Of a stretch of 64,000 nt of DNA, positions 1 to 64,000 are shown piece by piece. Numbering within the stretch: the first letter of the stretch is position 1; each line of letters opens with the position of its first letter. The notes below the pieces were generated by a model. It saw nothing but the letters and a program-made list of their open reading frames with translations. It did no database searches and was not told the origin of the DNA. Where the stretch lies: assembly GCF_014696925.1 (NCBI RefSeq), contig NZ_JACJQY010000009.1:86766-150765 (forward strand), given 5' to 3'. Source of the stretch: Phormidium tenue FACHB-1050 (GTDB lineage: Bacteria; Cyanobacteriota; Cyanobacteriia; Pseudanabaenales; Pseudanabaenaceae). The position numbers and the translations under genes are program-made.

Positions 1-1206
1 CTACGCCAAGTTCTCTTAAACATTTTAAGTAATGCCTGTAAATTCACGAAATCAGGTGAAATTAAAATTCAGGTAAATCGCCAAAATTATATTCAAGGCG
101 AATTTTTCTGCTTCACGATTAGTGACACAGGCATAGGCATTAGTCCCGAAAATCTGCAAAAACTGTTTCAACCCTTCAACCAAGCTGATAGCTCCACGAC
201 CAGACAATATGGAGGAACAGGGCTAGGGCTAGCCATTAGTCATCGTCTTTGCCAAATGATGAGTGGAGATATTACGGTAACTAGTCAATTAGGAATAGGT
301 TCGACTTTCACGATTTGCTTACCTGTCGATTGCGAAAGTGTAGCCAAAAACTCGCAAAAAAATGCACAAAATTCCTTGCCCAATTTATCAAAGTTGCCTC
401 AATCCCTACCACAGGAGACAGATAATCCACAGCAAAAACATCCTTCGATTTTAGTGATTGCAGACGATCCGTTGATCCATCAAAGTACCCATGCTTCTCT
501 TAATCATTTGGGAGTTTCCATCTACTCATCCCTAAGTGGAGAGAATGGCATGAAATTAGTCTACCAAATTTTACCTGATGCGATTATTTTAGATATGCAA
601 ACTCCCTCTATGAGTGGATGGGAAATGCTTAAGGAATTAAAGTCACAACCTTTAACTTCTGGAATTCCGATTATTTTGCTGACAATCAATGATAATGACG
701 AGATCTATCAAGGCTGTGAGATTGGAGCAAATGATTATTTGTTTAAGCCGATTGATCGCGATCGCCTGCTTACGATCATTGATAAATACCGCAATGAGCA
801 AAAGTCTGAGCTTTCAGTATTAGTAATTGAAGATGACCTCAATACTAGAGCAATGTTGAAACGGATGCTAGAAAAAGAGGGTTGTATTGTCTCTGAAGCT
901 CAAGACGGACATGAAGCCTTAGAAGTAATGACAAAGCATATGCCGCAGTTAATTCTGCTTGATTTGATGATGCCCAATGTCGATGGCTTTGAATTAATTC
1001 ATTTACTAAGGTTGCGATATAACACTCCACCAATTCCAGTTATTATTATCACCGCTAAAGATTTAACGAATGCAGACTGCATTCGTCTAAGTGGATCATT
1101 CCAAAAAATCCTGCAAAAGACTAATTATAGTTACGCTCAACTGCTAGAAGAAATTGTCCAAAGACTCTATAAATTGGGAGTCTTGACAACATTCGCCGCG
1201 CCGTAG
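1..1206 (+). CDS. Hybrid sensor histidine kinase, 3' part (HATPase plus two receiver domains)
   Basis: The frame is open from base 1, so the sensor part and phospho-histidine lie outside the window. The visible 401 residues begin inside an HATPase_c domain: N-box NILSNACKF, G1 box DTGIGIS, F-box LFQPF and G2 box GGTGLGL. Two receiver domains follow, at about residues 149-265 and 272-395. The first has the phospho-acceptor Asp in ILDMQTP; the second has the acidic pair in VIEDD and the acceptor in LLDLMMP. The second receiver lacks an obvious conserved Lys near its end (FQKILQKTN), so it may be atypical. The protein ends in AAP, encoded by one arm of a hairpin that carries the stop codon. Role: phosphorelay signalling; signal unknown. 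Confidence 0.9.
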   Translation, partial: LRQVLLNILSNACKFTKSGEIKIQVNRQNYIQGEFFCFTISDTGIGISPENLQKLFQPFNQADSSTTRQYGGTGLGLAISHRLCQMMSGDITVTSQLGIGSTFTICLPVDCESVAKNSQKNAQNSLPNLSKLPQSLPQETDNPQQKHPSILVIADDPLIHQSTHASLNHLGVSIYSSLSGENGMKLVYQILPDAIILDMQTPSMSGWEMLKELKSQPLTSGIPIILLTINDNDEIYQGCEIGANDYLFKPIDRDRLLTIIDKYRNEQKSELSVLVIEDDLNTRAMLKRMLEKEGCIVSEAQDGHEALEVMTKHMPQLILLDLMMPNVDGFELIHLLRLRYNTPPIPVIIITAKDLTNADCIRLSGSFQKILQKTNYSYAQLLEEIVQRLYKLGVLTTFAAP

Positions 1207-1217
1207 GCGTGGCGAAT
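1191..1217. repeat. Short GC-rich hairpin over a stop codon
   Basis: An imperfect inverted repeat (ATTCGCC near 1191 against GGCGAAT ending at 1217) spans the TAG stop of the kinase gene. It is related in composition to the GC-rich palindromes found throughout the window and may act as a terminator before lpxA. Confidence 0.6.
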
Positions 1218-1301
1218 CCTTCAAATTCTGGGTACTTTGCCAATGATTGCGATAGACTATTGATTGTTTTCTAGCGCCCCAGCATATAGACCGCTATTTC
1301 A

Positions 1302-2144
1302 ATGCCAAACACCAAACCAAATCCTAATATCACGATCCATCCTCGCGCCATCGTTCATCCCCATGCCAAAATTGGTGAGGGTACATCCATCGGAGCCGAT
1401 GTCATTATTGACGAATTTGTGGAGATTGGCGATCGCTGCGAGATTCGCGCTAGAGCAATCATTACAGGGCATACTAAGATCGGCAATGACAACCAAATTG
1501 GCTATGGCGCAATCGTTGGCTCGGAGCCTCAGGATACCTCTTACAAAGGCGCAGTTAGTTTTGTAGAAATCGGCGATCGCAATGTGTTGCGTGAATATGT
1601 GACGGTCAATCGTGGCACTAAGGAAGGCTCAGCGACAACCATTGGCAATGATAATTTATTTTTTACAGGTGCTCATGTAGCTCATAATTGTGCGATCGGC
1701 GATCGCGTAATTTTAGTAAATAATGTGTTGCTAGCGGGTTATGTGGAAGTACATGACTATGCCTTTATGGGTGGGGACTCAGTAGTACATCAATTCACGC
1801 GCATTGGTTCCTATGCGATGATTCGTGGTCAAACTCGCCTTGGCATGGATGTACCACCCTATTGCATGGCTGTGGATACAAATATGGTGTTTGGCCTCAA
1901 TCGCCTTGGTCTACGTCGCAATGGGTTTAGCCACGATCGCCGCCGTTCTATTCTCTCTGCCTATGAGGTGATCTATAAGTCCGATCGCAATCGTACTCAA
2001 GCGATCGAATTTCTAGAGTCAGCTCCCGAATTTGCCAATAATCCTGATATTCAATTATTTTGTAGTTTCATCAAGAATAGTCGTCGCGGTATTTGTAAGC
2101 TCTATGAAAAAGGTGCAAGTCGCATCGAAGAAGATCGGGATTAA
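1302..2144 (+). CDS. lpxA: Acyl-ACP--UDP-N-acetylglucosamine O-acyltransferase LpxA
   Basis: First enzyme of lipid A synthesis: transfers a 3-hydroxyacyl chain from acyl carrier protein to UDP-GlcNAc in the cytoplasm. The N-terminal two thirds are hexapeptide repeats forming a left-handed beta helix (IHPRAIVHPHAKIGEG, and so on). The catalytic His is in GAHVAHNC, and the LpxA hallmark GLNRLGLRRNGF starts the C-terminal helical part. At 280 residues it is slightly longer than the E. coli enzyme. ATG at 1302 was chosen because the fold starts directly after it. No other lpx gene is nearby. The stop codon overlaps the end of a repeat element shared with the convergent adhE. Confidence 0.95.
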   Translation: MPNTKPNPNITIHPRAIVHPHAKIGEGTSIGADVIIDEFVEIGDRCEIRARAIITGHTKIGNDNQIGYGAIVGSEPQDTSYKGAVSFVEIGDRNVLREYVTVNRGTKEGSATTIGNDNLFFTGAHVAHNCAIGDRVILVNNVLLAGYVEVHDYAFMGGDSVVHQFTRIGSYAMIRGQTRLGMDVPPYCMAVDTNMVFGLNRLGLRRNGFSHDRRRSILSAYEVIYKSDRNRTQAIEFLESAPEFANNPDIQLFCSFIKNSRRGICKLYEKGASRIEEDRD

Positions 2145-2250
2145 AGCAAAACTCAAAATGGCTACACCATTTTGAGTTTTGCTTTAATCCCTTGCTGGGT
2201 TTGGTTTTCAACTCACAAAAGTGTGACAACACTTTTGTGAGTTGGTATTA
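2142..2250 (-). mobile_element. Miniature repeat element, family B copy 1 (reverse orientation)
   Basis: About 109 bp made of two hairpins: a perfect 21-bp stem at 2142-2187 and a 15-bp stem at 2210-2243, joined by a linker containing CCTTGCTGGGTTTGG. Its reverse complement matches the elements at 33917 and 44778 along the whole length (TAATACCAA start, ACCAAACCCAG linker, second hairpin around AAAATGG). The lpxA stop lies in one end and the adhE stop in the other, so it also looks like a bidirectional terminator. Confidence 0.8.
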
Positions 2251-4839
2251 GCCGTAATAGGCTTGGATCATTAACTGCTTGAGATCGGCTATTAAGGGAT
2301 AACGAGGATTCGCACCCGTACATTGATCATCAAACGCCTGATCAGCCATATCTTCTACATGGGTCATGAAAAATTCTTCACCCGTACCCTGCTCTAAGAG
2401 AGCATCTTTAATCGTGGCAGGAATATCCACTTGACGTTTGAGATCTTCGATCGCCGCAATCAATAATTCCACCTTCTCATCATCGGTATCACCACCCAAG
2501 TTTAGATAGTTAGCAATCTGGGCATAGCGCCATTTACTATTGGGATACTTGTTTTGAGAGAAAATCGCTTGCTTAAAGGGCGTATCGGTGGCGTTGTAAC
2601 GGATCACATGGGAGATCATCAGCGCGTTAGCTAGCCCGTGAGCAATATGACAAGTGCCGCCTAATTGGTGAGCGATCGAGTGACATACACCTAAGAAGGC
2701 ATTAGCAAAAGCCATCCCTGCGATCGTGGCAGCATAATGCACTTTTTCTCTCGCTTTAGGATCTTTGGCTCCATTGTTATAAGCGCTGGGTAGATATTTG
2801 AACAACAAACGAATCGCTTCGAGGGCTAAGCCATTGGTATATTCTGAAGCAAGTACGGAAACGTAAGACTCGATCGCATGGGTGAGGGCATCAATACCGC
2901 CATAAGCCGTTAAGCGTTTGGGAATATTCATCGTCAATTCAGGATCGACGATCGCCATATTAGGGGTTAGGGCATAGTCCGCGAGAGGATACTTAATGCC
3001 AGTTTTCTCATCGGTGACAACTGCAAAAGGAGTAACTTCAGAACCAGTTCCCGATGTGGTGGGAACTGCCACCATCATCGCTTTTGCGCCTAAAGGAGGA
3101 AGTTCATACACCCGTTTGCGAATATCCATAAATCGCATCGCCAAGCCTTCAAATTCGATATCGGGATGTTCGTACATCAGCCACATGATTTTGGCGGCAT
3201 CCATTGGCGAACCACCACCAAAGGCAATAATCACATCAGGGTGGAAGCTGTTACAGATCGCTAAACCTTTGCGGACTGTGGCAAGCGAAGGATCGGGTTC
3301 GACATCATAAAAAGTATAGTGGGCGATACCGATTTCTTCTAAGCTATCGGTGACTTCTTTAGTTAAGCCCAGTTCAAACAAAGGGCGATCGGTAACAATC
3401 AACGCGCGTTTTCGACCCATGAGATCCCGCAAAGCGACAGGCAAGCAGCCAGCTTTGAAGTAAATTTTTGGTGGGATGCGAAACCAGAGCATATTTTCGC
3501 GTCGTTCGGCGGCGGTTTTGATATTCAGTAAATGATGGGGAGTCACGTTTGCGGAAATCGAGTTACCGCCCCAACTACCACAGCCCAGTGTCAGCGAAGG
3601 ATCGAGTCGGAAGTTATAGAGATCACCGATCGCACCCTGAGAAGATGGTGTATTAATTAACACTCGCGAAGTTTCTAACTTATTCTCAAAATAGCGAATA
3701 TGCTCTTGATTATTAGGCGCGGTATACAACACCGAAGTATGCCCATGTCCACCAAATATAACCAATGCTTCTGCCTTATCCACCGCTTCATGGAAATCTT
3801 CAGCACGATACATCGCAAGGATCGGCGACAATTTCTCAAAGGCAAAGGGTTCATCCTGAGAAATCTTCTCCACTTCACCAATCAATACTCTGGTATTTGC
3901 AGGAATCTCAAATCCTGCCACCTCGGCAATCTTTAGCACTGGCTGTCCTACAATCGCGGCATTCAGTCTGCCATCCTTGATAATTACTTGGCGAATTTGG
4001 TCACGCTCTACTTCATTGAGGAAATATGCACCACGCTTGATAAATTCCTCTCTCACCGCATCATAAATCGCATCAACTACTACTACTGATTGTTCAGAAG
4101 CGCAAATCGTGCCATTGTCAAAGGTTTTGCTCAGAATAATCGAACTTACTGCCATCTGAATATGCGCGGTTTCATCAATGATCGCAGGCGTATTTCCCGC
4201 ACCAACACCGATGGAAGGATGTCCTGAAGAATAGGCAGCCTTGACCATCCCCGGTCCCCCCGTAGCCAAAATCAATTTGATATTCGGATTTTGCATCAAA
4301 GCCTGAGATAGCGGTACGGTCGGCTCATCAATCCAGCCAATAATATCGGGAGGCGCACCTGCGGCTACGGCTGCATCAAGAACAATTTTTGCCGCAGCGA
4401 TCGTGCAGTCCTTAGCATGGGGATGCGGCGAGAAGATGATTCCGTTGCGGGTTTTCAGCGCAATCAAAGACTTAAAGATGGTGGTAGAAGTGGGATTAGT
4501 GACAGGCACAATTCCCGCTAACAGCCCCACAGGTTCAGCAATACGTTCATAGCCAAAATGCTTGTCCGACTCAATCACACCACAAGTTTTATCATTCTTA
4601 TACTTGTTGTAAATCATCTCCGAAGCAAAGTGATTCTTGATTGCTTTATCTTCAATCACACCCATGCCCGATTCTTTGACCGCCGCCTTCGCCAGAGGAA
4701 TTCGCGCAGCATTTGCTGCCAGCGCCGCCTGCTTGAAAATGCGATCGACCTGCTCTTGGGTAAAAGCAGCAAACTCAGCTTGAGCAACTTTCACCCGCTG
4801 AATCAACAATTCCAATTCTTCGACATTTGTGACTTTCAT
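2248..4839 (-). CDS. adhE: Bifunctional aldehyde-alcohol dehydrogenase AdhE
   Basis: Reduces acetyl-CoA to acetaldehyde and then ethanol, regenerating NAD+ in fermentation; the family forms long cytoplasmic spirosomes. The N-terminal half (about 1-440) is a CoA-acylating aldehyde dehydrogenase with the active-site Cys in NGTICASEQS and a Gly-rich stretch ATGGPGMV. The C-terminal half (about 455-860) is an iron-dependent alcohol dehydrogenase with cofactor motif GGGSPMDAAK and metal-binding histidines in GVCHSIAHQLGG and CHIAHGLANAL. At 863 residues it is of usual length. It is the last gene of the minus-strand series pflB, pflA, adhE, separated from pflA by about 138 bp of short tandem repeats, so it may also have its own promoter. 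Confidence 0.96.
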   Translation of the reverse strand: MKVTNVEELELLIQRVKVAQAEFAAFTQEQVDRIFKQAALAANAARIPLAKAAVKESGMGVIEDKAIKNHFASEMIYNKYKNDKTCGVIESDKHFGYERIAEPVGLLAGIVPVTNPTSTTIFKSLIALKTRNGIIFSPHPHAKDCTIAAAKIVLDAAVAAGAPPDIIGWIDEPTVPLSQALMQNPNIKLILATGGPGMVKAAYSSGHPSIGVGAGNTPAIIDETAHIQMAVSSIILSKTFDNGTICASEQSVVVVDAIYDAVREEFIKRGAYFLNEVERDQIRQVIIKDGRLNAAIVGQPVLKIAEVAGFEIPANTRVLIGEVEKISQDEPFAFEKLSPILAMYRAEDFHEAVDKAEALVIFGGHGHTSVLYTAPNNQEHIRYFENKLETSRVLINTPSSQGAIGDLYNFRLDPSLTLGCGSWGGNSISANVTPHHLLNIKTAAERRENMLWFRIPPKIYFKAGCLPVALRDLMGRKRALIVTDRPLFELGLTKEVTDSLEEIGIAHYTFYDVEPDPSLATVRKGLAICNSFHPDVIIAFGGGSPMDAAKIMWLMYEHPDIEFEGLAMRFMDIRKRVYELPPLGAKAMMVAVPTTSGTGSEVTPFAVVTDEKTGIKYPLADYALTPNMAIVDPELTMNIPKRLTAYGGIDALTHAIESYVSVLASEYTNGLALEAIRLLFKYLPSAYNNGAKDPKAREKVHYAATIAGMAFANAFLGVCHSIAHQLGGTCHIAHGLANALMISHVIRYNATDTPFKQAIFSQNKYPNSKWRYAQIANYLNLGGDTDDEKVELLIAAIEDLKRQVDIPATIKDALLEQGTGEEFFMTHVEDMADQAFDDQCTGANPRYPLIADLKQLMIQAYYG

Positions 4840-4867
4840 TTGTAAATACTCCTCATTTTTATTTTTT

Positions 4868-4980
4868 ATTTTTTAGCTTTTAGCCGTTAGCTGTTAGCCA
4901 CACTAGACTTAAAAATCCGCTACCAATCACCAATCACCCATTACCCATTACCAGACTAAAAAGCCAAAAGCCAAAAGCTA
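4868..4980. repeat. Short tandemly repeated heptamers (STRR-like)
   Basis: The gap between adhE and pflA is built from degenerate 7-mers: TAGCTTT/TAGCCGT/TAGCTGT near 4873, CAATCAC twice then CCATTAC twice at 4924-4951, and GCCAAAA copies near 4963. Such heptanucleotide arrays are common between cyanobacterial genes. Confidence 0.75.
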
Positions 4981-5718
4981 AAGCCCCACTGCCCCCAGTG
5001 CATTAATTCCGCGATCGCGAAATATATCAACCGTCTGTTTTACGAGTTCAGGTGTTGCTGGTGGTGTGTCTTTGAGGGAATAGGGCAAGCCTAGCTGCTC
5101 CCATTTGTATTCCCCCATTTTATGAAATGGCAGCACTTCCAATCTTTCTATATTTTTCAAAGTAGCTATGAAATCAGCAAGTTGCGTGATGTTTTCCTCA
5201 TTGTCTGTAAGATGTGGCACTAATACAAACCGAATCCATGCTGGTTTACCAATTTCGCTGAGATGCTTTGCTAGAGCTAGCGTCGGCTCAATAGAAACAT
5301 TGGTAACTTTGTAATAGAGTTCAGGAATATAGGATTTGATATCCAGCAGAACCAAGTCGGTTTCTTCGAGAACTGATTTTGCTGCCTCGATCGCACAGTA
5401 ACCTGATGTATCAAGGGCAGTATCCAAACCTAGCTCGTGACAACGCTTAAATATTTCCCTTGTAAATTCAGGCTGCATCAAAGGTTCGCCGCCACTGACG
5501 GTTACGCCACCTTTGCGAATGAAAGATTTACATTTTTTGATCTCGTCAATTAGATAATCAACGGTGACTTCTTTGCCATCATGGGCGCTGCGACAGTCTG
5601 GATTATGACAGTAGAGACAGCGTAGGGGACAGCCTTGAGTAAAGACAATAAATCTGATTCCAGGGCCGTCCACTGTACCGAAGGTTTCGATTGAGTGAAT
5701 GCGTCCAATTCCCGACAT
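4978..5718 (-). CDS. pflA: Pyruvate formate-lyase activating enzyme PflA
   Basis: Radical SAM enzyme that installs the glycyl radical on PflB under anoxia. The [4Fe-4S]-binding motif C-x3-C-x2-C is seen as CPLRCLYC near residue 30, after the family start SIETFGTVDGPGIRF, and the SAM-contacting GGEPL motif follows. The frame extends upstream to a GTG at 5763, but that extension lies inside an intercistronic hairpin; ATG at 5718, preceded by an AGGA ribosome site, gives the conserved N-terminus MSGIGRIHS and 246 residues, the usual length. It follows pflB in the same operon. Confidence 0.94.
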   Translation of the reverse strand: MSGIGRIHSIETFGTVDGPGIRFIVFTQGCPLRCLYCHNPDCRSAHDGKEVTVDYLIDEIKKCKSFIRKGGVTVSGGEPLMQPEFTREIFKRCHELGLDTALDTSGYCAIEAAKSVLEETDLVLLDIKSYIPELYYKVTNVSIEPTLALAKHLSEIGKPAWIRFVLVPHLTDNEENITQLADFIATLKNIERLEVLPFHKMGEYKWEQLGLPYSLKDTPPATPELVKQTVDIFRDRGINALGAVGL

Positions 5719-5738
5719 AGAATTTCCTAAGTAATTTT

Positions 5739-5771
5739 TATAAAGAGTGCTGCTTTGCAGCACTCTTTATA
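5739..5771 (-). terminator. Intercistronic hairpin between pflB and pflA
   Basis: A perfect 15-bp stem with a 3-base loop (TTT as written on the plus strand) lies just after the pflB stop and before the pflA ribosome site. It may partly terminate transcription or protect the pflB mRNA 3' end, giving more PflB than its activase; that role is inference. Confidence 0.7.
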
Positions 5772-5773
5772 GA

Positions 5774-8002
5774 TTAGACACGTTCGTGGAACGTGCGCTT
5801 AATCACATCCAATTGCTGCTCACGGGTGAGCTTAATGAAGTTCACCGCATAGCCTGAAACCCGAATCGTCAGTTGTGGATAGTTCTCAGGGTGATCCATC
5901 GCATCCAGTAAAGTATTGCGATCCAGAGCATTCACATTAATATGATGTCCACCATCATGGAAATAGCCATCTAACAAACCAACCAGATTATTGGTGCGAT
6001 CGCTTTCCTGTCTACCCAGAGCCATTGGCACAATCGAGAAAGTATTCGAGATACCATCCTGACAATCGCTGTAGGGCAGTTTGGCAACCGATGAAAGCGA
6101 GGCGATCGCGCCGCAACTATCGCGTCCATGCATCGGATTAGCTCCAGGAGCAAAGGGTTCGCCAGCCCTACGTCCATCGGGAGTGTTACCCGTTTTCTTG
6201 CCATAGACCACATTGGAAGTAATGGTCAGCACGGATTGAGTAGGCACTGCATGGCGATAGGTAGGATGTTTGCGAATTTCATTCATGAACCTTGCCACGA
6301 TGTCGATCGCCATATTATCTACGCGATCATCATTATTGCCATATTTAGGATATTCGCCTTCGGTTTCGTAATCTACTGCCAAGCCTTGCTCATTGCGAAT
6401 CACTTTCACCTTGGCATGTTTAATAGCCGAGAGCGAGTCCGTCACCACAGATAAACCAGCGATTCCACAAGCCATCGTTCGATAGACATCGCGATCGTGT
6501 AGCGCCATTTCGATCCGCTCGTAGCAATACCTGTCATGCATATAGTGAATGACATTGAGCGTATTGATGTACGCCTTAGCAAGCCAGCCCATCATTTGCT
6601 GCAAGCGTTCATTGACTTCTTGGTAATCGAGATATTCAGCCGTGATCGGGGCAAAGTTAGGAGCAACTTGCTCCCCAGACTTCTCATCTTTACCACCGTT
6701 AATCGCATAGAGCAAAGTCTTCGCAAGGTTAACCCTCGCCCCAAAGAATTGCATCTGTTTGCCAATTCGCATTACTGACACACAGCAGGCGATCGCATAG
6801 TCATCACCATAGATGGGGCGCATCAGATCATCGTTTTCATACTGAATGGAACTTGTGTCGCTGGAAATCTTGGCGCAGAACTGTTTGAAGTTTTCAGGCA
6901 AATGTTCTGACCAAAGCACCGTTAAGTTAGGCTCAGGAGCCGCACCCAAATTTGAGAGCGTATGCAAAAATCGATAACTAGATTTGGTAACCAAAGTCCG
7001 ACCATCGGCACTCATACCACCGATCGCTTCGGTTACCCATGTGGGATCGCCTGAGAATAAGTCGTTGTAGTCAGGAGTACGCAAGAAACGTACCATGCGT
7101 AACTTCATTACGAAATGGTCAATCAGTTCTTGCAATTCAATTTCTGTGGTTAGACCATTCCTTAAATCTCGCTCGAAATATATGTCTAAAAACGTTGAAA
7201 CTCGACCGAGGGACATCGCAGCCCCATTTTGTTCTTTGACCGCACCTAGATAGCCAAAATACAGCCATTGCACAGCTTCTTTTGCGGTCAATGCAGGGCG
7301 ACCAATATCAAAGCCATACTTAGCCGCCATTTCCTTTAGCTCAAACAAAGCGCGAATTTGTTCGGATAGTTCTTCACGCAGACGAATGGTTTCTTCGTCC
7401 ATTACATCTAATTCGAGAGATTCTTTCTGAGTCTTTTTGTCATCAATCAGGCGATCGACCCCGTATAAAGCTACACGGCGATAGTCACCAATGATCCGTC
7501 CCCGTCCATAGGCATCAGGTAAACCAGTGATGATCCCTGATTTCCTTGCCTTTCGCATTTCACTGGTATAAGCGTCAAACACACCATCATTATGGGTTTT
7601 GCGATATTTAGTAAAAACTTCTTCCGTTTGGGGATCAAGTTGATAACCATAGGCTTCCAGTCCCGCCTTAACCACACGAATACCGCCATAGGGCATGATG
7701 GCGCGTTTTAGAGGTTTATCAGTTTGTAAACCCACAATTTGTTCTAGTTCACGATCAATATATCCAGCATCATGTGCCGCGATCGCCGTAGGAATCTTTG
7801 TATCAACATCCAATACCCCTTTTTCGCGCTCTAGCTTCATTAGTTCCAAGACTTCCTGCCAAAGCTGCTGTGTTCTTGCGGTTGGCGCAACTAGAAATTC
7901 GGCAGATCCTTCATAGGGAGTGTAATTCTTTTGGATAAAATCCCTAACGTTAATTTCTCTTGTCCAACTGCCTTCCGTAAAGCCCTGCCATTCTACATAC
8001 AT
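5774..8002 (-). CDS. pflB: Pyruvate formate-lyase PflB
   Basis: Cleaves pyruvate with CoA to acetyl-CoA and formate by glycyl-radical chemistry. The adjacent active-site cysteines are in IACCVSVM and the radical Gly in RVSGYAVNF near the C-terminus; most homologues have SGYAVRF, so Arg is replaced by Asn here. The frame runs up to a TTG at 8017, but ATG at 8002 has GGAG at a fitting distance and gives 742 residues, normal for the family. First gene of the pflB-pflA-adhE group; with AdhE it supplies a dark anaerobic route from pyruvate to formate and ethanol. Confidence 0.95.
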
Positions 8003-8058
8003 TGCTTTAATCTCCAAATTTTTTGCGAAAGATTAAAATCAATTTATCTTTCTATTCC

Positions 8059-8109
8059 ATTATAGATTTACCTACAAGTTCCCAAGAGAATGCTGTTAAT
8101 GTCATTACA
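8059..8109 (-). promoter_or_regulatory. Possible pflB promoter with regulator dyad
   Basis: Read on the minus strand, TATAAT at 8064-8059 is a good -10 box about 57 bases upstream of pflB. About 40 bases further upstream, TGTTAATGTCATTACA (8094-8109) is a partial dyad of the CRP/FNR/NtcA type. No good -35 box is visible, which fits an activated promoter. This is sequence inspection only. Confidence 0.35.
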
Positions 8110-8193
8110 AAAGTTAACTACGCGATCGACTCATCACATCGCTTGATGACAACAAAATCTTGGAGTTAATTAGGTCATGAAAATTGCTGTAAA

Positions 8194-8724
8194 TTATTTC
8201 CATTTACACAGTTGTGTGGGAGAAGTCATGAGTGACTGCTGATATTGATAAAACCCCTCAGTATTCAGCTTTGCATCATTAAACAAAATCCATTCTGTCT
8301 TTCCACCTCGATCCATAGCAGTACGAATGATTTTGCCATCTTGGAGAGACAAGCGCCCTTCTTGATCCCAGTTAAATTCAGTGTTTGGAATACTCATCCA
8401 TTGACTACCACCCCAAGACATTGCTAGAGCTTCGCCTGTAACCAGACTACCTCTCACTTCACCGCGAACACAGATCAAATCATCCGTATGGGGGTAGCCA
8501 TAATATCCATCCACGCGATCGCCTGTTTTGACAAAATTAAAACAGACTCCCGCACCACTGCGCCAATCATTAGGTTTCGGTTGACTACAAAACTGATAGT
8601 TGCCATTTGATAGCGTGGCGATCGCATTTTGAGAATTAGCTTTGTCATTAGAGAGGAATAAACCCATAGAGACAGCTATCAAAATCACGCCACAGAACTT
8701 GAGGAGATTGTTCTTGCCAAACAC
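8194..8724 (-). CDS. Secreted hypothetical protein
   Basis: A 176-residue protein of unrecognised family. It starts with GTG (8724), supported by a near-perfect Shine-Dalgarno AGGAGGTGA just upstream. The N-terminus is a Sec-type signal peptide (basic KNNLLK, hydrophobic core FCGVILIAVSMGLFL, then a polar stretch with a probable cleavage after NSQ or ANS). The mature part is rich in Gly, Trp and aromatic residues, has several Cys (FCSQ, GVCFNF, LICVRG, LCKWK) that could form disulphides, and looks beta-rich. It is probably periplasmic or extracellular; function unknown. Confidence 0.7.
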   Translation of the reverse strand: MFGKNNLLKFCGVILIAVSMGLFLSNDKANSQNAIATLSNGNYQFCSQPKPNDWRSGAGVCFNFVKTGDRVDGYYGYPHTDDLICVRGEVRGSLVTGEALAMSWGGSQWMSIPNTEFNWDQEGRLSLQDGKIIRTAMDRGGKTEWILFNDAKLNTEGFYQYQQSLMTSPTQLCKWK

Positions 8725-8822
8725 AATTGCATCACCTCCTAATAGGAAGTTGCTTGTATCTATATTCTACTCCTTTAAATTCACAACAGAGGGCGACGCT
8801 TCGCGCCACCTTCACAATTTGG

Positions 8823-8847
8823 GATTACAGCGCCAAGCGCTGTAATC
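8823..8847. repeat. GC-rich hairpin pair between divergent genes
   Basis: A perfect 11-bp stem (GATTACAGCGC, loop CAA) at 8823-8847, next to a weaker GC-rich inverted repeat near 8790-8812, lies in the 217-bp gap between the divergent secreted protein and protease genes. Confidence 0.5.
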
Positions 8848-8941
8848 TGCGACAAATGGCTTAAACATTAATCGGAACTGTGCGATCGCAACTCGCGTCA
8901 AAATTGGCAGAACAGGAATTATACGGACAGCAGAGAAGCCA

Positions 8942-9970
8942 ATGAAAACCAGAGCGATCGCCTTGAGCGTGATAACCGCCTTACTAGTTAGCATTCCCAG
9001 CTTTGGCAGGGTCGCCTCCTTATCCGCCGCACCCAAGGATTTTGAGCCTGAAGAAAAAATCACAATGGAAGTCTATCGGTCAGCAAATCCTGCGGTAGTA
9101 ACCATCAAAGCCGCGAATAGCACTGGCTCAGGCAGCATCATTACCCCTGAAGGCTTAGTAATTACTAATGAGCATGTCATTCGTGACGCAAAAAATGGGC
9201 TGGTCAAAATTATTAATACTGAAGGAAAAACCTATAACGGACAGGTTCTTACGGTTGATCGCAAAAATGATTTGGCTTTAGTGCGGATTAACTCTAGCGA
9301 TCGCTTTCCGACCTTAGCATTTGCCGATCGCGAAAATATTCTGGTTGGTCAAAGAGTATTTGCGATCGGTAGTCCCTTTGGATTGTCAGGTACGCTCACC
9401 ACAGGCATTCTCAGCCGTGTCGCAACCAATGGCGATCTACAAACCGATGCTAGACTCAATCCTGGGAATTCTGGGGGACCCTTGCTCAACTCTCGTGGTG
9501 AAATGATTGGTGTAAATAAAGCGATTCTTAGCCCCGATGGACGCTCCAATACAGGAATTGGCTTTGCCATAAGCGCCCCCATCGCCAAAGAATTTCTCAC
9601 CCGTAGCGCGGCGCTCATCAAGCCGAATCCTGTCGCCAGTCTTCCTAGTTCTCAGACGAAACCAGCACCTGCCCTATCTCCCCAGACCAAGGCTCCAGCG
9701 ATCGCCTCAGCTCCACCATCTACGACATTGGCGGAACGACCTCAATTAGGAGTGATTCTCAATCCAGCGAGCCTCACTGTTTATGAAGTGCGCCCTAACT
9801 CTCTGGCTAGTCTTATGGGTTTAAAACGTGGCGATCGCTTGATTGGATTAAATGGCACACCGCTCAGCGATGCTAAACAAATTGTTGATTATCTAGCTCA
9901 GCGTCCATCGGTTGCACTTTTGACCGTAGCCAGAACTACAGGTATTACCAACTATCAAATCAAATTCTAA
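8942..9970 (+). CDS. HtrA/Deg-type serine protease with PDZ domain
   Basis: A periplasmic or membrane-anchored trypsin-like protease for quality control of misfolded proteins. An N-terminal hydrophobic segment (IALSVITALLVSIPSFG) works as signal peptide or anchor. The catalytic triad is visible: His in NEHVIRD, Asp in KNDLALVRI, Ser in NPGNSGGPL. A Pro/Ala-rich linker (about 235-270) leads to one C-terminal PDZ-like domain (about 275-340; SLMGLKRGDRLIGLNGTPL). At 342 residues it is shorter than HhoA/HtrA, with a compact protease domain. The stop codon lies in the left arm of a long palindrome. Confidence 0.88.
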   Translation: MKTRAIALSVITALLVSIPSFGRVASLSAAPKDFEPEEKITMEVYRSANPAVVTIKAANSTGSGSIITPEGLVITNEHVIRDAKNGLVKIINTEGKTYNGQVLTVDRKNDLALVRINSSDRFPTLAFADRENILVGQRVFAIGSPFGLSGTLTTGILSRVATNGDLQTDARLNPGNSGGPLLNSRGEMIGVNKAILSPDGRSNTGIGFAISAPIAKEFLTRSAALIKPNPVASLPSSQTKPAPALSPQTKAPAIASAPPSTTLAERPQLGVILNPASLTVYEVRPNSLASLMGLKRGDRLIGLNGTPLSDAKQIVDYLAQRPSVALLTVARTTGITNYQIKF

Positions 9971-10025
9971 AACCGAAAAGAGAAAGGGCGGCGCTTCGCG
10001 CCGCCTTTTCTCTTTTCGGTTTTAG
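9967..10025. terminator. 28-bp palindrome after the protease gene
   Basis: Arms of 28 bp with one mismatch around a TTC loop, core GGCGGCGC/GCGCCGCC. It contains the stop codon of the protease gene and is the likely terminator. It belongs to the variable-arm palindrome class seen across the window. Confidence 0.75.
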
Positions 10026-10028
10026 AGA

Positions 10029-10180
10029 AAAGCGTGTTTGAGAAGTTTTACTTTAGCCCCCCTAGCCCCCCAATTCTGGGGGGAACCAGATTAAAGTCCC
10101 CCAGAATTGGGGGATTTAGGGGGCTAAAACATTGGCTTTAGCTCAAAAATGTGTGTACATTGACTTCTCAAACACACTTT
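10029..10180. mobile_element. Miniature element, family C (152 bp)
   Basis: Ends are 18-bp terminal inverted repeats with one mismatch: AAAGCGTGTTTGAGAAGT at the left and its complement at the right. Inside is a second large inverted repeat of C-rich and G-rich tracts (TAGCCCCCCAATTCTGGGGG against CCCCCAGAATTGGGGGATT). It codes for nothing, so it is a MITE-like element. Only one copy lies in this window. Confidence 0.7.
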
Positions 10181-10199
10181 CAGCAGACAGCACAGGTTT

Positions 10200-11210
10200 T
10201 TAAATTTGAGAAGATACATCGATCTCTCGTAAGAATTTAGCGCTATCCTCTGGCATCGCTGGATTAATATACATGCCACTACCTAACTCAAATCCTGCGG
10301 CTTTAGTTACACGCGGCACGATCGCTAAATACCAATGGAAATAGTCAGATTGCCTCTCATCGGTAGGCATAGAGCGAATTGTATAATTGTACGCAGGATT
10401 ATTTAAACCATAGTAAAGCTTAGCTAGAACTGTTTTTAGACTATAGGCAAGATCCACTAATTCGGCTTCGGAAATGTCACCAAAGCAGGAAACATGTTTC
10501 CGAGGAAATACCCATAGATGGAAAGGCGAAAGTGCCGCATAGGGAATGAAAGTGACAAAATGCTCTGTTTCTAAAACAATTCGCTCCTTTGCCTTTAGCT
10601 CGTCTCGGAGCGTATAGCAGAATAAACATTCGCCCATATCATCAAAATAACTAGTTGCTTCGACCATCCGATAGCGAATCTGGGAAGGCACAACGGGCGT
10701 GGCGGTAATTTGTGAATGGGGATGCTCTAAAGATGTCCCTGCACTCTCACCATGATTTTTAAAAATGATAATGCTCTCAATGCGCTTATCTTCACTAATA
10801 ACGTTATAGCGCTGACGATAAGCACTGAGGATATTGATCACATCATCAATTTCCATTAAGGCGATCGTGGCATTGTGATCGGGATGTTCGATCAAGACTT
10901 CGTGATAGCCGACACCTGTAATCGAGCGATGAATACCTTCACTATGACGAATGCGATCGCCTATGGGAGAAAGCGCAGGATATTTATTAGGGATAATCCT
11001 TACTCGCCAACCGCGTTCATCTTCTACGCGAAAATATTCGGTTTCCGATGGGTTTTCATTGCCCTTACAAAAAGGACAGCTATGTCTATAAATCGGCAAT
11101 TCTGGAGGAATATCATCATGCGATCGCACAAATTCATGGGGACGCTTCGATCTCTCTGTGGCAAAAATCACCCAGTCTTTAGTAATCACGTTTTGGCGAA
11201 GATGTGACAT
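10200..11210 (-). CDS. galT: Galactose-1-phosphate uridylyltransferase GalT
   Basis: Leloir-pathway enzyme swapping UMP between UDP-glucose and galactose-1-phosphate in the cytoplasm. The HPHSQ motif holds the nucleophilic His that is uridylylated; CPFCKGNE near residue 48 is the N-terminal metal-binding CxxC. The C-terminal half has the HLWVFPRKH segment of the HIT-like second domain. Its 336 residues fit the family. Alone, without galK or galE nearby. The long palindrome at 11278 separates it from the upstream GGDEF gene on the same strand. Confidence 0.92.
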   Translation of the reverse strand: MSHLRQNVITKDWVIFATERSKRPHEFVRSHDDIPPELPIYRHSCPFCKGNENPSETEYFRVEDERGWRVRIIPNKYPALSPIGDRIRHSEGIHRSITGVGYHEVLIEHPDHNATIALMEIDDVINILSAYRQRYNVISEDKRIESIIIFKNHGESAGTSLEHPHSQITATPVVPSQIRYRMVEATSYFDDMGECLFCYTLRDELKAKERIVLETEHFVTFIPYAALSPFHLWVFPRKHVSCFGDISEAELVDLAYSLKTVLAKLYYGLNNPAYNYTIRSMPTDERQSDYFHWYLAIVPRVTKAAGFELGSGMYINPAMPEDSAKFLREIDVSSQI

Positions 11211-11277
11211 AGCAATTTACGAGGTTAGGGTTTTAGAATCGGCAGGGCAAATCACCACATAATCCTAGATCTATAGC

Positions 11278-11332
11278 TAAGTTAGAGTATTTGAAAGTCT
11301 TGCGAAGCAAGACTTTCAAATACTCTAACTTA
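11278..11332 (-). terminator. Perfect 26-bp palindrome between the GGDEF gene and galT
   Basis: Arms TAAGTTAGAGTATTTGAAAG... are perfectly complementary over 26 bp around a GAA loop. It lies just after the diguanylate cyclase gene (minus strand) and probably ends that transcript. Confidence 0.75.
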
Positions 11333-11342
11333 GGCTTGAGTG

Positions 11343-12872
11343 CTAAGCGCCATCAGAGAAAACTACAGATTGATTGCGCCCCTGCTGTTTAGCACGATAA
11401 AGGGCAATATCGGCTTGCTTAATCAGTACTGATCGCTCTTGATGCAGACTTGGTAACATACTAGCCACGCCAAGACTAACCGTAACTATATCGTTGATAT
11501 CCGAATTTTGGTGAGCCAACTCTAGATTGGTAATCGCAATGCGAATCTGCTCTGAAACTACAAACGCTCCTTTGAGATCAGTATTAGGTAAAATCACTCC
11601 AAACTCCTCACCTCCATAGCGTGCCACCAAATCGGCAGGACGAGATAAAACTTGTCTAGCTGTTTGGGCGATCGCCGTTAGACAATCATCACCCATTTGA
11701 TGTCCATAGAGATCGTTATAGAGTTTGAAATAATCAATATCAAATAAGATCAAAGAGATTGGTTGTAAATCTCGGCTCAGTCTTTCCCATTCCATTTTTA
11801 GGCGATCATCAAAACAGCGACGGTTACCCACTTGGGTCAATCCATCAATATTCACCAACTTTTCTAATTCTAAATTTGCTTGTTTGAGAAGATCTTCACT
11901 GCGTTGTAATTCTGTAGTTCTCTCAATTACTTGTAATTCAAGATTCTCCATTGCTTGCTTGAGAGATAGCTGGGCTGCATTTTTTTCATCTATGACTGCC
12001 GAAAGGATTAACGATGTCAAAGCCAGCACTGCCATAAAAGATTGCAATAGTAATAAAGATGCATTGGGTTCATTGGGAATATAGAGTCCATGATTTTTTG
12101 CCGTAGCTAAAATTGCAATTAGGGAAACGATACTCACTAATAAACTTGCAAAAAAACTACCATACCGAAACACTATGAAAATCAGAATTGGCAGAAATAG
12201 ATAAGCTAAGGGATAGCCGCTCTCAAAAGCAATCCAACTAACACCTAAAAATATACTCAGTCCCAGACCTATTTCCCAAGATTTAGTCCAGATCTCTTTG
12301 TAAGAAAGGTTTTGCCATAGCAATATAGTCGGGGTAAAGATTAAATGTGGCAGTGCACTACCGAGCCACCAAGTCATCCAGCTAATGCCATAACTCGTCC
12401 ATGGGATGATTCCTGATATGCAGAGACTAGTAATCCCAAACGATGCCGATATAGTTGGTGCAAAAACTGCTGCCATAATATATAGGACAACTGTATTCAC
12501 ATGACTAAAGATTTGTTTGTGGGGTGAAAACCTTTTAATTAGATAGGTGGCAATCATGGGCTGTAGAACATTTCCACAAGCACAAGCAATCAGAATTAAT
12601 ACGAGATTAAAAAACGATAAGGAAGGGATTTTTAGTAAACCTGATGTCAGGGCATAGGTAGAGCCACCAATAATGCCTAAAATGACGCGATCGCCTAGTA
12701 AATAAACTAGGGCTAAAGTCATCCCTGAAGGAAACCAAACAGAAGCGACTGTACCAGGCAAAGTCGCAAAGTCATGACTAATCCTTACCCCATAAGCATA
12801 GGCAATTGCTACTAACAGATTCAGAATAATATATTGAGCGATTCCCCTCTGCAATAGCCAATTGCCTTTCAT
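11343..12872 (-). CDS. Membrane diguanylate cyclase (MASE1-GGDEF)
   Basis: Makes the second messenger cyclic di-GMP from two GTP. The N-terminal ~290 residues form a MASE1-type integral membrane sensor with eight or more hydrophobic segments and the conserved PGTVASVWFPSGMTLA stretch near residue 38. A coiled-coil linker (about 295-340) joins to the GGDEF domain (about 345-500), whose catalytic loop is intact (YGGEEFGV). No inhibitory RxxD is evident five residues before it. No EAL domain is present, so it is a synthase only. The signal is unknown. Confidence 0.92.
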   Translation of the reverse strand: MKGNWLLQRGIAQYIILNLLVAIAYAYGVRISHDFATLPGTVASVWFPSGMTLALVYLLGDRVILGIIGGSTYALTSGLLKIPSLSFFNLVLILIACACGNVLQPMIATYLIKRFSPHKQIFSHVNTVVLYIMAAVFAPTISASFGITSLCISGIIPWTSYGISWMTWWLGSALPHLIFTPTILLWQNLSYKEIWTKSWEIGLGLSIFLGVSWIAFESGYPLAYLFLPILIFIVFRYGSFFASLLVSIVSLIAILATAKNHGLYIPNEPNASLLLLQSFMAVLALTSLILSAVIDEKNAAQLSLKQAMENLELQVIERTTELQRSEDLLKQANLELEKLVNIDGLTQVGNRRCFDDRLKMEWERLSRDLQPISLILFDIDYFKLYNDLYGHQMGDDCLTAIAQTARQVLSRPADLVARYGGEEFGVILPNTDLKGAFVVSEQIRIAITNLELAHQNSDINDIVTVSLGVASMLPSLHQERSVLIKQADIALYRAKQQGRNQSVVFSDGA

Positions 12873-12914
12873 GCAATATCCTGTAAAACTATCAGGCTTT
12901 TCTTATTTTACAGC

Positions 12915-13769
12915 CTAAACCACCTCTTTTAGCATCCAAAATCCCGCAAAATGTTCTTCATCAGGATTTTTTTGGACTGCTAAGAAATGAAATCCCTGAG
13001 AATTTTGTTTAGCTTTCTCAAAGGTGGCTCCTTGGGCGATCGCTTCTTTATCCTTGGGTGCTAGCAAATTAGCCAAAACCCATTGGGCATCAGCACTTGC
13101 TTCTAATTGCATCTGGGTGCGATCGCCTAGTAAGTTGCGCTCAAATTTGATAAATACAGGATCAACACCTGACATCCAAGCTGCTAGAGCCGTCGCCCTT
13201 GACGAAATAATAATAATCCCTGAAATAATTGTGTCAGGATCAAGATGGCTAATATCAAGCAGTTCGCTAAAGTCCATCGACCATTCCTTTGCTTCGGCAA
13301 AATCCCCTGCCTTCAGCGACACCAAGATCCACCGTTCGCCCGTCAGTGCGTCGGGAACAGGCTTAGGATCTTGGGCTGCTAATACTTTCAATGGCAACGG
13401 ATTAGGATCAACGGCTTGAAATCCATCACGGTTAGGATAAATGCTCGCCATTCTCTCCACTAACCAAGCTGACATCGTAAATACGCGACGAGTGGCTTGT
13501 CCAGTGATTCCTGCGAGCTTACAACCACGCATAATAATATTCGTCATGCTGGGACGGAAAAAGCGGATCTTAATCGGAGTTTGTCCTGTGCTGTTTACGC
13601 AGTCGGTGAGTTGCTTGGCTAACCATTCGGAGTTCACTTCTGTGGAGGGGCATTCGCGCACCCATTCAACCTGGCGATCTCGATCGCAGATCAGCAATTC
13701 CCAAACTTTTTTATTATTGCTATCCAGTAAGGGACGGGAATAAAAATCTAACTCCCAAATATTCGACAT
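12915..13769 (-). CDS. Tab2/Atab2-family RNA-binding protein (DUF1092)
   Basis: Starts with the family signature WELDFYSRPLLD and continues with KVWELLICD and a C-terminal conserved WVLANLLAPKD segment. Homologues in algae and plants (Tab2, Atab2) bind the psaB or psbA mRNA leaders and promote their translation; a role in photosystem assembly is expected here from homology. Its 284 residues are typical. No membrane segment or signal peptide. Single gene, followed by the accessory region on one side and the GGDEF gene on the other. Confidence 0.85.
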   Translation of the reverse strand: MSNIWELDFYSRPLLDSNNKKVWELLICDRDRQVEWVRECPSTEVNSEWLAKQLTDCVNSTGQTPIKIRFFRPSMTNIIMRGCKLAGITGQATRRVFTMSAWLVERMASIYPNRDGFQAVDPNPLPLKVLAAQDPKPVPDALTGERWILVSLKAGDFAEAKEWSMDFSELLDISHLDPDTIISGIIIISSRATALAAWMSGVDPVFIKFERNLLGDRTQMQLEASADAQWVLANLLAPKDKEAIAQGATFEKAKQNSQGFHFLAVQKNPDEEHFAGFWMLKEVV

Positions 13770-13971
13770 AACTTAATTTCTAACTTGACTTTGTATAACA
13801 TGGCTTTTTTCATGTTATCGCGATCGCTACCTCTAGAGTTTTTTAGGTGTGGGATTTTGGCTAGGCGATCGCGAATATAGGCAGTTGTTTCCGCAAGTCC
13901 TGCAAAGTAGTGCAGCAAATTAGGATGAGTAGGGGTTATTCAGAATTTAGTGCAAGGCTAATCCATGTTAA

Positions 13972-13989
13972 TATATCAAATGTGATATA
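13972..13989 (+). promoter_or_regulatory. Palindromic operator before the HigB-like module
   Basis: ATATCA and TGATAT are perfectly complementary around a 4-base spacer, eight bases upstream of the first toxin ATG. Its place fits an autoregulatory operator bound by the HTH antitoxin encoded downstream. Confidence 0.5.
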
Positions 13990-13996
13990 AAGCAAT

Positions 13997-14330
13997 ATGG
14001 ACAATCAAAGTAAACCTTTAGTGTGGCTGCATGGAGAAGTTAAGACTCCGCCTTTCAGTCAAGAAATACGGGTAGAAACAGGTGTTCTACTTAGGCAATT
14101 GCAGCAAGGATTGTCTCTCGGATTACCTCATTCTCGTCCTATGCCAAGTATTCGGAGAAGGCTGTCATGAGTTACGCATTAGAGATGCTGATAAAAACTG
14201 GAGAATCATTTATCGAATTGATGATGATGCAATTCTAATTGTGGAGGTTTTTAACAAATCAACGAGAGCGACTCCCAAGAATGTGATTGAAGTTTGCAAA
14301 AAACGCCTTAGTAAATACGATGCTGACTAG
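13997..14330 (+). pseudogene. HigB/Gp49-like toxin, frameshifted
   Basis: From ATG 13997 the frame gives a typical N-terminus (KPLVWLHGEVKTPPF, then LLRQLQQG) but stops at a TGA at 14168. The rest of the family (GEGCHELRIRDADKNWRIIYR, then VIEVCKKRL) continues in another frame to 14330. One extra base, most simply C14153 in ATTCGGAG, explains the break. The family (phage-derived Gp49-like, HigB) are ribosome-dependent mRNA interferases. As read, the toxin is inactivated while the antitoxin behind it is intact. A sequencing error or programmed frameshift cannot be excluded. Confidence 0.75.
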
Positions 14331-14343
14331 CAGGATTAATGCG

Positions 14344-14658
14344 ATGGATTTAGATAAAAGAGCACGTTTGGAGTCTAAGGGCTGGAAGGTCGGTACAGTT
14401 TCAGATTTTTTAGAGTTAACACCTGAAGAATCTGTTTTGGTAGAAATTAAGTTGGCTCTTAGTCAAAGCTTGAAGGAGCGTCGGCAAAAGCTGATGACTC
14501 AAAGTGAACTTGCTTCTAAGATGAGTTCTAGTCAGCCTCGGATCGCTAAAGCTGAAAATGGTGATGCTTCTGTTTCTATTGAGTTATTGATTAGGGCAAT
14601 GTTGGCGACTGGTGCGACTCCTCAAGATATTGGACAGGTTATTGCTGGCGTAGGTTAA
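14344..14658 (+). CDS. HTH (XRE-type) antitoxin
   Basis: A 104-residue protein with a Cro/C1-type helix-turn-helix at about residues 47-100 (MTQSELASKMSSSQPRIAKAE, recognition helix in the SSQPRIAKAE part). The frame extends to 14287, but that part overlaps the toxin tail; ATG 14344 gives MDLDKRARLESKGW, a normal HigA-like N-terminus. Directly follows the HigB-like toxin and probably represses the pair through the palindrome at 13972. Confidence 0.82.
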   Translation: MDLDKRARLESKGWKVGTVSDFLELTPEESVLVEIKLALSQSLKERRQKLMTQSELASKMSSSQPRIAKAENGDASVSIELLIRAMLATGATPQDIGQVIAGVG

Positions 14659-14661
14659 GCG

Positions 14662-14790
14662 ATGGTTGCGGCAAGTCGAGATATGTCGATAGATGCGTTG
14701 CTAAAATTTTATATTGGGAATGGGTTGCGCGAAGATAAGGCTAAGTTATTTAGCGATCGCAAATCTCTCCACGAAAAAGGCGATCGCTAA
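14662..14790 (+). CDS. Small ORF or gene fragment
   Basis: Begins 3 bases after the antitoxin stop and encodes 42 residues (SIDALLKFYIGNGLRED...), ending in residues read from two HIP1 octamers. The first 30 residues look like a real folded N-terminus; the tail does not. Possibly the degraded start of another antitoxin-like gene. No family is assigned. Confidence 0.3.
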   Translation: MVAASRDMSIDALLKFYIGNGLREDKAKLFSDRKSLHEKGDR

Positions 14791-14880
14791 GAAATAAATC
14801 CCACACAATCACAATATTCATGATTTCATATTTTCATTGTAAGATCTAAATTATGAGAGATCTAACATTGAGGTAACAAA

Positions 14881-15105
14881 ATGGAAAATCAATTAATTGT
14901 AAGAGATCCTGAAATTCTCTCTGGAATACCTATATTTAAGGGAACTAGAGTTCCTGTAAAGAACTTGGTTGATTATCTGGAAGCAGGAGACTCTCTGGAA
15001 GAATTTTTAGATGACTTCCCAACTGTGCAGAAAGAAAAAGTAGTGAAGTTTTTGAATTTATCAATCAAATATTATTTGGCACATGATTATGAAAGTGCTG
15101 CTTGA
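14881..15105 (+). CDS. DUF433-family antitoxin
   Basis: 74 residues with the DUF433 pattern: IVRDPEILSGIPIFKGTRVPVKNLVDYLEAG, then a helical segment ending near the C-terminus. DUF433 proteins are HTH-like antitoxins normally paired with a DUF5615 PIN-like nuclease whose start overlaps theirs. That partner does start at 15089 in the overlapping frame but is cut to 14 codons. A TATA-like region and a GAGGTAAC ribosome site precede the ATG. Confidence 0.85.
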   Translation: MENQLIVRDPEILSGIPIFKGTRVPVKNLVDYLEAGDSLEEFLDDFPTVQKEKVVKFLNLSIKYYLAHDYESAA

Positions 15106-15133
15106 TGAGTGCTTGCCCAAAAATTTTCCCTAA
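15089..15133 (+). pseudogene. Truncated DUF5615 (PIN-like) toxin start
   Basis: ATG inside the DUF433 tail opens a frame MKVLLDECLPKNFP and then stops. MKVLLDECLP is the characteristic DUF5615 N-terminus with the first acidic active-site residue. The family is normally over 100 residues, so the rest has been lost. The break point coincides with the 3' end of the opposite-strand PIN gene, whose stop overlaps this TAA. Confidence 0.7.
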
Positions 15134-15537
15134 ATCCGTGAACTTTCTTCATAGGCTTGAAAATCTACAGGGGCAATAATATCAATATTCTCGAATCGGG
15201 CAATCGCTAACAAATCTTTATCTCCCGTAACGATACATTGAGCTTTACCTGCCAAAGCTGTTGCCAAAATCCAATCATCATCAATATCTCGACATACTTG
15301 CTGCTCTAATGGAGATGGGATAACTATTTCCATCTTTGAGCAAAATATTGATAAAGCTTCATTTATATCTTCTGTCTTATACTTGAATTTCTTTTGGAGT
15401 TTTTCTGCGAGTTCATCCAGTATAAATTTGGAGGAAATAATTTCATGAACTTTGAGCGAGTTTTCTACAAGTGCATAACATTTACCTCTAGAGATCAGTG
15501 ATGCTATTAAAACATTGGTATCAAGAACTATTCTCAT
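15130..15537 (-). CDS. PIN-domain toxin (VapC-like)
   Basis: A 135-residue putative ribonuclease with PIN-domain acidic residues: Asp in IVLDTNVLI near the N-terminus, Glu in ILDELAEKL, Asp pair in CRDIDDDWILATAL and Asp in VTGDKDLL. VapC-type PIN toxins cleave tRNA or rRNA. Its ATG overlaps the stop of the upstream antitoxin by 4 bases (ATGA), a standard translationally coupled toxin-antitoxin layout. All key residues look intact. Confidence 0.88.
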   Translation of the reverse strand: MRIVLDTNVLIASLISRGKCYALVENSLKVHEIISSKFILDELAEKLQKKFKYKTEDINEALSIFCSKMEIVIPSPLEQQVCRDIDDDWILATALAGKAQCIVTGDKDLLAIARFENIDIIAPVDFQAYEESSRI

Positions 15538-15767
15538 GACACCATTTCAAAGATATCTTCATCAGTAAATCCACCTTGCAGGTCAGCTTGTTTAAGCATT
15601 TTTTCGCGTAATGTTTGCAATCTACGCACTAAAAGATATTCGCGAACTGCGCGTTCGATGAGTTCGAGAGATGAGATTGCTTCAATCTGCGATCGCGCTT
15701 CGAGTGAATCTCTGACATCGGCTGGTAAGTTTAGAGTGATAGCTTCTTGCATGGAAGTTAAAAGCAT
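15534..15767 (-). CDS. Ribbon-helix-helix-type antitoxin
   Basis: 77 residues; EAITLNLPADVRDSLEARSQIEAISSLELIERAVREYL has the beta strand plus two helices of the RHH fold, followed by a flexible C-terminus that would wrap the toxin. The start may be ATG 15767 or ATG 15752 (MQEAITLNLP), the latter matching typical RHH proteins better. Operonic with the PIN toxin. Confidence 0.8.
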   Translation of the reverse strand: MLLTSMQEAITLNLPADVRDSLEARSQIEAISSLELIERAVREYLLVRRLQTLREKMLKQADLQGGFTDEDIFEMVS

Positions 15768-15918
15768 TGGTTGTCTTTATTTTAGCAAAGTGGGTAATGT
15801 CGTCTGGTCGCTTTTGCTGCCATTGTTGTTATCGCTCTTCACCGTGTTTAGTCTAAATAATATTCATGGCGATCGCTAATCTCTCCATAAAAATCGCGAT
15901 CGCTTAAAGTAAAATCAT

Positions 15919-18519
15919 TTATTTAAGGAGATCAGCAATTAATTTAGTACAAACCATTGGATTCTTCTTTGCATATTCATTAAAAAATCGAATAGTAGGA
16001 ACTCCAAGATTAGCAATTTGACTCATTCTAAGATTATCTTTATCAATTTGTTCCTGATCATTAAAATGTTGATGCCCGTCTACTTCTACAACGCATAATT
16101 TTTTAGATTCATGATTGAAACATATGAAATCAGCCTTATAGTATTTGTCAATTTTAACTTGACGTAATACTTCTAGCTCCGAATTTAAAATTTTGTTATA
16201 TAGCTCATCCTCTCCTGCTCCTATCAAGTGACTATTAATTTTAATTTCTCTGCCTTTACTAATTTGCCAGCCTTTAGCACGACAAACAATAGACATACTA
16301 AATTTTTTATAAAACAACTTATGGCGTATCCAAACACCTATCCACAAAGCCGCAACATAAACAATGAAATTACTGCCAACAAATATATCTATAGACACCA
16401 ATAAAATTGATGGAAAAATGTGATTCCAAAATTTAACTGTTGGGATATGTCCAGCATTGGGGCGAGTAGCAGGGTAAATTCTATAGTTTTCTTTTTGTAA
16501 AATTGTTTGATTAGAATTTACTGTAGAAGATATTGAACTTACTCTATTATTTTTAGCAGGTATATTATTAGACTGATTTACTTTAGTTTGTACAACTGAA
16601 AATATTCTTCCATCTTGTAATATTTTTTGCCAATCAGTGACTTGTATAGGTATCGAATATCCATCAAACCTTGCAATCAGTCGTTGGTCATCCATATCAA
16701 TAATCTGTCCAATACCTTGAGCGTAATCTGGAATAGATACAAAGCTACCTATTTTCAGCCATTTAGGAATAGTTTGTTTTATTGTTGGAGTAGCATTAAT
16801 TGGATTTGGTGAGGACTTAGGCGAAGACTTATTATTTGTTAGATCAATTACGCTTGCAATTAATTTCCAGCAACGCTTCTCGCCTTTCCAGTCTGGAGCT
16901 GCCCAAGGCATATTTAAACTTACGACTACAAGACAGTTTTCATTGGGTAAATAACCTTCATCTAGCTTCTTAATAAAAACTGGATCTGTAATGGTCATAT
17001 TTTCTGATGTTTGACCATTAGCAAGTTCAATTGAACCTTTCCATTTTCGGTTACTATTTCCACTAGAGAACACAGAAAATTTTTTAGGCTGAACTAGTTG
17101 TACAGTATGACGTTTCTCTGCTGGCAAAGCTTTTATCTCAGAAGGACTAACATATTTTAAAGAGTTATGAAGTATATAAGGAAAGTCTTTATAATAAGCA
17201 AGTAGATCGCTTGGACTTGCTTTTCCTAATAATTTCCATTTACCAGATGAGATTGAAATGTTTTCTGATTGAAATCCAAAGTCTTTGCCTGTATTAGCTA
17301 GAGGAATTTCTAATATGTCTAGTAACTCTGGTTCTCTTCCTTGTATAAGTCTAATTTCTCGTGAAACTCGACCATCTTCAGGGTACAAATCATCACATAC
17401 GGGACGTACCCATTTACCAGTTTTAATGTCAATTCCAGATATACAGCGTTCTGTCTCTTTCCAAGAATTTTCCAGACAAATTATTTGTCTTGTTCCAAGA
17501 TTATTAGAAGATATTGTTTTTGCTGTTTGTTGATTTGGAGTAGTAGAAATTGATACTCGATTCTGTGTTTTTAATTCTGACGCTTTAAAACTATAGAAGC
17601 CAGAAGTATTGCCAGTAATTGAGACCACCTGTCTAATACCTAATTCCTGCAAAATCTCTGTAGCAGAAGTTGGTCTTTCCTTTACCCTATAAGCAGTAAG
17701 TCGATCCAATAACTTCCCAAAATTATCGCTAACGGTTCTTCCATGCAAAAACTGTTGCCATTGATATTCATTTTCCAAAACGTCATAGAGCGTAAACGGT
17801 TCCACATTCGTGAGCAAATGCAAACAAGTCACGCCCAACCCAAACAAATCACTCTGAAACACCGACTTACCCAACATTTGCTCAGGAGCGCCATAACTCG
17901 GCTTTCCGATGCCCGTCCCCGTCTTTGCCAATAACGTCGCCGTTGCGTGCTTTGCCGCCCCAAAATCTACCAGCACCAACTTTTGATCACTGCGCCGCCG
18001 AATAATATTGTCTGGCGAAATATCGCGATGAATTACCGACTTGCCATGCACAAACTCCAAAATTTGCAGCACCTCCACCAACACATCCCGCACCTGCTGC
18101 TCACTAAAAGCACCAACTCGCGCTAGTTCCTGCTCCAAAGTCTCACCATCGATAAACTCTTGGATGAGGTACTGCTTCCCCTCATGAATTGTAAAAGATA
18201 GAAGTTCAGGAATTTGGGGATGCTTACCCAAATCATCGAGCCGCTTTGCCTCCTGCTCAAATAACCTGACTGCGACATCCAAAGTTCCTTGACTCGCATT
18301 AGGATTAATCGTTTCAAAAGCAAATTGCTTAATCACACAACGCGGCTGTGATGGCTTCGACTCATCCTGAGCCAAGAAAGTCTTACCAAATCCCCCCTGT
18401 CCAATTACCTTCAAAGCGCGATAACGCTCTTGAATTTGTAACTTAGCGCCGCATTGAGTACAAAATTTGGTTGTTATTGGGTTTAAGCGATCGCAAGCAA
18501 GACAAAGACAGTTAATCAT
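15919..18519 (-). CDS. Ser/Thr protein kinase fused to a dual-OB-like region and a DUF559-type nuclease
   Basis: 866 residues. In order: zinc-ribbon (CLACDRLNP...FCTQCGAKL, residues 4-25); Ser/Thr kinase (about 35-290) with intact Gly loop IGQGGFGKTF, ATP-binding Lys in CVIKQF, HRDISPDN catalytic loop and DFG in VDFGAAK; a region (about 345-575) with ICLENSWKETERCISGID and CWKLIASVIDL resembling dual-OB domains; a small SH3-like piece near 610-650; one hydrophobic helix (about 705-730); and a C-terminal PD-(D/E)XK nuclease of DUF559/Vsr type (about 770-866) with ADFICF and VEVDGHQHF. The kinase and nuclease parts are clear; the dual-OB assignment is weaker. Neighbouring toxin-antitoxin genes suggest a defence role, perhaps kinase-gated DNA cleavage at the membrane. 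That role is inference. Confidence 0.85.
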   Translation of the reverse strand: MINCLCLACDRLNPITTKFCTQCGAKLQIQERYRALKVIGQGGFGKTFLAQDESKPSQPRCVIKQFAFETINPNASQGTLDVAVRLFEQEAKRLDDLGKHPQIPELLSFTIHEGKQYLIQEFIDGETLEQELARVGAFSEQQVRDVLVEVLQILEFVHGKSVIHRDISPDNIIRRRSDQKLVLVDFGAAKHATATLLAKTGTGIGKPSYGAPEQMLGKSVFQSDLFGLGVTCLHLLTNVEPFTLYDVLENEYQWQQFLHGRTVSDNFGKLLDRLTAYRVKERPTSATEILQELGIRQVVSITGNTSGFYSFKASELKTQNRVSISTTPNQQTAKTISSNNLGTRQIICLENSWKETERCISGIDIKTGKWVRPVCDDLYPEDGRVSREIRLIQGREPELLDILEIPLANTGKDFGFQSENISISSGKWKLLGKASPSDLLAYYKDFPYILHNSLKYVSPSEIKALPAEKRHTVQLVQPKKFSVFSSGNSNRKWKGSIELANGQTSENMTITDPVFIKKLDEGYLPNENCLVVVSLNMPWAAPDWKGEKRCWKLIASVIDLTNNKSSPKSSPNPINATPTIKQTIPKWLKIGSFVSIPDYAQGIGQIIDMDDQRLIARFDGYSIPIQVTDWQKILQDGRIFSVVQTKVNQSNNIPAKNNRVSSISSTVNSNQTILQKENYRIYPATRPNAGHIPTVKFWNHIFPSILLVSIDIFVGSNFIVYVAALWIGVWIRHKLFYKKFSMSIVCRAKGWQISKGREIKINSHLIGAGEDELYNKILNSELEVLRQVKIDKYYKADFICFNHESKKLCVVEVDGHQHFNDQEQIDKDNLRMSQIANLGVPTIRFFNEYAKKNPMVCTKLIADLLK

Positions 18520-18629
18520 GCTGAATGAAATTTTCTGGAAAGCTACCTTTGATAATTATGACATTTAGATAGGATGATAGTCCACATCGATTACCTCAAA
18601 GCGATCGCTCGTGTACAAATAAACTCAAA

Positions 18630-18668
18630 CAAAAAAGAGGAGCAAACAATGTTTGCTCCTCTTTTTTG
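18630..18668 (-). terminator. petE terminator
   Basis: A perfect 18-bp stem (CAAAAAAGAGGAGCAAAC, loop AAT on the plus strand) follows the petE stop on the minus strand and ends in a T-tract in that direction: a typical intrinsic terminator. Confidence 0.85.
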
Positions 18669-18694
18669 TCAAATAAGCTCAGTTATTAATTGGA

Positions 18695-19069
18695 CTATTG
18701 GACAACCACTTTGCCTGCCATACCAGCACCACGGTGAGGAGAGCAGTAGTAAGCAAATTCACCAGCTTCATTGAAGGTGGACTCTAGCTCAGCCTTAGGC
18801 TTTTGAGCTAACTTCTTGTGAGAAAGTTCTTCATGACCATCAAACACAATGTTGTGAGGGAAAGCTTTGTTATTAACCCATTTAACAGTGTCGCCAACTT
18901 TGATTGTGACTACCTTAGGATCAAATACTAGCTGACCACCATCAGAACCCATCTTCACAGTGACGGTATCCGCCGACGCAGGAGAAGCAGTGATGAACAA
19001 GCTACCAACAACAAACAAAAGGCTAGCGATCGCTAGACCTAGCTTTTTCGCAAAGGAAGAAATATTCAT
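18695..19069 (-). CDS. petE: Plastocyanin
   Basis: Thylakoid-lumen copper protein carrying electrons from cytochrome b6f to photosystem I. A signal peptide (LGLAIASLLFVVGSLFITASPASA) is followed by the mature domain DTVTVKMGSDGG. Copper ligands are the His in FPHNIVFD and the Cys, His and Met in YYCSPHRGAGMAGKV. 124 residues including the signal, usual length. The upstream gene on the same strand is psbV, with a terminator between them, so petE probably has its own promoter. Confidence 0.96.
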   Translation of the reverse strand: MNISSFAKKLGLAIASLLFVVGSLFITASPASADTVTVKMGSDGGQLVFDPKVVTIKVGDTVKWVNNKAFPHNIVFDGHEELSHKKLAQKPKAELESTFNEAGEFAYYCSPHRGAGMAGKVVVQ

Positions 19070-19148
19070 AATTAACTACCGACTAAAATTCAACTTGACC
19101 TGCACTAATTCGACTCGACTCGAACTAAAGCAACTAAAACACGTAGAG

Positions 19149-19173
19149 AAAAAGCTAATAAAATTAGCTTTTT
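19149..19173 (-). terminator. psbV terminator
   Basis: A perfect 11-bp stem (AAAAAGCTAAT, loop AAA on the plus strand) flanked by A/T tracts between psbV and petE on the minus strand. The gap also holds short CGACT tandem repeats near 19110. Confidence 0.7.
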
Positions 19174-19216
19174 ATTTAACTAGACCGTGACTCGACTAAA
19201 AGCACAGATTTCTAGT

Positions 19217-19726
19217 TTAATAATATACCTTGCCGCCGCCCCAGCCGATACCTTTGACCTTAGGTTCGTAGAGGATATAACCTGCAATTAGCTTGAGGTC
19301 ATTGTCGGTAAGTCCACGCATGGTGGGGAAAAGATCGGTACTCTTGAGACTTGGGTGAACGTCATAGATTTCAGTTACGCCATCATAGGTAGTAGGCTTC
19401 TTCATGAAATCCACCAAACCGAGAACGTTGTTACGGACAGGATTAGCTCCAGCCAAGGATTCGGGAGAAAGGTTAACGTTAGGATTGGTAAAAGTTGCAC
19501 CGCCAAGGTGACAAGTAGCACAGGCATTAGAGAATAATTTCTTGCCCTTAGAAATGTCTTTTTGAGTCAAGACAATATTGGTAGTTTCGTTAAGGGGAAC
19601 AGTCCGCAGTTCGATGGGAATATCGGCGGCGCTGACACTGGAAGTAAAAAGCTGGAAGGCTAGCATTACGAATGCGATCGCCACCGCTAAATATTTAAAA
19701 GAATTTTTGTTCATAATTACGGACAT
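19217..19726 (-). CDS. psbV: Cytochrome c-550, photosystem II extrinsic protein PsbV
   Basis: Lumenal haem protein that stabilises the oxygen-evolving complex. A signal peptide ends at VSAADIPIELRTV; the haem site is CATCHLGGA, and the second axial His is in YDVHPSL. C-terminal IGWGGGKVYY is conserved in PsbV. The start may be ATG 19726 or ATG 19714 (MNKNSFKYL); the second gives the more usual signal peptide. About 165-169 residues, normal. Confidence 0.95.
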   Translation of the reverse strand: MSVIMNKNSFKYLAVAIAFVMLAFQLFTSSVSAADIPIELRTVPLNETTNIVLTQKDISKGKKLFSNACATCHLGGATFTNPNVNLSPESLAGANPVRNNVLGLVDFMKKPTTYDGVTEIYDVHPSLKSTDLFPTMRGLTDNDLKLIAGYILYEPKVKGIGWGGGKVYY

Positions 19727-19816
19727 AACTTAATTTATCTAAGTTTATCTAAAAGAATTTAACCTAATCTCAAAGATTTATTGCGATTTTGCGATCGCGA
19801 TTACTCTTTAGATTTT

Positions 19817-20011
19817 TTAGGGATTTTTGGAAGAGATTTTAGAATTTTGGGCTTCGGATGCCATGATTACGGCTTTTGCGTCTTCCAAAGCGAGTTTGGT
19901 TTCGGCATCTTGGTATGCAATCCCAAGGCGATCGCATAATTTAAAAACAGACTCAACGGTGAGTTTGTAGTCTTCCGCGATCTCAGTGATCGAATAATCA
20001 GCAAAGCCCAT
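19817..20011 (-). CDS. Small conserved-looking protein with a DNA/RNA-binding-like helix pattern
   Basis: 64 residues: MGFADYSITEIAEDYKLTVESVFKLCDRLGIAY..., helical throughout, with a helix-turn-helix-like spacing (ITEIAEDYKLTVESVFKLCDRLGI) similar to IF2 N-terminal or MerR-like small domains. No catalytic motif. It is the next gene upstream of psbV on the same strand. Function not assigned. Confidence 0.6.
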   Translation of the reverse strand: MGFADYSITEIAEDYKLTVESVFKLCDRLGIAYQDAETKLALEDAKAVIMASEAQNSKISSKNP

Positions 20012-20080
20012 AACAATACTCTTATCTAGTTAATTCTAGAGACGTTTGTGCTATTTTCTCATGCAAAGGGGAGACAAAAC

Positions 20081-20123
20081 CTAAAAAGTAAAGGCGGTGC
20101 GATGCGCCGCCTTTACTTTTTAG
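20081..20123. repeat. 20-bp palindrome (GC-rich core)
   Basis: Arms CTAAAAAGTAAAGGCGGTGC with one wobble position around a GAT loop. First of three palindromes in the 367-bp gap between the small gene at 19817 and the peptidase gene. Confidence 0.7.
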
Positions 20124-20178
20124 GGCTTAACTAAAATGGCTTTAACTTATATAGCAAAGCAAGTTTTTCTTACAACCC

Positions 20179-20233
20179 AAAACCCAAGAAGCGAGTGGCG
20201 GCGCGAAGCGCCGCCACTCGCTTCTTGGGTTTT
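20179..20233. repeat. 26-bp perfect palindrome (AAAACCCAAGAA class)
   Basis: Perfect 26-bp arms, AAAACCCAAGAAGCGAGTGG then GCGGCGC... around a GAA loop. Outer AACCCAAGAA/TTCTTGGGTT is shared with palindromes at 35951 and 38372; the middle of the arm differs. Confidence 0.75.
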
Positions 20234-20266
20234 GCTAACTCTTGCAATTAACGAGCAAACGAACCA

Positions 20267-20317
20267 CAAGAAAATTTTTGAAAGTGTTGCAAAGCAACAC
20301 TTTCAAAAATTTTCTTG
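20267..20317. repeat. 24-bp perfect palindrome
   Basis: Arms CAAGAAAATTTTTGAAAGTG... perfect over 24 bp around an AAA loop. With the two preceding palindromes it fills the gap; no promoter is clear before the peptidase gene at 20379. Confidence 0.7.
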
Positions 20318-20378
20318 GTTTGGGTCTGAGCGCGAAGCGCTGTTAGATAATAAAGACAGTAGTAAACAGTGAACAACA

Positions 20379-22232
20379 ATGACAGACGCTTCTAATAATT
20401 CACCTGTTGATTTACCTGTTGATGTTGTAGTTAAGGCAGCGATCGCTGTTACCCAAGCACCTGACGAAGTGCTGATCAATCGTGAAATTGCGATCGCAGG
20501 AACAGCAGATTTTTCGCAAGTTTCACAGATTCTGGTCACCTTACCCAACGAGGCTACCGTTGCGGTGCAACTTAATACCACAACAGGAACTTGGCAAGCA
20601 AAAATTGCGGCGGGTTTGCCCAATGCCTCAGCGACATACTTACGGGTAAGGGCTATAGGCGCAAACAATCAACTTTTGGCAGAGTTAATCGTCAATATTT
20701 TAGTCAAGCTGCCGACAATTTCACTGGTCACCAAGCAAGGGACTCTCTTCAAAACCTCACCTGCGGATTCTTCGACCTTACCACCCAATGCAAAGGTCGA
20801 AGTGATGGCTGGGCAAACCTTTGAAGTGTTGCGTTATGGTGCTGTTGATGGACATATTAAGGTTTTGCTCAAGCAGCCGATCGCCCCTGTCGGAGAATTT
20901 GGTTATTTCTATGGACTGCATGTGGATTTGATTGCGCCAATTACGCTCACAGTCAAGCAAAACACGATTTTCAAGATTTCTACAGCAGCTTCACAAGCTT
21001 TGCCCTTTACTCAAAAAGTCGAGGTAAAAGCAGGCACAGAGTTTTTGTTAAATGGGGATTACACGATCGCAGATAACCATATTCGAGTCAAACTAGCGCA
21101 ACCGCTAGCCCCCGTTGGACAGGATGGGTTCTTTTTTCTGCCCCATGTCGAATTATCAAAACTAGGTGAATCCCTCGATTTTGCTGATCCTGAGGATGTT
21201 AGCAATATTCAGATCAAGGGCGCGATCGCCACGGTGATCACTGACACTTTTTTGAAAGCATCTTCACAGGATGCAAGTAGACTCTCCAACTCGCAAAAAA
21301 TCATGGTCAAGGCGGGTACGACCTATCCGATTAGTGGCTATGCTGCGGTTAATGGTCATTTTCGCGTGAAGTTTACTTCAGATGTCGCGCCCATTGGCGA
21401 TGTGGGCTTTTTCTATGCGCGACATGTCAGCATTACCAAAAATGGCAAAGCGATCGCCTTTGATCCAGATATGAAAACGCTGACCATTAGACAAAATACG
21501 GTACTCAAAAAACGCCCCATCGATTCGCGCCAGTTAACAGCTAGTGAGTTAGCACCTCTCACCGCAAGCGATGTTTTTGGGGTAGATAGCTATAGTCTCA
21601 CCGACATCCATTTTCAAGTCACTTTAAATGAAGACGTACCACCCCTAGGAAAGTCTGGATTTGTATTTGCGGGGCATGTCAATCTCAGGCAAGGCAATAG
21701 GGCGATCGAGTTTACGCCCAAGCGCAAGGTTTTAGGTGTTCCCTATTTTTCGCAATTAGATAATCCCCGTGATCCTTTTGTAACTTGCAATGTTACTTCG
21801 ATCGCGATGGTGTTAGCTTTTCATGGCAGGCGATCGCGCAATCCCCGCCAACAACTAGAGGATGAGTTATATCAATGGATCATCGATCGCTACGGTAGAC
21901 AAGCGCGTACTGACAATTCAGTTATGCAAAAGCTGTATCAAGCCTATGGCTTTGGTGGGGGCTTTAGTACAACTCGCACATGGTCACAAATCAAACAAGA
22001 ACTCATCGAAAATCGCCCCGTTGTGATCGGTGGCTACTTCACCCACGGCGGACATATCATTTGTATTATTGGCTTCGATGAATTTGGCTACATTGTCCAC
22101 GATCCCTATGGCAACGCCCTCACAGGCTATCGCCAGACTGAGGGGAAAAGTTTGCGCTATCCCTATGTTTACATGCGCGACATGTGTGGTGTTGATGGCG
22201 ATGTCTGGGCGCATTTCATTTTGCCCCGCTAA
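20379..22232 (+). CDS. C39-like cysteine peptidase with repeated beta modules
   Basis: 617 residues. An Ig-like N-terminal module (about 25-110) is followed by four related ~70-90-residue modules, each with a pattern like LFKTSPADSSTL...KVEVMAGQTF...GHIKVLL...APVGEFGYFYGLHVDL (about 115-440). The C-terminus (about 455-617) is a peptidase_C39_2-like domain: VPYFSQLDN, catalytic Cys in TCNVTSIAM, His in GGHIICIIG and Asp in VHDPYGN. There is no evident signal peptide, so the cell location is unclear. It could process peptides or bind cell-wall material through the repeats. The stop lies in the terminator palindrome. Confidence 0.82.
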   Translation: MTDASNNSPVDLPVDVVVKAAIAVTQAPDEVLINREIAIAGTADFSQVSQILVTLPNEATVAVQLNTTTGTWQAKIAAGLPNASATYLRVRAIGANNQLLAELIVNILVKLPTISLVTKQGTLFKTSPADSSTLPPNAKVEVMAGQTFEVLRYGAVDGHIKVLLKQPIAPVGEFGYFYGLHVDLIAPITLTVKQNTIFKISTAASQALPFTQKVEVKAGTEFLLNGDYTIADNHIRVKLAQPLAPVGQDGFFFLPHVELSKLGESLDFADPEDVSNIQIKGAIATVITDTFLKASSQDASRLSNSQKIMVKAGTTYPISGYAAVNGHFRVKFTSDVAPIGDVGFFYARHVSITKNGKAIAFDPDMKTLTIRQNTVLKKRPIDSRQLTASELAPLTASDVFGVDSYSLTDIHFQVTLNEDVPPLGKSGFVFAGHVNLRQGNRAIEFTPKRKVLGVPYFSQLDNPRDPFVTCNVTSIAMVLAFHGRRSRNPRQQLEDELYQWIIDRYGRQARTDNSVMQKLYQAYGFGGGFSTTRTWSQIKQELIENRPVVIGGYFTHGGHIICIIGFDEFGYIVHDPYGNALTGYRQTEGKSLRYPYVYMRDMCGVDGDVWAHFILPR

Positions 22233-22267
22233 TTAAAAGGAGTCGCTTTGCGACTCCTTTTAATTAG
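22229..22267. terminator. Bidirectional terminator between the peptidase gene and hisA
   Basis: A perfect 18-bp stem (CTAATTAAAAGGAGTCGC, loop TTT). The stop codons of both convergent genes are the mirror-image TAA triplets in the two arm ends. Confidence 0.85.
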
Positions 22268-23028
22268 GCGATCGCCGATCCATCGATTACATCTTGCCAA
22301 CGTCCGTTACCAACAGCCCGAATCGCTTCTTTAAGTTGAATATCACCCGTATAAATCGCTTTACCAACGATCGCCCCTGTCACACCCACAGACTCTAGGG
22401 ATACCAAATTTAGTAAATCCGTAATCGAGCTAACCCCACCTGACGCAATCACAGGCACATCAACATTTTCGGCAAGTTGACGCAGTGCTTCGATATTGGG
22501 TCCTTGCATCGTGCCATCGCGATGAATATCCGTGTAAATAATTCCTGCGATACCCACAGAAGTCATCCGTTTGGCAAGATCCACTGCCATTATCTCTGAG
22601 GTTTCCAGCCAGCCTCTGGTCGCCACCTTGCCATCACGGGCATCAATGCCAATCATGATTTGCTCAGGAAATTCTGCACAAATCTCGGCAATCAATTGCG
22701 AACTCTCCACCGCTGCCGTTCCTAAGATCACTCGACTCACGCCAGAGTTCAGCACTGAAACGATACTTGCGCGATCGCGTAAGCCACCACCCATCTGCAC
22801 ACGCATTGGAATTGAACGGGCGATCGCCTCGATTACCTTCAAGTTTTTGGGCTTGCCTTCCTTTGCACCATCCAAATCAACTACATGCAAATACTTAGCG
22901 CCTTGACTGTACCAGCGTTGGGCAACCTCTACAGGGTCTTCACCAAATACTTCTGATTGTTGATAATCCCCCTGATAGAGCCTAACGCAGCGTCCATCTA
23001 AAATATCAATTGCGGGAATTACATCCAT
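22264..23028 (-). CDS. hisA: Phosphoribosylformimino-AICAR ribotide isomerase HisA
   Basis: Fourth step of histidine synthesis (ProFAR to PRFAR), a cytoplasmic TIM barrel. N-terminal catalytic Asp in [17 protein letters not shown], second catalytic Asp in [14 protein letters not shown], and phosphate-binding GGGLR and ASGGVSS loops. 254 residues, usual length. No other his gene lies nearby, as is normal in cyanobacteria where his genes are scattered. Confidence 0.95.
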
Positions 23029-23130
23029 AATTTTTACCTACGATCCCAGAAGCTTATTTTAGCTAGATTTAGCGATCGCGGTATAGTACAAATCTAGGAA
23101 AAACAAATTTATGGCTTTACCGTAAGATCA

Positions 23131-23181
23131 GGAACCAGTTTTTGATGGCGCAGCGGAGCCGCGCAGTCAAAAACTGGTTTC
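23131..23181. repeat. Imperfect palindrome before the permease gene
   Basis: Arms AACCAGTTTTTGA... with mismatches around a GC-rich centre, followed by a partial copy (AAACCGATAAATTGGTTT). Lies between the divergent hisA and permease genes. Confidence 0.55.
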
Positions 23182-23259
23182 GTCTATGGCGAGAAACCGA
23201 TAAATTGGTTTTTGTTCAGTTTTTATCTAAATATTTGCCAAACTCAAAATCTGTCCCCT

Positions 23260-24108
23260 ATGAAATCGCCTAAGCAGTCAGTATCGCAACAGTTAATGTC
23301 TATTGGTATCGTGATTAGCGTTGTTTTTTTGCTGATGGCGATTCTTGCGCCGTTCCTGCAAGCCATAGGGGTGTTAACTAATCCCAGTGAATTTCTCAGC
23401 AATCCGATCCATCAGCCACCATCACCACAACATTGGTTTGGCACAGATTTACAGGGGCATGATGTATTTACAAGGACGATAGCTGGTGCTGGTGTGGCAT
23501 GGCAAGTAACGATCGCCTCAACGGTAATTAGCTTAGCGATCGGCGTGCCCTTGGGGATGCTAAGCGGCTACAAAGGAGGCTGGCTGGATCGCGGGTTAGT
23601 CTTTCTCATGGATGCGCTGTACACCTTGCCCAGTTTATTGCTGTCGCTGACGATCGCCTTTGTAGTCGGTGCGGGTGTCTGGAATGCCGCGATCGCTCTC
23701 AGTGTTGCCTATATCCCTCAGTATTTTCGAGTAATCCGCAATCAAACCGTAAGTACGAAAACCGAGGTGTATATCGAAGCTGCTCAAGCGATCGGTGCGG
23801 ACACGAAAACGATCTTGATCAAATATCTCGCGCCTAATGTGATCCAAAGCTTACCCGTAATTTTCACTCTCAATGCTGCTGATGCAATTCTGACTCTGGC
23901 AGGTTTAGGATTTTTAGGTTTAGGCATTCCCGAAGATGTCCCTGAATGGGGTCACGATCTCAAGCAAGCTCTCGATGCGCTCTCGACTGGCGAAAATATC
24001 TGGTGGACAACGGTTTTCCCTGGTTTGGCGATTACTTTTATGGCGATCGGTTTATCGCTAGTAGGTGAAGGCTTGACTCAGAAATTTAGTAGCAAGAAGG
24101 ATCAATGA
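23260..24108 (+). CDS. ABC transporter permease, DppC/OppC type
   Basis: Inner-membrane subunit of a peptide or nickel importer. About six hydrophobic helices, the N-terminal OppC-type segment with HWFGTDLQGHDVFTR, and the cytoplasmic EAA loop EAAQAIGADTKTILIKYLAPN that docks with the ATPase. ATG 23260 (MKSPKQSVSQQ) is preferred over the upstream TTG, whose extension lacks family features. 282 residues. The partner permease, binding protein and ATPase genes are not in the window, as often in cyanobacteria. Confidence 0.9.
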   Translation: MKSPKQSVSQQLMSIGIVISVVFLLMAILAPFLQAIGVLTNPSEFLSNPIHQPPSPQHWFGTDLQGHDVFTRTIAGAGVAWQVTIASTVISLAIGVPLGMLSGYKGGWLDRGLVFLMDALYTLPSLLLSLTIAFVVGAGVWNAAIALSVAYIPQYFRVIRNQTVSTKTEVYIEAAQAIGADTKTILIKYLAPNVIQSLPVIFTLNAADAILTLAGLGFLGLGIPEDVPEWGHDLKQALDALSTGENIWWTTVFPGLAITFMAIGLSLVGEGLTQKFSSKKDQ

Positions 24109-24120
24109 GCTTATATAGCT

Positions 24121-24519
24121 ATGTATTTCGACTTCCTTATTCCTAAACGCCCCGTATCTTTGCAAACAAGAAAAACCGCAAATTTACAAGCATGGAAACA
24201 ATATGTTCGCACCGAAGCTGCAAAAACTTGGACAGGTCAAATTTTTGCGAATCAAGATGTTTACCTAAAATTGATTTATCTTTATGATAGCGATCCTGTT
24301 GATACTGACAACATCATTAAACCAATCCAAGACGCATTGATTGGGCTGATTTACGCAGATGATTTACTGATTACAGATGTAGAAGCCCACCGTCGTTCAC
24401 TATATGGAGTGTTTGACCTAACCCTATGCCCAACTCCTCTTGTTCAAGGCATAATATCAGGCATAGAATGTGTATATGTTAGAGTTTCTGAATCTAAACC
24501 ATTGGAGGACTACTTATGA
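24121..24519 (+). CDS. RusA-like Holliday junction resolvase
   Basis: 132 residues with the RusA core: DPVDTDNIIKPIQDALIGL followed by YADDLLITDVEAHR, giving the conserved Asp residues (DxDN and D in IQDAL, plus DD) that bind Mg2+. RusA enzymes cut four-way DNA junctions and are mostly phage-derived. Its stop overlaps the next ATG by 4 bases, so the two are co-translated. Start ATG 24121, 12 bases after the permease stop. Confidence 0.85.
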   Translation: MYFDFLIPKRPVSLQTRKTANLQAWKQYVRTEAAKTWTGQIFANQDVYLKLIYLYDSDPVDTDNIIKPIQDALIGLIYADDLLITDVEAHRRSLYGVFDLTLCPTPLVQGIISGIECVYVRVSESKPLEDYL

Positions 24520-25205
24520 CTGTTGATTCTCAATTAGTGGAAAAGGGTTTAGGCACTAAATTTTCAGAAAAAGATAGATTGCAAGGAATTGCAGAAAAGT
24601 ATAGATTGCAAGGATTTGAAGTTGTAATCGAGCCGTCTAAAACCTTGATTCCTTTTAACTTAGGAAATTATCGTCCAGATCTTATTGCAAGAAAGGGATC
24701 GGATGAAGGTTATATAATTGAATTTAAAAACTCAATTGCTAAAATCTCAGTCGATCGCTATCGAGAAATTGCCGAAATAGTTGCTCAGCATCACGGTTGG
24801 AGATTTTTATTGATCACTGGAGAAGATGTCTCTTCGGAAGATCCCCAAAATGATAGTGAATTGATGACTTGGGAACAGATGTTGCAACGCCAAGAACAGG
24901 CTCAAAAGTTTTTAGCGATCGGAGAAATGGAAGTTGCCTTTTTGTATTTATGGGGAGTTTTGGAAGCTGCCATGCGTCGTCAAGCTAGGCAAGTTGCAAT
25001 TCCGATAGAACGCTTTCCTGCTAACTCTTTGATTAATCATTTGTATTCTCAAGGCGAGCTTTCGATGGAACATTTTGATCAAGTAAGAGTAATTCAAACT
25101 GTACGTGATCGCTTCATACATGGCTATCTAATGCCTAATCTTGATGAACCTACAAAACAATTGCAAGTGCTTGTTAATGAATTAATTGCAATGTGGAAGA
25201 TCTAA
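24516..25205 (+). CDS. AHJR-like restriction-endonuclease-fold protein with RX4H (HEPN-like) C-terminus
   Basis: 229 residues. The N-terminal half has a PD-(D/E)XK core as in the AHJR-like family: YRPDLIARKG, then YIIEFKNS, giving Asp and E-x-K. The C-terminal half is helical (EMEVAFLYLWGVLEAAMRRQ) and ends in QTVRDRFIHGYL, in which RDRFIH matches the HEPN RNase pattern RX4H. Coupled to the RusA-like gene, so junction cleavage plus a second nuclease is likely. Stem of a 27-bp palindrome begins inside its last codons. Function (repair or defence) is inference. Confidence 0.75.
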   Translation: MTVDSQLVEKGLGTKFSEKDRLQGIAEKYRLQGFEVVIEPSKTLIPFNLGNYRPDLIARKGSDEGYIIEFKNSIAKISVDRYREIAEIVAQHHGWRFLLITGEDVSSEDPQNDSELMTWEQMLQRQEQAQKFLAIGEMEVAFLYLWGVLEAAMRRQARQVAIPIERFPANSLINHLYSQGELSMEHFDQVRVIQTVRDRFIHGYLMPNLDEPTKQLQVLVNELIAMWKI

Positions 25206-25244
25206 ATCTATGCTGACAGATTTAGATCTTCCACATTGCAATTA
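25183..25244. terminator. 27-bp palindrome that copies the gene end
   Basis: Arms of 27 bp, perfectly complementary, around an 8-base loop (ATGCTGAC). The left arm is the last seven sense codons, the stop, and four bases beyond; the right arm is its reverse complement. The likely terminator. Confidence 0.8.
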
Positions 25245-25312
25245 GTGAAACGTCAGTCGGCAAAGGCTTAACTCATAGATTTAGTGGCAATAAAACTGAA
25301 TCGCAACACTAA

Positions 25313-26647
25313 ATGAAGAATACTAAAAACAATATGGCACAGAGTAAAATCGATGAATCTTTTCAGGAGATAAGATCACTAATTGATTTTTTGAAATCGA
25401 GAACTGAAGCTCCTACGGAAAAAATACTTTCACTATATTTTGAACGTCACGAACTAGGCAGCTTGCACTTAGATTATGAAGAGGCTTCACGTTATCATAA
25501 GTGCCTAAGGAATCTAATAAAAAATTCAGTTAAAGACAATGACTTAAGCCTAAAGAAGGTAGAAAATGCTTTTCAAGAGACTTTATTAAAAGCACTATGC
25601 GTGAATACTAGTTCTATTTCTGAAGATTTAAGAATTAGTGAAATCCTACAAAATTTGAAGCAAAAAATTACTGCTAAACGAATTACATACCGTTGCTATA
25701 TTCCAATATGCGGAATAAGTGAGAGAGGTCTACCTTTATCAATAGGACAAATTGAATTTATTGTTTTTGACGATCTTCTTGTCAATCATTTCCAAGAAAT
25801 AGTGGCAAAACATCCAATTCAAAAAGAAGATAAATGGAAAACGCTTAAAAATAATATTGATACGAGTTTCTATGAAAAAGTATTTAGTGTAGTCACTGTA
25901 GAAGCAAAAGATTATGAATCAGCACAAGTAATCGCAATCAAAAAAACACGAAAAATTCTAGACATACTTAATTTTTTTAGCGCATTAGTTCCATACAATC
26001 CTGATGCTTGGGCATACTTGTCGGGAGACTCAGGATCACATTTGTTTGAAACAATTATACTAAATGAAGATGATGGAGTCAGTTTAAATATTGGTAGAAA
26101 GCGGCTCGGTTCGTTACAGAAACTTGAAATCCTAAGAATTATAGAATCAGATGAAAAAGACAATATTGGCTTTAGTCATATTAACAATCTTCTAAAGAAA
26201 AACAATCTAAATAAATTTGAACAAGCTTTGATTACCGCTATACAGTGGATAGGAAGAGCCGTTATCGCTAATAGACGAGAGGATGCATTTCTCTTTTACG
26301 CTATTGCACTTGAAAGTATTGTATTAGTAGACAACGAAAAAGCTGAGTTGAGTTATCGTTTGCGGATACGAATTGCTCATCTGATTACAAGTAACCCAAA
26401 GAATCGAAAAGAAGTAGTGAATGCTGTAAGAGAACTTTACAATCTACGCTCAAAGCTCGTTCATGATGGAAAGTATGAGATAACTGACCTAGAGCTAAAT
26501 TCTATGAAATTTATATCCATACGTTGTATTCAACGTTTATGTATTGACCCTAGATTCCAAAACATTACTTCTCCAGAAGATTTTTCTGACTGGTTAGAAG
26601 ATCAGATTCTTGCTAATGTCATTGAGAAATCCGATATTACAGTGTGA
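25313..26647 (+). CDS. ApeA-like HEPN-domain protein
   Basis: 444 residues. The N-terminal part is unassigned. The C-terminal part (about 310-420) resembles the ApeA HEPN domain: AIQWIGRAVIANRREDAFLFYAIALES, then YRLRIRIAHLI and VRELYNLRSKLVHDG, where RSKLVH is the RX4H RNase motif. ApeA is an HEPN anti-phage protein, so an abortive-infection role is possible. Start at ATG 25313 or ATG 25334. Low GC, A-rich codon use compared with neighbours suggests transfer. Confidence 0.72.
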   Translation: MKNTKNNMAQSKIDESFQEIRSLIDFLKSRTEAPTEKILSLYFERHELGSLHLDYEEASRYHKCLRNLIKNSVKDNDLSLKKVENAFQETLLKALCVNTSSISEDLRISEILQNLKQKITAKRITYRCYIPICGISERGLPLSIGQIEFIVFDDLLVNHFQEIVAKHPIQKEDKWKTLKNNIDTSFYEKVFSVVTVEAKDYESAQVIAIKKTRKILDILNFFSALVPYNPDAWAYLSGDSGSHLFETIILNEDDGVSLNIGRKRLGSLQKLEILRIIESDEKDNIGFSHINNLLKKNNLNKFEQALITAIQWIGRAVIANRREDAFLFYAIALESIVLVDNEKAELSYRLRIRIAHLITSNPKNRKEVVNAVRELYNLRSKLVHDGKYEITDLELNSMKFISIRCIQRLCIDPRFQNITSPEDFSDWLEDQILANVIEKSDITV

Positions 26648-26739
26648 TCACCGATCTTGTGGTGCGATCGCTGATTTTCTTTGAAAGATTAATGGCTATA
26701 TAATTTATATATGGATGTATAGAGAAGGAAACAAATATT

Positions 26740-26967
26740 GTGAGCCAAGCAGAAATTACAGAATCTTTGCTAACTAGCAAAGGCTTTTATAGCCTATTTC
26801 AAACCTTACCATTAGAAATCCGACAAGGCTTTCTACAGCTTTTATTTCAAAATAATTCCGCCGAATTAGAGGACTCTATCCTATATTTAGCTTGTGAAAA
26901 CTCCCGCAATGAAGGCTTTTTATCTGAGTTAGAGTCACAATCTCTCTTGGAGAGTTTGCCTCAATGA
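26740..26967 (+). CDS. Antitoxin-like partner of the RelE/ParE toxin
   Basis: 75 residues, starting with GTG 26740 after a GAGAAGGAAAC ribosome site. No HTH is obvious; helical, acidic C-terminus (SELESQSLLESLPQ). Its TGA overlaps the ATG of the toxin (ATGA at 26964-26967), the usual layout of a RelBE-type pair. Identity as antitoxin is from position. Confidence 0.7.
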   Translation: MSQAEITESLLTSKGFYSLFQTLPLEIRQGFLQLLFQNNSAELEDSILYLACENSRNEGFLSELESQSLLESLPQ

Positions 26968-27233
26968 AATATCAAATCGCTAAACGCTTCAAAAAAGATT
27001 TAGACAAAATCAATGATCGCAAAATTCTTGCAAAAGTTAGAAAATGTATTGAATCAATTGCAACTTCTCAAACACTGTCCGAAATTCCCGATCTTGAGCC
27101 ACTAAAAGGATTTTCGGGATACTATCGCATTAGGTTCGATTATAGCTATCGTATTGGAATTTTCTGGGATGGAGAAGTTATTGAAATCCTCAAAATAGAG
27201 AGTCGCGAAGGATTCTACAAAAATTTTCCTTAG
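26964..27233 (+). CDS. RelE/ParE-family toxin
   Basis: 89 residues with the RelE fold pattern: YQIAKRFKKDLDKINDRK, then LEPLKGFSGYYRIRFDYSYRIGIFWDG and EILKIESREGFYKNFP. Basic residues after the Gly-rich turn (YYRIRFDYSYR) match mRNA-interferase or gyrase-poison members. Cognate antitoxin directly upstream. Confidence 0.85.
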   Translation: MKYQIAKRFKKDLDKINDRKILAKVRKCIESIATSQTLSEIPDLEPLKGFSGYYRIRFDYSYRIGIFWDGEVIEILKIESREGFYKNFP

Positions 27234-27326
27234 ATCGCTTAGAGTACTTTAATGCAATGTTCTAATACTAAATGTTTGAGTGCGTTACGCTACGCAAACA
27301 CACCCTACTTAATTTCAAATTATCGC

Positions 27327-30300
27327 TCACAGATATTTTTGAATCATCTCTGTTAGAAGACTTAATCTCACAGGTTTGCTGAGATACTCATCAGCACCAG
27401 CTTTTAAGCAACGCTCATGATCATCTTTCATTGCTAAGGCAGTCAAAGCAATAATGGGAATATCCCCAATCCCCAAGTCTTGACGAATCCGCTTGGTCGC
27501 TTCGATACCATCCATAATTGGCATTTGAATATCCATTAAGATGACATTAGGGCGGAGTGATTGAACCAAAGCGATCGCCTCTTGACCATTTTCGGCGAAA
27601 GCTAGACGGTAGCCTTTTGCCTCAAGATATGTTGAGATGGTCATCACATTTGCTGCATCATCCTCAACCAGTAGAATTAAGGGAGCAGAGAGTTGATCTG
27701 TTTGATCTGATTGGGAATGCAGTTCCTCCACTGAAGAAGGGATTTCGGTCAGCCAAGGTAGATTGATGATAAAAGAACTACCAGCACCAACTTCACTATT
27801 AACCTGCACAAAGCCTTTGTGAAGTTCTACAATTTTTTTAACCAGAGCCAAGCCTAAACCCGTCCCTTCGTACCTGCGATTGAGCGCACTGTCTATTTGG
27901 GTAAAGGGTTGGAAGATTTTATCGAGATTTTCAGGTAAAATGCCGATGCCAGTATCTTTGATGGTAATGCGAAGGAAGCCTTGAGGACAATTCATTGTTG
28001 GATCGGGTAAGGATTGCCCATCGATACAGAGAGAAACCTGTCCACCATCTGGCGTAAATTTGACAGCATTGCTCAACAGATTGATAAGGACTTGCTTGAT
28101 CCGATTGGTATCCATCAGCAGAGATGGCAGTTGATTGGGAAGACTAGTTTGAAACTGAATCCGTTTTTTCTGCGCCTGTGGTTGAAGCATTTGCAAACTG
28201 GCATAACAAAGCTGGACAATATTTGTAGGTGCTAGGGTAAGTTCGAGTTTGTCTGCTGTAATTTTGGAAAGATCAAGGATATCGTTGATCAGAGTGAGTA
28301 GGTGAGTACCACTCTGATTAATCGTGTTCAGAGCTTTAAGCTGCTTAGGATTAATATCTCCAAAAATTTCTTCTTGTAAACCCTCTGTCATTCCCAAAAT
28401 GGCATTGAGGGGCGTACGGAGTTCATGGCTCATGGTAGCGAGAAACTCATCCTTCAGGCGGGTGGCGCGAATCAGTTCTGCATTGGTGCGTTCAAGGTAT
28501 TCTTCATGGTTTTTGCGATCGCTAATATCTTGGGCTTGGGAAAAGGCAAATCCTTGCCCTTCGGATTCTAGATAATTACTCGTAATTTCCACAGGGAAAA
28601 TTTTGCCGTCTTTGTGTTGGTGATAGGTTTCAAATCTCACATATTTTTTTTGAGTTAGATCTTGCCAGTAACGCGACCATTCTTGGGGTTGGAGGTACGC
28701 ATCAATATCCCAAATATAACGCCCCTGTAATTCATCTTGACCATAACCAAGGCTAGAGCAAGCAGCTTCGTTAGTATCCCAAAATGAACCATCCTCGCGA
28801 ATCCAGAAAATTCCCATGGCGGTTTTATTGACAGCAAATTGCGTCAGCTTTAGAGATTTTTCGGCTTTTTTCAATTCGCTGATATCGCGCATGATGGTCG
28901 AGAAATGTTTGACTTCTCCCGCTGCATTCTTATGGGCGATAATCACTTGAGAAACTGGAATTTCTTGCCCCTTATCGTCTAGGAGAGCCAGTTCTCCTGT
29001 CCAACTTCCTTGCGCGATCGCAGTTGGCAAAGCTTGATTTAAGATGATTTCATTAGCCCAGTTAGGATGACATTCTGAAATATCTTTGTGAACGGTTAAG
29101 TCGTGACGCAATGTTCGGAGTGGCTTATTGTGCCAGATAATTTCTCCCTTAGCATTGGCTACGCCTATATAATCGGGCGTTGTTTCGAGAACATCTATGA
29201 GTCTTTGTTGTTCAGCTTCAAGTTGTTTTAGTTCCACTAAAGACTGTTCTAACTGCTCGGCATAACCCTGAGATTGCTGATAGAGTCGAGCATTTTCCAA
29301 CGAGATCGCGGCTTGAGTACAAAGGAAGTTAAGAATGAGAATGCGATCTTTGGTAAAAACCCCTTGAGTTGATCGATTGCTGACGTACATAATACCCACC
29401 ACCTGCCCTTGGTGCAGTAATGGTAGACAGAGGATACTTTGGGGTCGCTGCTGTTCGAGATATGGATCGATAATCGGCAGATCAGTATTCAGGTTATCAA
29501 TCACCAAGACTTCTTGGGTATTTTTGACATACTGAATCAACTTAACAGGTAAATTGTGATCCTTTTCAAGGAGAGTGTTGCCTAGAGCAATACTATTTGG
29601 TGTAGCGATCGCTCGTACTTGCCATTCTTTAGAGAGATTAGGAAGTACTAACGCACAGCGATCGCCCCCTGAATTTTGCAAAATAATCTGAGTCAGTTGA
29701 TGTAGTAGCTCATCTAAGTGAATCGTACTAGAGAGAGCTTGGGACGCTTTGAGAATACTGGCAAAATCAATGCTTTGGTTAAGAATACTATAGTTTTTGC
29801 CCGTGCTAGAATGCTCCGATATTGTGGGCGCAGCAACAGCCATCAGCATATTTAATACTTCCCCTGAAACCGCTGATGGTTGCAAAATGGAGCCTAGAAG
29901 TTCGGGATAGCGCTGCTCTAAATCATCAGTTTTAGCTTTTGCACCCCAGCGATAATAGCAGTAATAAGCTTCTTGCATATAGCTTGCGGCGATCTTTTCT
30001 TTGCCTGAGTCGAGATAGAATTTAGCAGCAAGTTCATTCGCGATCGCTTCTTCTTGAATATAGCCGTTGTTCCTTGCACCAGCGATCGCCAAGTCATAAA
30101 GTTCCATCGCTTGATAACGCTTACTTAAAATGCGATGTCGTTCCGCCTCCACCAAATCGTACTTATGTTGAAAGGTTACAGGCGCAGCATCAACTCTCAC
30201 CTTGAGCCAAGCTTGGTTGCGATCAACAAGATCCAGCACAGTCGTGAGATCTGATTGAGCATGGCTCGGATATTGAGCAAGTTCAGCCAAAGACTGCACA

Positions 30301-33300
30301 AAATTATGCATGGGAATTGTAAATACCCCTGGAATTGCAAAGGTATGTTGACCGCATTGGGCGGCAAACCCTGCGCTTTGTTCGTAACGTCCAAATAGAT
30401 AGTTTATGAAGCTTTTGGCAAGATAAAAGCAAACCAAAGTATTGTGGACATTGCCCGCTTCTAATTCTGGCTGACTCTCTTCCTCGTTGAAATAGGCTCC
30501 CCTTAAATAGAACACTTGATCGGTGAAGGGTTGGCGCAGATTATAGACCATTTGTCGCCAGACACAAGCAAATTCCCGTGAGAAGGACTGCTTTAGATAA
30601 CGATCAATAAAAGCGATCGCTCGCTCCTGTTCTTGAGCAACTGTATCCAGCTTTTCCCCAGCCCAAATCGGGTAATGACAGTAATGCATGGCAGCATAGC
30701 TGGCATATTCGAGATCTCCTGTATCTAAACCGCTATACATCAATTCCCGCAAGGGATTTAGAGTATTGCGGAGAGGTTCGCGATAGGCAAGAATATGGGC
30801 ATTGTAGAGTACTCCTAACTTAGTTCTAAGGGTTGGAGTATTCAGTTTTTCTTTCAGATATAAACTCAGTTCCCCCGCTCGATATCCCAAAAGAATTTTG
30901 CCCTGTGCGCCTGTTACCAACCACCCATAGGCGGCATAGGCATAGGGAGAGAGCTTGGAATTACCATAGGCTAACGATAGCTTCAACATCGTTACCACAA
31001 CTTGAGGAAAGAGGTTTGTTGCAATAAAGACGGGAGGAATAATCGTCATCAACACACTCATTGATCGGAGAATCAGAGGATCGCTCATGGTAGCGATCGC
31101 TTCTAGTTCTTCTTGTTTAGGTAAAACGATCTCCTCTTCGGCGGTTTTGGCATCTAAAATCTCAACTCCCAAACTCTCCAAAATGCCACATCCCAATTCA
31201 ACCGCCTCCAACATTCGCCCACGAGCAATTTCAATTAATACTTGAACTTCAAGGATTTTAGCCCGTTCAAGGGGGGAACTCACATTCGCTAAGGTTTGCT
31301 CTCCGATCGTCCATGACTGTTCATAATCACCATTGAGATAGGCGACCTCCATCCTTGCAATGGCAAGATCTAATCGGCGATCGCTGTCATCACCCCAAGG
31401 AACATCAGGAAGCAAACTCCAAGCAATTTCAAAATATTTAATTGCCGCTCCATAGGCGACAGACTTACGCGACTTTTCTCCAGCTTGCATATTCAAAACT
31501 AAGACTGTTTGCCGTTCTGTCTCAGTTTCGATTAAATGCCGCCCATGATTAAACTGACTTGTCAACACAAAAAGTTGGAGATCTCGATCTTCTTCAGTAG
31601 TTTGCTGAAGTAGTAATCGCCCAATTTTCAAGTGAAACTTTGACTTATCATGCTCAGCAATCAGATTATATGCAGCTTGTTGAACGCGATCGTGCAGAAA
31701 TCGATAATGGAGGATTTCGGTCGGTTCCAGTTGTTGTGCTTCTGACTCTCCCAATCCTCCCAAATAGAACTTATAAAGAATGCTTTGCGGGAGAATCAAT
31801 CCATCCTGCAAGGCTTGCCATAGTGATGTCGCTACTTCCGTTTGAGATTGCTCCGCAACAATTGCCAACGTAGTTAGATCAAATTGCGCTCCAATACAGG
31901 CCGCCAGCTTTAACATCTCTTTGGTCGATTCTGGCAATTTTTGTAACTGCAAAGCCATAAACTCGACCACATCATCGGTCAAAGCCGATTCTCGGACTTT
32001 TGCCATATCGCATTGCCAGTGATCAGCATCGTGGTCAAATGTAATCAGTTGCTCTTGATACAAGGTCTTTAGGAACTGGGTAGCGAAGAAGGGATTACCT
32101 TGAGTCTTTTGCATCACCAGATCCGAGAGGGGATGTGCTAAAGATTCTGCCACATGCAGCGTATCGGCAATCAGGTGGTTGAGACTAGCAAAGCTGAGGG
32201 GTTGGAGCGTAATCGTATGGATGGGAACCTCGACTTTTTGCATCTCATCAAGGCTTAACATCAGAGGATGAGCAGGAGAAACTTCATTATCACGATAGGC
32301 TCCCAGCAATAGCAAATAGCCTGTCTGCACATCAGCCATTAGCAAATGAATTAAGTTTAATGATGCCGAATCCGCCCATTGCAAGTCATCGACAAAGATT
32401 ACCAATGGATGCTCGGCGGTGGTAAATACTTGAATAAACCGTTGGAACAGGATGTTAAACCGATTTTGAGCAGCAGTTCCCGATAGTTCTGGTGCGGAAG
32501 ACTGAGCACCAATGATGCGTTCTAAAGCGGGAATCAGTTCAACAATAACTTGAGCATTTTCTCCTAAGGCTTCTAAAATCTGTGTCTTCCAAGTTTGTAG
32601 TTGTGTATCACTTTCACTGAGTAGTTGCCCAACTAAGTCGCGAAAGGCTTGCACAAAAGCTGAAAAGGGAATACTGCGATTAAACTGATCGAACTTGCCT
32701 TTGATAAAGTAGCCCCGTTGTCGTGCGATCGGTTTATGTACCTCATTGACTACGGCAGTTTTACCCACCCCTGAATAACCCGCCACCAGCATCAGTTCCG
32801 ATGTCCCCTGAGATACTCGATCAAAGGCTGTTAGCAAGGTGTGAACTTCAGTCTCTCGTCCGTAAAGTTTTTCTGGAATCAGGAAGCGATCGCTTAAATC
32901 TCTCTGACCTAATCCAAATTCAACAACTGTGCCTGTTTCCTGCCATTGAACTAAGCATAGTTCCAAATCATGCTTGAGAATAATTGCACTTTGATAACGA
33001 TCTTCAGCATTCTTAGCCATCAATTTTGCCACGATCGCCGCAACCATCATAGGAACGCTAGGATTGACCTCATTCACAGACACAGGGATTTGAGCTATAT
33101 GGCTATGGAGTAATTCCAGTGGATCTTCACTAGTAAATGGAAGTCTTCCAGTTAGCAATTGATATAGTGTCACCCCCAGAGCATAAAAATCAGCCCGATA
33201 GTCAAGCCCCCTGTTCATCCGCCCCGTTTGTTCTGGAGCCAGATAAGCCAGAGTTCCTTCTAGGTGTTTCGGACTTTGGAGTACTTGGGTCTCTTTTGGC

Positions 33301-33794
33301 AGTAGTGAAGCAAGGCTAAAGTCGATCAGCCTGACCTGTTTGGATTCTGGATGAATCAGAATATTGGCAGGTTTGATATCTTTGTGAATCACCCGATGTT
33401 GATAAAGTTCGTGGCAAATATCAGCAAGTTGAATGGCAATATCAAGGATTTCCCTGATGGTAAGAGAATGATTTTGATAGTATTGACTTAAAGAAATCCC
33501 CCCAAAGTCCTCCATAACTAATGCATAGCTATTGCCACAATATAGGAGTTGCAGATGCCGAATAAAGCCTTCAATAGGTAAGTCCTTCGCGACCATGTAT
33601 TGATTGCGAAACTGCACTAACTCGCGAAATGAGGGATATTCCTGAGCTAAGATTTTGATGACTACAGGTTGCTGTGTAACACTCTCTACAGCACGATAGA
33701 CTATGGTTCGGGAACCCTGATAAACAAGCTCAACAAAGGTATATTTAGAGAGTTGTTGTTTTGCTTGAGCTAGTTGATTGGCAAAGCGACTCAT
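27327..33794 (-). CDS. Trifunctional Ser/Thr kinase-AAA ATPase-hybrid histidine kinase
   Basis: 2155 residues. In order: Ser/Thr kinase (about 15-285; HKDIKPANIL catalytic loop; the usual DFG is DFS in LIDFSLASLL), AAA ATPase (about 305-590; Walker A AGYSGVGKT, Walker B VIFVDDLQWAD), a long helical TPR-like region, GAF (about 1395-1545), two PAS domains, HisKA with phospho-His in MSHELRTPLNAIL, HATPase with DTGIGI and GTGLGLALV, and a final receiver (LLVEDDAAN, ILMDIQMP). The frame starts with TTG 33809, but ATG 33794 (MSRFANQ) is a better start. Same architecture as Anabaena HstK-type kinases; signal unknown. Receiver at the C-terminus suggests onward relay. Confidence 0.92.
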   Translation of the reverse strand: MSRFANQLAQAKQQLSKYTFVELVYQGSRTIVYRAVESVTQQPVVIKILAQEYPSFRELVQFRNQYMVAKDLPIEGFIRHLQLLYCGNSYALVMEDFGGISLSQYYQNHSLTIREILDIAIQLADICHELYQHRVIHKDIKPANILIHPESKQVRLIDFSLASLLPKETQVLQSPKHLEGTLAYLAPEQTGRMNRGLDYRADFYALGVTLYQLLTGRLPFTSEDPLELLHSHIAQIPVSVNEVNPSVPMMVAAIVAKLMAKNAEDRYQSAIILKHDLELCLVQWQETGTVVEFGLGQRDLSDRFLIPEKLYGRETEVHTLLTAFDRVSQGTSELMLVAGYSGVGKTAVVNEVHKPIARQRGYFIKGKFDQFNRSIPFSAFVQAFRDLVGQLLSESDTQLQTWKTQILEALGENAQVIVELIPALERIIGAQSSAPELSGTAAQNRFNILFQRFIQVFTTAEHPLVIFVDDLQWADSASLNLIHLLMADVQTGYLLLLGAYRDNEVSPAHPLMLSLDEMQKVEVPIHTITLQPLSFASLNHLIADTLHVAESLAHPLSDLVMQKTQGNPFFATQFLKTLYQEQLITFDHDADHWQCDMAKVRESALTDDVVEFMALQLQKLPESTKEMLKLAACIGAQFDLTTLAIVAEQSQTEVATSLWQALQDGLILPQSILYKFYLGGLGESEAQQLEPTEILHYRFLHDRVQQAAYNLIAEHDKSKFHLKIGRLLLQQTTEEDRDLQLFVLTSQFNHGRHLIETETERQTVLVLNMQAGEKSRKSVAYGAAIKYFEIAWSLLPDVPWGDDSDRRLDLAIARMEVAYLNGDYEQSWTIGEQTLANVSSPLERAKILEVQVLIEIARGRMLEAVELGCGILESLGVEILDAKTAEEEIVLPKQEELEAIATMSDPLILRSMSVLMTIIPPVFIATNLFPQVVVTMLKLSLAYGNSKLSPYAYAAYGWLVTGAQGKILLGYRAGELSLYLKEKLNTPTLRTKLGVLYNAHILAYREPLRNTLNPLRELMYSGLDTGDLEYASYAAMHYCHYPIWAGEKLDTVAQEQERAIAFIDRYLKQSFSREFACVWRQMVYNLRQPFTDQVFYLRGAYFNEEESQPELEAGNVHNTLVCFYLAKSFINYLFGRYEQSAGFAAQCGQHTFAIPGVFTIPMHNFVQSLAELAQYPSHAQSDLTTVLDLVDRNQAWLKVRVDAAPVTFQHKYDLVEAERHRILSKRYQAMELYDLAIAGARNNGYIQEEAIANELAAKFYLDSGKEKIAASYMQEAYYCYYRWGAKAKTDDLEQRYPELLGSILQPSAVSGEVLNMLMAVAAPTISEHSSTGKNYSILNQSIDFASILKASQALSSTIHLDELLHQLTQIILQNSGGDRCALVLPNLSKEWQVRAIATPNSIALGNTLLEKDHNLPVKLIQYVKNTQEVLVIDNLNTDLPIIDPYLEQQRPQSILCLPLLHQGQVVGIMYVSNRSTQGVFTKDRILILNFLCTQAAISLENARLYQQSQGYAEQLEQSLVELKQLEAEQQRLIDVLETTPDYIGVANAKGEIIWHNKPLRTLRHDLTVHKDISECHPNWANEIILNQALPTAIAQGSWTGELALLDDKGQEIPVSQVIIAHKNAAGEVKHFSTIMRDISELKKAEKSLKLTQFAVNKTAMGIFWIREDGSFWDTNEAACSSLGYGQDELQGRYIWDIDAYLQPQEWSRYWQDLTQKKYVRFETYHQHKDGKIFPVEITSNYLESEGQGFAFSQAQDISDRKNHEEYLERTNAELIRATRLKDEFLATMSHELRTPLNAILGMTEGLQEEIFGDINPKQLKALNTINQSGTHLLTLINDILDLSKITADKLELTLAPTNIVQLCYASLQMLQPQAQKKRIQFQTSLPNQLPSLLMDTNRIKQVLINLLSNAVKFTPDGGQVSLCIDGQSLPDPTMNCPQGFLRITIKDTGIGILPENLDKIFQPFTQIDSALNRRYEGTGLGLALVKKIVELHKGFVQVNSEVGAGSSFIINLPWLTEIPSSVEELHSQSDQTDQLSAPLILLVEDDAANVMTISTYLEAKGYRLAFAENGQEAIALVQSLRPNVILMDIQMPIMDGIEATKRIRQDLGIGDIPIIALTALAMKDDHERCLKAGADEYLSKPVRLSLLTEMIQKYL

Positions 33795-33829
33795 AGGGTC
33801 AACAGGCAATTAGACTTAGCAATTCATTA

Positions 33830-33919
33830 TATAGCAGTCACCTGTATCAGGACAAATCAAAAAAAATAGTAGGAGGCGGCGCGAAGCGCCGCCTCCTACT
33901 ATTTGGTTTTATGTCCTAA
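33830..33919 (+). mobile_element. Miniature element, family A, copy 1 (right end interrupted)
   Basis: Starts TATAGCAGTCACCTGTA, then AGGACAAATC and a perfect 19-bp hairpin at 33864-33904 (core GGCGGCGC/GCGCCGCC). The right half as far as TATGTCCTAA is present but the terminal repeat is missing because a family B element follows at once, possibly a nested insertion. Matches the complete copies at 34056 and 39396. Confidence 0.7.
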
Positions 33920-34023
33920 TACCAATTCACGAAAGTGTGACAACACTTTTGTGAATTAAGAACCAAACCCAGTAAGGGTTTTAAAAGCACAAAATGACTA
34001 CATCATTTTGTGCTTTGATATAA
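33917..34023 (+). mobile_element. Miniature repeat element, family B copy 2
   Basis: TAATACCAATTCAC start, two hairpins, shared linker ACCAAACCCAGTAAGGGTTT, end TTTGATATAA. Sits directly behind the interrupted family A copy; the words ACAAGAA after it may be the remaining right part of that element. Confidence 0.75.
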
Positions 34024-34055
34024 TGAACAAGAAACACTAGAAATTTTAAGTATAG

Positions 34056-34167
34056 TTATAGCCACCTGTATGAGGACAAATCAAAACCCAAATAGTGTGA
34101 GGCGGCGCTTCGCGCCGCCTCACACTATTTGGGTTTTATGTCCTAACAAGAATAGCGACAGCTATAA
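34056..34167 (+). mobile_element. Miniature element, family A, copy 2 (112 bp)
   Basis: Ends carry terminal inverted repeats (TTATAGC... and ...GCTATAA). The inner hairpin AAACCCAAATAGTGTGAGGC... is nearly identical to copy 3 at 39396, except that the loop is in the opposite orientation (TTC for GAA). Its right end supplies the TATAAT box of the SMI1/KNR4 gene. Confidence 0.78.
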
Positions 34168-34175
34168 TACAATTT

Positions 34176-34721
34176 ATGCAAGAAATTTGGTTAAGAATAG
34201 AAGCTTGTTTAAGAACTAATGCTCCAGAACACCTTGATATATTAGCGTCAGGAGCTTCTGATGTTCAAATCAGTGAATTAGAAGCACTCCTTTCTATCCA
34301 ACTTCCTGAAGATATCAAATCCTCCTATCGCATTCATAATGGACAAACATCCTATGATTATGGATTGATTAATGGATGTGAATTCTTATCGCTAGAGCGG
34401 ATTAAGGATGAATGGCAAATCTGGAAAGGACTTCTGGATAGTGGAACATTTCAAGATGAAGACGGACAAGATCAGGGGTGTGAACCTGATTTCGGGATTT
34501 GTAATGTTTGGTGGAGTTCAAAATGGATACCTCTAACTTATGATGGTTGTGGCAATCATGATTGCCTAGATTTAGCGCCTGCGGAAGGAGGAAACATCGG
34601 ACAGATCATCTCAATGTGGCATGATGCTCCTGAGAGAAAGATACTTGCACCTAGTTTTCGAGATTGGTTACAGAACTATGCCGAGGAATTGGAGCATAGC
34701 TCACTCAAGTCCAATTTGTGA
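34176..34721 (+). CDS. SMI1/KNR4 (SUKH)-family protein
   Basis: 181 residues with the SUKH core ISELEALLSIQLPEDIKSSYRIHNGQ (about residues 29-55) and later WIPLTYDGCGNHDCLDL. Family members serve as immunity proteins against secreted toxins or as cell-wall regulators; no toxin gene is adjacent. Start ATG 34176 lies 8 bases after the family A element, with TATAAT at 34163-34168, giving a leader of only a few bases. The 3' end overlaps the convergent alr gene by 21 bases. Confidence 0.85.
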   Translation: MQEIWLRIEACLRTNAPEHLDILASGASDVQISELEALLSIQLPEDIKSSYRIHNGQTSYDYGLINGCEFLSLERIKDEWQIWKGLLDSGTFQDEDGQDQGCEPDFGICNVWWSSKWIPLTYDGCGNHDCLDLAPAEGGNIGQIISMWHDAPERKILAPSFRDWLQNYAEELEHSSLKSNL

Positions 34722-35876
34722 TGCTCCTGATAATGCTTCAGGCTTCCTAATTTCGCCTACCACATTAATTCTAGGGAGACGATGCTTAAACCCGCAGAGA
34801 ACTTCCCAAGAAATTGTGCCTAATAAATTAGCCCAATCATCAGCAGTATTCTCTGAAGCTCCGCCTAGAAATGTCACTACATCACCAACGTGAACATTTG
34901 AGACATGCGTAACATCGATCGCACATTGATCCATCGTAATTGTGCCGATCTGAGAAACTTTTTGACCATTCACGGATACACGAATACGATTGGATAGACC
35001 GCGTGGAATGCCATCAGCATAGCCGATCGCTACAGTTGCAATCGTCATATCCTGTGACGCTATAAACGATCGCCCATAGCTCACACTTGTACCTGCTTTA
35101 ATTTCTTTGACTTGGGTAATGCGTGCTTTGACCGTGAGCGCAGGGCGTAGATCGATAATATTTTTGAGATGGGGCGCAGGATAAAGCCCATAAATACCTA
35201 GCCCAGTTCGCACAATATCGAAATGAATTTGGCGATCGCATAACATCGCGGCTGTATTACAAATGTGAATACGTGGTGGATAGAGCCCTTCAGCTTTAAG
35301 TGCGGCAATTATTTGCTCAAACCTCTGAGTTTGCAATTCCATGAAGGTGCGATCGCGCTCATCGGCAGTAGCAAAGTGCGAATACACACTCATAATTTCT
35401 AAATTCGGTAAATGCTGCACCAGTTGCACAAAGGCGATCGCCTCTTGCCAATTTACGCCCAGTCGCGACATGCCTGTATCAATTTTAAGATGGACAGGAA
35501 CCTGCTCGCCAATTTGCGAAAGGACATCATGATAAATCAACGCTTGCTTAGGATTACAAATTGTTGGTTGTAAGCGATATTCTGCGATCGCCTTGATTTC
35601 ATCAACCCCATTCGTTGCCCCTAAAACCACAATGGGAACCGTGATTCCTGCACAGCGTAACTGAATTCCTTCGGGAATTGTGGCAACCCCTAGCCATGTC
35701 GCTCCCGCCTCGATCGCGGTTTGACTGACATCGATCGCCCCATGCCCGTAGGCATCAGCTTTGACGATCGCCATTAACTCAGTAGGCGCAGTTAGCAGAG
35801 ACTTTAATTGATGCACATTATGCTTAATTGCTGAGAGATCGACTTCCACCCATGCTCGATGGTTTTGCTTGAGCAT
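34701..35876 (-). CDS. alr: Alanine racemase
   Basis: Interconverts L- and D-alanine for peptidoglycan, PLP-dependent, cytoplasmic. N-terminal PLP Lys in AIVKADAYGHGA (near residue 40), barrel motifs HLKIDTGMSRLGV, and the C-terminal GTITMDQCAIDVT and SWEVLCGFKHRLPR of the second domain. 391 residues, normal. The last codons overlap the 3' end of the convergent SMI1/KNR4 gene. Confidence 0.95.
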   Translation of the reverse strand: MLKQNHRAWVEVDLSAIKHNVHQLKSLLTAPTELMAIVKADAYGHGAIDVSQTAIEAGATWLGVATIPEGIQLRCAGITVPIVVLGATNGVDEIKAIAEYRLQPTICNPKQALIYHDVLSQIGEQVPVHLKIDTGMSRLGVNWQEAIAFVQLVQHLPNLEIMSVYSHFATADERDRTFMELQTQRFEQIIAALKAEGLYPPRIHICNTAAMLCDRQIHFDIVRTGLGIYGLYPAPHLKNIIDLRPALTVKARITQVKEIKAGTSVSYGRSFIASQDMTIATVAIGYADGIPRGLSNRIRVSVNGQKVSQIGTITMDQCAIDVTHVSNVHVGDVVTFLGGASENTADDWANLLGTISWEVLCGFKHRLPRINVVGEIRKPEALSGASQIGLE

Positions 35877-35950
35877 TACAGCGCACTCCTCATAGGGTAA
35901 TTTGGTTTACAAAGCTTATACTCCTTTGCCAGTCTAAAAATTGACATTAG

Positions 35951-36003
35951 AACCCAAGAATTAGTGGTGCAGCGCTTCGTGCTGCACCACTAATTCTTGG
36001 GTT
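35951..36003. repeat. 23-bp palindrome (AACCCAAGAA class)
   Basis: Arms AACCCAAGAATTAGTGGTGC... complementary over 23 bp around GCTTCGT. It is the main feature of the 384-bp gap between the divergent alr and hydrolase genes; apart from it and the promoter at 36221, I see nothing in the gap. Confidence 0.75.
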
Positions 36004-36220
36004 GGAAGGGCTTAACATTGCAAATCTCATATTTGTTTTTAGCTTACAAAACTTTATATTAATTTGATTCGGCAAAAATACGCTTGTCTTGTCAGAGAGA
36101 TCTGGCGCAAACTCAAAATAGCTTTAAAAAGCTGCCTTAATTCTCAGGATCGAAACTAAATCTAGTTTTGCCGCGTCTTGCTCAAGACCAGCATCGCCAA
36201 AACTAGACTTACAATGAGAA

Positions 36221-36249
36221 TTGCGATCAGTATTTTTACTTAGTATAAT
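36221..36249 (+). promoter_or_regulatory. Promoter of the GHL10 hydrolase gene
   Basis: TTGCGA at 36221 and a consensus TATAAT at 36244 are 17 bases apart, 11 bases before the first ATG at 36261. A good vegetative-type promoter with a very short leader if that ATG is used. Confidence 0.6.
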
Positions 36250-36260
36250 TATCGATACTT

Positions 36261-37613
36261 ATGCGACTCATGCAACTCCTACCAAGTGTTATGCCTCAAA
36301 ATTGGCAAGAAAATAATTTTAGGCATAATCTTAAACATAGCTTTAGGCAAATGTGGCGATCGCGCAAACGTTTTTTGTCATTTCTTTTTGTCGTAACTTT
36401 TGCAATCACAATATTTTTACATAGTCTTATTCCTGCGTTTTTGGTGAATGATCAGGCGATCGCCCAAATTAAATCACAAATTCCGCAGTTGAACCAACCC
36501 ATCATTCCACCAAGTCCACCCATCAATCAGCCAGTAGACAAGCGCCAAGAGATTCGGGGCGTATGGCTAACCAGTAACGACTTCTCAGTAATTCGAGATC
36601 GTCAACAGCTTAGTAAAGCTCTCAAGCAACTCAAGCAACTCAATTTCAACACCATCTATCCTGTTGTCTGGAATTCAGGCTATGTGATGTATCCCAGTAC
36701 GGTCGCCCAAGAGGCAGGAATTCAGCCCTTTGTCTATCGCGGGTTGGAAGGACAGGATATTGTTGAAGACATCATCGCTCAGGGGCATCAAAATAATTTG
36801 TTGGTGATGCCTTGGTATGAGTTTGGATTCATGGCTCCCCAAATGTCTGAGCTGGCGATCGCCCATCCAGATTGGCTCACCCAACAACGTAATGGCGATA
36901 AAACTTCAATCACAGCCGCAGGTGAAGTTGCATGGCTCAATCCTTTTCATCCTGAAGTGCAGCAGTTTTTGACTGACCTTATATTGGAAGCTGTCTCTAA
37001 GTATGATTTAGATGGTATCCAGTTTGACGATCACACCAGTCTTCCCAAAACCTTTGGCTACGATCGCTACACTCTCAATCTTTATCGTCAAGAAACTAAA
37101 AAAGAAGCTCCCGCCGATGTGAACAATCCTGAATGGGTACGTTGGCGAGCTAACAAGATTACGGCTTTTATGGCAAGACTAAGTAAAGCCGTGAAGCAAA
37201 GAAAGCCCAATGTAATTTTCTCAGTATCTCCCAATTATCATGACTTCGCCTATAGGCAACAGTTACAAGACTGGCTAAGCTGGGTGCGTCAAGGCTTTGT
37301 TGATGAATTATTGGTGCAGGTATACCGCGATGACCTAGATGATTTTCTGTCTCAAATTAGTCGTCCTGAAATTGTGGAAGTACAAGGTAAAATTTCCACT
37401 GCGATCGCCATTCTCTCTGGACTCCGCAATAGTAATGTGCCGATGTCTAGGGTCTATTCTCAAGCTGTAAATGCTAGAAATCGCGGGTTAGGGGTTTCTT
37501 TCTTTTATTACAAGAGTTTATGGGGCTATGGGCCAGAATCTATTGCCGATCGCCAAAGGGATTTTCAATATCTATTCCGCAGTCCTGCGCCAAGGTTTGC
37601 CAATAGGAATTGA
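36261..37613 (+). CDS. GHL10-type glycoside hydrolase-like protein (DUF187)
   Basis: 450 residues. A long N-terminal basic stretch, then a membrane segment (FLSFLFVVTFAITIFLHSLI, about 50-70). The catalytic barrel begins at EIRGVWLTSNDFSVI, continues with FNTIYPVVWNSGYVMYPS and YDLDGIQFDDHTSLP, which holds the conserved acidic residues of the family. Related YngK/GHL10 proteins are thought to act on cell-wall or polysaccharide glycans. Location is probably periplasmic, anchored. Later in-frame ATGs exist before the membrane segment; the first is used here because of the promoter. Confidence 0.88.
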   Translation: MRLMQLLPSVMPQNWQENNFRHNLKHSFRQMWRSRKRFLSFLFVVTFAITIFLHSLIPAFLVNDQAIAQIKSQIPQLNQPIIPPSPPINQPVDKRQEIRGVWLTSNDFSVIRDRQQLSKALKQLKQLNFNTIYPVVWNSGYVMYPSTVAQEAGIQPFVYRGLEGQDIVEDIIAQGHQNNLLVMPWYEFGFMAPQMSELAIAHPDWLTQQRNGDKTSITAAGEVAWLNPFHPEVQQFLTDLILEAVSKYDLDGIQFDDHTSLPKTFGYDRYTLNLYRQETKKEAPADVNNPEWVRWRANKITAFMARLSKAVKQRKPNVIFSVSPNYHDFAYRQQLQDWLSWVRQGFVDELLVQVYRDDLDDFLSQISRPEIVEVQGKISTAIAILSGLRNSNVPMSRVYSQAVNARNRGLGVSFFYYKSLWGYGPESIADRQRDFQYLFRSPAPRFANRN

Positions 37614-37736
37614 TAAATCGCGTAAATCTTGATTAGAAAAATCTAGCGACTGAGTCATAAGTCAAAGGTATTTGCCCAAAATCAAAGCTTCAGCAAATAT
37701 CTAAAATATTAATGGTAAATCCCAAAATTAGTAAAG

Positions 37737-38300
37737 TTATATGCTTGCCATTACTTGATTCATCGATAGCGAAATGCTGGGAAAAATATCAGAGGCAATG
37801 CGATCGGCTTCTCTATATACTTTCTCAATATAACTTCCATTTACCAAAGTTAAAACCGAAAACGTTCCCACCAAAAAATCAACAATCCAATATTCGGGAA
37901 TCCCAAATTGGGCGTATTCCTTCCGCTTCTCGACAGTATCCACTGAGCGACAAGTTGGGCTAACAATCTCAATTACCAACAAACATGGCTCATGTAAAAT
38001 ATCTGGCTGATTTCCTAAGCTTTTTGATTGAGCAACGGTCATTACCAAGACATCAGGACAGCGAGTTCTTTTCCCCGTGAATATTTCGGTGCTATTCACA
38101 CGCACACAATAGGGATGCTGAGATTGGTTAATTTCTAATTGCAGATGAAACGAAAAAAACATCATTAAAACATTATGAAGGGCGGTTGCTGGACTCATTT
38201 CCACCAATTCTCCATCGTTAAATTCATAACGCCGATCGCTACCATCTTCATAGGTTAGATATTCCTCAAATGTCATTTTTTTTGCAGTGGTGACGGTCAT
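37737..38300 (-). CDS. Uma2-family putative endonuclease (DUF820)
   Basis: 187 residues with PD-(D/E)XK-like Uma2 motifs: TFEEYLTYEDGSDRRYEFNDGELVEM, then RCPDVLVM, LVIEIVSPT and KEYAQFGIPEYWIVD. The Asp and E-x-V/S positions match the family pattern. Cyanobacteria carry dozens of copies; function is unknown. Start ATG 38300. Confidence 0.88.
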   Translation of the reverse strand: MTVTTAKKMTFEEYLTYEDGSDRRYEFNDGELVEMSPATALHNVLMMFFSFHLQLEINQSQHPYCVRVNSTEIFTGKRTRCPDVLVMTVAQSKSLGNQPDILHEPCLLVIEIVSPTCRSVDTVEKRKEYAQFGIPEYWIVDFLVGTFSVLTLVNGSYIEKVYREADRIASDIFPSISLSMNQVMASI

Positions 38301-38371
38301 AGCTTTCCATCCTTGCTCTTGAATTGTGAGTAAATCTATTGTATCTACCTAAATCTAAATAATCACACTTA

Positions 38372-38434
38372 ACTTAAAACCCAAGAAACTGTAGCACACG
38401 CTGTGCGTGTGCTACAGTTTCTTGGGTTTTAAGT
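38372..38434. terminator. 30-bp perfect palindrome after rca
   Basis: Arms ACTTAAAACCCAAGAAACTG... perfect over 30 bp with a TGT loop. Lies 2 bases beyond the rca stop; likely its terminator. Confidence 0.8.
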
Positions 38435-38436
38435 AT

Positions 38437-39327
38437 TTAATGCACCTTTCCTACGGGCATATATTCTTGAATGAGATTACGCTGACTGACCCGATCGCCC
38501 TCTGCTAACAAGCGATCGCCTGCCTCCTTCAAAGTTCTCAAATCAAAACTAGGTGGACGAAATTCGGGTAAAGCCTCGGTGCTATTGACCAAACGTAACG
38601 ACAAACGATCTAAACCAATTTCATAGACAAACTTCCGCACTTGCTCATCATACAAACTCGATCGCAGTGAGCCAAAGAAATCAATCGAGCGATCAGGATA
38701 CATATCCACCAGCCGCTCAATTTCCCATTGCGGAATATTATCGGGCGCAAAAATACCACTGACAATACCAATGCGATCGTTGCGATCGGGTTGCCAATAA
38801 AACTTCTCCATTCGTCCATCACGCACCAACGGCGCATATAAAGTCGAAAAATCATTCCCCGTCACAATAATCGGTACACGTCTAATCGGATTGCTGTCAT
38901 AGCTCCCTGGAAGCTGCACATTCGTCGGGTTATCAGCAATATTCATCAACGTGGCGTTGACTAACTGCGTATTTACCGTATATTGCGTAGTGCTATCAAC
39001 TCGTCCAGCCCCCGCGTCGAGATCGTTAATCAAGAAAGCGCACATCTTGCCCCGCACCTTCACTAACTCAGAAGCCTCACGATAGCGCATTCTAATCAAT
39101 CGCGCAGGATCACCAGCATCAGGACTTTCCAACTCACCACCCGACATTCTGATCGGATCAATCCCTAGTTTCTGAAAAGCTAACTCACATTGAAATGACT
39201 TACCTTCACCTTTGCCCCCGTGAATACCTAAAATTAGCGGCACATTCACATTTGGCAACTTCATAAAATTCTTGGCAAGATGTACAGCCAATTTATCCAA
39301 AAAGCGCGGTGAAATGTAATAAGACAT
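38437..39327 (-). CDS. rca: Rubisco activase-like AAA protein
   Basis: AAA+ remodelling enzyme that frees inhibitory sugar phosphates from Rubisco, using ATP. Walker A GIHGGKGEGKS, Walker B FLINDLDAG, and the Rca-specific KLPNVNVPLILGIHGGKGEGKS, VNTQLVNATLMNIADNP and WQPDRNDRIGI segments (in part shown). 296 residues: the C-terminal Rubisco-small-subunit-like (SSUL) extension found in many beta-cyanobacterial activases is absent. Not linked to rbcLS here. Function in this organism is inferred from homology. Confidence 0.85.
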   Translation of the reverse strand: MSYYISPRFLDKLAVHLAKNFMKLPNVNVPLILGIHGGKGEGKSFQCELAFQKLGIDPIRMSGGELESPDAGDPARLIRMRYREASELVKVRGKMCAFLINDLDAGAGRVDSTTQYTVNTQLVNATLMNIADNPTNVQLPGSYDSNPIRRVPIIVTGNDFSTLYAPLVRDGRMEKFYWQPDRNDRIGIVSGIFAPDNIPQWEIERLVDMYPDRSIDFFGSLRSSLYDEQVRKFVYEIGLDRLSLRLVNSTEALPEFRPPSFDLRTLKEAGDRLLAEGDRVSQRNLIQEYMPVGKVH

Positions 39328-39395
39328 ACAGATTGATTTTGAGAACTACTCTCAATTTAGCTCATCTCAAGGCTCCCTTGGGATCTCATTTCTTG

Positions 39396-39513
39396 TTATA
39401 GCTGTAGTCAAGTGTATTAGGACAAATCAAAACCCAAATAGTGTGAGGCGGCGCGAAGCGCCGCCTCACACTATTTGGGTTTTATGTCCTAACAAGAATG
39501 GCGACAGCTATAA
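39396..39513 (+). mobile_element. Miniature element, family A, copy 3 (118 bp)
   Basis: Terminal inverted repeats TTATAGCTGTAGTCA and TGGCGACAGCTATAA match at 13 of 15 positions. Inside are AGGACAAATC, a perfect long hairpin (AACCCAAATAGTGTGAGGC...) and GGGTTTTATGTCCT. No coding capacity. TA-rich ends resemble IS630/mariner-type miniatures; this class is inferred. Confidence 0.8.
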
Positions 39514-39535
39514 TCCGTTGGTGCAGTTCTAAAGT

Positions 39536-40204
39536 TCAGATTTGCAGAGGGTTTCGAGGATTCGCCCAAAATTCTTGAATTGTCTGAACCACCCTAGGAT
39601 GAGTCCGCAGATCGGAGTGATTTACTCCATTCAAGCAAACAAAATGAGCGTGTTTGATCTTAGTAGACTCAACCGTAACCATTAGATCCCAGCCGCCGAT
39701 AATATGCCCTGCGACAACTAATGTCGGAATTACCGCCGCAATTTTTTCGGCTAAGTATCGTCTATCTTCACTAAGATGTTTAGCCATGCCAATCCTAAAT
39801 CCCCAATCACTCAGAATTTTGGCAGCATCTGCGCCACCAATGGGAGAGCCTAAAAGGACTAAAGATTCAATACGAGAACACCATTCGGGATGACGAGATA
39901 ACACTTCTACCCAAATGACTCCACCAAGTGATGTAGCAATGATCCGAGCAGGTATATCTGGATAATCTTGAAATGCTTGTTCGGCAGATTTAGCTACTTT
40001 TTGAATAAGCGGCGCGATCGCAAAATGCGTTTCAATCGAGAACCTAAATCTATCTGGTACAAAGGATGGCAAAGAGCCTAAATAAGGGGCAATGATTTTA
40101 GATTCTGGGGGAGCAACTTTCTTGGCTAAAGTCTCCATAGAATAATTACCGTCACTCATACCATGCTGGGAAAATACAATGATTTTTGGGTATTGACCTT
40201 CCAT
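39536..40204 (-). CDS. Alpha/beta-hydrolase family protein
   Basis: 222 residues. Core sheet start KIIVFSQHGMSDG, nucleophile elbow ATSLGG (Ser central; the first Gly of the usual GxSxG is Ala), Asp candidate in VTVES or GGWD, and catalytic His in GVNHSDLRTHP. No signal peptide, so probably cytoplasmic. Substrate unknown. Single gene, convergent with nothing; family A element lies downstream. Confidence 0.75.
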   Translation of the reverse strand: MEGQYPKIIVFSQHGMSDGNYSMETLAKKVAPPESKIIAPYLGSLPSFVPDRFRFSIETHFAIAPLIQKVAKSAEQAFQDYPDIPARIIATSLGGVIWVEVLSRHPEWCSRIESLVLLGSPIGGADAAKILSDWGFRIGMAKHLSEDRRYLAEKIAAVIPTLVVAGHIIGGWDLMVTVESTKIKHAHFVCLNGVNHSDLRTHPRVVQTIQEFWANPRNPLQI

Positions 40205-40229
40205 AGATAAAATTTTTGTTTATAGATTA

Positions 40230-40370
40230 GGACTTGAGCTTTTAGCCAAGAACTCAATTCCTTGGCTAAAAGCTCAAGTCCACTGAAGTGGACTAAATAT
40301 TATTAATTAACCCGTTTCAACGGGTTTGAGCTTTTAGCCCGCACTTGAGTGCAGGGCTAATGCTTGCTTC
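40230..40370. repeat. Composite inverted-repeat region upstream of the hydrolase gene
   Basis: A perfect 21-bp stem (GGACTTGAGCTTTTAGCCAAG, 10-base loop) at 40230-40281, then a short CCACTGAAGTGG hairpin, CCGTTTCAACGG and a second TTTTAGCCCGC/GCAGGGCTAA pair. The word GAGCTTTTAGCC occurs twice. It fills the gap between psbT and the hydrolase gene. Confidence 0.6.
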
Positions 40371-40371
40371 T

Positions 40372-40407
40372 AAATAAAAAAGCCCGCCTAGGCGGGCTTT
40401 TTTATTT
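40372..40407 (-). terminator. psbBT terminator
   Basis: A perfect 17-bp stem (AAATAAAAAAGCCCGCC) with a TA loop, T-rich on both sides, overlapping the psbT stop by two bases. A strong intrinsic terminator for the psbB-psbT transcript. Confidence 0.88.
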
Positions 40408-40519
40408 ACTTCTTATCTTTAGAGTTAGAGATAACCTTAGGAGGTTCACGGAAGAAGATTGCAAAGAAGAACAAACCAATCAAACAAGCGAAAATAAAAG
40501 TGTAAGTGAGAGCTTCCAT
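40406..40519 (-). CDS. psbT: Photosystem II protein T
   Basis: Encodes 37 residues: [20 protein letters not shown] then [18 protein letters not shown] single transmembrane helix and the FFREPP motif identify PsbT, a small subunit at the photosystem II dimer interface next to CP47. Six bases downstream of the psbB stop codon; the same order is found in many cyanobacteria. Below the length limit of usual gene listing, but clear. Confidence 0.95.
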
Positions 40520-40525
40520 TAGATA

Positions 40526-42055
40526 CTATGCCTCAACAGCGCGAGTAGTTTTGTCGCCAACTTTTTGGAATGCGCCCCACTCAACTTGCTCTTCGCTGAG
40601 TTCTGGGTCAACCCCAGCAAACACATCGCGGAACAAGGTACGAGCACCATGCCAAATATGACCAAAGAAGAAGAACAAAGCAAATACCGCATGTCCGAAG
40701 GTAAACCAACCACGAGGGCTAGTACGGAACACACCGTCAGAGTGATTCTTTTCTTGATCGAATTCAAAGATTTCGCCTAGCTGAGCTTGACGAGCATACT
40801 TCTTAACGCTTGGAGCGTCGGCAAAAGATTTACCATTCAACTCGCCGCCAACAAAGGATACAGTTACACCTGTTTGCTCAACACTGTACTTAGATTCAGC
40901 ACGACGGAAAGGAATGTCCGCACGAACAACACCATCTTGGTCTTGTAAAACGACAGGGAAAGTTTCAAAGAAGTTAGGCAAACGACGAACGCTGAGTTCA
41001 CGACCTTCACCATCCTTGAAAATTGGATGTCCTTGCCAACCTTGAGCAATACCATCGCCATTGTTCATCGGACCAACGCGGAACAAACCACCCTTCGCAG
41101 GGCTGTTACCAACGTAGTCGTAGAAAGCAAGTTTGTCAGGAATTTTTGACCAAGCTTCTTCAGCACTCAAGCCAGCATTCAGACCAGTTTGAACACGGCG
41201 GGAAATTTCTTGTTGGAAAGAGTTTGTATCCCACTGATAGCGGGTAGGACCAAACAATTCGATGGGGGTTGCTGCCGAGCCGTACCACATGGTTCCAGCA
41301 ACAACGAAAGCAGCAAAAAATACAGCCGCAATACTGCTAGATAGTACGGTTTCGATGTTACCCATACGCAGCGCTTTGTACAAACGCTCTGGTGGACGCA
41401 CAGTCAAGTGGAATAGACCAGCAACGATACCCACGATACCCGCAGCAATGTGGTGAGCCACAATACCGCCAGCATTGAATGGGTTAAATCCGTTAGGTCC
41501 CCATTCAGGCGCGACAGGTGCAACGTGACCAGTCAAACCGTAGGCATCGGATACCCACATACCAGGACCGAAAAGCCCTGTTTGGTGAAAAGCTCCAAAG
41601 CCAAAACAAAGTAAACCAGATAAAAATAGGTGAATACCGAACATCTTAGGCAAGTCTAGAGCAGGCTCGCCTGTCCGAGGATCTCTAAATAGTTCCAAAT
41701 CCCAGTTAACCCAATGCCAAATCGCAGCAAGGAAGAGTAAACCAGAAAGTACGATGTGTGCGAGTGCAACACCTTCAAAAGACCAAAAACCGGGGTCAGC
41801 AACTTGTTCGCCAGTAATTGTCCAGCCGCTCCAAGAATTAGTAATGCCCAGACGGGTCATAAAAGGCATTACATACATACCCTGCCGCCACATGGGGTTG
41901 AGGACGGGGTCACTGGGGTCAAAAATTGCTAACTCATAAAGTGCCATCGAGCCTGCCCACCCTGCTACGAGAGCAGTGTGCATCAGGTGCGTGGCAATCA
42001 GTCTTCCTGGATCGTTCAGGAGAACTGTATGCACTCGATACCAGGGTAATCCCAT
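40526..42055 (-). CDS. psbB: Photosystem II CP47 chlorophyll apoprotein
   Basis: Core antenna of photosystem II in the thylakoid membrane. [21 protein letters not shown] is the conserved start, with six transmembrane helices containing chlorophyll-binding His ([64 protein letters not shown]). The large lumenal loop lies between helices 5 and 6. 509 residues, normal. psbT follows in the same transcript. Confidence 0.97.
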
Positions 42056-42247
42056 TGCAAATGTTCCTTAATCTATGTAGTGAGTAAGATCTTAACGATT
42101 CTTAATTTTAATTTATGATAATTGATCCTGACTTGAGTAATCACTCAAAATACTTAAAGTAATATGAGAAAATACTATTTTCAGAATCGTTAAATCAGTC
42201 GAGTTATTTTATTTGTAACATCATAATAAACTATTCCCTCCGATTGA

Positions 42248-42341
42248 TTGCGATAAAACCCAAAAAGCAAGGGCAGCACTTCATAAAAACCCATTGATAG
42301 AGTTGCGGCGCAAAGCGTCACAGCTCTATCAATGGGTTTTT
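42248..42341. repeat. Chimaeric palindrome region after the glycerate kinase gene
   Basis: A one-sided arm AAAACCCAAAAAGCAAGGGC... at 42248 has no partner; a second, nearly complete palindrome (AAAAACCCATTGATAGAG, AAA loop, some mismatches) follows at 42285-42341. The latter touches the kinase stop. The rest of the 284-bp gap to psbB holds A/T-rich sequence, probably the psbB promoter, but no clear boxes. Confidence 0.6.
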
Positions 42342-43437
42342 AGCTATAAATCCTTGTTGGTAAATGCGATCGCGATATTTCGACCACCAGATCAGCACAG
42401 GAGGCAGGGTAATCCCGATCAATCATGCGAGGCATAAATAGTTCAGGATGTAGCGCTTTCCAAAAATATTCAACAAATTGAGTAATTTCTTGATCACTCA
42501 TCCCTGATTTGCCAGCAGCAATGAGGTTATGCTCGGCGGCAAGCCGCCATTGCAGACTGTATTGGTAATCTTCAGGGACAAGCACGATCAAGCTATCGAG
42601 ATATTCCCAGAGTGGTAGATAGTTGTAGAGATTGGCATTACATTCGAGGGCAAATTCGCGATCGCCTTCTGACAAAATTGGTGGGACAAAATTGCGAAAA
42701 GCCGAAACTGGTAAGGGCTGCATTCCCACAAACCAACCCTCAAACAAAACAATATCCGCACCATCGGAAATTTCTGGCTCAATGAGATCGCCTGCGCCAT
42801 TATGTAGAGACTTATCAAAACGGGGAATGGCGATCGGCTGAGGATGATCTGGATTGCGATCGCGCAATTGCTGCAAAACTTGCATCCCCAAATCAATATC
42901 GTGGGTGCTAGGAGGACCACGCCAAATCAGATCGGGGCGGCGATCGCGTAGTTTTTGGCGATCTACATAAGTCTTATACAAGTCATCAAGGGAAATACTT
43001 AAAAATGTTTTGCCGAAATATTGCAGCAAAATATTTAGCACTATACCCAATGTAGTTTTGCCAGTACCTTGACCACCCAGTAATCCTTGAATAAAGGGTC
43101 TAGCGATTTTTTGATGCTGATGGGCTAGGCTTTGAGCGAGGGGCAGCCAATAATGCCATAGCAGTGGCAGAGTTGCCGATGAGGGATCGATTTGGACATT
43201 GTGCAGCGCTAAAGTTTCTAAAATTTTTGGATAAACTAATCGTAAAAGCTGCGATCGCAGATCAACTATTTCGTGAACCACCTCTAAATTCAGATTTAAC
43301 TCATAATCATCAAGAATTAACCGATCAAAGCAATTGTTTTTTCTTGATTCACTCAGCAATAAATCATGATCAGCAATAGATAGGCGATCGCCTTGGACTA
43401 ATAGTTCAAAAATTCTTATAGGTATGTTTTTAAGCAT
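42340..43437 (-). CDS. D-glycerate 3-kinase
   Basis: Phosphorylates glycerate to 3-phosphoglycerate, closing the photorespiratory C2 cycle. P-loop GGQGTGKTT (about residue 143), then SLDDLYKTYVDRQKLRDRRPDLIWRGPPSTHD (the GLYK signature, in part), IPRFDKSLHNGAGD and LFEGWFVGMQPL. 365 residues, including an N-terminal helical extension of about 110. Consistent with plant-type GLYK in cyanobacteria. Confidence 0.92.
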   Translation of the reverse strand: MLKNIPIRIFELLVQGDRLSIADHDLLLSESRKNNCFDRLILDDYELNLNLEVVHEIVDLRSQLLRLVYPKILETLALHNVQIDPSSATLPLLWHYWLPLAQSLAHQHQKIARPFIQGLLGGQGTGKTTLGIVLNILLQYFGKTFLSISLDDLYKTYVDRQKLRDRRPDLIWRGPPSTHDIDLGMQVLQQLRDRNPDHPQPIAIPRFDKSLHNGAGDLIEPEISDGADIVLFEGWFVGMQPLPVSAFRNFVPPILSEGDREFALECNANLYNYLPLWEYLDSLIVLVPEDYQYSLQWRLAAEHNLIAAGKSGMSDQEITQFVEYFWKALHPELFMPRMIDRDYPASCADLVVEISRSHLPTRIYS

Positions 43438-43647
43438 TTCCTTACCCTGTCAGGCTTTTGCATAGTTCGTCACGTAAATCAGTTATAAAAATCACAAATT
43501 TACAAAAATTAAGCTATTAATTAACCATCACTTAACCTAGAATTGACGCAGTGAGTAATTATACGCAAGCTCCTCCACAAAATCACGGATAGTTACTCAC
43601 TCAAAAAATAACCAAAACCTTTACCAAAAAGACAAAATCCAACAACT

Positions 43648-44076
43648 ATGAATCTCAAAGCTCTTTTGATCATTGCTAGCCTTAGCCTATCTGCTGGATT
43701 AGTTTCTTGCGCTACAGAAACCCCTACAACTCCTACTGCTACTCCAGCCGCTACATCCACTCCTGCTGCTACCGATGCAGCTAAGGACAAAACTACAACT
43801 GATGCTAAGCCAGATGCTTCTAAGGACGCTAAGCCTGCTGATGCAACTAAGCCTGATGCTGCTGCTAAAGATGCTAAGCCTGCTGACGCAATGGCTAAGC
43901 CTGCTGATGCTACTAAGGACAAGGCTGCAACTGATGCCAAGCCTGCTGATGCAACAGCTAAGCCAGACGCTGCTGCTAAAGATGCTAAGCCTGCTGACGC
44001 AATGGCTAAGCCAGACGCTGCTAAGCCCGCTGACCCAACAGCTAAGCCCGCTGACGAAACTAAGAAGCCTCAGTAG
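43648..44076 (+). CDS. Repetitive Ala/Lys/Asp/Pro-rich lipoprotein
   Basis: 142 residues. A signal peptide with lipobox LVSC (Cys near 21) predicts a lipid-anchored periplasmic protein. After it, low-complexity repeats of the type DAKPADATAKPDAAAK fill the whole chain; DNA repeats (about 43800-44060) are near-exact, so number may vary between strains. No enzyme motif. An inverted repeat GTGAGTAA/TTACTCAC at 43551-43600 lies in its leader, and a terminator follows directly. Confidence 0.8.
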   Translation: MNLKALLIIASLSLSAGLVSCATETPTTPTATPAATSTPAATDAAKDKTTTDAKPDASKDAKPADATKPDAAAKDAKPADAMAKPADATKDKAATDAKPADATAKPDAAAKDAKPADAMAKPDAAKPADPTAKPADETKKPQ

Positions 44077-44086
44077 TATTTAAACA

Positions 44087-44121
44087 AAAAAAGAGGTGAC
44101 GCAAAGCGTCACCTCTTTTTT
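44087..44121 (+). terminator. Lipoprotein gene terminator
   Basis: A 16-bp perfect stem (AAAAAAGAGGTGACGC, loop AAA) followed by T-tracts, 10 bases past the stop. Confidence 0.85.
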
Positions 44122-44180
44122 GTTGTTTGAGGCTGTGAGAAGTTGGACTAAAATCTAAGCAAACCTCTATAGGAATGGTC

Positions 44181-44780
44181 ATGCGATCGCCAACTCAAGA
44201 GCCAAAACTCAAACCTAAACAAGATTTACCTGCCAAAGTTTTTCATTGGGTAAGTCTGGTCAGTTTATTTTTAATGATTACCAGTGGCTTACAGATTTAT
44301 AACGCAAATCCTGTATTTGGTGGACGAGGTGGTTTTCACATTCCCGCAATTTTAGGGCTAGGGGGATGGTTAGCAGGTGGGAGACATTGGCACTTTGCCG
44401 CCATGTGGATATTTGCGTTAAATCTACTGTGGTATGGAGTCTATGTCTTGCTAAGCAAGCGGTGGCGGCATCGATATGCCAGTACCAAAGATGTTAAAGC
44501 CTTAGTAGTTAGCCAAAATATCAAGCGCAAAAACTATGCTTGGCATCGATTGATCTACACCTTGCTAATTCCAATTTTGTTGTTATCGATTTTTACGGGG
44601 ATCGGGATGTATAAGCCAGCCCAGTTTTATTGGATCGTAGATAGTTTTGGTGGTTGGGATGCGTTGCGAATTACACACTTTATGGCAGTCCCGATCGCCC
44701 TGGTTTTAGGTGGTATTCACTCCCAATTAGGGCGAAAAGTGGGTGGCGATCGCCTGCTAGATTCAATGTTTTGGGAGTAA
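44181..44780 (+). CDS. Cytochrome b-type membrane subunit
   Basis: About 199 residues, four hydrophobic helices with haem-ligand-like His in KVFHWVSL, HWHFAAMW, YAWHRLIYTL and RITHFMAV. Resembles cytochrome b561/YedZ-like b subunits that pass electrons between quinol and a periplasmic oxidoreductase. Its neighbour at 44922 is a molybdopterin oxidoreductase, so the two likely form a unit. AGGA at 44171 favours ATG 44181 over ATG 44175. The stop codon is the first three bases of a family B element. Confidence 0.85.
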   Translation: MRSPTQEPKLKPKQDLPAKVFHWVSLVSLFLMITSGLQIYNANPVFGGRGGFHIPAILGLGGWLAGGRHWHFAAMWIFALNLLWYGVYVLLSKRWRHRYASTKDVKALVVSQNIKRKNYAWHRLIYTLLIPILLLSIFTGIGMYKPAQFYWIVDSFGGWDALRITHFMAVPIALVLGGIHSQLGRKVGGDRLLDSMFWE

Positions 44781-44883
44781 TACCAATTCACGAAAGTGTT
44801 GCCACACTTTTGTGAATTAAAAACCAAACCCAGTAAGGGTTTTAAAAGCACAAAATGGCTACGCCATTTTGTGTTTTGGTATA
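44778..44883 (+). mobile_element. Miniature repeat element, family B copy 3
   Basis: TAATACCAATTCACG start, hairpin AATTCACGAAAGTGT, linker ACCAAACCCAGTAAGGG, hairpin around AAAATGGCTACGCCATTTT and end TTTTGGTATAAA. Its TAA is the stop codon of the cytochrome b gene. An imperfect GC-rich hairpin (AAGGC...GCCTT) follows directly. Confidence 0.8.
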
Positions 44884-44921
44884 AAGGCAGTGCTTCGCGC
44901 CGCCTTTGTTATATTTAAGTT

Positions 44922-45665
44922 ATGTCACAAGAACCTGAACAAAAATTACCAAACTCAGAGCTTGAGTTGGATGAAACTGATTTAGTCCCACGCCGCCGTT
45001 TTTTGTCACTAGGAGGCGCTGGGTTGCTGGCAATTGGCTTTGGTAGCCTTGCTGAGGGTTTGGTGGGCAGTTTATCAGAGCCATTAAATCAGCGGGTTGA
45101 ATCACTGATCTTTCAACCACAACAGCCAGTACCAGAGTTTCCGATTAGTGCGATCGAGCCAGATAAATTAATCATTAATAGTTTTCGGGGTACACCAGTA
45201 ATTAATCCTCTGGCGTATCGCCTCACGATTGACGGTGAAGTAAATAATCCCTTGAGTCTAAGCATGGGAGATCTCCAAAAAATACCCTTTACGAGCATGG
45301 TTATCCGTCATGTGTGCGTTGAAGGCTGGGCGGCAATCGTGCAATGGGGTGGTGTGCAATTAAGGGATTTAATAGCGATCGCTAAGCCATCAGATCAAGT
45401 CAAATACGTATATTTCTATTCAGCCGATGGTTATTACGAAAGTTGGGATATTGACTCGGTGATGCATCCCCAAACCTTAATGGCTTACCAAAAGAATGGA
45501 CAGCCTTTAACATCAGCATATGGTGCGCCATTGCGTCTTGCCTCACCTGTCAAGCTTGGATACAAACTCAGTAAATGGGTAACTAGAATTCAGCTTACGA
45601 GTAGTCTTAGCAATAAGCGCGGCTACTGGGAAGATCTTGGCTACGAATGGTATGCAGGGCTATAA
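44922..45665 (+). CDS. Molybdopterin-dependent oxidoreductase (MsrP/YedY-like)
   Basis: 247 residues. Twin-arginine-type region PRRRFLSLGGAGLLAIGFG suggests export as a folded cofactor protein. The sulfite-oxidase fold follows: YRLTIDGEVNNPLSLSMGDLQ, and the molybdenum-ligand Cys in VIRHVCVEGWAAIVQWGGV. C-terminal YGAPLRLASPVKLGYK is conserved. With the cytochrome b gene before it, a YedYZ-like pair repairing methionine sulfoxide or reducing another substrate is likely; substrate is inference. Confidence 0.88.
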   Translation: MSQEPEQKLPNSELELDETDLVPRRRFLSLGGAGLLAIGFGSLAEGLVGSLSEPLNQRVESLIFQPQQPVPEFPISAIEPDKLIINSFRGTPVINPLAYRLTIDGEVNNPLSLSMGDLQKIPFTSMVIRHVCVEGWAAIVQWGGVQLRDLIAIAKPSDQVKYVYFYSADGYYESWDIDSVMHPQTLMAYQKNGQPLTSAYGAPLRLASPVKLGYKLSKWVTRIQLTSSLSNKRGYWEDLGYEWYAGL

Positions 45666-45668
45666 CGA

Positions 45669-45705
45669 CAAATAGAGTTTGATGCTTTGCATCAAACTCT
45701 ATTTG
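45669..45705 (+). terminator. Terminator after the molybdopterin gene
   Basis: A perfect 17-bp stem (CAAATAGAGTTTGATGC, TTT loop), three bases after the stop codon of the oxidoreductase. Confidence 0.8.
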
Positions 45706-45804
45706 ATTAACTTTTATTACGATTCTTATGTTATTTTCAAAGGCAAGGATGCTTGGAACGTTGAGATTTTCATCCTGATGCTCTATTCAGACTAGGTAAA
45801 ATCT

Positions 45805-45999
45805 ATGCGTTTAATATTCACATCTAGGTTTAATCGGTTCCAGACGATTAATGCCACACAGGCATGGTCTTTATTTCTCACAGGTTGTAAAAAAGATGAT
45901 TCACTCGGAAAAAATCCAATGATTGGGAAATATGTAACAGTCGCCATCCTAGGAGCCATCATTGCTCAAATCTTAGAAGCTATTTTGCTAGCATCCTGA
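45805..45999 (+). CDS. Small membrane-like hypothetical protein
   Basis: 64 residues with one C-terminal hydrophobic helix (YVTVAILGAIIAQILEAILLA). A terminator-like hairpin follows at 46008, which supports expression. No family recognised; modest confidence. Confidence 0.45.
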   Translation: MRLIFTSRFNRFQTINATQAWSLFLTGCKKDDSLGKNPMIGKYVTVAILGAIIAQILEAILLAS

Positions 46000-46007
46000 A
46001 AAGTATT

Positions 46008-46038
46008 AAGAGAGTCGGAACTGTGTCCCGACTCTCTT
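46008..46038. terminator. Hairpin between the small ORF and glnB
   Basis: AAGAGAGTCGG and CCGACTCTCTT flank a short loop; 11 bp. Between the convergent genes, so it may end both transcripts. Confidence 0.75.
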
Positions 46039-46072
46039 ACATATGGCTAGCTACTATGGTGTTAAGAAAAAC

Positions 46073-46438
<366 letters not shown>

Positions 46439-46481
46439 TTAATACACTTGAATCGCTACCCAAATTTGTAGCCTAACATAC
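46439..46481 (-). promoter_or_regulatory. NtcA-activated promoter of glnB
   Basis: GTAGCCTAACATAC at 46468-46481 is a perfect GTA-N8-TAC NtcA box. On the minus strand, a -10-like TATTAA (46444-46439) follows after 23 bases, the classical NtcA class II spacing. glnB is a known NtcA target in cyanobacteria. Confidence 0.8.
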
Positions 46482-46523
46482 TTTTTAAGATTGTCCATCA
46501 GATTTGAGGTTCTCAGAATATCG

Positions 46524-46582
46524 CTAAACCCTAAAAATGATGAGGCAGAGCTTCGCATTACCTCATCATTTTTGGGGCTTAG
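46524..46582. terminator. 22-bp palindrome after the Ca-ATPase gene
   Basis: Arms CTAAACCCTAAAAATGATGAGG with two mismatches around a GC-rich loop; the right end includes the stop codon of the ATPase gene. Confidence 0.7.
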
Positions 46583-49368
46583 GCTTGACGTTTCCACAAC
46601 CACCAACGAATTACCAATTTCTCTAATTCTATCCAAACAAACATCAATGAACTAAATCCAACACAAACTGCCAATTCTGTGGTGGAGATCAAATGCGTAC
46701 CAAAGAAATTACGGAATGGCTCTACGTAAATTAGTACCAATTGTAAAACTGTAGTCATAATCACTGATCCCCAGACATAAAGATTAGTGCGCGGATCAAG
46801 TTCGATCGTCAGTTGGGTGTTAGAACGAATTGCGATCGCGTGACCCATTTGCGCTAAACAGAGGGTCGTAAATACCATCGTTGCCCAACGTTCTTTGTTA
46901 TAGATTTCATCAAAGTGGGTGGTAGTGTAACCATGGGCCCAAGCCATAAGAGCGATCGTGATAATTGCTAAGACAATCCCAATTCTGACCATGTAGGCTC
47001 CCATCCCTCTAGCAAAAATATTTTCACGGGGATCAACAGGAGGTCTTTGCATAACATTGGGTTCAGCTGGCTCTACAGCAAGGGCAAGCGCTGGCAAGCC
47101 ATCGGTGACAAGATTCATCCATAAAATTTGTAGAGGAATCAAAGGCACTGTTAAGCCCAGCATCGGAGCCGCCGCAATTGTAATGACTTCACCGATGTTG
47201 CTACCAAGAATGTATTTGATAAAGCGGCGAATATTCGTATAAACTACGCGACCTTCTTCAGTGGCGGCGACAATGGTGGCAAAGTTATCATCAAGCAAGA
47301 TCATGTCACTGGCTTCTTTAGATACATCAGTACCAGTTATCCCCATCGCAATCCCGATATCGGCTTGTTTGAGTGCGGGGGCATCATTAACACCATCTCC
47401 AGTCATCGCTACAAATTGATGCTGTCTTTGCAAGGCTTGCACAATCCGCAGTTTATGCTCTGGAGAGACACGAGCATAGACATTGACCAGATTAACTTCA
47501 CGATCTAAGTCTTCAGAAGTCATGCGTTCTAGTTCTCGCCCAGTCAGAACATGATCGCCTTCTCTGGCAATTCCTAAATCTATCGCGATCGCCTTAGCAG
47601 TAAGTTGATGATCCCCAGTGATCATCACAGGACGGATACCTGCTTCACGACAACGCTTCACAGCATCGCGAACTTCTGGACGCGGGGCATCAAGCATTCC
47701 CACTAAGCCCAACCAGATTAAATTGCTTTCATCGTTTTCAGTAAGACCACCTTCGGGCAAGTCAGAGAAGGTACGATAAGCAAAACCTAAGACTCGCAAA
47801 CCACGACTGGCAAGTTCATTATTTTGAGTAAGCACATTTTGCCTTTGATGATCAGCAATCTCATGAATCTGATCACCAATTTGAATATGGGTGCAGCACT
47901 CCAAAGTTAATTCGGGTGAGCCTTTGCAAAACATAACATTTCCACCATGTTCACCTTGCACCAGTACACTCATCCGCTTGCGTTCAGAGGAGAAAGGAAC
48001 CTCAAACACACGCGGCATTCGATGCTGCCATTCAGCTGCTTCACAGCCACCTTTGCTCGCCAGAACTAGCAAAGCTCCTTCAGTGGGGTCGCCGATGATG
48101 ATCCATTCACCGTTTTTTTGTTGCAAGATTGCATCGTTACAAAATACGCAAGCCATCAACAACTGCTGAACTTCAGGAATATTGTTCACCGCAAAATTAG
48201 AATCTTCAGATGAATTTTCTAATACGTTAAATTTCCCAATCGGGGCATATCCATCGCCTGTAACTTGTAGGGAATGTAACCCTGTGCGAATCCCTTGCAC
48301 AACCATTTTATTTTGGGTGAGCGTTCCTGTTTTGTCAGAACAAATTGTAGTCACAGAACCGAGAGTCTCAACAGCGGGTAAACGACGAATTAGGGCATTT
48401 CTTCTGACCATGCGTTGAGTTCCCAAGGCAAGGGTGACAGTCACTACCGCAGGTAACCCTTCAGGCACTACAGCAACTGCCATACTCAGTGAAGTTTTAA
48501 GGAGGTCACCAAAGTTGCCTTTATTGAGCATTCCTACCAAGACAACTAGAGCCACCAATGCTAAAGAACCGCTTACCAGTACATTCCCTAATTGGGTCAT
48601 CCGTTGCTGTAATGGCGTATCTTCATTTTCGACATCTTGAATTAGGGCGGCAATTTTTCCTAATTCGGTTTGCATTCCTGTCTTTGTAACTAGCACTTTG
48701 GCGCGACCCTGCACAACCTCAGTACCTTGATAGACACAATTTAGGCGATCGCCTAAACTCGCTTCTTCTTCTAGAACTAATTTTGCTTCTTTGTTAACGG
48801 CTTCAGCTTCCCCTGTCAGAGCCGATTCTCGCACTTGTAAATTTTGTTCATCGAGCAATCTTCCATCAGCAGCAATCTGTACCCCTGCTTCTAAAAGCAT
48901 GACATCGCCAGGTACAAGCTCTTTGCCGTTGATTTCGATGACTTCACCATTGCGAATCACCCTCACCTTGGGCGAAGACATGCGCTTCAGAGCAGCCAGA
49001 GCTTTTTCGGCGTTAGTCTCTTGCATATAGCCAAGAATGCCATTGAGCAAAACAATTGAACTAATGGCGATCGCATCCTTCGGAAATTCGTTATCCCTAA
49101 TATCTAGGACAGCCGAGACCACAGCAACTGCCATCAGCATGATCAGCATGATGTTTGTAAACTGATCAATAAAGATTTTCAGTGAAGATCGCCCAGCTTT
49201 TTCAACTAGTTCATTAGCTCCATAACGCTCGAATCTAGCCGCAACTTCTTGGCTAGTGATACCTTGATCGGGATCACTTTGGAGTAGTTCCAGAGACTCA
49301 TCAGCAGTGAAAGTGTGCCAACGCGCTACTGGAGGGGCTGGAGTAATATCTTTTGTCTCAAGTGCCAT
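46579..49368 (-). CDS. pacL: P-type calcium-transporting ATPase (P2A)
   Basis: About 929 residues, inner or thylakoid membrane. Phosphorylated Asp in [13 protein letters not shown], actuator [13 protein letters not shown]-binding and hinge [22 protein letters not shown], helix-4 [10 protein letters not shown] and helix-6 [16 protein letters not shown] typical of SERCA-like pumps. The frame extends 39 codons upstream, but ATG 49368 ([13 protein letters not shown]) starts the normal protein; the extension runs into the palindrome at 49446. Ca2+ or Mn2+ as substrate is inferred. Confidence 0.92.
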
Positions 49369-49445
49369 CGATATTTTTAGGTAAACAGTTATCACCATAG
49401 TACTAAAAAATAGTAATTGTTGCCTTAAAGAATCTTGAAGCAAGT

Positions 49446-49537
49446 AAAACCCGTGTTGAGGTTTGTACCGTCGATGGCGGTACAAACCTCAACACGGGTT
49501 TTGTGAAAGCCTGACTTAGGTGGGCTTTCACAAAATC
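49446..49537. repeat. 25-bp palindrome plus a second overlapping hairpin
   Basis: AAAACCCGTGTTGAGGTTTG... perfect over 25 bp around TCGATGG (49446-49502); then a 13-bp stem TTTTGTGAAAGCC/GGCTTTCACAAAA (49499-49537) sharing its first bases. Lies between the divergent Ca-ATPase and AAA genes. Confidence 0.7.
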
Positions 49538-49611
49538 AGCTCTATAATGAAAATAGCCAAAGACAAGCCACTGAAAATTAGCGTAAGGAAAAATTACGAT
49601 ACAATTGCGTA

Positions 49612-50709
49612 ATGATTAACAATCCATTCTTGCCCAAGAAATTGGTGGGCAGACAAGCAGAATTAGAGCAAATTAGTCAAATTTTGTTGGAAGATGGCGA
49701 TTTGCTGATCGCAGGCGTTGCTGGAAGTGGGCGCAGAACCTTAGTTAAATGGGCTGCTCAAAAAGCTGGTGCAAGAGTAATTACTTTAGATTGTTTACGA
49801 GCAACTGATGGCGATCGCTTTTTAAAACTATTAGCTGAAAGTTTGCTTAGTACCTTTGATCAGCCTGAAGAACTGATCAAGCTGCAAAGTTTACTCAAGG
49901 ATGAGCCGATTACTTTTGAACTAACGGAACAGTCAAAACCTCGGATGAGTTGGAAACTGTCCTCAACAGGAATCTGGAATTTATTTAAGAATTTGCTTAG
50001 CTTACCGCAACAGATGGCAGAATGGCTTGATTGCCGAGTGGCGATCGTATTGCATAACTTCACGCATATTCGCTCATGGGATCGAAAAGGTGAATGGGAA
50101 GAATATTTGCGCCGTGAAATTCAACTTCAGAGTCGGGTAAGTTATATCTTGATTGCCACAGTCCCTGAACCTTGGATGCATAAGCTAAGTCTGCATGTAG
50201 TCGAACTTCCACCTCTTAGCAATGATGAACTTTGCAAATGGTTAGAACCCACAATGCAAGAAAAAGGATTGAAGTTCGATCCCCAAACCCATGTATTAAA
50301 GCTATTTACAGAATACATGCAAGGGAATATGAGTGACGCGATCGCTTTAACTAGACGCATCTGGCTCGACTATCTCACCCAAGTAAATTCTCAATCGGAA
50401 TTTCTAATTCAACCGCATCATGTCCATGAGAATATGTTGGCACTAATCGAAGATCTTGCTCCTACCTTTGAGTCTTTAATCATGCTCTTACCGCCAACTC
50501 AAGTAAGAGTATTAGAAAGCCTCGCGATCGATCCCACAGTTAGCCCTCATAGTCGTGAATATATTCAAAAACATCAACTTTCTAAAGGTGGTAGCCTTCA
50601 AGGGGCGCTCGATAGTTTGGAACAAAAGGGACTAGTTTATGGTGCAAAATATGGATATCGAATTGCGCTACCCACCTTACAGTTTTGGCTGAGGCAGCGC
50701 TTAGGATAG
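49612..50709 (+). CDS. AAA-type ATP-binding protein
   Basis: 365 residues. PFLPKKLVGRQAELEQISQIL then Walker A GVAGSGRRT (near residue 38) and a hydrophobic strand plus VAIVLHNFTHIRSW in the Walker B position without the usual acidic pair. The C-terminus ends in a winged-helix-like region (LDSLEQKGLVYGAKYGYRIALP). STAND- or ORC-like switch ATPase; function unknown. It lies 3 bases before mutL, so co-transcription is likely. Confidence 0.75.
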   Translation: MINNPFLPKKLVGRQAELEQISQILLEDGDLLIAGVAGSGRRTLVKWAAQKAGARVITLDCLRATDGDRFLKLLAESLLSTFDQPEELIKLQSLLKDEPITFELTEQSKPRMSWKLSSTGIWNLFKNLLSLPQQMAEWLDCRVAIVLHNFTHIRSWDRKGEWEEYLRREIQLQSRVSYILIATVPEPWMHKLSLHVVELPPLSNDELCKWLEPTMQEKGLKFDPQTHVLKLFTEYMQGNMSDAIALTRRIWLDYLTQVNSQSEFLIQPHHVHENMLALIEDLAPTFESLIMLLPPTQVRVLESLAIDPTVSPHSREYIQKHQLSKGGSLQGALDSLEQKGLVYGAKYGYRIALPTLQFWLRQRLG

Positions 50710-50712
50710 GCA

Positions 50713-52371
50713 ATGCAAAACATTCACACGCTGCCTATAGAAGTTGTACATCTGATCGCCGCAGGAGAAGTGGTTGATTCACTGGCGGCGGTAGTCAGAG
50801 AACTTGCGGAAAATGCGATCGATGCTAATGCAACCAGAATCGTGATTTCTATTTGGACAGATTCACTTTCAGTGCAAGTGAGTGATAATGGCTGTGGTAT
50901 GGCGATCGCTGATTTATCCCAAGCCGCAACTCCACATACAACTAGTAAAATCAATAATGCTGAAGATTTACAACAGATTAATAGTTTAGGCTTTCGAGGT
51001 GAAGCTCTTTATAGTCTTGCCCAACTTGCCGATCTGAATATTTGTAGTCGTCCTGTTCTAGAACCCGTGGGATATCAGGCTCATTATGATCAGTATGGTA
51101 ATTTGCCAACTAGCCCAAAGGTGGTGGCGATCGCATCGGGAACAGTCGTCACAGTTCGCAATCTTTTTTCCCGATATCCCAATCGGTTGCAATCTTTGCC
51201 TAGCAATTCACAGCAAGTTCGCAAAGTGCAGTTACAGATTCAGCAAATGGCGATCGCGAATCCACAAGTTAACTGGCAGGTAAATCTCGACAATCGGGAA
51301 TGGATGACGATTTGGGCAGGAGAGAAGGCTAGTGAGATTTTGCCTCAAATCATTAGTTCGATTCAGCCCTATGATTTGGTATATAAAGAATTTGCCCTCA
51401 CCCCCAGCCCCTCTCCCGCAGGAGAGGGGAGCAATATTTCAATCACCCTTGGACTACCCGATCGCCTATCTCGTCGTCGTCCTGATTGGGTAAAAATTAT
51501 TCTCAATGGGCGGGTAATTAACTTTCCTGAATTAGAGCAAACTATTCTCTCTAGCTTAGAGCGAACCTTACCTCGCAATCGTTTTCCTGTTTGTATTGTT
51601 AATTTAAACTTGCCCTGCGATCACATTGACTGGAATCGTCATCCTGCCAAAGCTGAGGCTTATATTCAGGATTTAGGAGAAATTCAAACTCAGTTAAAAG
51701 AATGTATTACGGAAGCCCTAAAAGTTCCTACATCCAGTTCTCCAATCAATTACGGAAGTGCAGCTAATGATCTCTTAAAAACAGCTGAACGCAAAACCTC
51801 TTATTTAATCCCTGCCAAGCGGGAGAATTTCAATCAGCCAACTTTATCTTTGAAGGCGATCGCGCAGGTTCTCGATACTTACATTTTGGCGGAACATGCG
51901 GGCGGTTTATGGCTAGTGGAGCAGCATGTTGCCCATGAGCGAGTTCTCTTTGAGCAAATCGAAACTCAATGGCAAATCGTGGCGATTGAGCAACCGATTT
52001 TATTAAAGCAACTTTCTGATGATGAGATTGAACGGTTGCAGGTATTAGGTTTAGAAATAGAAGCCTTTGGAAATAATCTATGGGCTGTGCGATCGCTGCC
52101 TGAAATTTTAATTGGACATGAAGATTGCGCGGTGATTTTGCAAGAAATGGCTCAACAGGATGATCCGACAATGTCAAGGGCAACGGCTGCCTGTCGTAGC
52201 GCAATTCGCAATGGCACAAAGTTAGAGATGTCCACAATTCGCGATCTGCTCTGGCAATGGCAACAAACCCGCAATCCTCACACTTGCCCTCATGGTCGTC
52301 CTATTTGTCTTGCTATCGATGAGTCAGATTTAGCAAGATTTTTCCGCCGCAATTGGATTATCTCAAAATAG
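50713..52371 (+). CDS. mutL: DNA mismatch repair protein MutL
   Basis: 552 residues. N-terminal GHKL ATPase: LIAAGEVVDSLAAVVRELAENAIDA, DNGCGM, GFRGEALYSLA. C-terminal endonuclease-type dimerisation domain with EQHVAHERVLFE, close to the DQHA(X)2E(X)4E metal motif but with Glu for Asp and Val for Ala, and CPHGRP (near 535). The cell lacks no repair partner visible here (mutS elsewhere). A repeat unit is inserted in frame at about residue 228-240. Directly follows the AAA gene. Confidence 0.93.
   Translation: MQNIHTLPIEVVHLIAAGEVVDSLAAVVRELAENAIDANATRIVISIWTDSLSVQVSDNGCGMAIADLSQAATPHTTSKINNAEDLQQINSLGFRGEALYSLAQLADLNICSRPVLEPVGYQAHYDQYGNLPTSPKVVAIASGTVVTVRNLFSRYPNRLQSLPSNSQQVRKVQLQIQQMAIANPQVNWQVNLDNREWMTIWAGEKASEILPQIISSIQPYDLVYKEFALTPSPSPAGEGSNISITLGLPDRLSRRRPDWVKIILNGRVINFPELEQTILSSLERTLPRNRFPVCIVNLNLPCDHIDWNRHPAKAEAYIQDLGEIQTQLKECITEALKVPTSSSPINYGSAANDLLKTAERKTSYLIPAKRENFNQPTLSLKAIAQVLDTYILAEHAGGLWLVEQHVAHERVLFEQIETQWQIVAIEQPILLKQLSDDEIERLQVLGLEIEAFGNNLWAVRSLPEILIGHEDCAVILQEMAQQDDPTMSRATAACRSAIRNGTKLEMSTIRDLLWQWQQTRNPHTCPHGRPICLAIDESDLARFFRRNWIISK
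51395..51432 (+). repeat. Interspersed repeat inserted in frame in mutL
   Basis: CCCTCACCCCCAGCCCCTCT... with a 9-bp stem (CCCCTCTCC/GGAGAGGGG) matches a C-rich hairpin repeat common between cyanobacterial genes. Here it encodes LTPSPSPAGEGS in a MutL loop without breaking the frame. Confidence 0.7.
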
Positions 52372-52374
52372 TCC

Positions 52375-52409
52375 AAGAGAGTTGTGGTTCTAAGCACCAC
52401 AACTCTCTT
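52375..52409 (+). terminator. mutL terminator
   Basis: A perfect 14-bp stem AAGAGAGTTGTGGT around TCTAAGC, four bases after the mutL stop. Confidence 0.8.
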
Positions 52410-52482
52410 TCTTGTCTGCCATATATTGCGATAGATATATAATTAATCTCAGTTGCTTGACGATCGCACAGATCACAAACCT

Positions 52483-53136
52483 ATGACTAATACAATCAGC
52501 AAGTTAGAGACGATTTACCCTAGCAGTGATGGACAGCTAAAGGCAGAAAGTACCGAGCATTATCAATGGATTGTGACCATCACGGGTGGATTAGAAGCTC
52601 TATTTAAAAATGATGAGAATGTATTTGTCGCTGGAGATTTACTTTGGTATCCCGTTGAAGGCAAATCTGATATTCGCAGAGCGCCTGATGCGATGGTGGT
52701 ATTTGGCAGACCAAAAGGAGCAAGAGGTTCTTACATTCAACATCTAGAGTCAGGGATAGCCCCTCAAGTAGTATGTGAAATTTTGTCTAGGGGCAATCGT
52801 ATTTTAGAAATGTCTCGCAAGTTTGATTTTTATCAAACCTATGGAGTAGAGGAATATTATGTCTACGATCATCTTTCTAATGATTTGGCAATATGGATCA
52901 GAAATCAAGAACAGAATCGACTAGAACCGATTGATGATGTCCAAAATTGGATCAGCCCACGCTTAGGAATTCGCTTTGAGCTAACTGATGAAAGTTTAAA
53001 TATTTTTAACCCTGATGGGAGCAAGTTTTTAACTTATCTTGAACAGGTTCAACAAAAAGAGCAAGCTTTGAATGCTATGTCTAGATATGCAGCTAAGCTT
53101 CGCGAAATGGGCATTGACCCTGAAAATCTTTTATGA
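52483..53136 (+). CDS. Uma2-family putative endonuclease (DUF820)
   Basis: 217 residues from ATG 52483; the frame also reads from a TTG at 52453. Family motifs: RRAPDAMVVFGRPKG, QVVCEILSRGNR and KFDFYQTYGVEEYYVYD, with the Asp and Glu of the PD-(D/E)XK-like core. Ends in a coiled-coil tail (YLEQVQQKEQALNAMSRYAA). Stop overlaps the next ATG by 4 bases, so translation is coupled to the tetrapyrrole gene. Function unknown. Confidence 0.87.
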   Translation: MTNTISKLETIYPSSDGQLKAESTEHYQWIVTITGGLEALFKNDENVFVAGDLLWYPVEGKSDIRRAPDAMVVFGRPKGARGSYIQHLESGIAPQVVCEILSRGNRILEMSRKFDFYQTYGVEEYYVYDHLSNDLAIWIRNQEQNRLEPIDDVQNWISPRLGIRFELTDESLNIFNPDGSKFLTYLEQVQQKEQALNAMSRYAAKLREMGIDPENLL

Positions 53137-54692
53137 ACGGGAAAGTTTTTATAGTTGGGTCGGGGATTGGTGGCGTAGAATTTTTGACGGTTCGCGCTAG
53201 AGATTTGATATGTAATGCTGAAGTGATTATTAGCGATGCGTTAGTCGATCGCACTTTATTAGATCTCGCTCCTGCAAACTGCGATCGCATCATTGCTGGT
53301 AAACGTGGCGGACAGGAAAGCGTCAAACAAGCCGAAATCAATCAAATGCTGGTGGAATATTGCTTGCAAGGTAAGCAAGTGGTGAGGCTCAAGAGTGGCG
53401 ATCCTTGGATATTTGGGCGATCGCTACCTGAGATACTTGCCCTGCAAGCAGCAAATTGTGAATGGGAAGTTGTTGCAGGAATTTCAAGTGCGATCGCTGC
53501 ACCGATGTTGGCTGGGATACCGCTTACAGAATTGGAAGCAAGTTCTTGTTTTGCGGTAATGACAGGACATGATTTGGATCGATTGCCTTGGGAAGCGATC
53601 GCCCAAATTCCGACATTGGTAATTTTGATGGGGACAAATAATCTAGCAAGCCTGTTAGAGAAATTACAAGCAGGAAAATCTGCGGATACAAAAATTGCGA
53701 TCGTGCGTTGGTGTGGGCGGATAGATCAACAGATATGGACAGGAACTTTGACAGATATTCAGTCAAAACTTCCTGAAGGATCGTTATCACCATCGGTGAT
53801 TATTATTGGAGAAGTCGTAAAGTTTCATGAGCAATTGTCGCGTCAAGGCAATCAATCGTTGGAAAATTTTGAGCAAAGCGTAGATCTCGAAAAGGAAAAA
53901 TTAGCGTTGCAAGGCAAAACGATTTTAGTGACAAGGGCGGCGGGTCAGGCTAGCCAATTTACGGACTTATTGACCAGTCAAGGCGCAAAAGTGATCGAGA
54001 TGCCAACTTTGGCAATTTTGCCACCGACTAGTTGGGAAATGCTGGATCAGGCGATCGCCAATCTTACTAAATACGATTGGCTAATTTTGACCTCAGCAAA
54101 TGCCGTTGAGAGCTTTTTTGGACGGTTGCGAGAATCGGGTCAAGATAGCCGTGCTTTGCATTCTTTAAAAGTGGCTGTAGTGGGGCGCAAAACTGCCGAA
54201 GTTTTAGCAAATTATGGAATTTCTCCAGATTTAGTACCTACAGATTTTGTTGCCGATGCTCTGGTGGATGCCTTTCTTGCCATTCCCGATCATGTTTTAA
54301 CTGACAAAAAAATGTTGTTTCCGCGTGTGGAGTCGGGCGGACGGGAGATTTTGGTAGAGCAGTTGCAGCAACATGGCGCGATTATTGATGCTATTCCAGC
54401 CTATGAGTCGGGATGTCCAGAAGCGATCGATCCTGTCGCGCTAGATGCAATTCAAAATCAAAGCTTAGATGCGATCGCCTTTGCTAGCTCCAAAACTGTA
54501 AAGCATTTTTGTCAACTACTTGATCGCGTCGAATCTCAAGAAACTTGGAGATCGTGGATTGCCGAGGTCAAAATCGCTTCAATTGGTCCCCAAACTTCTA
54601 AGACCTGCTACGAGTTATTGGAGAGGGTTGACTGTGAAGCTTTGGAATACACCTTAGATGGGCTTGCTGAGGCGATCAGCAAAATTTTTTAA
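53133..54692 (+). CDS. cobA/hemD: Uroporphyrinogen-III C-methyltransferase / uroporphyrinogen-III synthase fusion
   Basis: 519 residues, cytoplasmic. Residues 1-240 are the SAM-dependent methyltransferase (VGSGIGGVEFLTVRARDL, VRLKSGDPWIFGR, AGISSAIAAPMLAGIPLT) making precorrin-2 for sirohaem or cobalamin. Residues about 265-515 are the HemD domain (GKTILVTRAAGQASQFT, DWLILTSANAVESFF, PRVESGGREILVEQL), closing the tetrapyrrole ring. The fusion couples ring closure to methylation. In the methyltransferase the usual DPFIFGRG is DPWIFGRS. Second gene of the pair with the Uma2 gene. Confidence 0.92.
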   Translation: MNGKVFIVGSGIGGVEFLTVRARDLICNAEVIISDALVDRTLLDLAPANCDRIIAGKRGGQESVKQAEINQMLVEYCLQGKQVVRLKSGDPWIFGRSLPEILALQAANCEWEVVAGISSAIAAPMLAGIPLTELEASSCFAVMTGHDLDRLPWEAIAQIPTLVILMGTNNLASLLEKLQAGKSADTKIAIVRWCGRIDQQIWTGTLTDIQSKLPEGSLSPSVIIIGEVVKFHEQLSRQGNQSLENFEQSVDLEKEKLALQGKTILVTRAAGQASQFTDLLTSQGAKVIEMPTLAILPPTSWEMLDQAIANLTKYDWLILTSANAVESFFGRLRESGQDSRALHSLKVAVVGRKTAEVLANYGISPDLVPTDFVADALVDAFLAIPDHVLTDKKMLFPRVESGGREILVEQLQQHGAIIDAIPAYESGCPEAIDPVALDAIQNQSLDAIAFASSKTVKHFCQLLDRVESQETWRSWIAEVKIASIGPQTSKTCYELLERVDCEALEYTLDGLAEAISKIF

Positions 54693-54733
54693 ACCCACAA
54701 ATAGAGTTGCGGGCGCAACTCTATTTGTGGGTT
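54692..54733 (+). terminator. cobA/hemD terminator
   Basis: 20-bp perfect stem (AACCCACAAATAGAGTTGCG, GG loop) directly after the stop codon. Confidence 0.8.
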
Positions 54734-54942
54734 GATTGTGACACCAAATTACAAAAACACACAATTCCTGACATTTACTGTTTTTTTACATACAATAAGA
54801 ATAAATAGACTCTTTAGAAACTGTAATTAGTACCTCTACATCACAAGGACAGATTACAGAAAACCCTCGAAATCAGATTTTTTACGAATCTACAAGAGTC
54901 AATTGATGAGATTAATAGCATTTTTTATTGAGGCTGAATTGT

Positions 54943-56016
54943 ATGGAACTTGTTGCTTATCTCCACAGTGAAGTGCTTTGCGAACGCCTCCAACAAGGCG
55001 AATCGATTGATCAAACTTTAGATTGTCAATTGCTTGACTCGATCGCCAAGTCTTCCCGTCATGCCAAATCAGTGTTGTGTGTTGGAATAGCGGCAAGTGC
55101 GATCGCCATCAATGCTATGCCGCTTGCAGCTTTTGCCTACACACCTGAAGTCGCAAGCATTCAACAACTATTAGCCAGACGCGGCTTTAACCCAGGTGCT
55201 ATCGATGGCGTTAAGGGTGCGGCTACTACAGAAGCAATTATTGCCGCGCAAACGTTTTACAAATTAAATGCTGATGGCGCGATCGGAGCGCAAACCATTG
55301 CTGCGTTAGAAGCAGACACCTACGAAGCTAATGTTTCTCTCAAAGATACACCTGTCAAGGTCACACCTGCCAATAGCGCCAACAAATCAGACTCAATCAA
55401 AAACTTGCAACAACTGCTAAGCGATCGCGGTTTTTATGGCGGCGCGATCGATGGGATCAGTGGACCAATGACCAAAGAGGCAATTATTCTCGCTCAAAAA
55501 ACCTACGGCTTAGTTGCTGATGGTGTTGCAGGTTCTCTAACTATTGCAGCGTTAGAGTCTGGCAGCAATTATGTCCCAAAGAGCAACGTCGCTAGTACCA
55601 AATCAGACTCAATCAAAAATTTGCAGCAATTGCTTAGCGATCGTGGTTTTTATGGCGGTGCGATCAATGGTATCAACGGGCCAATGACTCAAGAAGCAAT
55701 TATTCTCGCTCAAAAAACCTATGGCTTAGTTACAGATGGTGTTGCAGGCTCTCTAACTATGGCTGCTCTAGAATCTGGTAGCACTATTACTATTAGTTAT
55801 AAGGAGGCTGCTGGTCAAGAAACTACGAGCAACGCCACCGACAATTCCATTAAAAAAGGGCAAACCCTTTTAAGTCAGCTAGGTTTGTATGATGGAGCGA
55901 TTGACGGTATTCAAGGATCAAAGACTACAGCAGCAATCAAAAAAGCCCAGTCCTTATATGGCTTACCTGTTGATGGAGTCCTTAATTCCGCAACTTTAGC
56001 AGCATTACAATCTTAA
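54943..56016 (+). CDS. Peptidoglycan-binding protein with four PG_binding_1 repeats
   Basis: 357 residues from ATG 54943 (an upstream TTG at 54928 is also in frame). N-terminal 40 residues are charged and precede a hydrophobic segment (SVLCVGIAASAIAINAMPLAAFA) acting as signal or anchor. Then four PG_binding_1 modules (IQQLLARRGFNPGAIDGVKG type), the second and third almost identical. Probably exported and bound to the cell wall; no hydrolase domain is present, so a binding or structural role is likely. Confidence 0.85.
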   Translation: MELVAYLHSEVLCERLQQGESIDQTLDCQLLDSIAKSSRHAKSVLCVGIAASAIAINAMPLAAFAYTPEVASIQQLLARRGFNPGAIDGVKGAATTEAIIAAQTFYKLNADGAIGAQTIAALEADTYEANVSLKDTPVKVTPANSANKSDSIKNLQQLLSDRGFYGGAIDGISGPMTKEAIILAQKTYGLVADGVAGSLTIAALESGSNYVPKSNVASTKSDSIKNLQQLLSDRGFYGGAINGINGPMTQEAIILAQKTYGLVTDGVAGSLTMAALESGSTITISYKEAAGQETTSNATDNSIKKGQTLLSQLGLYDGAIDGIQGSKTTAAIKKAQSLYGLPVDGVLNSATLAALQS

Positions 56017-56031
56017 GGCGTGGAGGATTCC

Positions 56032-56074
56032 TCAATTTTTGATAGCGCGGCTTCGCCGCGCTATCAAAAATTGA
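56032..56074 (+). terminator. Terminator after the PG-binding gene
   Basis: Perfect 19-bp stem (TCAATTTTTGATAGCGCGG, CTTCG loop) 15 bases past the stop. Confidence 0.8.
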
Positions 56075-56164
56075 TTCCTTATTAATCTATAAGGTAGCTC
56101 CCCTAAGGGAAAATACCTTACAGATTTGGGTAATTTATTCTGCACAGGTACTTATAAGTGATTT

Positions 56165-56944
56165 ATGAACGCTGTTATTGATCTCGATATTCCCAAAATG
56201 GCGATCGCAACTGGAATGGTAGCGATCGCTATTAGTTTATCGGTCTGGCAAAAATTAGCGATCGCTAAGAATTTAATCATCGCCACCTTTCGCAGCATTA
56301 TTCAATTAATCGTGGTGGGATTTTTGCTAGATGCTGTATTTGAAATCAAACAGCCCGTCGTAATCCTATTCATCATTTTCTTGATGAGCATCATGGCAGC
56401 CCGTGAAGCCAAAAATCGCGTGCGCGAAAAAGTCCCCTATGTCCTGCCGATCATGTGGATATCGGTAATCGTTGGCACACTAGCAATTCTCGCTTACACC
56501 ACATTTTTAGTAGTACAGCCTGATACTTGGTACTCACCACAATATTTAATTCCTCTCGCAGGAATGATTTTGGGAAACTCAATGAATGGTGCAGCGATCG
56601 CCGCCGAGCGATTTACACAGGATTTAGTCAAGCGATCACGGGATATCGAAACCCATTTATGTTTAGGCGCAACACCCCAACAGGCGATCGCTAACTATCA
56701 ATCTGATGCGATCAGAGCCGCGATGATTCCCACAATTAACGTAATGATGGTGGCTGGAGTTGTGTCCTTACCTGGAATGATGACAGGACAAATTTTGGGC
56801 GGTGTATCACCACTATTAGCAGTGCGCTATCAACTAGTAATTTTGTTTGCGATTACCACAGCCAACTTAATTACAGCGCTGATATTAACCAATCTCGTTA
56901 GCCGTCAGTTTTTCACCCCAGCCCAACAATTAAAATTGCCTTAA
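56165..56944 (+). CDS. fetB: FetB-like ABC transporter permease (UPF0014)
   Basis: 259 residues, about seven hydrophobic helices, with the UPF0014 signature ATFRSIIQLIVVGFLLDAVF and PGMMTGQILGG. In E. coli FetAB exports iron. The ATPase partner FetA is not adjacent, so function is by homology. Terminated by the hairpin shared with the desaturase-like gene. Confidence 0.85.
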   Translation: MNAVIDLDIPKMAIATGMVAIAISLSVWQKLAIAKNLIIATFRSIIQLIVVGFLLDAVFEIKQPVVILFIIFLMSIMAAREAKNRVREKVPYVLPIMWISVIVGTLAILAYTTFLVVQPDTWYSPQYLIPLAGMILGNSMNGAAIAAERFTQDLVKRSRDIETHLCLGATPQQAIANYQSDAIRAAMIPTINVMMVAGVVSLPGMMTGQILGGVSPLLAVRYQLVILFAITTANLITALILTNLVSRQFFTPAQQLKLP

Positions 56945-56947
56945 CAA

Positions 56948-57000
56948 AAAAAAAGATAATTCTGGAGGGCGCAATGTACCCTCCAGAATTATCTTTTTTT
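56948..57000. terminator. Bidirectional terminator between fetB and the desaturase-like gene
   Basis: A perfect 22-bp stem (AAAAAAAGATAATTCTGGAG...) with a 9-base loop; A-tract on one side and T-tract on the other suit both directions. The desaturase stop codon starts in its end. Confidence 0.85.
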
Positions 57001-57556
57001 AGCAGCTAATAGTTTTACTATCAATTACTTGATTTACTTGCTTAAATTTGCGTCGGATAAAACGCAAGAAAATCAGCCATTTTTGAGCAGGATAATCATA
57101 GAAAGAAAAAATATCTCCAAAAGCAGCAAAGGCGTTTTGATGATGCAACCAATGCCTTTCGGGCGTAGTGACAAAAAATAAATCACACCAAGATTTCCAA
57201 GGTTCTGGAGTTTTCCATTCAAGGATAGAAACATGTCGCCATACTACATGAAACTCACCTAATAGCAAACCAATAATCGTACCAACAGCTGATAAATGCC
57301 ACAACCAAGGTGTAAATATAAAGTAAGGAACTGCTCCTAACATGCCATCTAGTAATACGAGAGGATTCTTGGTCAAAACTGCATAATGTAGAAAGCTGCG
57401 GTTTTTGCCATGATGCACTATGGAATGAAACTTACCAAACACATGTTCTGGAACATGATACAAAAACGTTGAAAAGAAGTCTCCTAGCAAAAGCAACAGC
57501 AATGTTGCTGTAATAGCCTTAATAAACTCTAAAGTAACTTCTAAAATAACTTCCAA
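56999..57556 (-). CDS. Fatty acid hydroxylase / sterol desaturase-family protein
   Basis: 185 residues with three hydrophobic helices and the histidine boxes of the superfamily: HVFGKFHSIVHH, EFHVVWRHVSI and ERHWLHHQNAFAAFGDI, which bind a di-iron centre. Integral membrane enzyme that oxidises a lipid; substrate unknown. Confidence 0.85.
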   Translation of the reverse strand: MEVILEVTLEFIKAITATLLLLLLGDFFSTFLYHVPEHVFGKFHSIVHHGKNRSFLHYAVLTKNPLVLLDGMLGAVPYFIFTPWLWHLSAVGTIIGLLLGEFHVVWRHVSILEWKTPEPWKSWCDLFFVTTPERHWLHHQNAFAAFGDIFSFYDYPAQKWLIFLRFIRRKFKQVNQVIDSKTISC

Positions 57557-57701
57557 AGTAAACCCTCACAACTTGATTCAAGCCTAAGAGATGAAGTTAA
57601 AGTTGCGTTTATACCAAGGTTAAGAATCAATTTGAGCTAAGTAAATATACTTGAATCGACCATAAATCGTTAAATTAATCTTTAAATCGACTTAACAAAA
57701 C

Positions 57702-58130
57702 TTAAGGTTTGGATAAAGCATCTAAGCGATCGCTTAAAAAGCGATACCAAGCTGCTGCAATATCAATATCAGTAAATCTAATGCTAGGCATTTCACCCGT
57801 TTTCAGCACTAATTCCAGAGAAATTTTCTTAGCATTCAACGGAAACTCAGCATCTTTTGCATCAAAGAACTTACTATCAATCCGAAATCTAATACGGGCA
57901 ATGTCTTGAAAAGTAACTGTTTGAATATCTAGGGGATCTTTGCGTGTTGGTCGTCCCCATGTGAGGCGATCGCCTTTCTGTCCCAATACAGCGTAGATGT
58001 CATATTTATGACGCTCAAATTGCTCAGCCCACCGTTTATAGGACTCAATTTTTTGGTACTCATTCCATCCTGACCACGCCAGCCAAAAGAACACTACCAG
58101 CAACGGCAACCACAATAATCCACGTTCCAT
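57702..58130 (-). CDS. Membrane-anchored hypothetical protein
   Basis: 142 residues. One N-terminal helix (LLWLPLLVVFFWLAWSGW) anchors a soluble domain that has the pattern YDIYAVLGQKGDRLTWGRPTRKDP and ALSKP end. No family recognised. An AT-rich segment of about 145 bp with no obvious gene separates it from the desaturase-like gene. Confidence 0.7.
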   Translation of the reverse strand: MERGLLWLPLLVVFFWLAWSGWNEYQKIESYKRWAEQFERHKYDIYAVLGQKGDRLTWGRPTRKDPLDIQTVTFQDIARIRFRIDSKFFDAKDAEFPLNAKKISLELVLKTGEMPSIRFTDIDIAAAWYRFLSDRLDALSKP

Positions 58131-58157
58131 AGATTAAAAATTTAGTTTGTTTACTAA

Positions 58158-58190
58158 TAAATCTTGCCGTGCAAAGCACAGCAAGATTTA
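58158..58190. repeat. 15-bp hairpin between the hypothetical gene and tRNA-Arg
   Basis: TAAATCTTGCCGTGC around an AAA loop with one mismatch. Downstream of the tRNA-Arg gene on the minus strand, so it may end the tRNA transcript. Confidence 0.55.
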
Positions 58191-58266
58191 TTTTTATCAT
58201 TAGCGTGGAACGCTGTCATTTAAATTTTGACCTGCGGTGCATAGCAAAATTTACTTTGATTATCAA

Positions 58267-58340
58267 CGAGTATGGAGGGACTCGAACCCCCGACCCTCAG
58301 AACCGGAATCTGATGCTCTATCCAACTGAGCTACATACCC
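58267..58340 (-). tRNA. tRNA-Arg (CCG)
   Basis: On the minus strand the 74-base gene begins GGGTATGTAGCTCAGTTGG. Acceptor GGGTATG pairs with CATACTC (one G-U), anticodon stem-loop CAGATTCCGGTTCTG gives CCG, T-arm GGGGGTTCGAGTCCC. CCA is not encoded. Anticodon CCG reads the Arg codon CGG. Confidence 0.93.
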
Positions 58341-58381
58341 ATACTTGCAGCAATCATACCATATTGAATAGTAGCGGCAGC

Positions 58382-58438
58382 TAGAACCCAAAAGATGAGT
58401 GGCGGCGCTTCGCGCCGCCACTCATCTTTTGGGTTCTA
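58382..58438. repeat. 27-bp perfect palindrome, relative of family A
   Basis: TAGAACCCAAAAGATGAGTG... perfect over 27 bp with a TTC loop, core GGCGGCGC. Flanks (AGCGGCAGCTAG before, TATGTCCTAAGCAAAAC and TTGCTATAATT after) resemble the ends of the family A elements, so this may be a diverged copy (about 58366-58466). Confidence 0.7.
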
Positions 58439-58489
58439 TGTCCTAAGCAAAACTTACATTGCTATAATTAGCCCGAAGGACTACTTACT

Positions 58490-59407
58490 TCATGAATTGA
58501 AAGAAAATCGTCGTACAGCTAACAAACTACCCAACACACCAATCACCGAGCCAAAGATTACTAATATTGCAGGTAAAATAAGTTGCGATCGCAATTCCGT
58601 AGTTAAACCCAAAGTTAGGGATTTAATTAACTCAGGTTGATTAATGATCGCATCACCTAAAAGATTCAGGCTAAGCATCAGCATTAAATAAGCAGTCCCA
58701 GCACCTGTAACTCCAAAAAATATGCCTTGCAGTACGAATGGAAAATAAATCCATGCAGCCGTGGCTCCCACCAATTGCATCACCTCAATTTCTCTTCGTC
58801 GTGCCAACACAATTAGTCGAATCGTCGTCGTAATAACCGCGATCGCAATCACCGTAAAAATTGCCACGATCGCCACACTGCTATTACTCAAAGCGCGACG
58901 GAGTTGACCGATGCGCTCCACCACTTCATTGGTATACCAAACCTCATTGATCCCCTTTAAGCCAGAGATTCGCTTGGCAATATCAGGCACGCGATCGCTA
59001 GACACCGCCCGCACCTTAAACTCATCTACTAAAGGATTGCCACCAAGTTGTTGTGTTGCCTGATTAAGATCATTTTTACCCAGATCCTTCATCAAATTTT
59101 CCCATGCGTCTTCTTTAGGAATTAGCTTAGCAGCAGCAACACCATCCACTAGCAACAAGCGCGGTTGCATCGACTCACCAACCACATTTTCATCTAGATA
59201 GACCGATATCTCCAACTGACTGCCTAGTTGCCCCAGTACATTTTCCAGTTGCCAAGAGATCTGTAAACTTGCCCCAAACAAAAACAACAACACAGCCACC
59301 GTACTAATAGCAGCCCAATTCATCCATCCGCCACGCCGCAATCCTAAAAAAGTCTCGCGTAGCAGATAGTCGATTTTAGTAAAGAAGCGAAGGACGTTTT
59401 GTACCAT
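58490..59407 (-). CDS. ftsX: Cell-division ABC permease FtsX
   Basis: 305 residues, four membrane helices with one N-terminal and three C-terminal, and a periplasmic loop (LGSQLEISVYLDENV...) as in FtsX. The cytoplasmic LARRREIEVMQLVGAT is conserved. It forms a complex with FtsE to control cell-wall hydrolases at division. Downstream of ftsE on the minus strand, separated by 72 bases including a hairpin. Confidence 0.93.
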   Translation of the reverse strand: MVQNVLRFFTKIDYLLRETFLGLRRGGWMNWAAISTVAVLLFLFGASLQISWQLENVLGQLGSQLEISVYLDENVVGESMQPRLLLVDGVAAAKLIPKEDAWENLMKDLGKNDLNQATQQLGGNPLVDEFKVRAVSSDRVPDIAKRISGLKGINEVWYTNEVVERIGQLRRALSNSSVAIVAIFTVIAIAVITTTIRLIVLARRREIEVMQLVGATAAWIYFPFVLQGIFFGVTGAGTAYLMLMLSLNLLGDAIINQPELIKSLTLGLTTELRSQLILPAILVIFGSVIGVLGSLLAVRRFSFNS

Positions 59408-59417
59408 AACTTTAAAA

Positions 59418-59452
59418 GGTTTGTGATGTGGGCGTTGCCCACATCACAAACC
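59418..59452 (-). repeat. Hairpin between ftsE and ftsX
   Basis: A perfect 16-bp stem GGTTTGTGATGTGGGC around GTT; since the genes are probably one operon, it may attenuate ftsX. Confidence 0.65.
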
Positions 59453-59479
59453 AAAACTCAAATTGTGATTGACAGACTA

Positions 59480-60226
59480 CTAGACGATGTAACCATTTTG
59501 CAAATGTAAAACAGGATGATTAGCGGCTCTGACCAACTGCTCATCGTGAGTAGTCAAAAGCACCGTCACCCCAAAAGAGTTCAGCTTTTTCAAGATTTTA
59601 ATTACTTGCCAAGCATTATCAGGGTCAAGATTGCCCGTTGGTTCATCAGCAAGAACTAACGGCGGTGTATTTACGATCGCCCTTGCAATACTTGTCCGTT
59701 GCTGTTCTCCACCAGACAACTCTTCAGGGAAACAATCTGCCTTATGCATTAATCCCACCATTTTAAGAGCAGGTTGCACACGGCGTTGAATTTCCTTGTA
59801 AGTATATCCCTGAGCCATCAGGACAAAAGCAACATTTTCGGAGACAGTGCGGCGCGGTACAAGTTTGTAATCTTGAAAAACTATGCCAATCTTGCGACGT
59901 AACATAGCAAGATTATTACCTTTTAAATTATTTAGGTTAAACCCATTCACAATTACATCGCCATCTGTAGCCTGTTCAGCACCATACAACAATTTCAGTA
60001 AGGTTGATTTTCCCGATCCCGAATGCCCTGTAATAAATTTAAAGTCACCTTTATATAGTTCCAAACTAACGTCGCGTAAGCCTACAGCACCATTTGTGTA
60101 AGTCTTGCGAACATTTTCTAATTTAACAATTACTGACTTTTGCCCATTTGGCAAATTATCATCAGAAGTCTTATTGGGGCTTGGATTAATTAATGTTGGG
60201 TTTGGTTTAGTTGGCAGTTTTAGCAT
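59480..60226 (-). CDS. ftsE: Cell-division ABC ATPase FtsE
   Basis: 248 residues. Walker A GHSGSGKSTLL, signature LSGGEQQRTSIARA, Walker B LVLADEPTGNLD and H-loop TTHDEQ are intact. An N-terminal extension of about 30 residues (TKPNPTLINPSPNK, polar and Pro-rich) precedes the usual start at SVIVKLENVRKTY. Functions with FtsX. First gene of the pair. Confidence 0.94.
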   Translation of the reverse strand: MLKLPTKPNPTLINPSPNKTSDDNLPNGQKSVIVKLENVRKTYTNGAVGLRDVSLELYKGDFKFITGHSGSGKSTLLKLLYGAEQATDGDVIVNGFNLNNLKGNNLAMLRRKIGIVFQDYKLVPRRTVSENVAFVLMAQGYTYKEIQRRVQPALKMVGLMHKADCFPEELSGGEQQRTSIARAIVNTPPLVLADEPTGNLDPDNAWQVIKILKKLNSFGVTVLLTTHDEQLVRAANHPVLHLQNGYIV

Positions 60227-60788
60227 GGGGCGATCGCTTAAATATTCTAAAAAATCTGTGCATAGTTAAACCATGCCCGATCTTTGTACTTGAGATTATA
60301 CAGACCAAGTCAAGGGATCAACATCAGCTATTGTTGGCAAACCCAAATTAAAGAACACACATCAAAATAAAGCCCAGATTTTTTGTGGTGCGGCGAAGCC
60401 ACTCCCCAAAAAATCTGGGCTTTATTTTGAGATTTGATTAAAGTCCACCAATGGTGGGCTTTAATCAAATCTGATTTTTTATAATCAAAATTGTCACCCG
60501 ATTAGAGGAGATATTCTCTAATTTTTGGGTAGCTGTATGCTAAATTATTGCGGGTTCAAGAGCTAAATCTGACAAAAACTAGTAAGCTTTTATTTACTTA
60601 CTAAGCTTCTAGTTAATACAAGCCCAAATAGATCTCTAATTAAAATGGCTAATTAAACTAAAATATGCTTGCTATCATTGTCGTTTAGAATTTCACCTAT
60701 CCTGTCAGTGGCAGTGATGTAATCTTCCAAAAAACTAGCTAATCAAGCTAAATCTCCATTCACCAAAATAACTGAGGGGTTATCAGCA
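60227..60788. other. 562-bp gene-free region
   Basis: Between ftsE (minus) and the response regulator (plus). Contains the palindromes at 60362-60472 and a TATAAT at 60480-60485, 300 bases before the regulator start; otherwise A/T-rich without a clear gene or RNA. The region near 60700 includes TGTCAGTGGCAGTGATG, partly repeated as CAGCAGTGGCAG just before the start. Confidence 0.4.
60362..60472. repeat. Two adjoining palindromes
   Basis: First: 24-bp perfect stem TCAAAATAAAGCCCAGATTT... with an inner GC-rich part (60362-60430). Second: 20-bp stem AGATTTGATTAAAGTCCACC with one wobble and an AAT loop (60430-60472). They touch at one base. Confidence 0.75.
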
Positions 60789-61361
60789 GTGGCAGCTCAC
60801 AAAATACTAGTAATTGATGATAGTCGCGTAATCCGTAACATGGTGCGTGACATGCTCCCGCCAGCAAACTTTGAGGTACTAGAAGCCGCCGACGGCATCA
60901 AAGGACTGGAGATGATCCAGCAAGAAAAGCCTTGGATGATCATGCTAGATTTTTTACTACCTCGGATGAGTGGATTTGAGGTTTATGAAACTTTGCAGCA
61001 AAGTGCTGAGCTTAGCCGTATCCCACTAGTTTTGATGTCTGGACGCAAGGAAGAGGTAACCAACAAGATTGCAGAGCCATTTGAAGATAAATATCTAGTA
61101 TTTATCGAAAAACCTTTTGAGCAGAAAGAGTTGATCACAGCTATCAAACGAGCTATGGTCTTAGCGACGAAGCGTCCTATAACTGTCATCGAAAATCGCA
61201 TCACATCTACAGATGTAGTTTCTCAAGAACGAACTGACGATACTTTAATTAAGCGTATTGAAGAACTAGAAACTAAGCAAAAGCTTTTAGAACAACAGAT
61301 TGCATCTCAGCAGAAGCAATTCCAGCAACTCGTTGACTTTATCAAGAAAAAACTCAAGTAA
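60789..61361 (+). CDS. Response regulator with coiled-coil tail (CheY-like/PatA type)
   Basis: 190 residues. GTG start after GAGGGG. Receiver (about 1-125): IDDSRVIRNMVRDML, phospho-acceptor Asp in IMLDFLLPRMSGFE, Thr/Ser position LMSGRKEE, and Lys in IEKPF. C-terminal coiled coil (about 150-190). No DNA-binding domain, so output is via partner proteins. No cognate kinase adjacent. Confidence 0.88.
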   Translation: MAAHKILVIDDSRVIRNMVRDMLPPANFEVLEAADGIKGLEMIQQEKPWMIMLDFLLPRMSGFEVYETLQQSAELSRIPLVLMSGRKEEVTNKIAEPFEDKYLVFIEKPFEQKELITAIKRAMVLATKRPITVIENRITSTDVVSQERTDDTLIKRIEELETKQKLLEQQIASQQKQFQQLVDFIKKKLK

Positions 61362-61455
61362 AAAATGCATTGCTAACAACTGACAACCACAGAGGGGCAA
61401 TCTGACATCCCATGAAGTTGTTAGTTGTTTTTCATCATGCAGAGTGGACACAATT

Positions 61456-61839
61456 TCATTGATTAACAGAACCGTCAGGCATGATAGTTCCGCTTAACTT
61501 TGTATGATCTAATTTAGCTAAACTAAGATCAGCTTTTAGAAGATTTGCACCTTTTAAGTTAGCGTAGCTTAAGTCTGCTCTGGTCAATATAGCGCCCCGT
61601 AAGTCTACTTTTTCGAGATTAGCGCGACTTAGATCAGCCCATCCTAGATCAGCTCCGCGCAGATCCGATCCACTAAAGTTAATGTGAGTCAAGATTGATT
61701 CACTTAGGTCAATACCATGCAACAATACGCCCTGCATATCAGTATCATGTAAATGCGATTGCTCAAAGTTGCGATCGCCTTTAGCATAACGCTCAAGTAA
61801 TTCAGTCTTAGTTAGAGCCGCATGAGAAGGAAAAGTCAT
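61456..61839 (-). CDS. Pentapeptide-repeat protein
   Basis: 127 residues; from about residue 33, A(D/N)LxX repeats (SDLRGADLGWADLSRANLEKVDL...) form a right-handed quadrilateral helix. Short N-terminal helical cap (LTKTELLERYAKGDRNF). Function unknown; common in cyanobacteria. Confidence 0.9.
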   Translation of the reverse strand: MTFPSHAALTKTELLERYAKGDRNFEQSHLHDTDMQGVLLHGIDLSESILTHINFSGSDLRGADLGWADLSRANLEKVDLRGAILTRADLSYANLKGANLLKADLSLAKLDHTKLSGTIMPDGSVNQ

Positions 61840-61937
61840 AGTTAAAGACTCAGGAAGGTATTCTATTTCTCATATTAAGAGTAGATGCAGCGAGAAGTAT
61901 CGACTCTATTAGATAAAGTTACACATTTATTTTTGTC

Positions 61938-62654
61938 ATGACAGATTGGTTACAACGTACAGAACTACTAATTGGAGCAGACGGATTAAATAATCTCAAA
62001 CGCGCCAATGTTTTAGTTGTTGGCATGGGCGGGGTGGGGAGTTTTGCCGCAGAGTTTTTGTGCCGTGCTGGAATTGGTCAGATGACTATTGTCGATGGCG
62101 ATCGCGTTGATCCTTCCAATAAAAACCGTCAGATTGTGGCGCTCAATAGCACTGTCGATATTCATAAGGCTGATGTGATGGCAGCAAGAATGCATGACAT
62201 TAATCCAGACATGCAATTAACGGTAATCAAAGAATTTCTGACTCCAGACTTAATGATGGAGCTAGTAACAACTAAATTTGACTGGGTGTTAGATTGCATT
62301 GATAGTCTGCAACCCAAACTTTATTTTCTCGGTGCAGCCGCTACCAATGGAGTAAAAGTTGCTAGCAGCATGGGCGCTGGAGGTCGAGTCGATCCCCAAA
62401 AGGTAAGAATTGCGCCAATTTTTGAAACTGATTGTTGCAGATTTGCCTACAAGATTCGCAAAGGTTTACGACGCAAGGGTTTTGCTAATGCCAACATTAT
62501 TGCAGTTTACTCTGAAGAGTTAGTAAATCGGGAGTCGCTACAATTAACCGATGGCAGTAATTTTAAGCGATCATATTACGGCACAATTTCTTATTTACCT
62601 GCTCTGTTTGGCTTAAATCTAGCCAGTGTAGTAATTCGAGACATCATCAAATAA
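61938..62654 (+). CDS. tcdA: tRNA threonylcarbamoyladenosine dehydratase TcdA
   Basis: 238 residues. E1-like (ThiF) ATP-binding fold: RTELLIGADGLNNLKRANVLVVGMGGVGSFAAEFLCRAG (in part), VDGDRVDPSNKNRQ and CIDSLQPKLYF, which match TcdA/CsdL. Cyclises t6A37 in ANN-decoding tRNAs. The gene ends inside a terminator before tRNA-Gly on the other strand. Confidence 0.88.
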   Translation: MTDWLQRTELLIGADGLNNLKRANVLVVGMGGVGSFAAEFLCRAGIGQMTIVDGDRVDPSNKNRQIVALNSTVDIHKADVMAARMHDINPDMQLTVIKEFLTPDLMMELVTTKFDWVLDCIDSLQPKLYFLGAAATNGVKVASSMGAGGRVDPQKVRIAPIFETDCCRFAYKIRKGLRRKGFANANIIAVYSEELVNRESLQLTDGSNFKRSYYGTISYLPALFGLNLASVVIRDIIK

Positions 62655-62684
62655 AAAACTTCACTGAGTGAAGTTTTTTATTTG
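62648..62684. terminator. Terminator between tcdA and tRNA-Gly
   Basis: Perfect 17-bp stem CAAATAAAAAACTTCAC around TGA, including the tcdA stop codon; suits both converging transcripts. Confidence 0.85.
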
Positions 62685-62694
62685 ATAGATAATA

Positions 62695-62765
62695 AGCGAA
62701 TGGCGGGAATCGAACCCGCAACATCTGCTTGGAAGGCAGAGGTTTTACCACTAAACTACATTCGC
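62695..62765 (-). tRNA. tRNA-Gly (TCC)
   Basis: 71 bases on the minus strand: GCGAATGTAGTTTAGTGG, anticodon stem-loop CTGCCTTCCAAGCAG gives TCC, T-arm GCGGGTTCGATTCCCGC, acceptor CATTCGC, then a U discriminator, usual for Gly. CCA not encoded. Reads GGA and GGG. Confidence 0.94.
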
Positions 62766-62833
62766 AAGAGCATATTTAGTATATGCAGTTACTAATTGTA
62801 GCAGCGATCGCGCTATTGTCAAAGCTTTTTTCT

Positions 62834-62962
62834 AGCAATTCTCATTATGAAACCGATTTTGGTGTTTCCAGCGCCTTTGGCGCTGGAAACACCAAAATCG
62901 GTTTTTTGAAAGCCAGCCGTTGGCTGGCTTTCAAAAAACCGATTTTTATAATTAGAATTGCT
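62834..62962. repeat. Three-part competing palindrome
   Basis: Outer arms AGCAATTCT/AGAATTGCT at 62834 and 62954 enclose two palindromes: 62850-62904 (26-bp arms, TTT loop) and about 62894-62946 (AAAATCGGTTTTTTGAAAGC... around GTT). The right arm of the first is the left arm start of the second, so they exclude each other. Confidence 0.7.
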
Positions 62963-63019
62963 GGCTTTTTCCTACAAATTTAGAAAGATAACTCTAAATG
63001 CTCTCATTAAATTTGCAAT

Positions 63020-63781
63020 TTAAAATTCGCAATAACCTTGATCCATTTCAATCCGATCTAGTACCTTTAAGCCACGCGGTTCACCCAGTTTACGCAATGC
63101 ATTCCTGGCATCAGTCTGTACGCTGAGGTCATCATCATCTAATGCATAAATTAGCGCATCAACAGCATCATGGTAAATTTCGTTTTGAGTATCAAAATCA
63201 CGACGCATTTGCACAACTAGCTTACCCAGTGACCACGCACAATTACCACGCACAGCAGACATGGGGTCTTTAGTTAATGCTTCCGTTAAAGGCTCAATTG
63301 CTTGTAAATCGCCTAGTTGTCCAAGCGCACTAGCTGCCCATAGACGTACTGCTGTAATATCATACTTAAGAGCAGAGATAAGAGACGTTAACCCTAGCGT
63401 AGCGCGACAGGTTCCCAAAGCCCAAACAATCCCCTTGCGAACATATCCATTCCAATCTTGCTTGAGTTGCTCAATTAACGGCTTAATTGCTTCATCGCTC
63501 TTATTCCGTCCAAGAGCATAGGCAGCACTGACTCTTACTAGAGGACATTCGTCTTGTAGCAATTCGATAAGACGCGGTACTGCCCTTTGATCTTCTAATT
63601 CACAAAAAGCTCTTGCAGCTTGCATCCTCTCTAGAACGGTCACTGAGTTAAGCAGTACTAACATCTCATCAGGATCTGGAAGAGGTATTTCATCTTCAGG
63701 TGGCAAATCCAATGGACTTAATGAATTTGATTCAATATCTAAGATTGTTAGGTCGTCATTAAGTGTCATGGCGATCGTCAT
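63020..63781 (-). CDS. HEAT-repeat protein (PBS-lyase type)
   Basis: 253 residues; HEAT-like units of about 30 residues (ERMQAARAFCELEDQRAVPRL, VRVSAAYALGRNKSDEAIKPL, VRLWAASALGQLGDLQAIEPL, VQTDARNALRKLG). Acidic N-terminal 40 residues. In cyanobacteria such proteins include phycobilin lyases, but this one is not linked to phycobilisome genes, so a general scaffold role is equally possible. Confidence 0.85.
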   Translation of the reverse strand: MTIAMTLNDDLTILDIESNSLSPLDLPPEDEIPLPDPDEMLVLLNSVTVLERMQAARAFCELEDQRAVPRLIELLQDECPLVRVSAAYALGRNKSDEAIKPLIEQLKQDWNGYVRKGIVWALGTCRATLGLTSLISALKYDITAVRLWAASALGQLGDLQAIEPLTEALTKDPMSAVRGNCAWSLGKLVVQMRRDFDTQNEIYHDAVDALIYALDDDDLSVQTDARNALRKLGEPRGLKVLDRIEMDQGYCEF

Positions 63782-63907
63782 AGCAAAAAACAGAGCAACG
63801 TTGAATGCCCCAAGGTGTAGTTGTTATCTTACAGCGCTTTGTACTGTAATAAACTCTGTATAAAAATTTAAGCTTAGAAACCACCAAAACAATACTAACA
63901 CCAAAAT

Positions 63908-63945
63908 AAAAAGCACCTAATCTTGAGTAAGATTAGGTGCTTTTT
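63908..63945 (-). terminator. rRNA operon terminator
   Basis: 17-bp perfect stem AAAAAGCACCTAATCTT around GAGT, flanked by T-tracts, just downstream of the 5S gene on the minus strand. Confidence 0.85.
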
Positions 63946-63957
63946 ATTAAGATTAAG

Positions 63958-64000
63958 CTTGGCATCGAGCTATTTTCCCGTAGGGCTACCCCTAAAGTAT
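63958..64000 (-). rRNA. 5S rRNA, 3' end (partial)
   Basis: On the minus strand the last bases read ...GGGAAAATAGCTCGATGCCAAG, the typical 3' end of cyanobacterial 5S rRNA (AAAATAGCTCGATGCC). The gene continues past the window edge; an rRNA operon therefore begins to the right, on the minus strand. Confidence 0.88.

What the first reader, a model, noticed from the sequence alone, without database searches (positions are those of the whole stretch)
15919..18519. Ser/Thr kinase fused to a PD-(D/E)XK nuclease: candidate new defence protein
A single 866-residue chain appears to combine zinc ribbon, active kinase, a dual-OB-like region, one membrane helix and a DUF559-type nuclease with intact VEVDGHQHF. 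Kinase-gated nuclease action at the membrane would make sense in phage defence, and the gene sits next to a TA cluster. I know of no described system with this layout, though I cannot search.
Basis: partly seen in the sequence, partly recalled or inferred. Interest (0 to 1): 0.85.

Follow-up and report, generated by a model that had tools for sequence, protein, structure and literature searches.

The report
Protein kinase with swapped nuclease tail
In a cyanobacterium, likely a Pseudanabaena, a protein kinase whose close relatives mostly end in GUN4 or FGE-sulfatase domains ends instead in a domain shared with a candidate phage-defence system, a predicted membrane segment and a predicted DNA-cutting domain, so it would work as a kinase-controlled nuclease, possibly against phages.

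Summary
The 866-residue gene is real and its domains are as described: zinc ribbon, kinase, DuOB (PF22557), a hydrophobic segment and a DUF559 nuclease with an intact predicted active site. Its kinase occurs at 88-97% identity in 17 of 26 genus genomes (own included); the other 16 end in GUN4 (7, two incomplete), FGE-sulfatase (7) or are truncated/broken (2). At the same petE-side site another genome has the same kinase with two GUN4 domains. DNA homology with these orthologues never passes residue 340; DuOB starts near 345.

DuOB is component A of PADLOC's candidate system PDC-M45: of 80 DuOB loci kept from one scan, 75 have two DUF488 genes nearby and 3 have one. This gene has none. Two full-length and one shorter metagenomic protein share the architecture; no other copy turned up in 386 sampled cyanobacteria, viral contigs, phages or plasmids.

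Best reading: a resident kinase given a DuOB-nuclease tail, predicted to act as a kinase-gated, membrane-held nuclease. Defence is plausible but untested, and a small defence-island test was inconclusive. New variant of known parts.

The parts
15919..18519 (-). whole gene, 866 aa
18451..18504 (-). zinc ribbon, CxxC pairs at Cys6/9 and Cys20/23
   Evidence: (sub-cut-off)
17647..18423 (-). Ser/Thr kinase domain, residues 33-291; HRDISPDN at 164-171, DFG at 185
17488..17646 (-). linker; DNA homology with orthologues ends inside it (residues 297-340 depending on the orthologue)
16849..17487 (-). DuOB domain, residues 345-557
16567..16773 (-). SH3/Tudor-like domain, residues 583-651, shared with the N-terminus of a DEAD/DEAH helicase family
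16327..16425 (-). hydrophobic, predicted membrane segment, residues 699-731
15922..16275 (-). PD-(D/E)XK (DUF559-type) nuclease, residues 749-866; Asp797, Glu812, Asp814
18628..18670 (-). terminator-like hairpin of the upstream petE; homology with congeners that lack the kinase at this site resumes here
15130..15767 (-). PIN-domain toxin gene and small upstream partner ORF, variable insert
   Evidence: PIN_3 7.9e-15; partner has no Pfam match
14082..15105 (+). Gp49/RelE-like toxin, HTH antitoxin and DUF433 genes of the same insert

Best explanation
The gene is a mosaic in which a zinc-ribbon Ser/Thr kinase carries a DuOB, SH3/Tudor-like and nuclease tail where its orthologues mostly carry GUN4 or FGE-sulfatase domains, and it likely works as a membrane-held nuclease that the kinase would switch when DuOB binds a nucleic-acid or nucleotide signal. 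Shown: the domain order, the orthologous kinases with other tails, the intact predicted nuclease active site, and DuOB's usual place beside two DUF488 genes in a set that PADLOC lists as candidate defence. Inferred: that the tail was joined or exchanged by recombination, that the hydrophobic segment enters the membrane, that the kinase is active, that DuOB is the sensor, that phosphorylation of the protein itself or of a partner gates the nuclease, and that the purpose is to limit phage or other foreign DNA.
Confidence: 0.45

Rival explanations
1. It is a regulatory or DNA-repair protein: the kinase answers a stress signal and the DuOB and nuclease parts process the cell's own DNA, with no role against phages.
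For: Position between tab2 and petE/psbV; orthologues' GUN4 tails are read in PMC7159879 as sensors of photosynthesis status (passages); DuOB is also fused to RecQ helicases; the nuclease fold includes repair enzymes such as Vsr.
Against: Patchy: 1 of 26 genus genomes has the tail; the site is variable, with the kinase in 5 of 26 and toxin-antitoxin genes beside it.
Confidence: 0.3
2. It is a chance fusion still kept open: a tail joined to the kinase by recombination, with kinase and nuclease not functionally coupled, so that only one half works.
For: Rare; stand-alone tails P0005 and P0006 show that the tail can exist without the kinase; about 47 residues after DuOB that P0005/P0006 have are missing.
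Against: P0001 and P0004 (848-868 aa) keep the frame and the catalytic residues at 84-96% identity in the nuclease and 90-96% in the kinase part.
Confidence: 0.15
3. It is a derived, one-protein PDC-M45 system that still works with DUF488 proteins encoded elsewhere.
For: DuOB matches PDC-M45A.
Against: Only one, weak DUF488 gene in the genome, on another contig (2.6e-11, against 1e-20 or better for most PDC-M45 pairs; the same weak type is found in two DuOB-less congeners).
Confidence: 0.1

Closest known systems
PDC-M45 (PADLOC candidate: DuOB plus two DUF488 proteins)
   Same: DuOB matches PDC-M45A at 4.2e-24 and aligns over the family's invariant residues.
   Different: No PDC-M45B/C beside it; fused to kinase and nuclease; lacks the roughly 47-residue segment after DuOB seen in P0005/P0006 and in L003, L004, L005, L010, L165.
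Cyanobacterial kinase-GUN4 and kinase-C-type-lectin/FGE-sulfatase proteins (PMC7159879, PMC7517822; passages read)
   Same: Orthologous kinase; same site as the GUN4-tailed one in G018.
   Different: Tail is DuOB, SH3/Tudor-like, membrane segment and nuclease.
DUF559 / Vsr-like PD-(D/E)XK nucleases (PDB 3hrl, 1cw0)
   Same: Active-site residues and fold.
   Different: Fused to a kinase: of 22 DUF559-bearing frames over 250 aa seen in 30 loci (flanks cut at 1.5 kb) none showed a kinase motif.
PD-T4-6 kinase (PADLOC; that it is a single-gene defence system is recalled, the paper was seen only as a listing)
   Same: High-scoring kinase profile.
   Different: Not specific: on model PDLC04062 the window protein has 353.6 bits and a GUN4-tailed orthologue 566.9.
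DuOB-RecQ and DuOB-WD40 fusions
   Same: DuOB joined to another module.
   Different: Other partners; among the 80 loci four frames are of RecQ length and two of WD40 length, and none of the DuOB frames was seen to be a kinase or nuclease fusion (judged by length, not scanned one by one).

Membership tests
PDC-M45 (PADLOC) | DuOB protein (PDC-M45A) | tested here: met
   4.2e-24; 1.8e-24 with the tail alone
PDC-M45 (PADLOC) | two adjacent DUF488 genes (PDC-M45B and C) | tested here: not met
   whole-genome DUF488 search: one weak hit, on contig C5, not beside the gene on C89
PDC-M45 (PADLOC) | protects against phage | not testable with these tools
   plaque assays needed; no paper on PDC-M45 found
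PD-(D/E)XK nuclease, DUF559 type | profile score above cut-off | tested here: met
   DUF559 34.5 bits against 20.6; the related MTES_1575 has 30.2, below its 38.2
PD-(D/E)XK nuclease, DUF559 type | active-site Asp, E-x-D, and fold | tested here: met
PD-(D/E)XK nuclease, DUF559 type | cuts DNA | not testable with these tools
   biochemistry needed
kinase orthologue group of this genus | at least 88% identity and HRD(I/T)SPDN | tested here: met
   17 of 26 genomes
kinase orthologue group of this genus | GUN4 or FGE-sulfatase tail | tested here: not met
   no such Pfam match
PD-T4-6 (PADLOC) | specific kinase profile | tested here: inconclusive
   matched, but GUN4- and FGE-tailed kinases match as well or better
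MADS kinase MAD6 | NCBIfam equivalog cut-off | tested here: not met
   131.1 bits against 460
BREX PglW | NCBIfam equivalog cut-off | tested here: not met
   71.3 bits against 990
HIN-200 DNA sensors | tandem OB folds of HIN type | tested here: inconclusive

The most novel reading that the evidence does not exclude
A kinase chassis with exchangeable tails: one conserved kinase is coupled in different strains to a photosynthesis-status sensor (GUN4), a lectin-fold sensor (FGE-sulfatase) or, here, a self-contained immune device in which DuOB senses foreign nucleic acid and a membrane-anchored nuclease is unleashed by phosphorylation, doing in one protein what the DUF488-DUF488-DuOB operon does elsewhere.
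Probability: 0.25. Interest if true: 0.8.

Novelty: new variant of a known kind. Interest (0 to 1): 0.55.

Why it matters
If true, it shows how a bacterium can turn a resident signalling kinase into a nuclease effector by exchanging its tail, and it gives the first handle on DuOB, a domain that is widespread beside DUF488 pairs, listed as candidate defence, and for which I found no paper. Because the same kinase exists with GUN4, FGE-sulfatase and nuclease tails in one genus, the role of the kinase and of each tail can be tested by deletion and expression of natural variants.

Tried and rejected
Rejected: PD-T4-6 membership, because the profile is non-specific. Rejected: GC step as proof of a foreign tail, because the linker that is shared with orthologues is already AT-rich and other tails show the same drop. 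Not concluded: repeated tail exchange, because the kinase tree is unresolved.

Led nowhere: viral contigs (74 pattern stretches, no relative), phages (none), plasmids (one record, a helicase sharing only the SH3/Tudor part), genome contigs with the tail alignment (18 stretches, no relative; its two patterns lay only in the start of DuOB and near relatives of the window may be left out). Paper searches on DuOB, dual OB, PDC-M45, DUF488, DUF559 with kinase, and GUN4 with 'serine threonine kinase' gave nothing on this protein; DUF488 has one passing mention in PMC12704722 (one passage), and PMC10853773 does not hold DUF488 or DuOB (term counts).

Weak tests: the full-length model has mean pLDDT 51; only DuOB is well modelled (about 90), and kinase and nuclease are poor there because of the thin alignment. 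No kinase fold is claimed from it. In the first combined alignment the short nuclease and SH3/Tudor pieces were misplaced, so I dropped those six rows. Structure families missing from the VIA tables are not thereby excluded. Defence-island test: 93 ORFs (150-900 aa) near 12 of the 80 DuOB loci, chosen by me for long flanks, against 93 control ORFs from petE-side loci of the genus and from this window (4 duplicates of conserved flank genes and a few others of the 97 listed were left out and 21 window ORFs added): 78 against 40 PADLOC models matched at 1e-15, but many test models fall on single methyltransferase ORFs, one DUF488 gene was in the test set by mistake, hits such as mad3, PDC-S03, AbiLi and AriA occur in both, only the first 25 families are printed, and the controls are not matched by genome. 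I call it inconclusive.

Full report
What is there. The ORF at 15919-18519 on the minus strand encodes 866 residues without a break. In order it holds two CxxC pairs, a Ser/Thr kinase (33-291), a linker, DuOB (345-557), an SH3/Tudor-like domain (about 583-651), a hydrophobic stretch (699-731) and a DUF559-type nuclease (749-866). The SH3/Tudor-like part is 35-41% identical to the N-terminal part of frames in six genomes of the genus that read as DEAD/DEAH helicases, one of which is so annotated on a plasmid of P. galeata CCNP1313.

Kinase. The VIK lysine, HRD, loop Asn and DFG are present. The catalytic-loop Lys is Ser in this gene and in 16 of 16 orthologues (one of them HRDTSPDN); 13 of 13 more distant kinase loci have Lys. 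Activity is likely but unproven.

The mosaic. The first 322 residues are found at 88-97% identity in 17 of 26 genomes of the genus, own included; the next best is 65%. Of the other 16, seven have GUN4 tails by Pfam or by my reading (G018, G001, G021, G011, G017; G008 cut by a contig end; in G005 an IS element follows the kinase and GUN4 is in a separate ORF beyond it, so it may not be the same gene), seven have FGE-sulfatase tails (G010, G025, G024, G003, G004, G012, G013; the frame of G003 ends early), and two are truncated or frame-broken (G023, G022). Pfam was run on seven of these tails and on the G005 ORF. DNA homology with eight orthologues tested ends at CDS base 890-1020, residue 297-340, while DuOB starts near 345. 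P0005 and P0006 are DuOB to nuclease without a kinase and begin just before DuOB; their contigs could not be read here, so whether they are complete genes is not certain.

The site. The kinase gene lies just behind the terminator-like hairpin of petE. At this site a kinase is present in 5 of 26 genomes (own, G018, G005, G008, G022); some other contigs end close by. In G016 about 190 bases separate the tab2 side from the petE side, in G019 about 855, with no kinase. The insert here also carries toxin-antitoxin genes. So it is a small variable insert between housekeeping genes, not a large defence island.

How common. The C-terminal 313 residues have no other match at 1e-12 in 386 sampled cyanobacterial genomes, and in the genus other matches are short. 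Among proteins, P0001 (868 aa) and P0004 (848 aa) share the whole layout, P0003 (778 aa) lacks about the first 96 residues, and P0002 is probably cut. P0001 and P0003 are named as Pseudanabaena MAG proteins. Viral contigs, phages and plasmids gave no copy.

DuOB elsewhere. DuOB is in 44 of 386 cyanobacterial genomes; only this one has it in a frame longer than 312 residues. In 58 relatives it is in 13, and all 12 others have two DUF488 genes next to it. PADLOC names these PDC-M45A, B and C. One scan of genome contigs found 274 relatives and kept 80: 75 have two DUF488 frames within 3.5 kb, 3 have one, 2 none. Other DuOB partners are RecQ and WD40 repeats. This gene has lost, or never had, the DUF488 partners: the genome's only DUF488 gene is on another contig and scores far lower.

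Published context. PMC7159879 (passages) says that GUN4 occurs in one polypeptide with kinases, caspases, trypsin and TIR in cyanobacteria and likely senses photosynthesis status, and that FGE-sulfatase domains sit C-terminal to at least 10 other domains in cyanobacterial conflict systems. PMC7517822 (passages) says that C-type lectin domains are grafted to N-terminal serine kinases and dispersed in genomes. So exchange of C-terminal modules on kinases is known; a DuOB-nuclease module in that position was not found in my searches.

Mechanism. I commit to a kinase-gated, membrane-held nuclease with DuOB as sensor. Shown: parts, orthologues, active-site residues, DuOB's usual company. Inferred: recombination, membrane insertion, sensing, gating, defence. 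Against it: no DUF488 partner, the Ser in the catalytic loop, modest Z for DuOB, an inconclusive island test and no direct evidence of defence. The main rival is a regulatory or repair protein.

Membership. It is not a PDC-M45 system (DUF488 partners tested, not met), though it may work like one. It is a DUF559-type nuclease by profile, residues and fold. It belongs to the genus' kinase group by its kinase and departs from it by its tail. Novelty: new variant of known parts.

Noticed in passing
G000:C19 (L030, L210); also L025/L205 (G012) and L207 (G017): A long frame that reads like a type I restriction HsdR subunit holds an in-frame DUF559 domain flanked by repeat-like SPSPTGRGARGEG stretches.
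   Followed up: no
L013 and L014 (G023): A DuOB gene split by a transposase ORF of 391 residues; the pieces were only described.
   Followed up: no
L118-L197: DUF488-DUF488-DuOB gene sets are common in cyanobacteria and also found in planctomycete and other genomes (75 of 80 kept loci have both DUF488 frames), yet I found no paper on the set.
   Followed up: partly
window 24516-26647: An AHJR-like REase gene (PF18743, 2.5e-21) followed by a 444-residue ORF without a Pfam match and with the lowest GC3 (0.238) of 40 window ORFs; neither matches PADLOC at 1e-5.
   Followed up: no
window 20379-22232: 617-residue protein with a C39-like peptidase at its C-terminus and four similar repeats before it (the repeats by eye).
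   Followed up: no
window 18628-18670: 20-bp stem with 3-base loop behind petE; the kinase insert starts right behind it.
   Followed up: partly
control ORF set: One control ORF matches PADLOC's STK_OB model (4.9e-77); it was not identified, and the DuOB tail of the window protein does not match that model at 1e-5.
   Followed up: partly
L077 (G006): Two petE-like genes in tandem.
   Followed up: no
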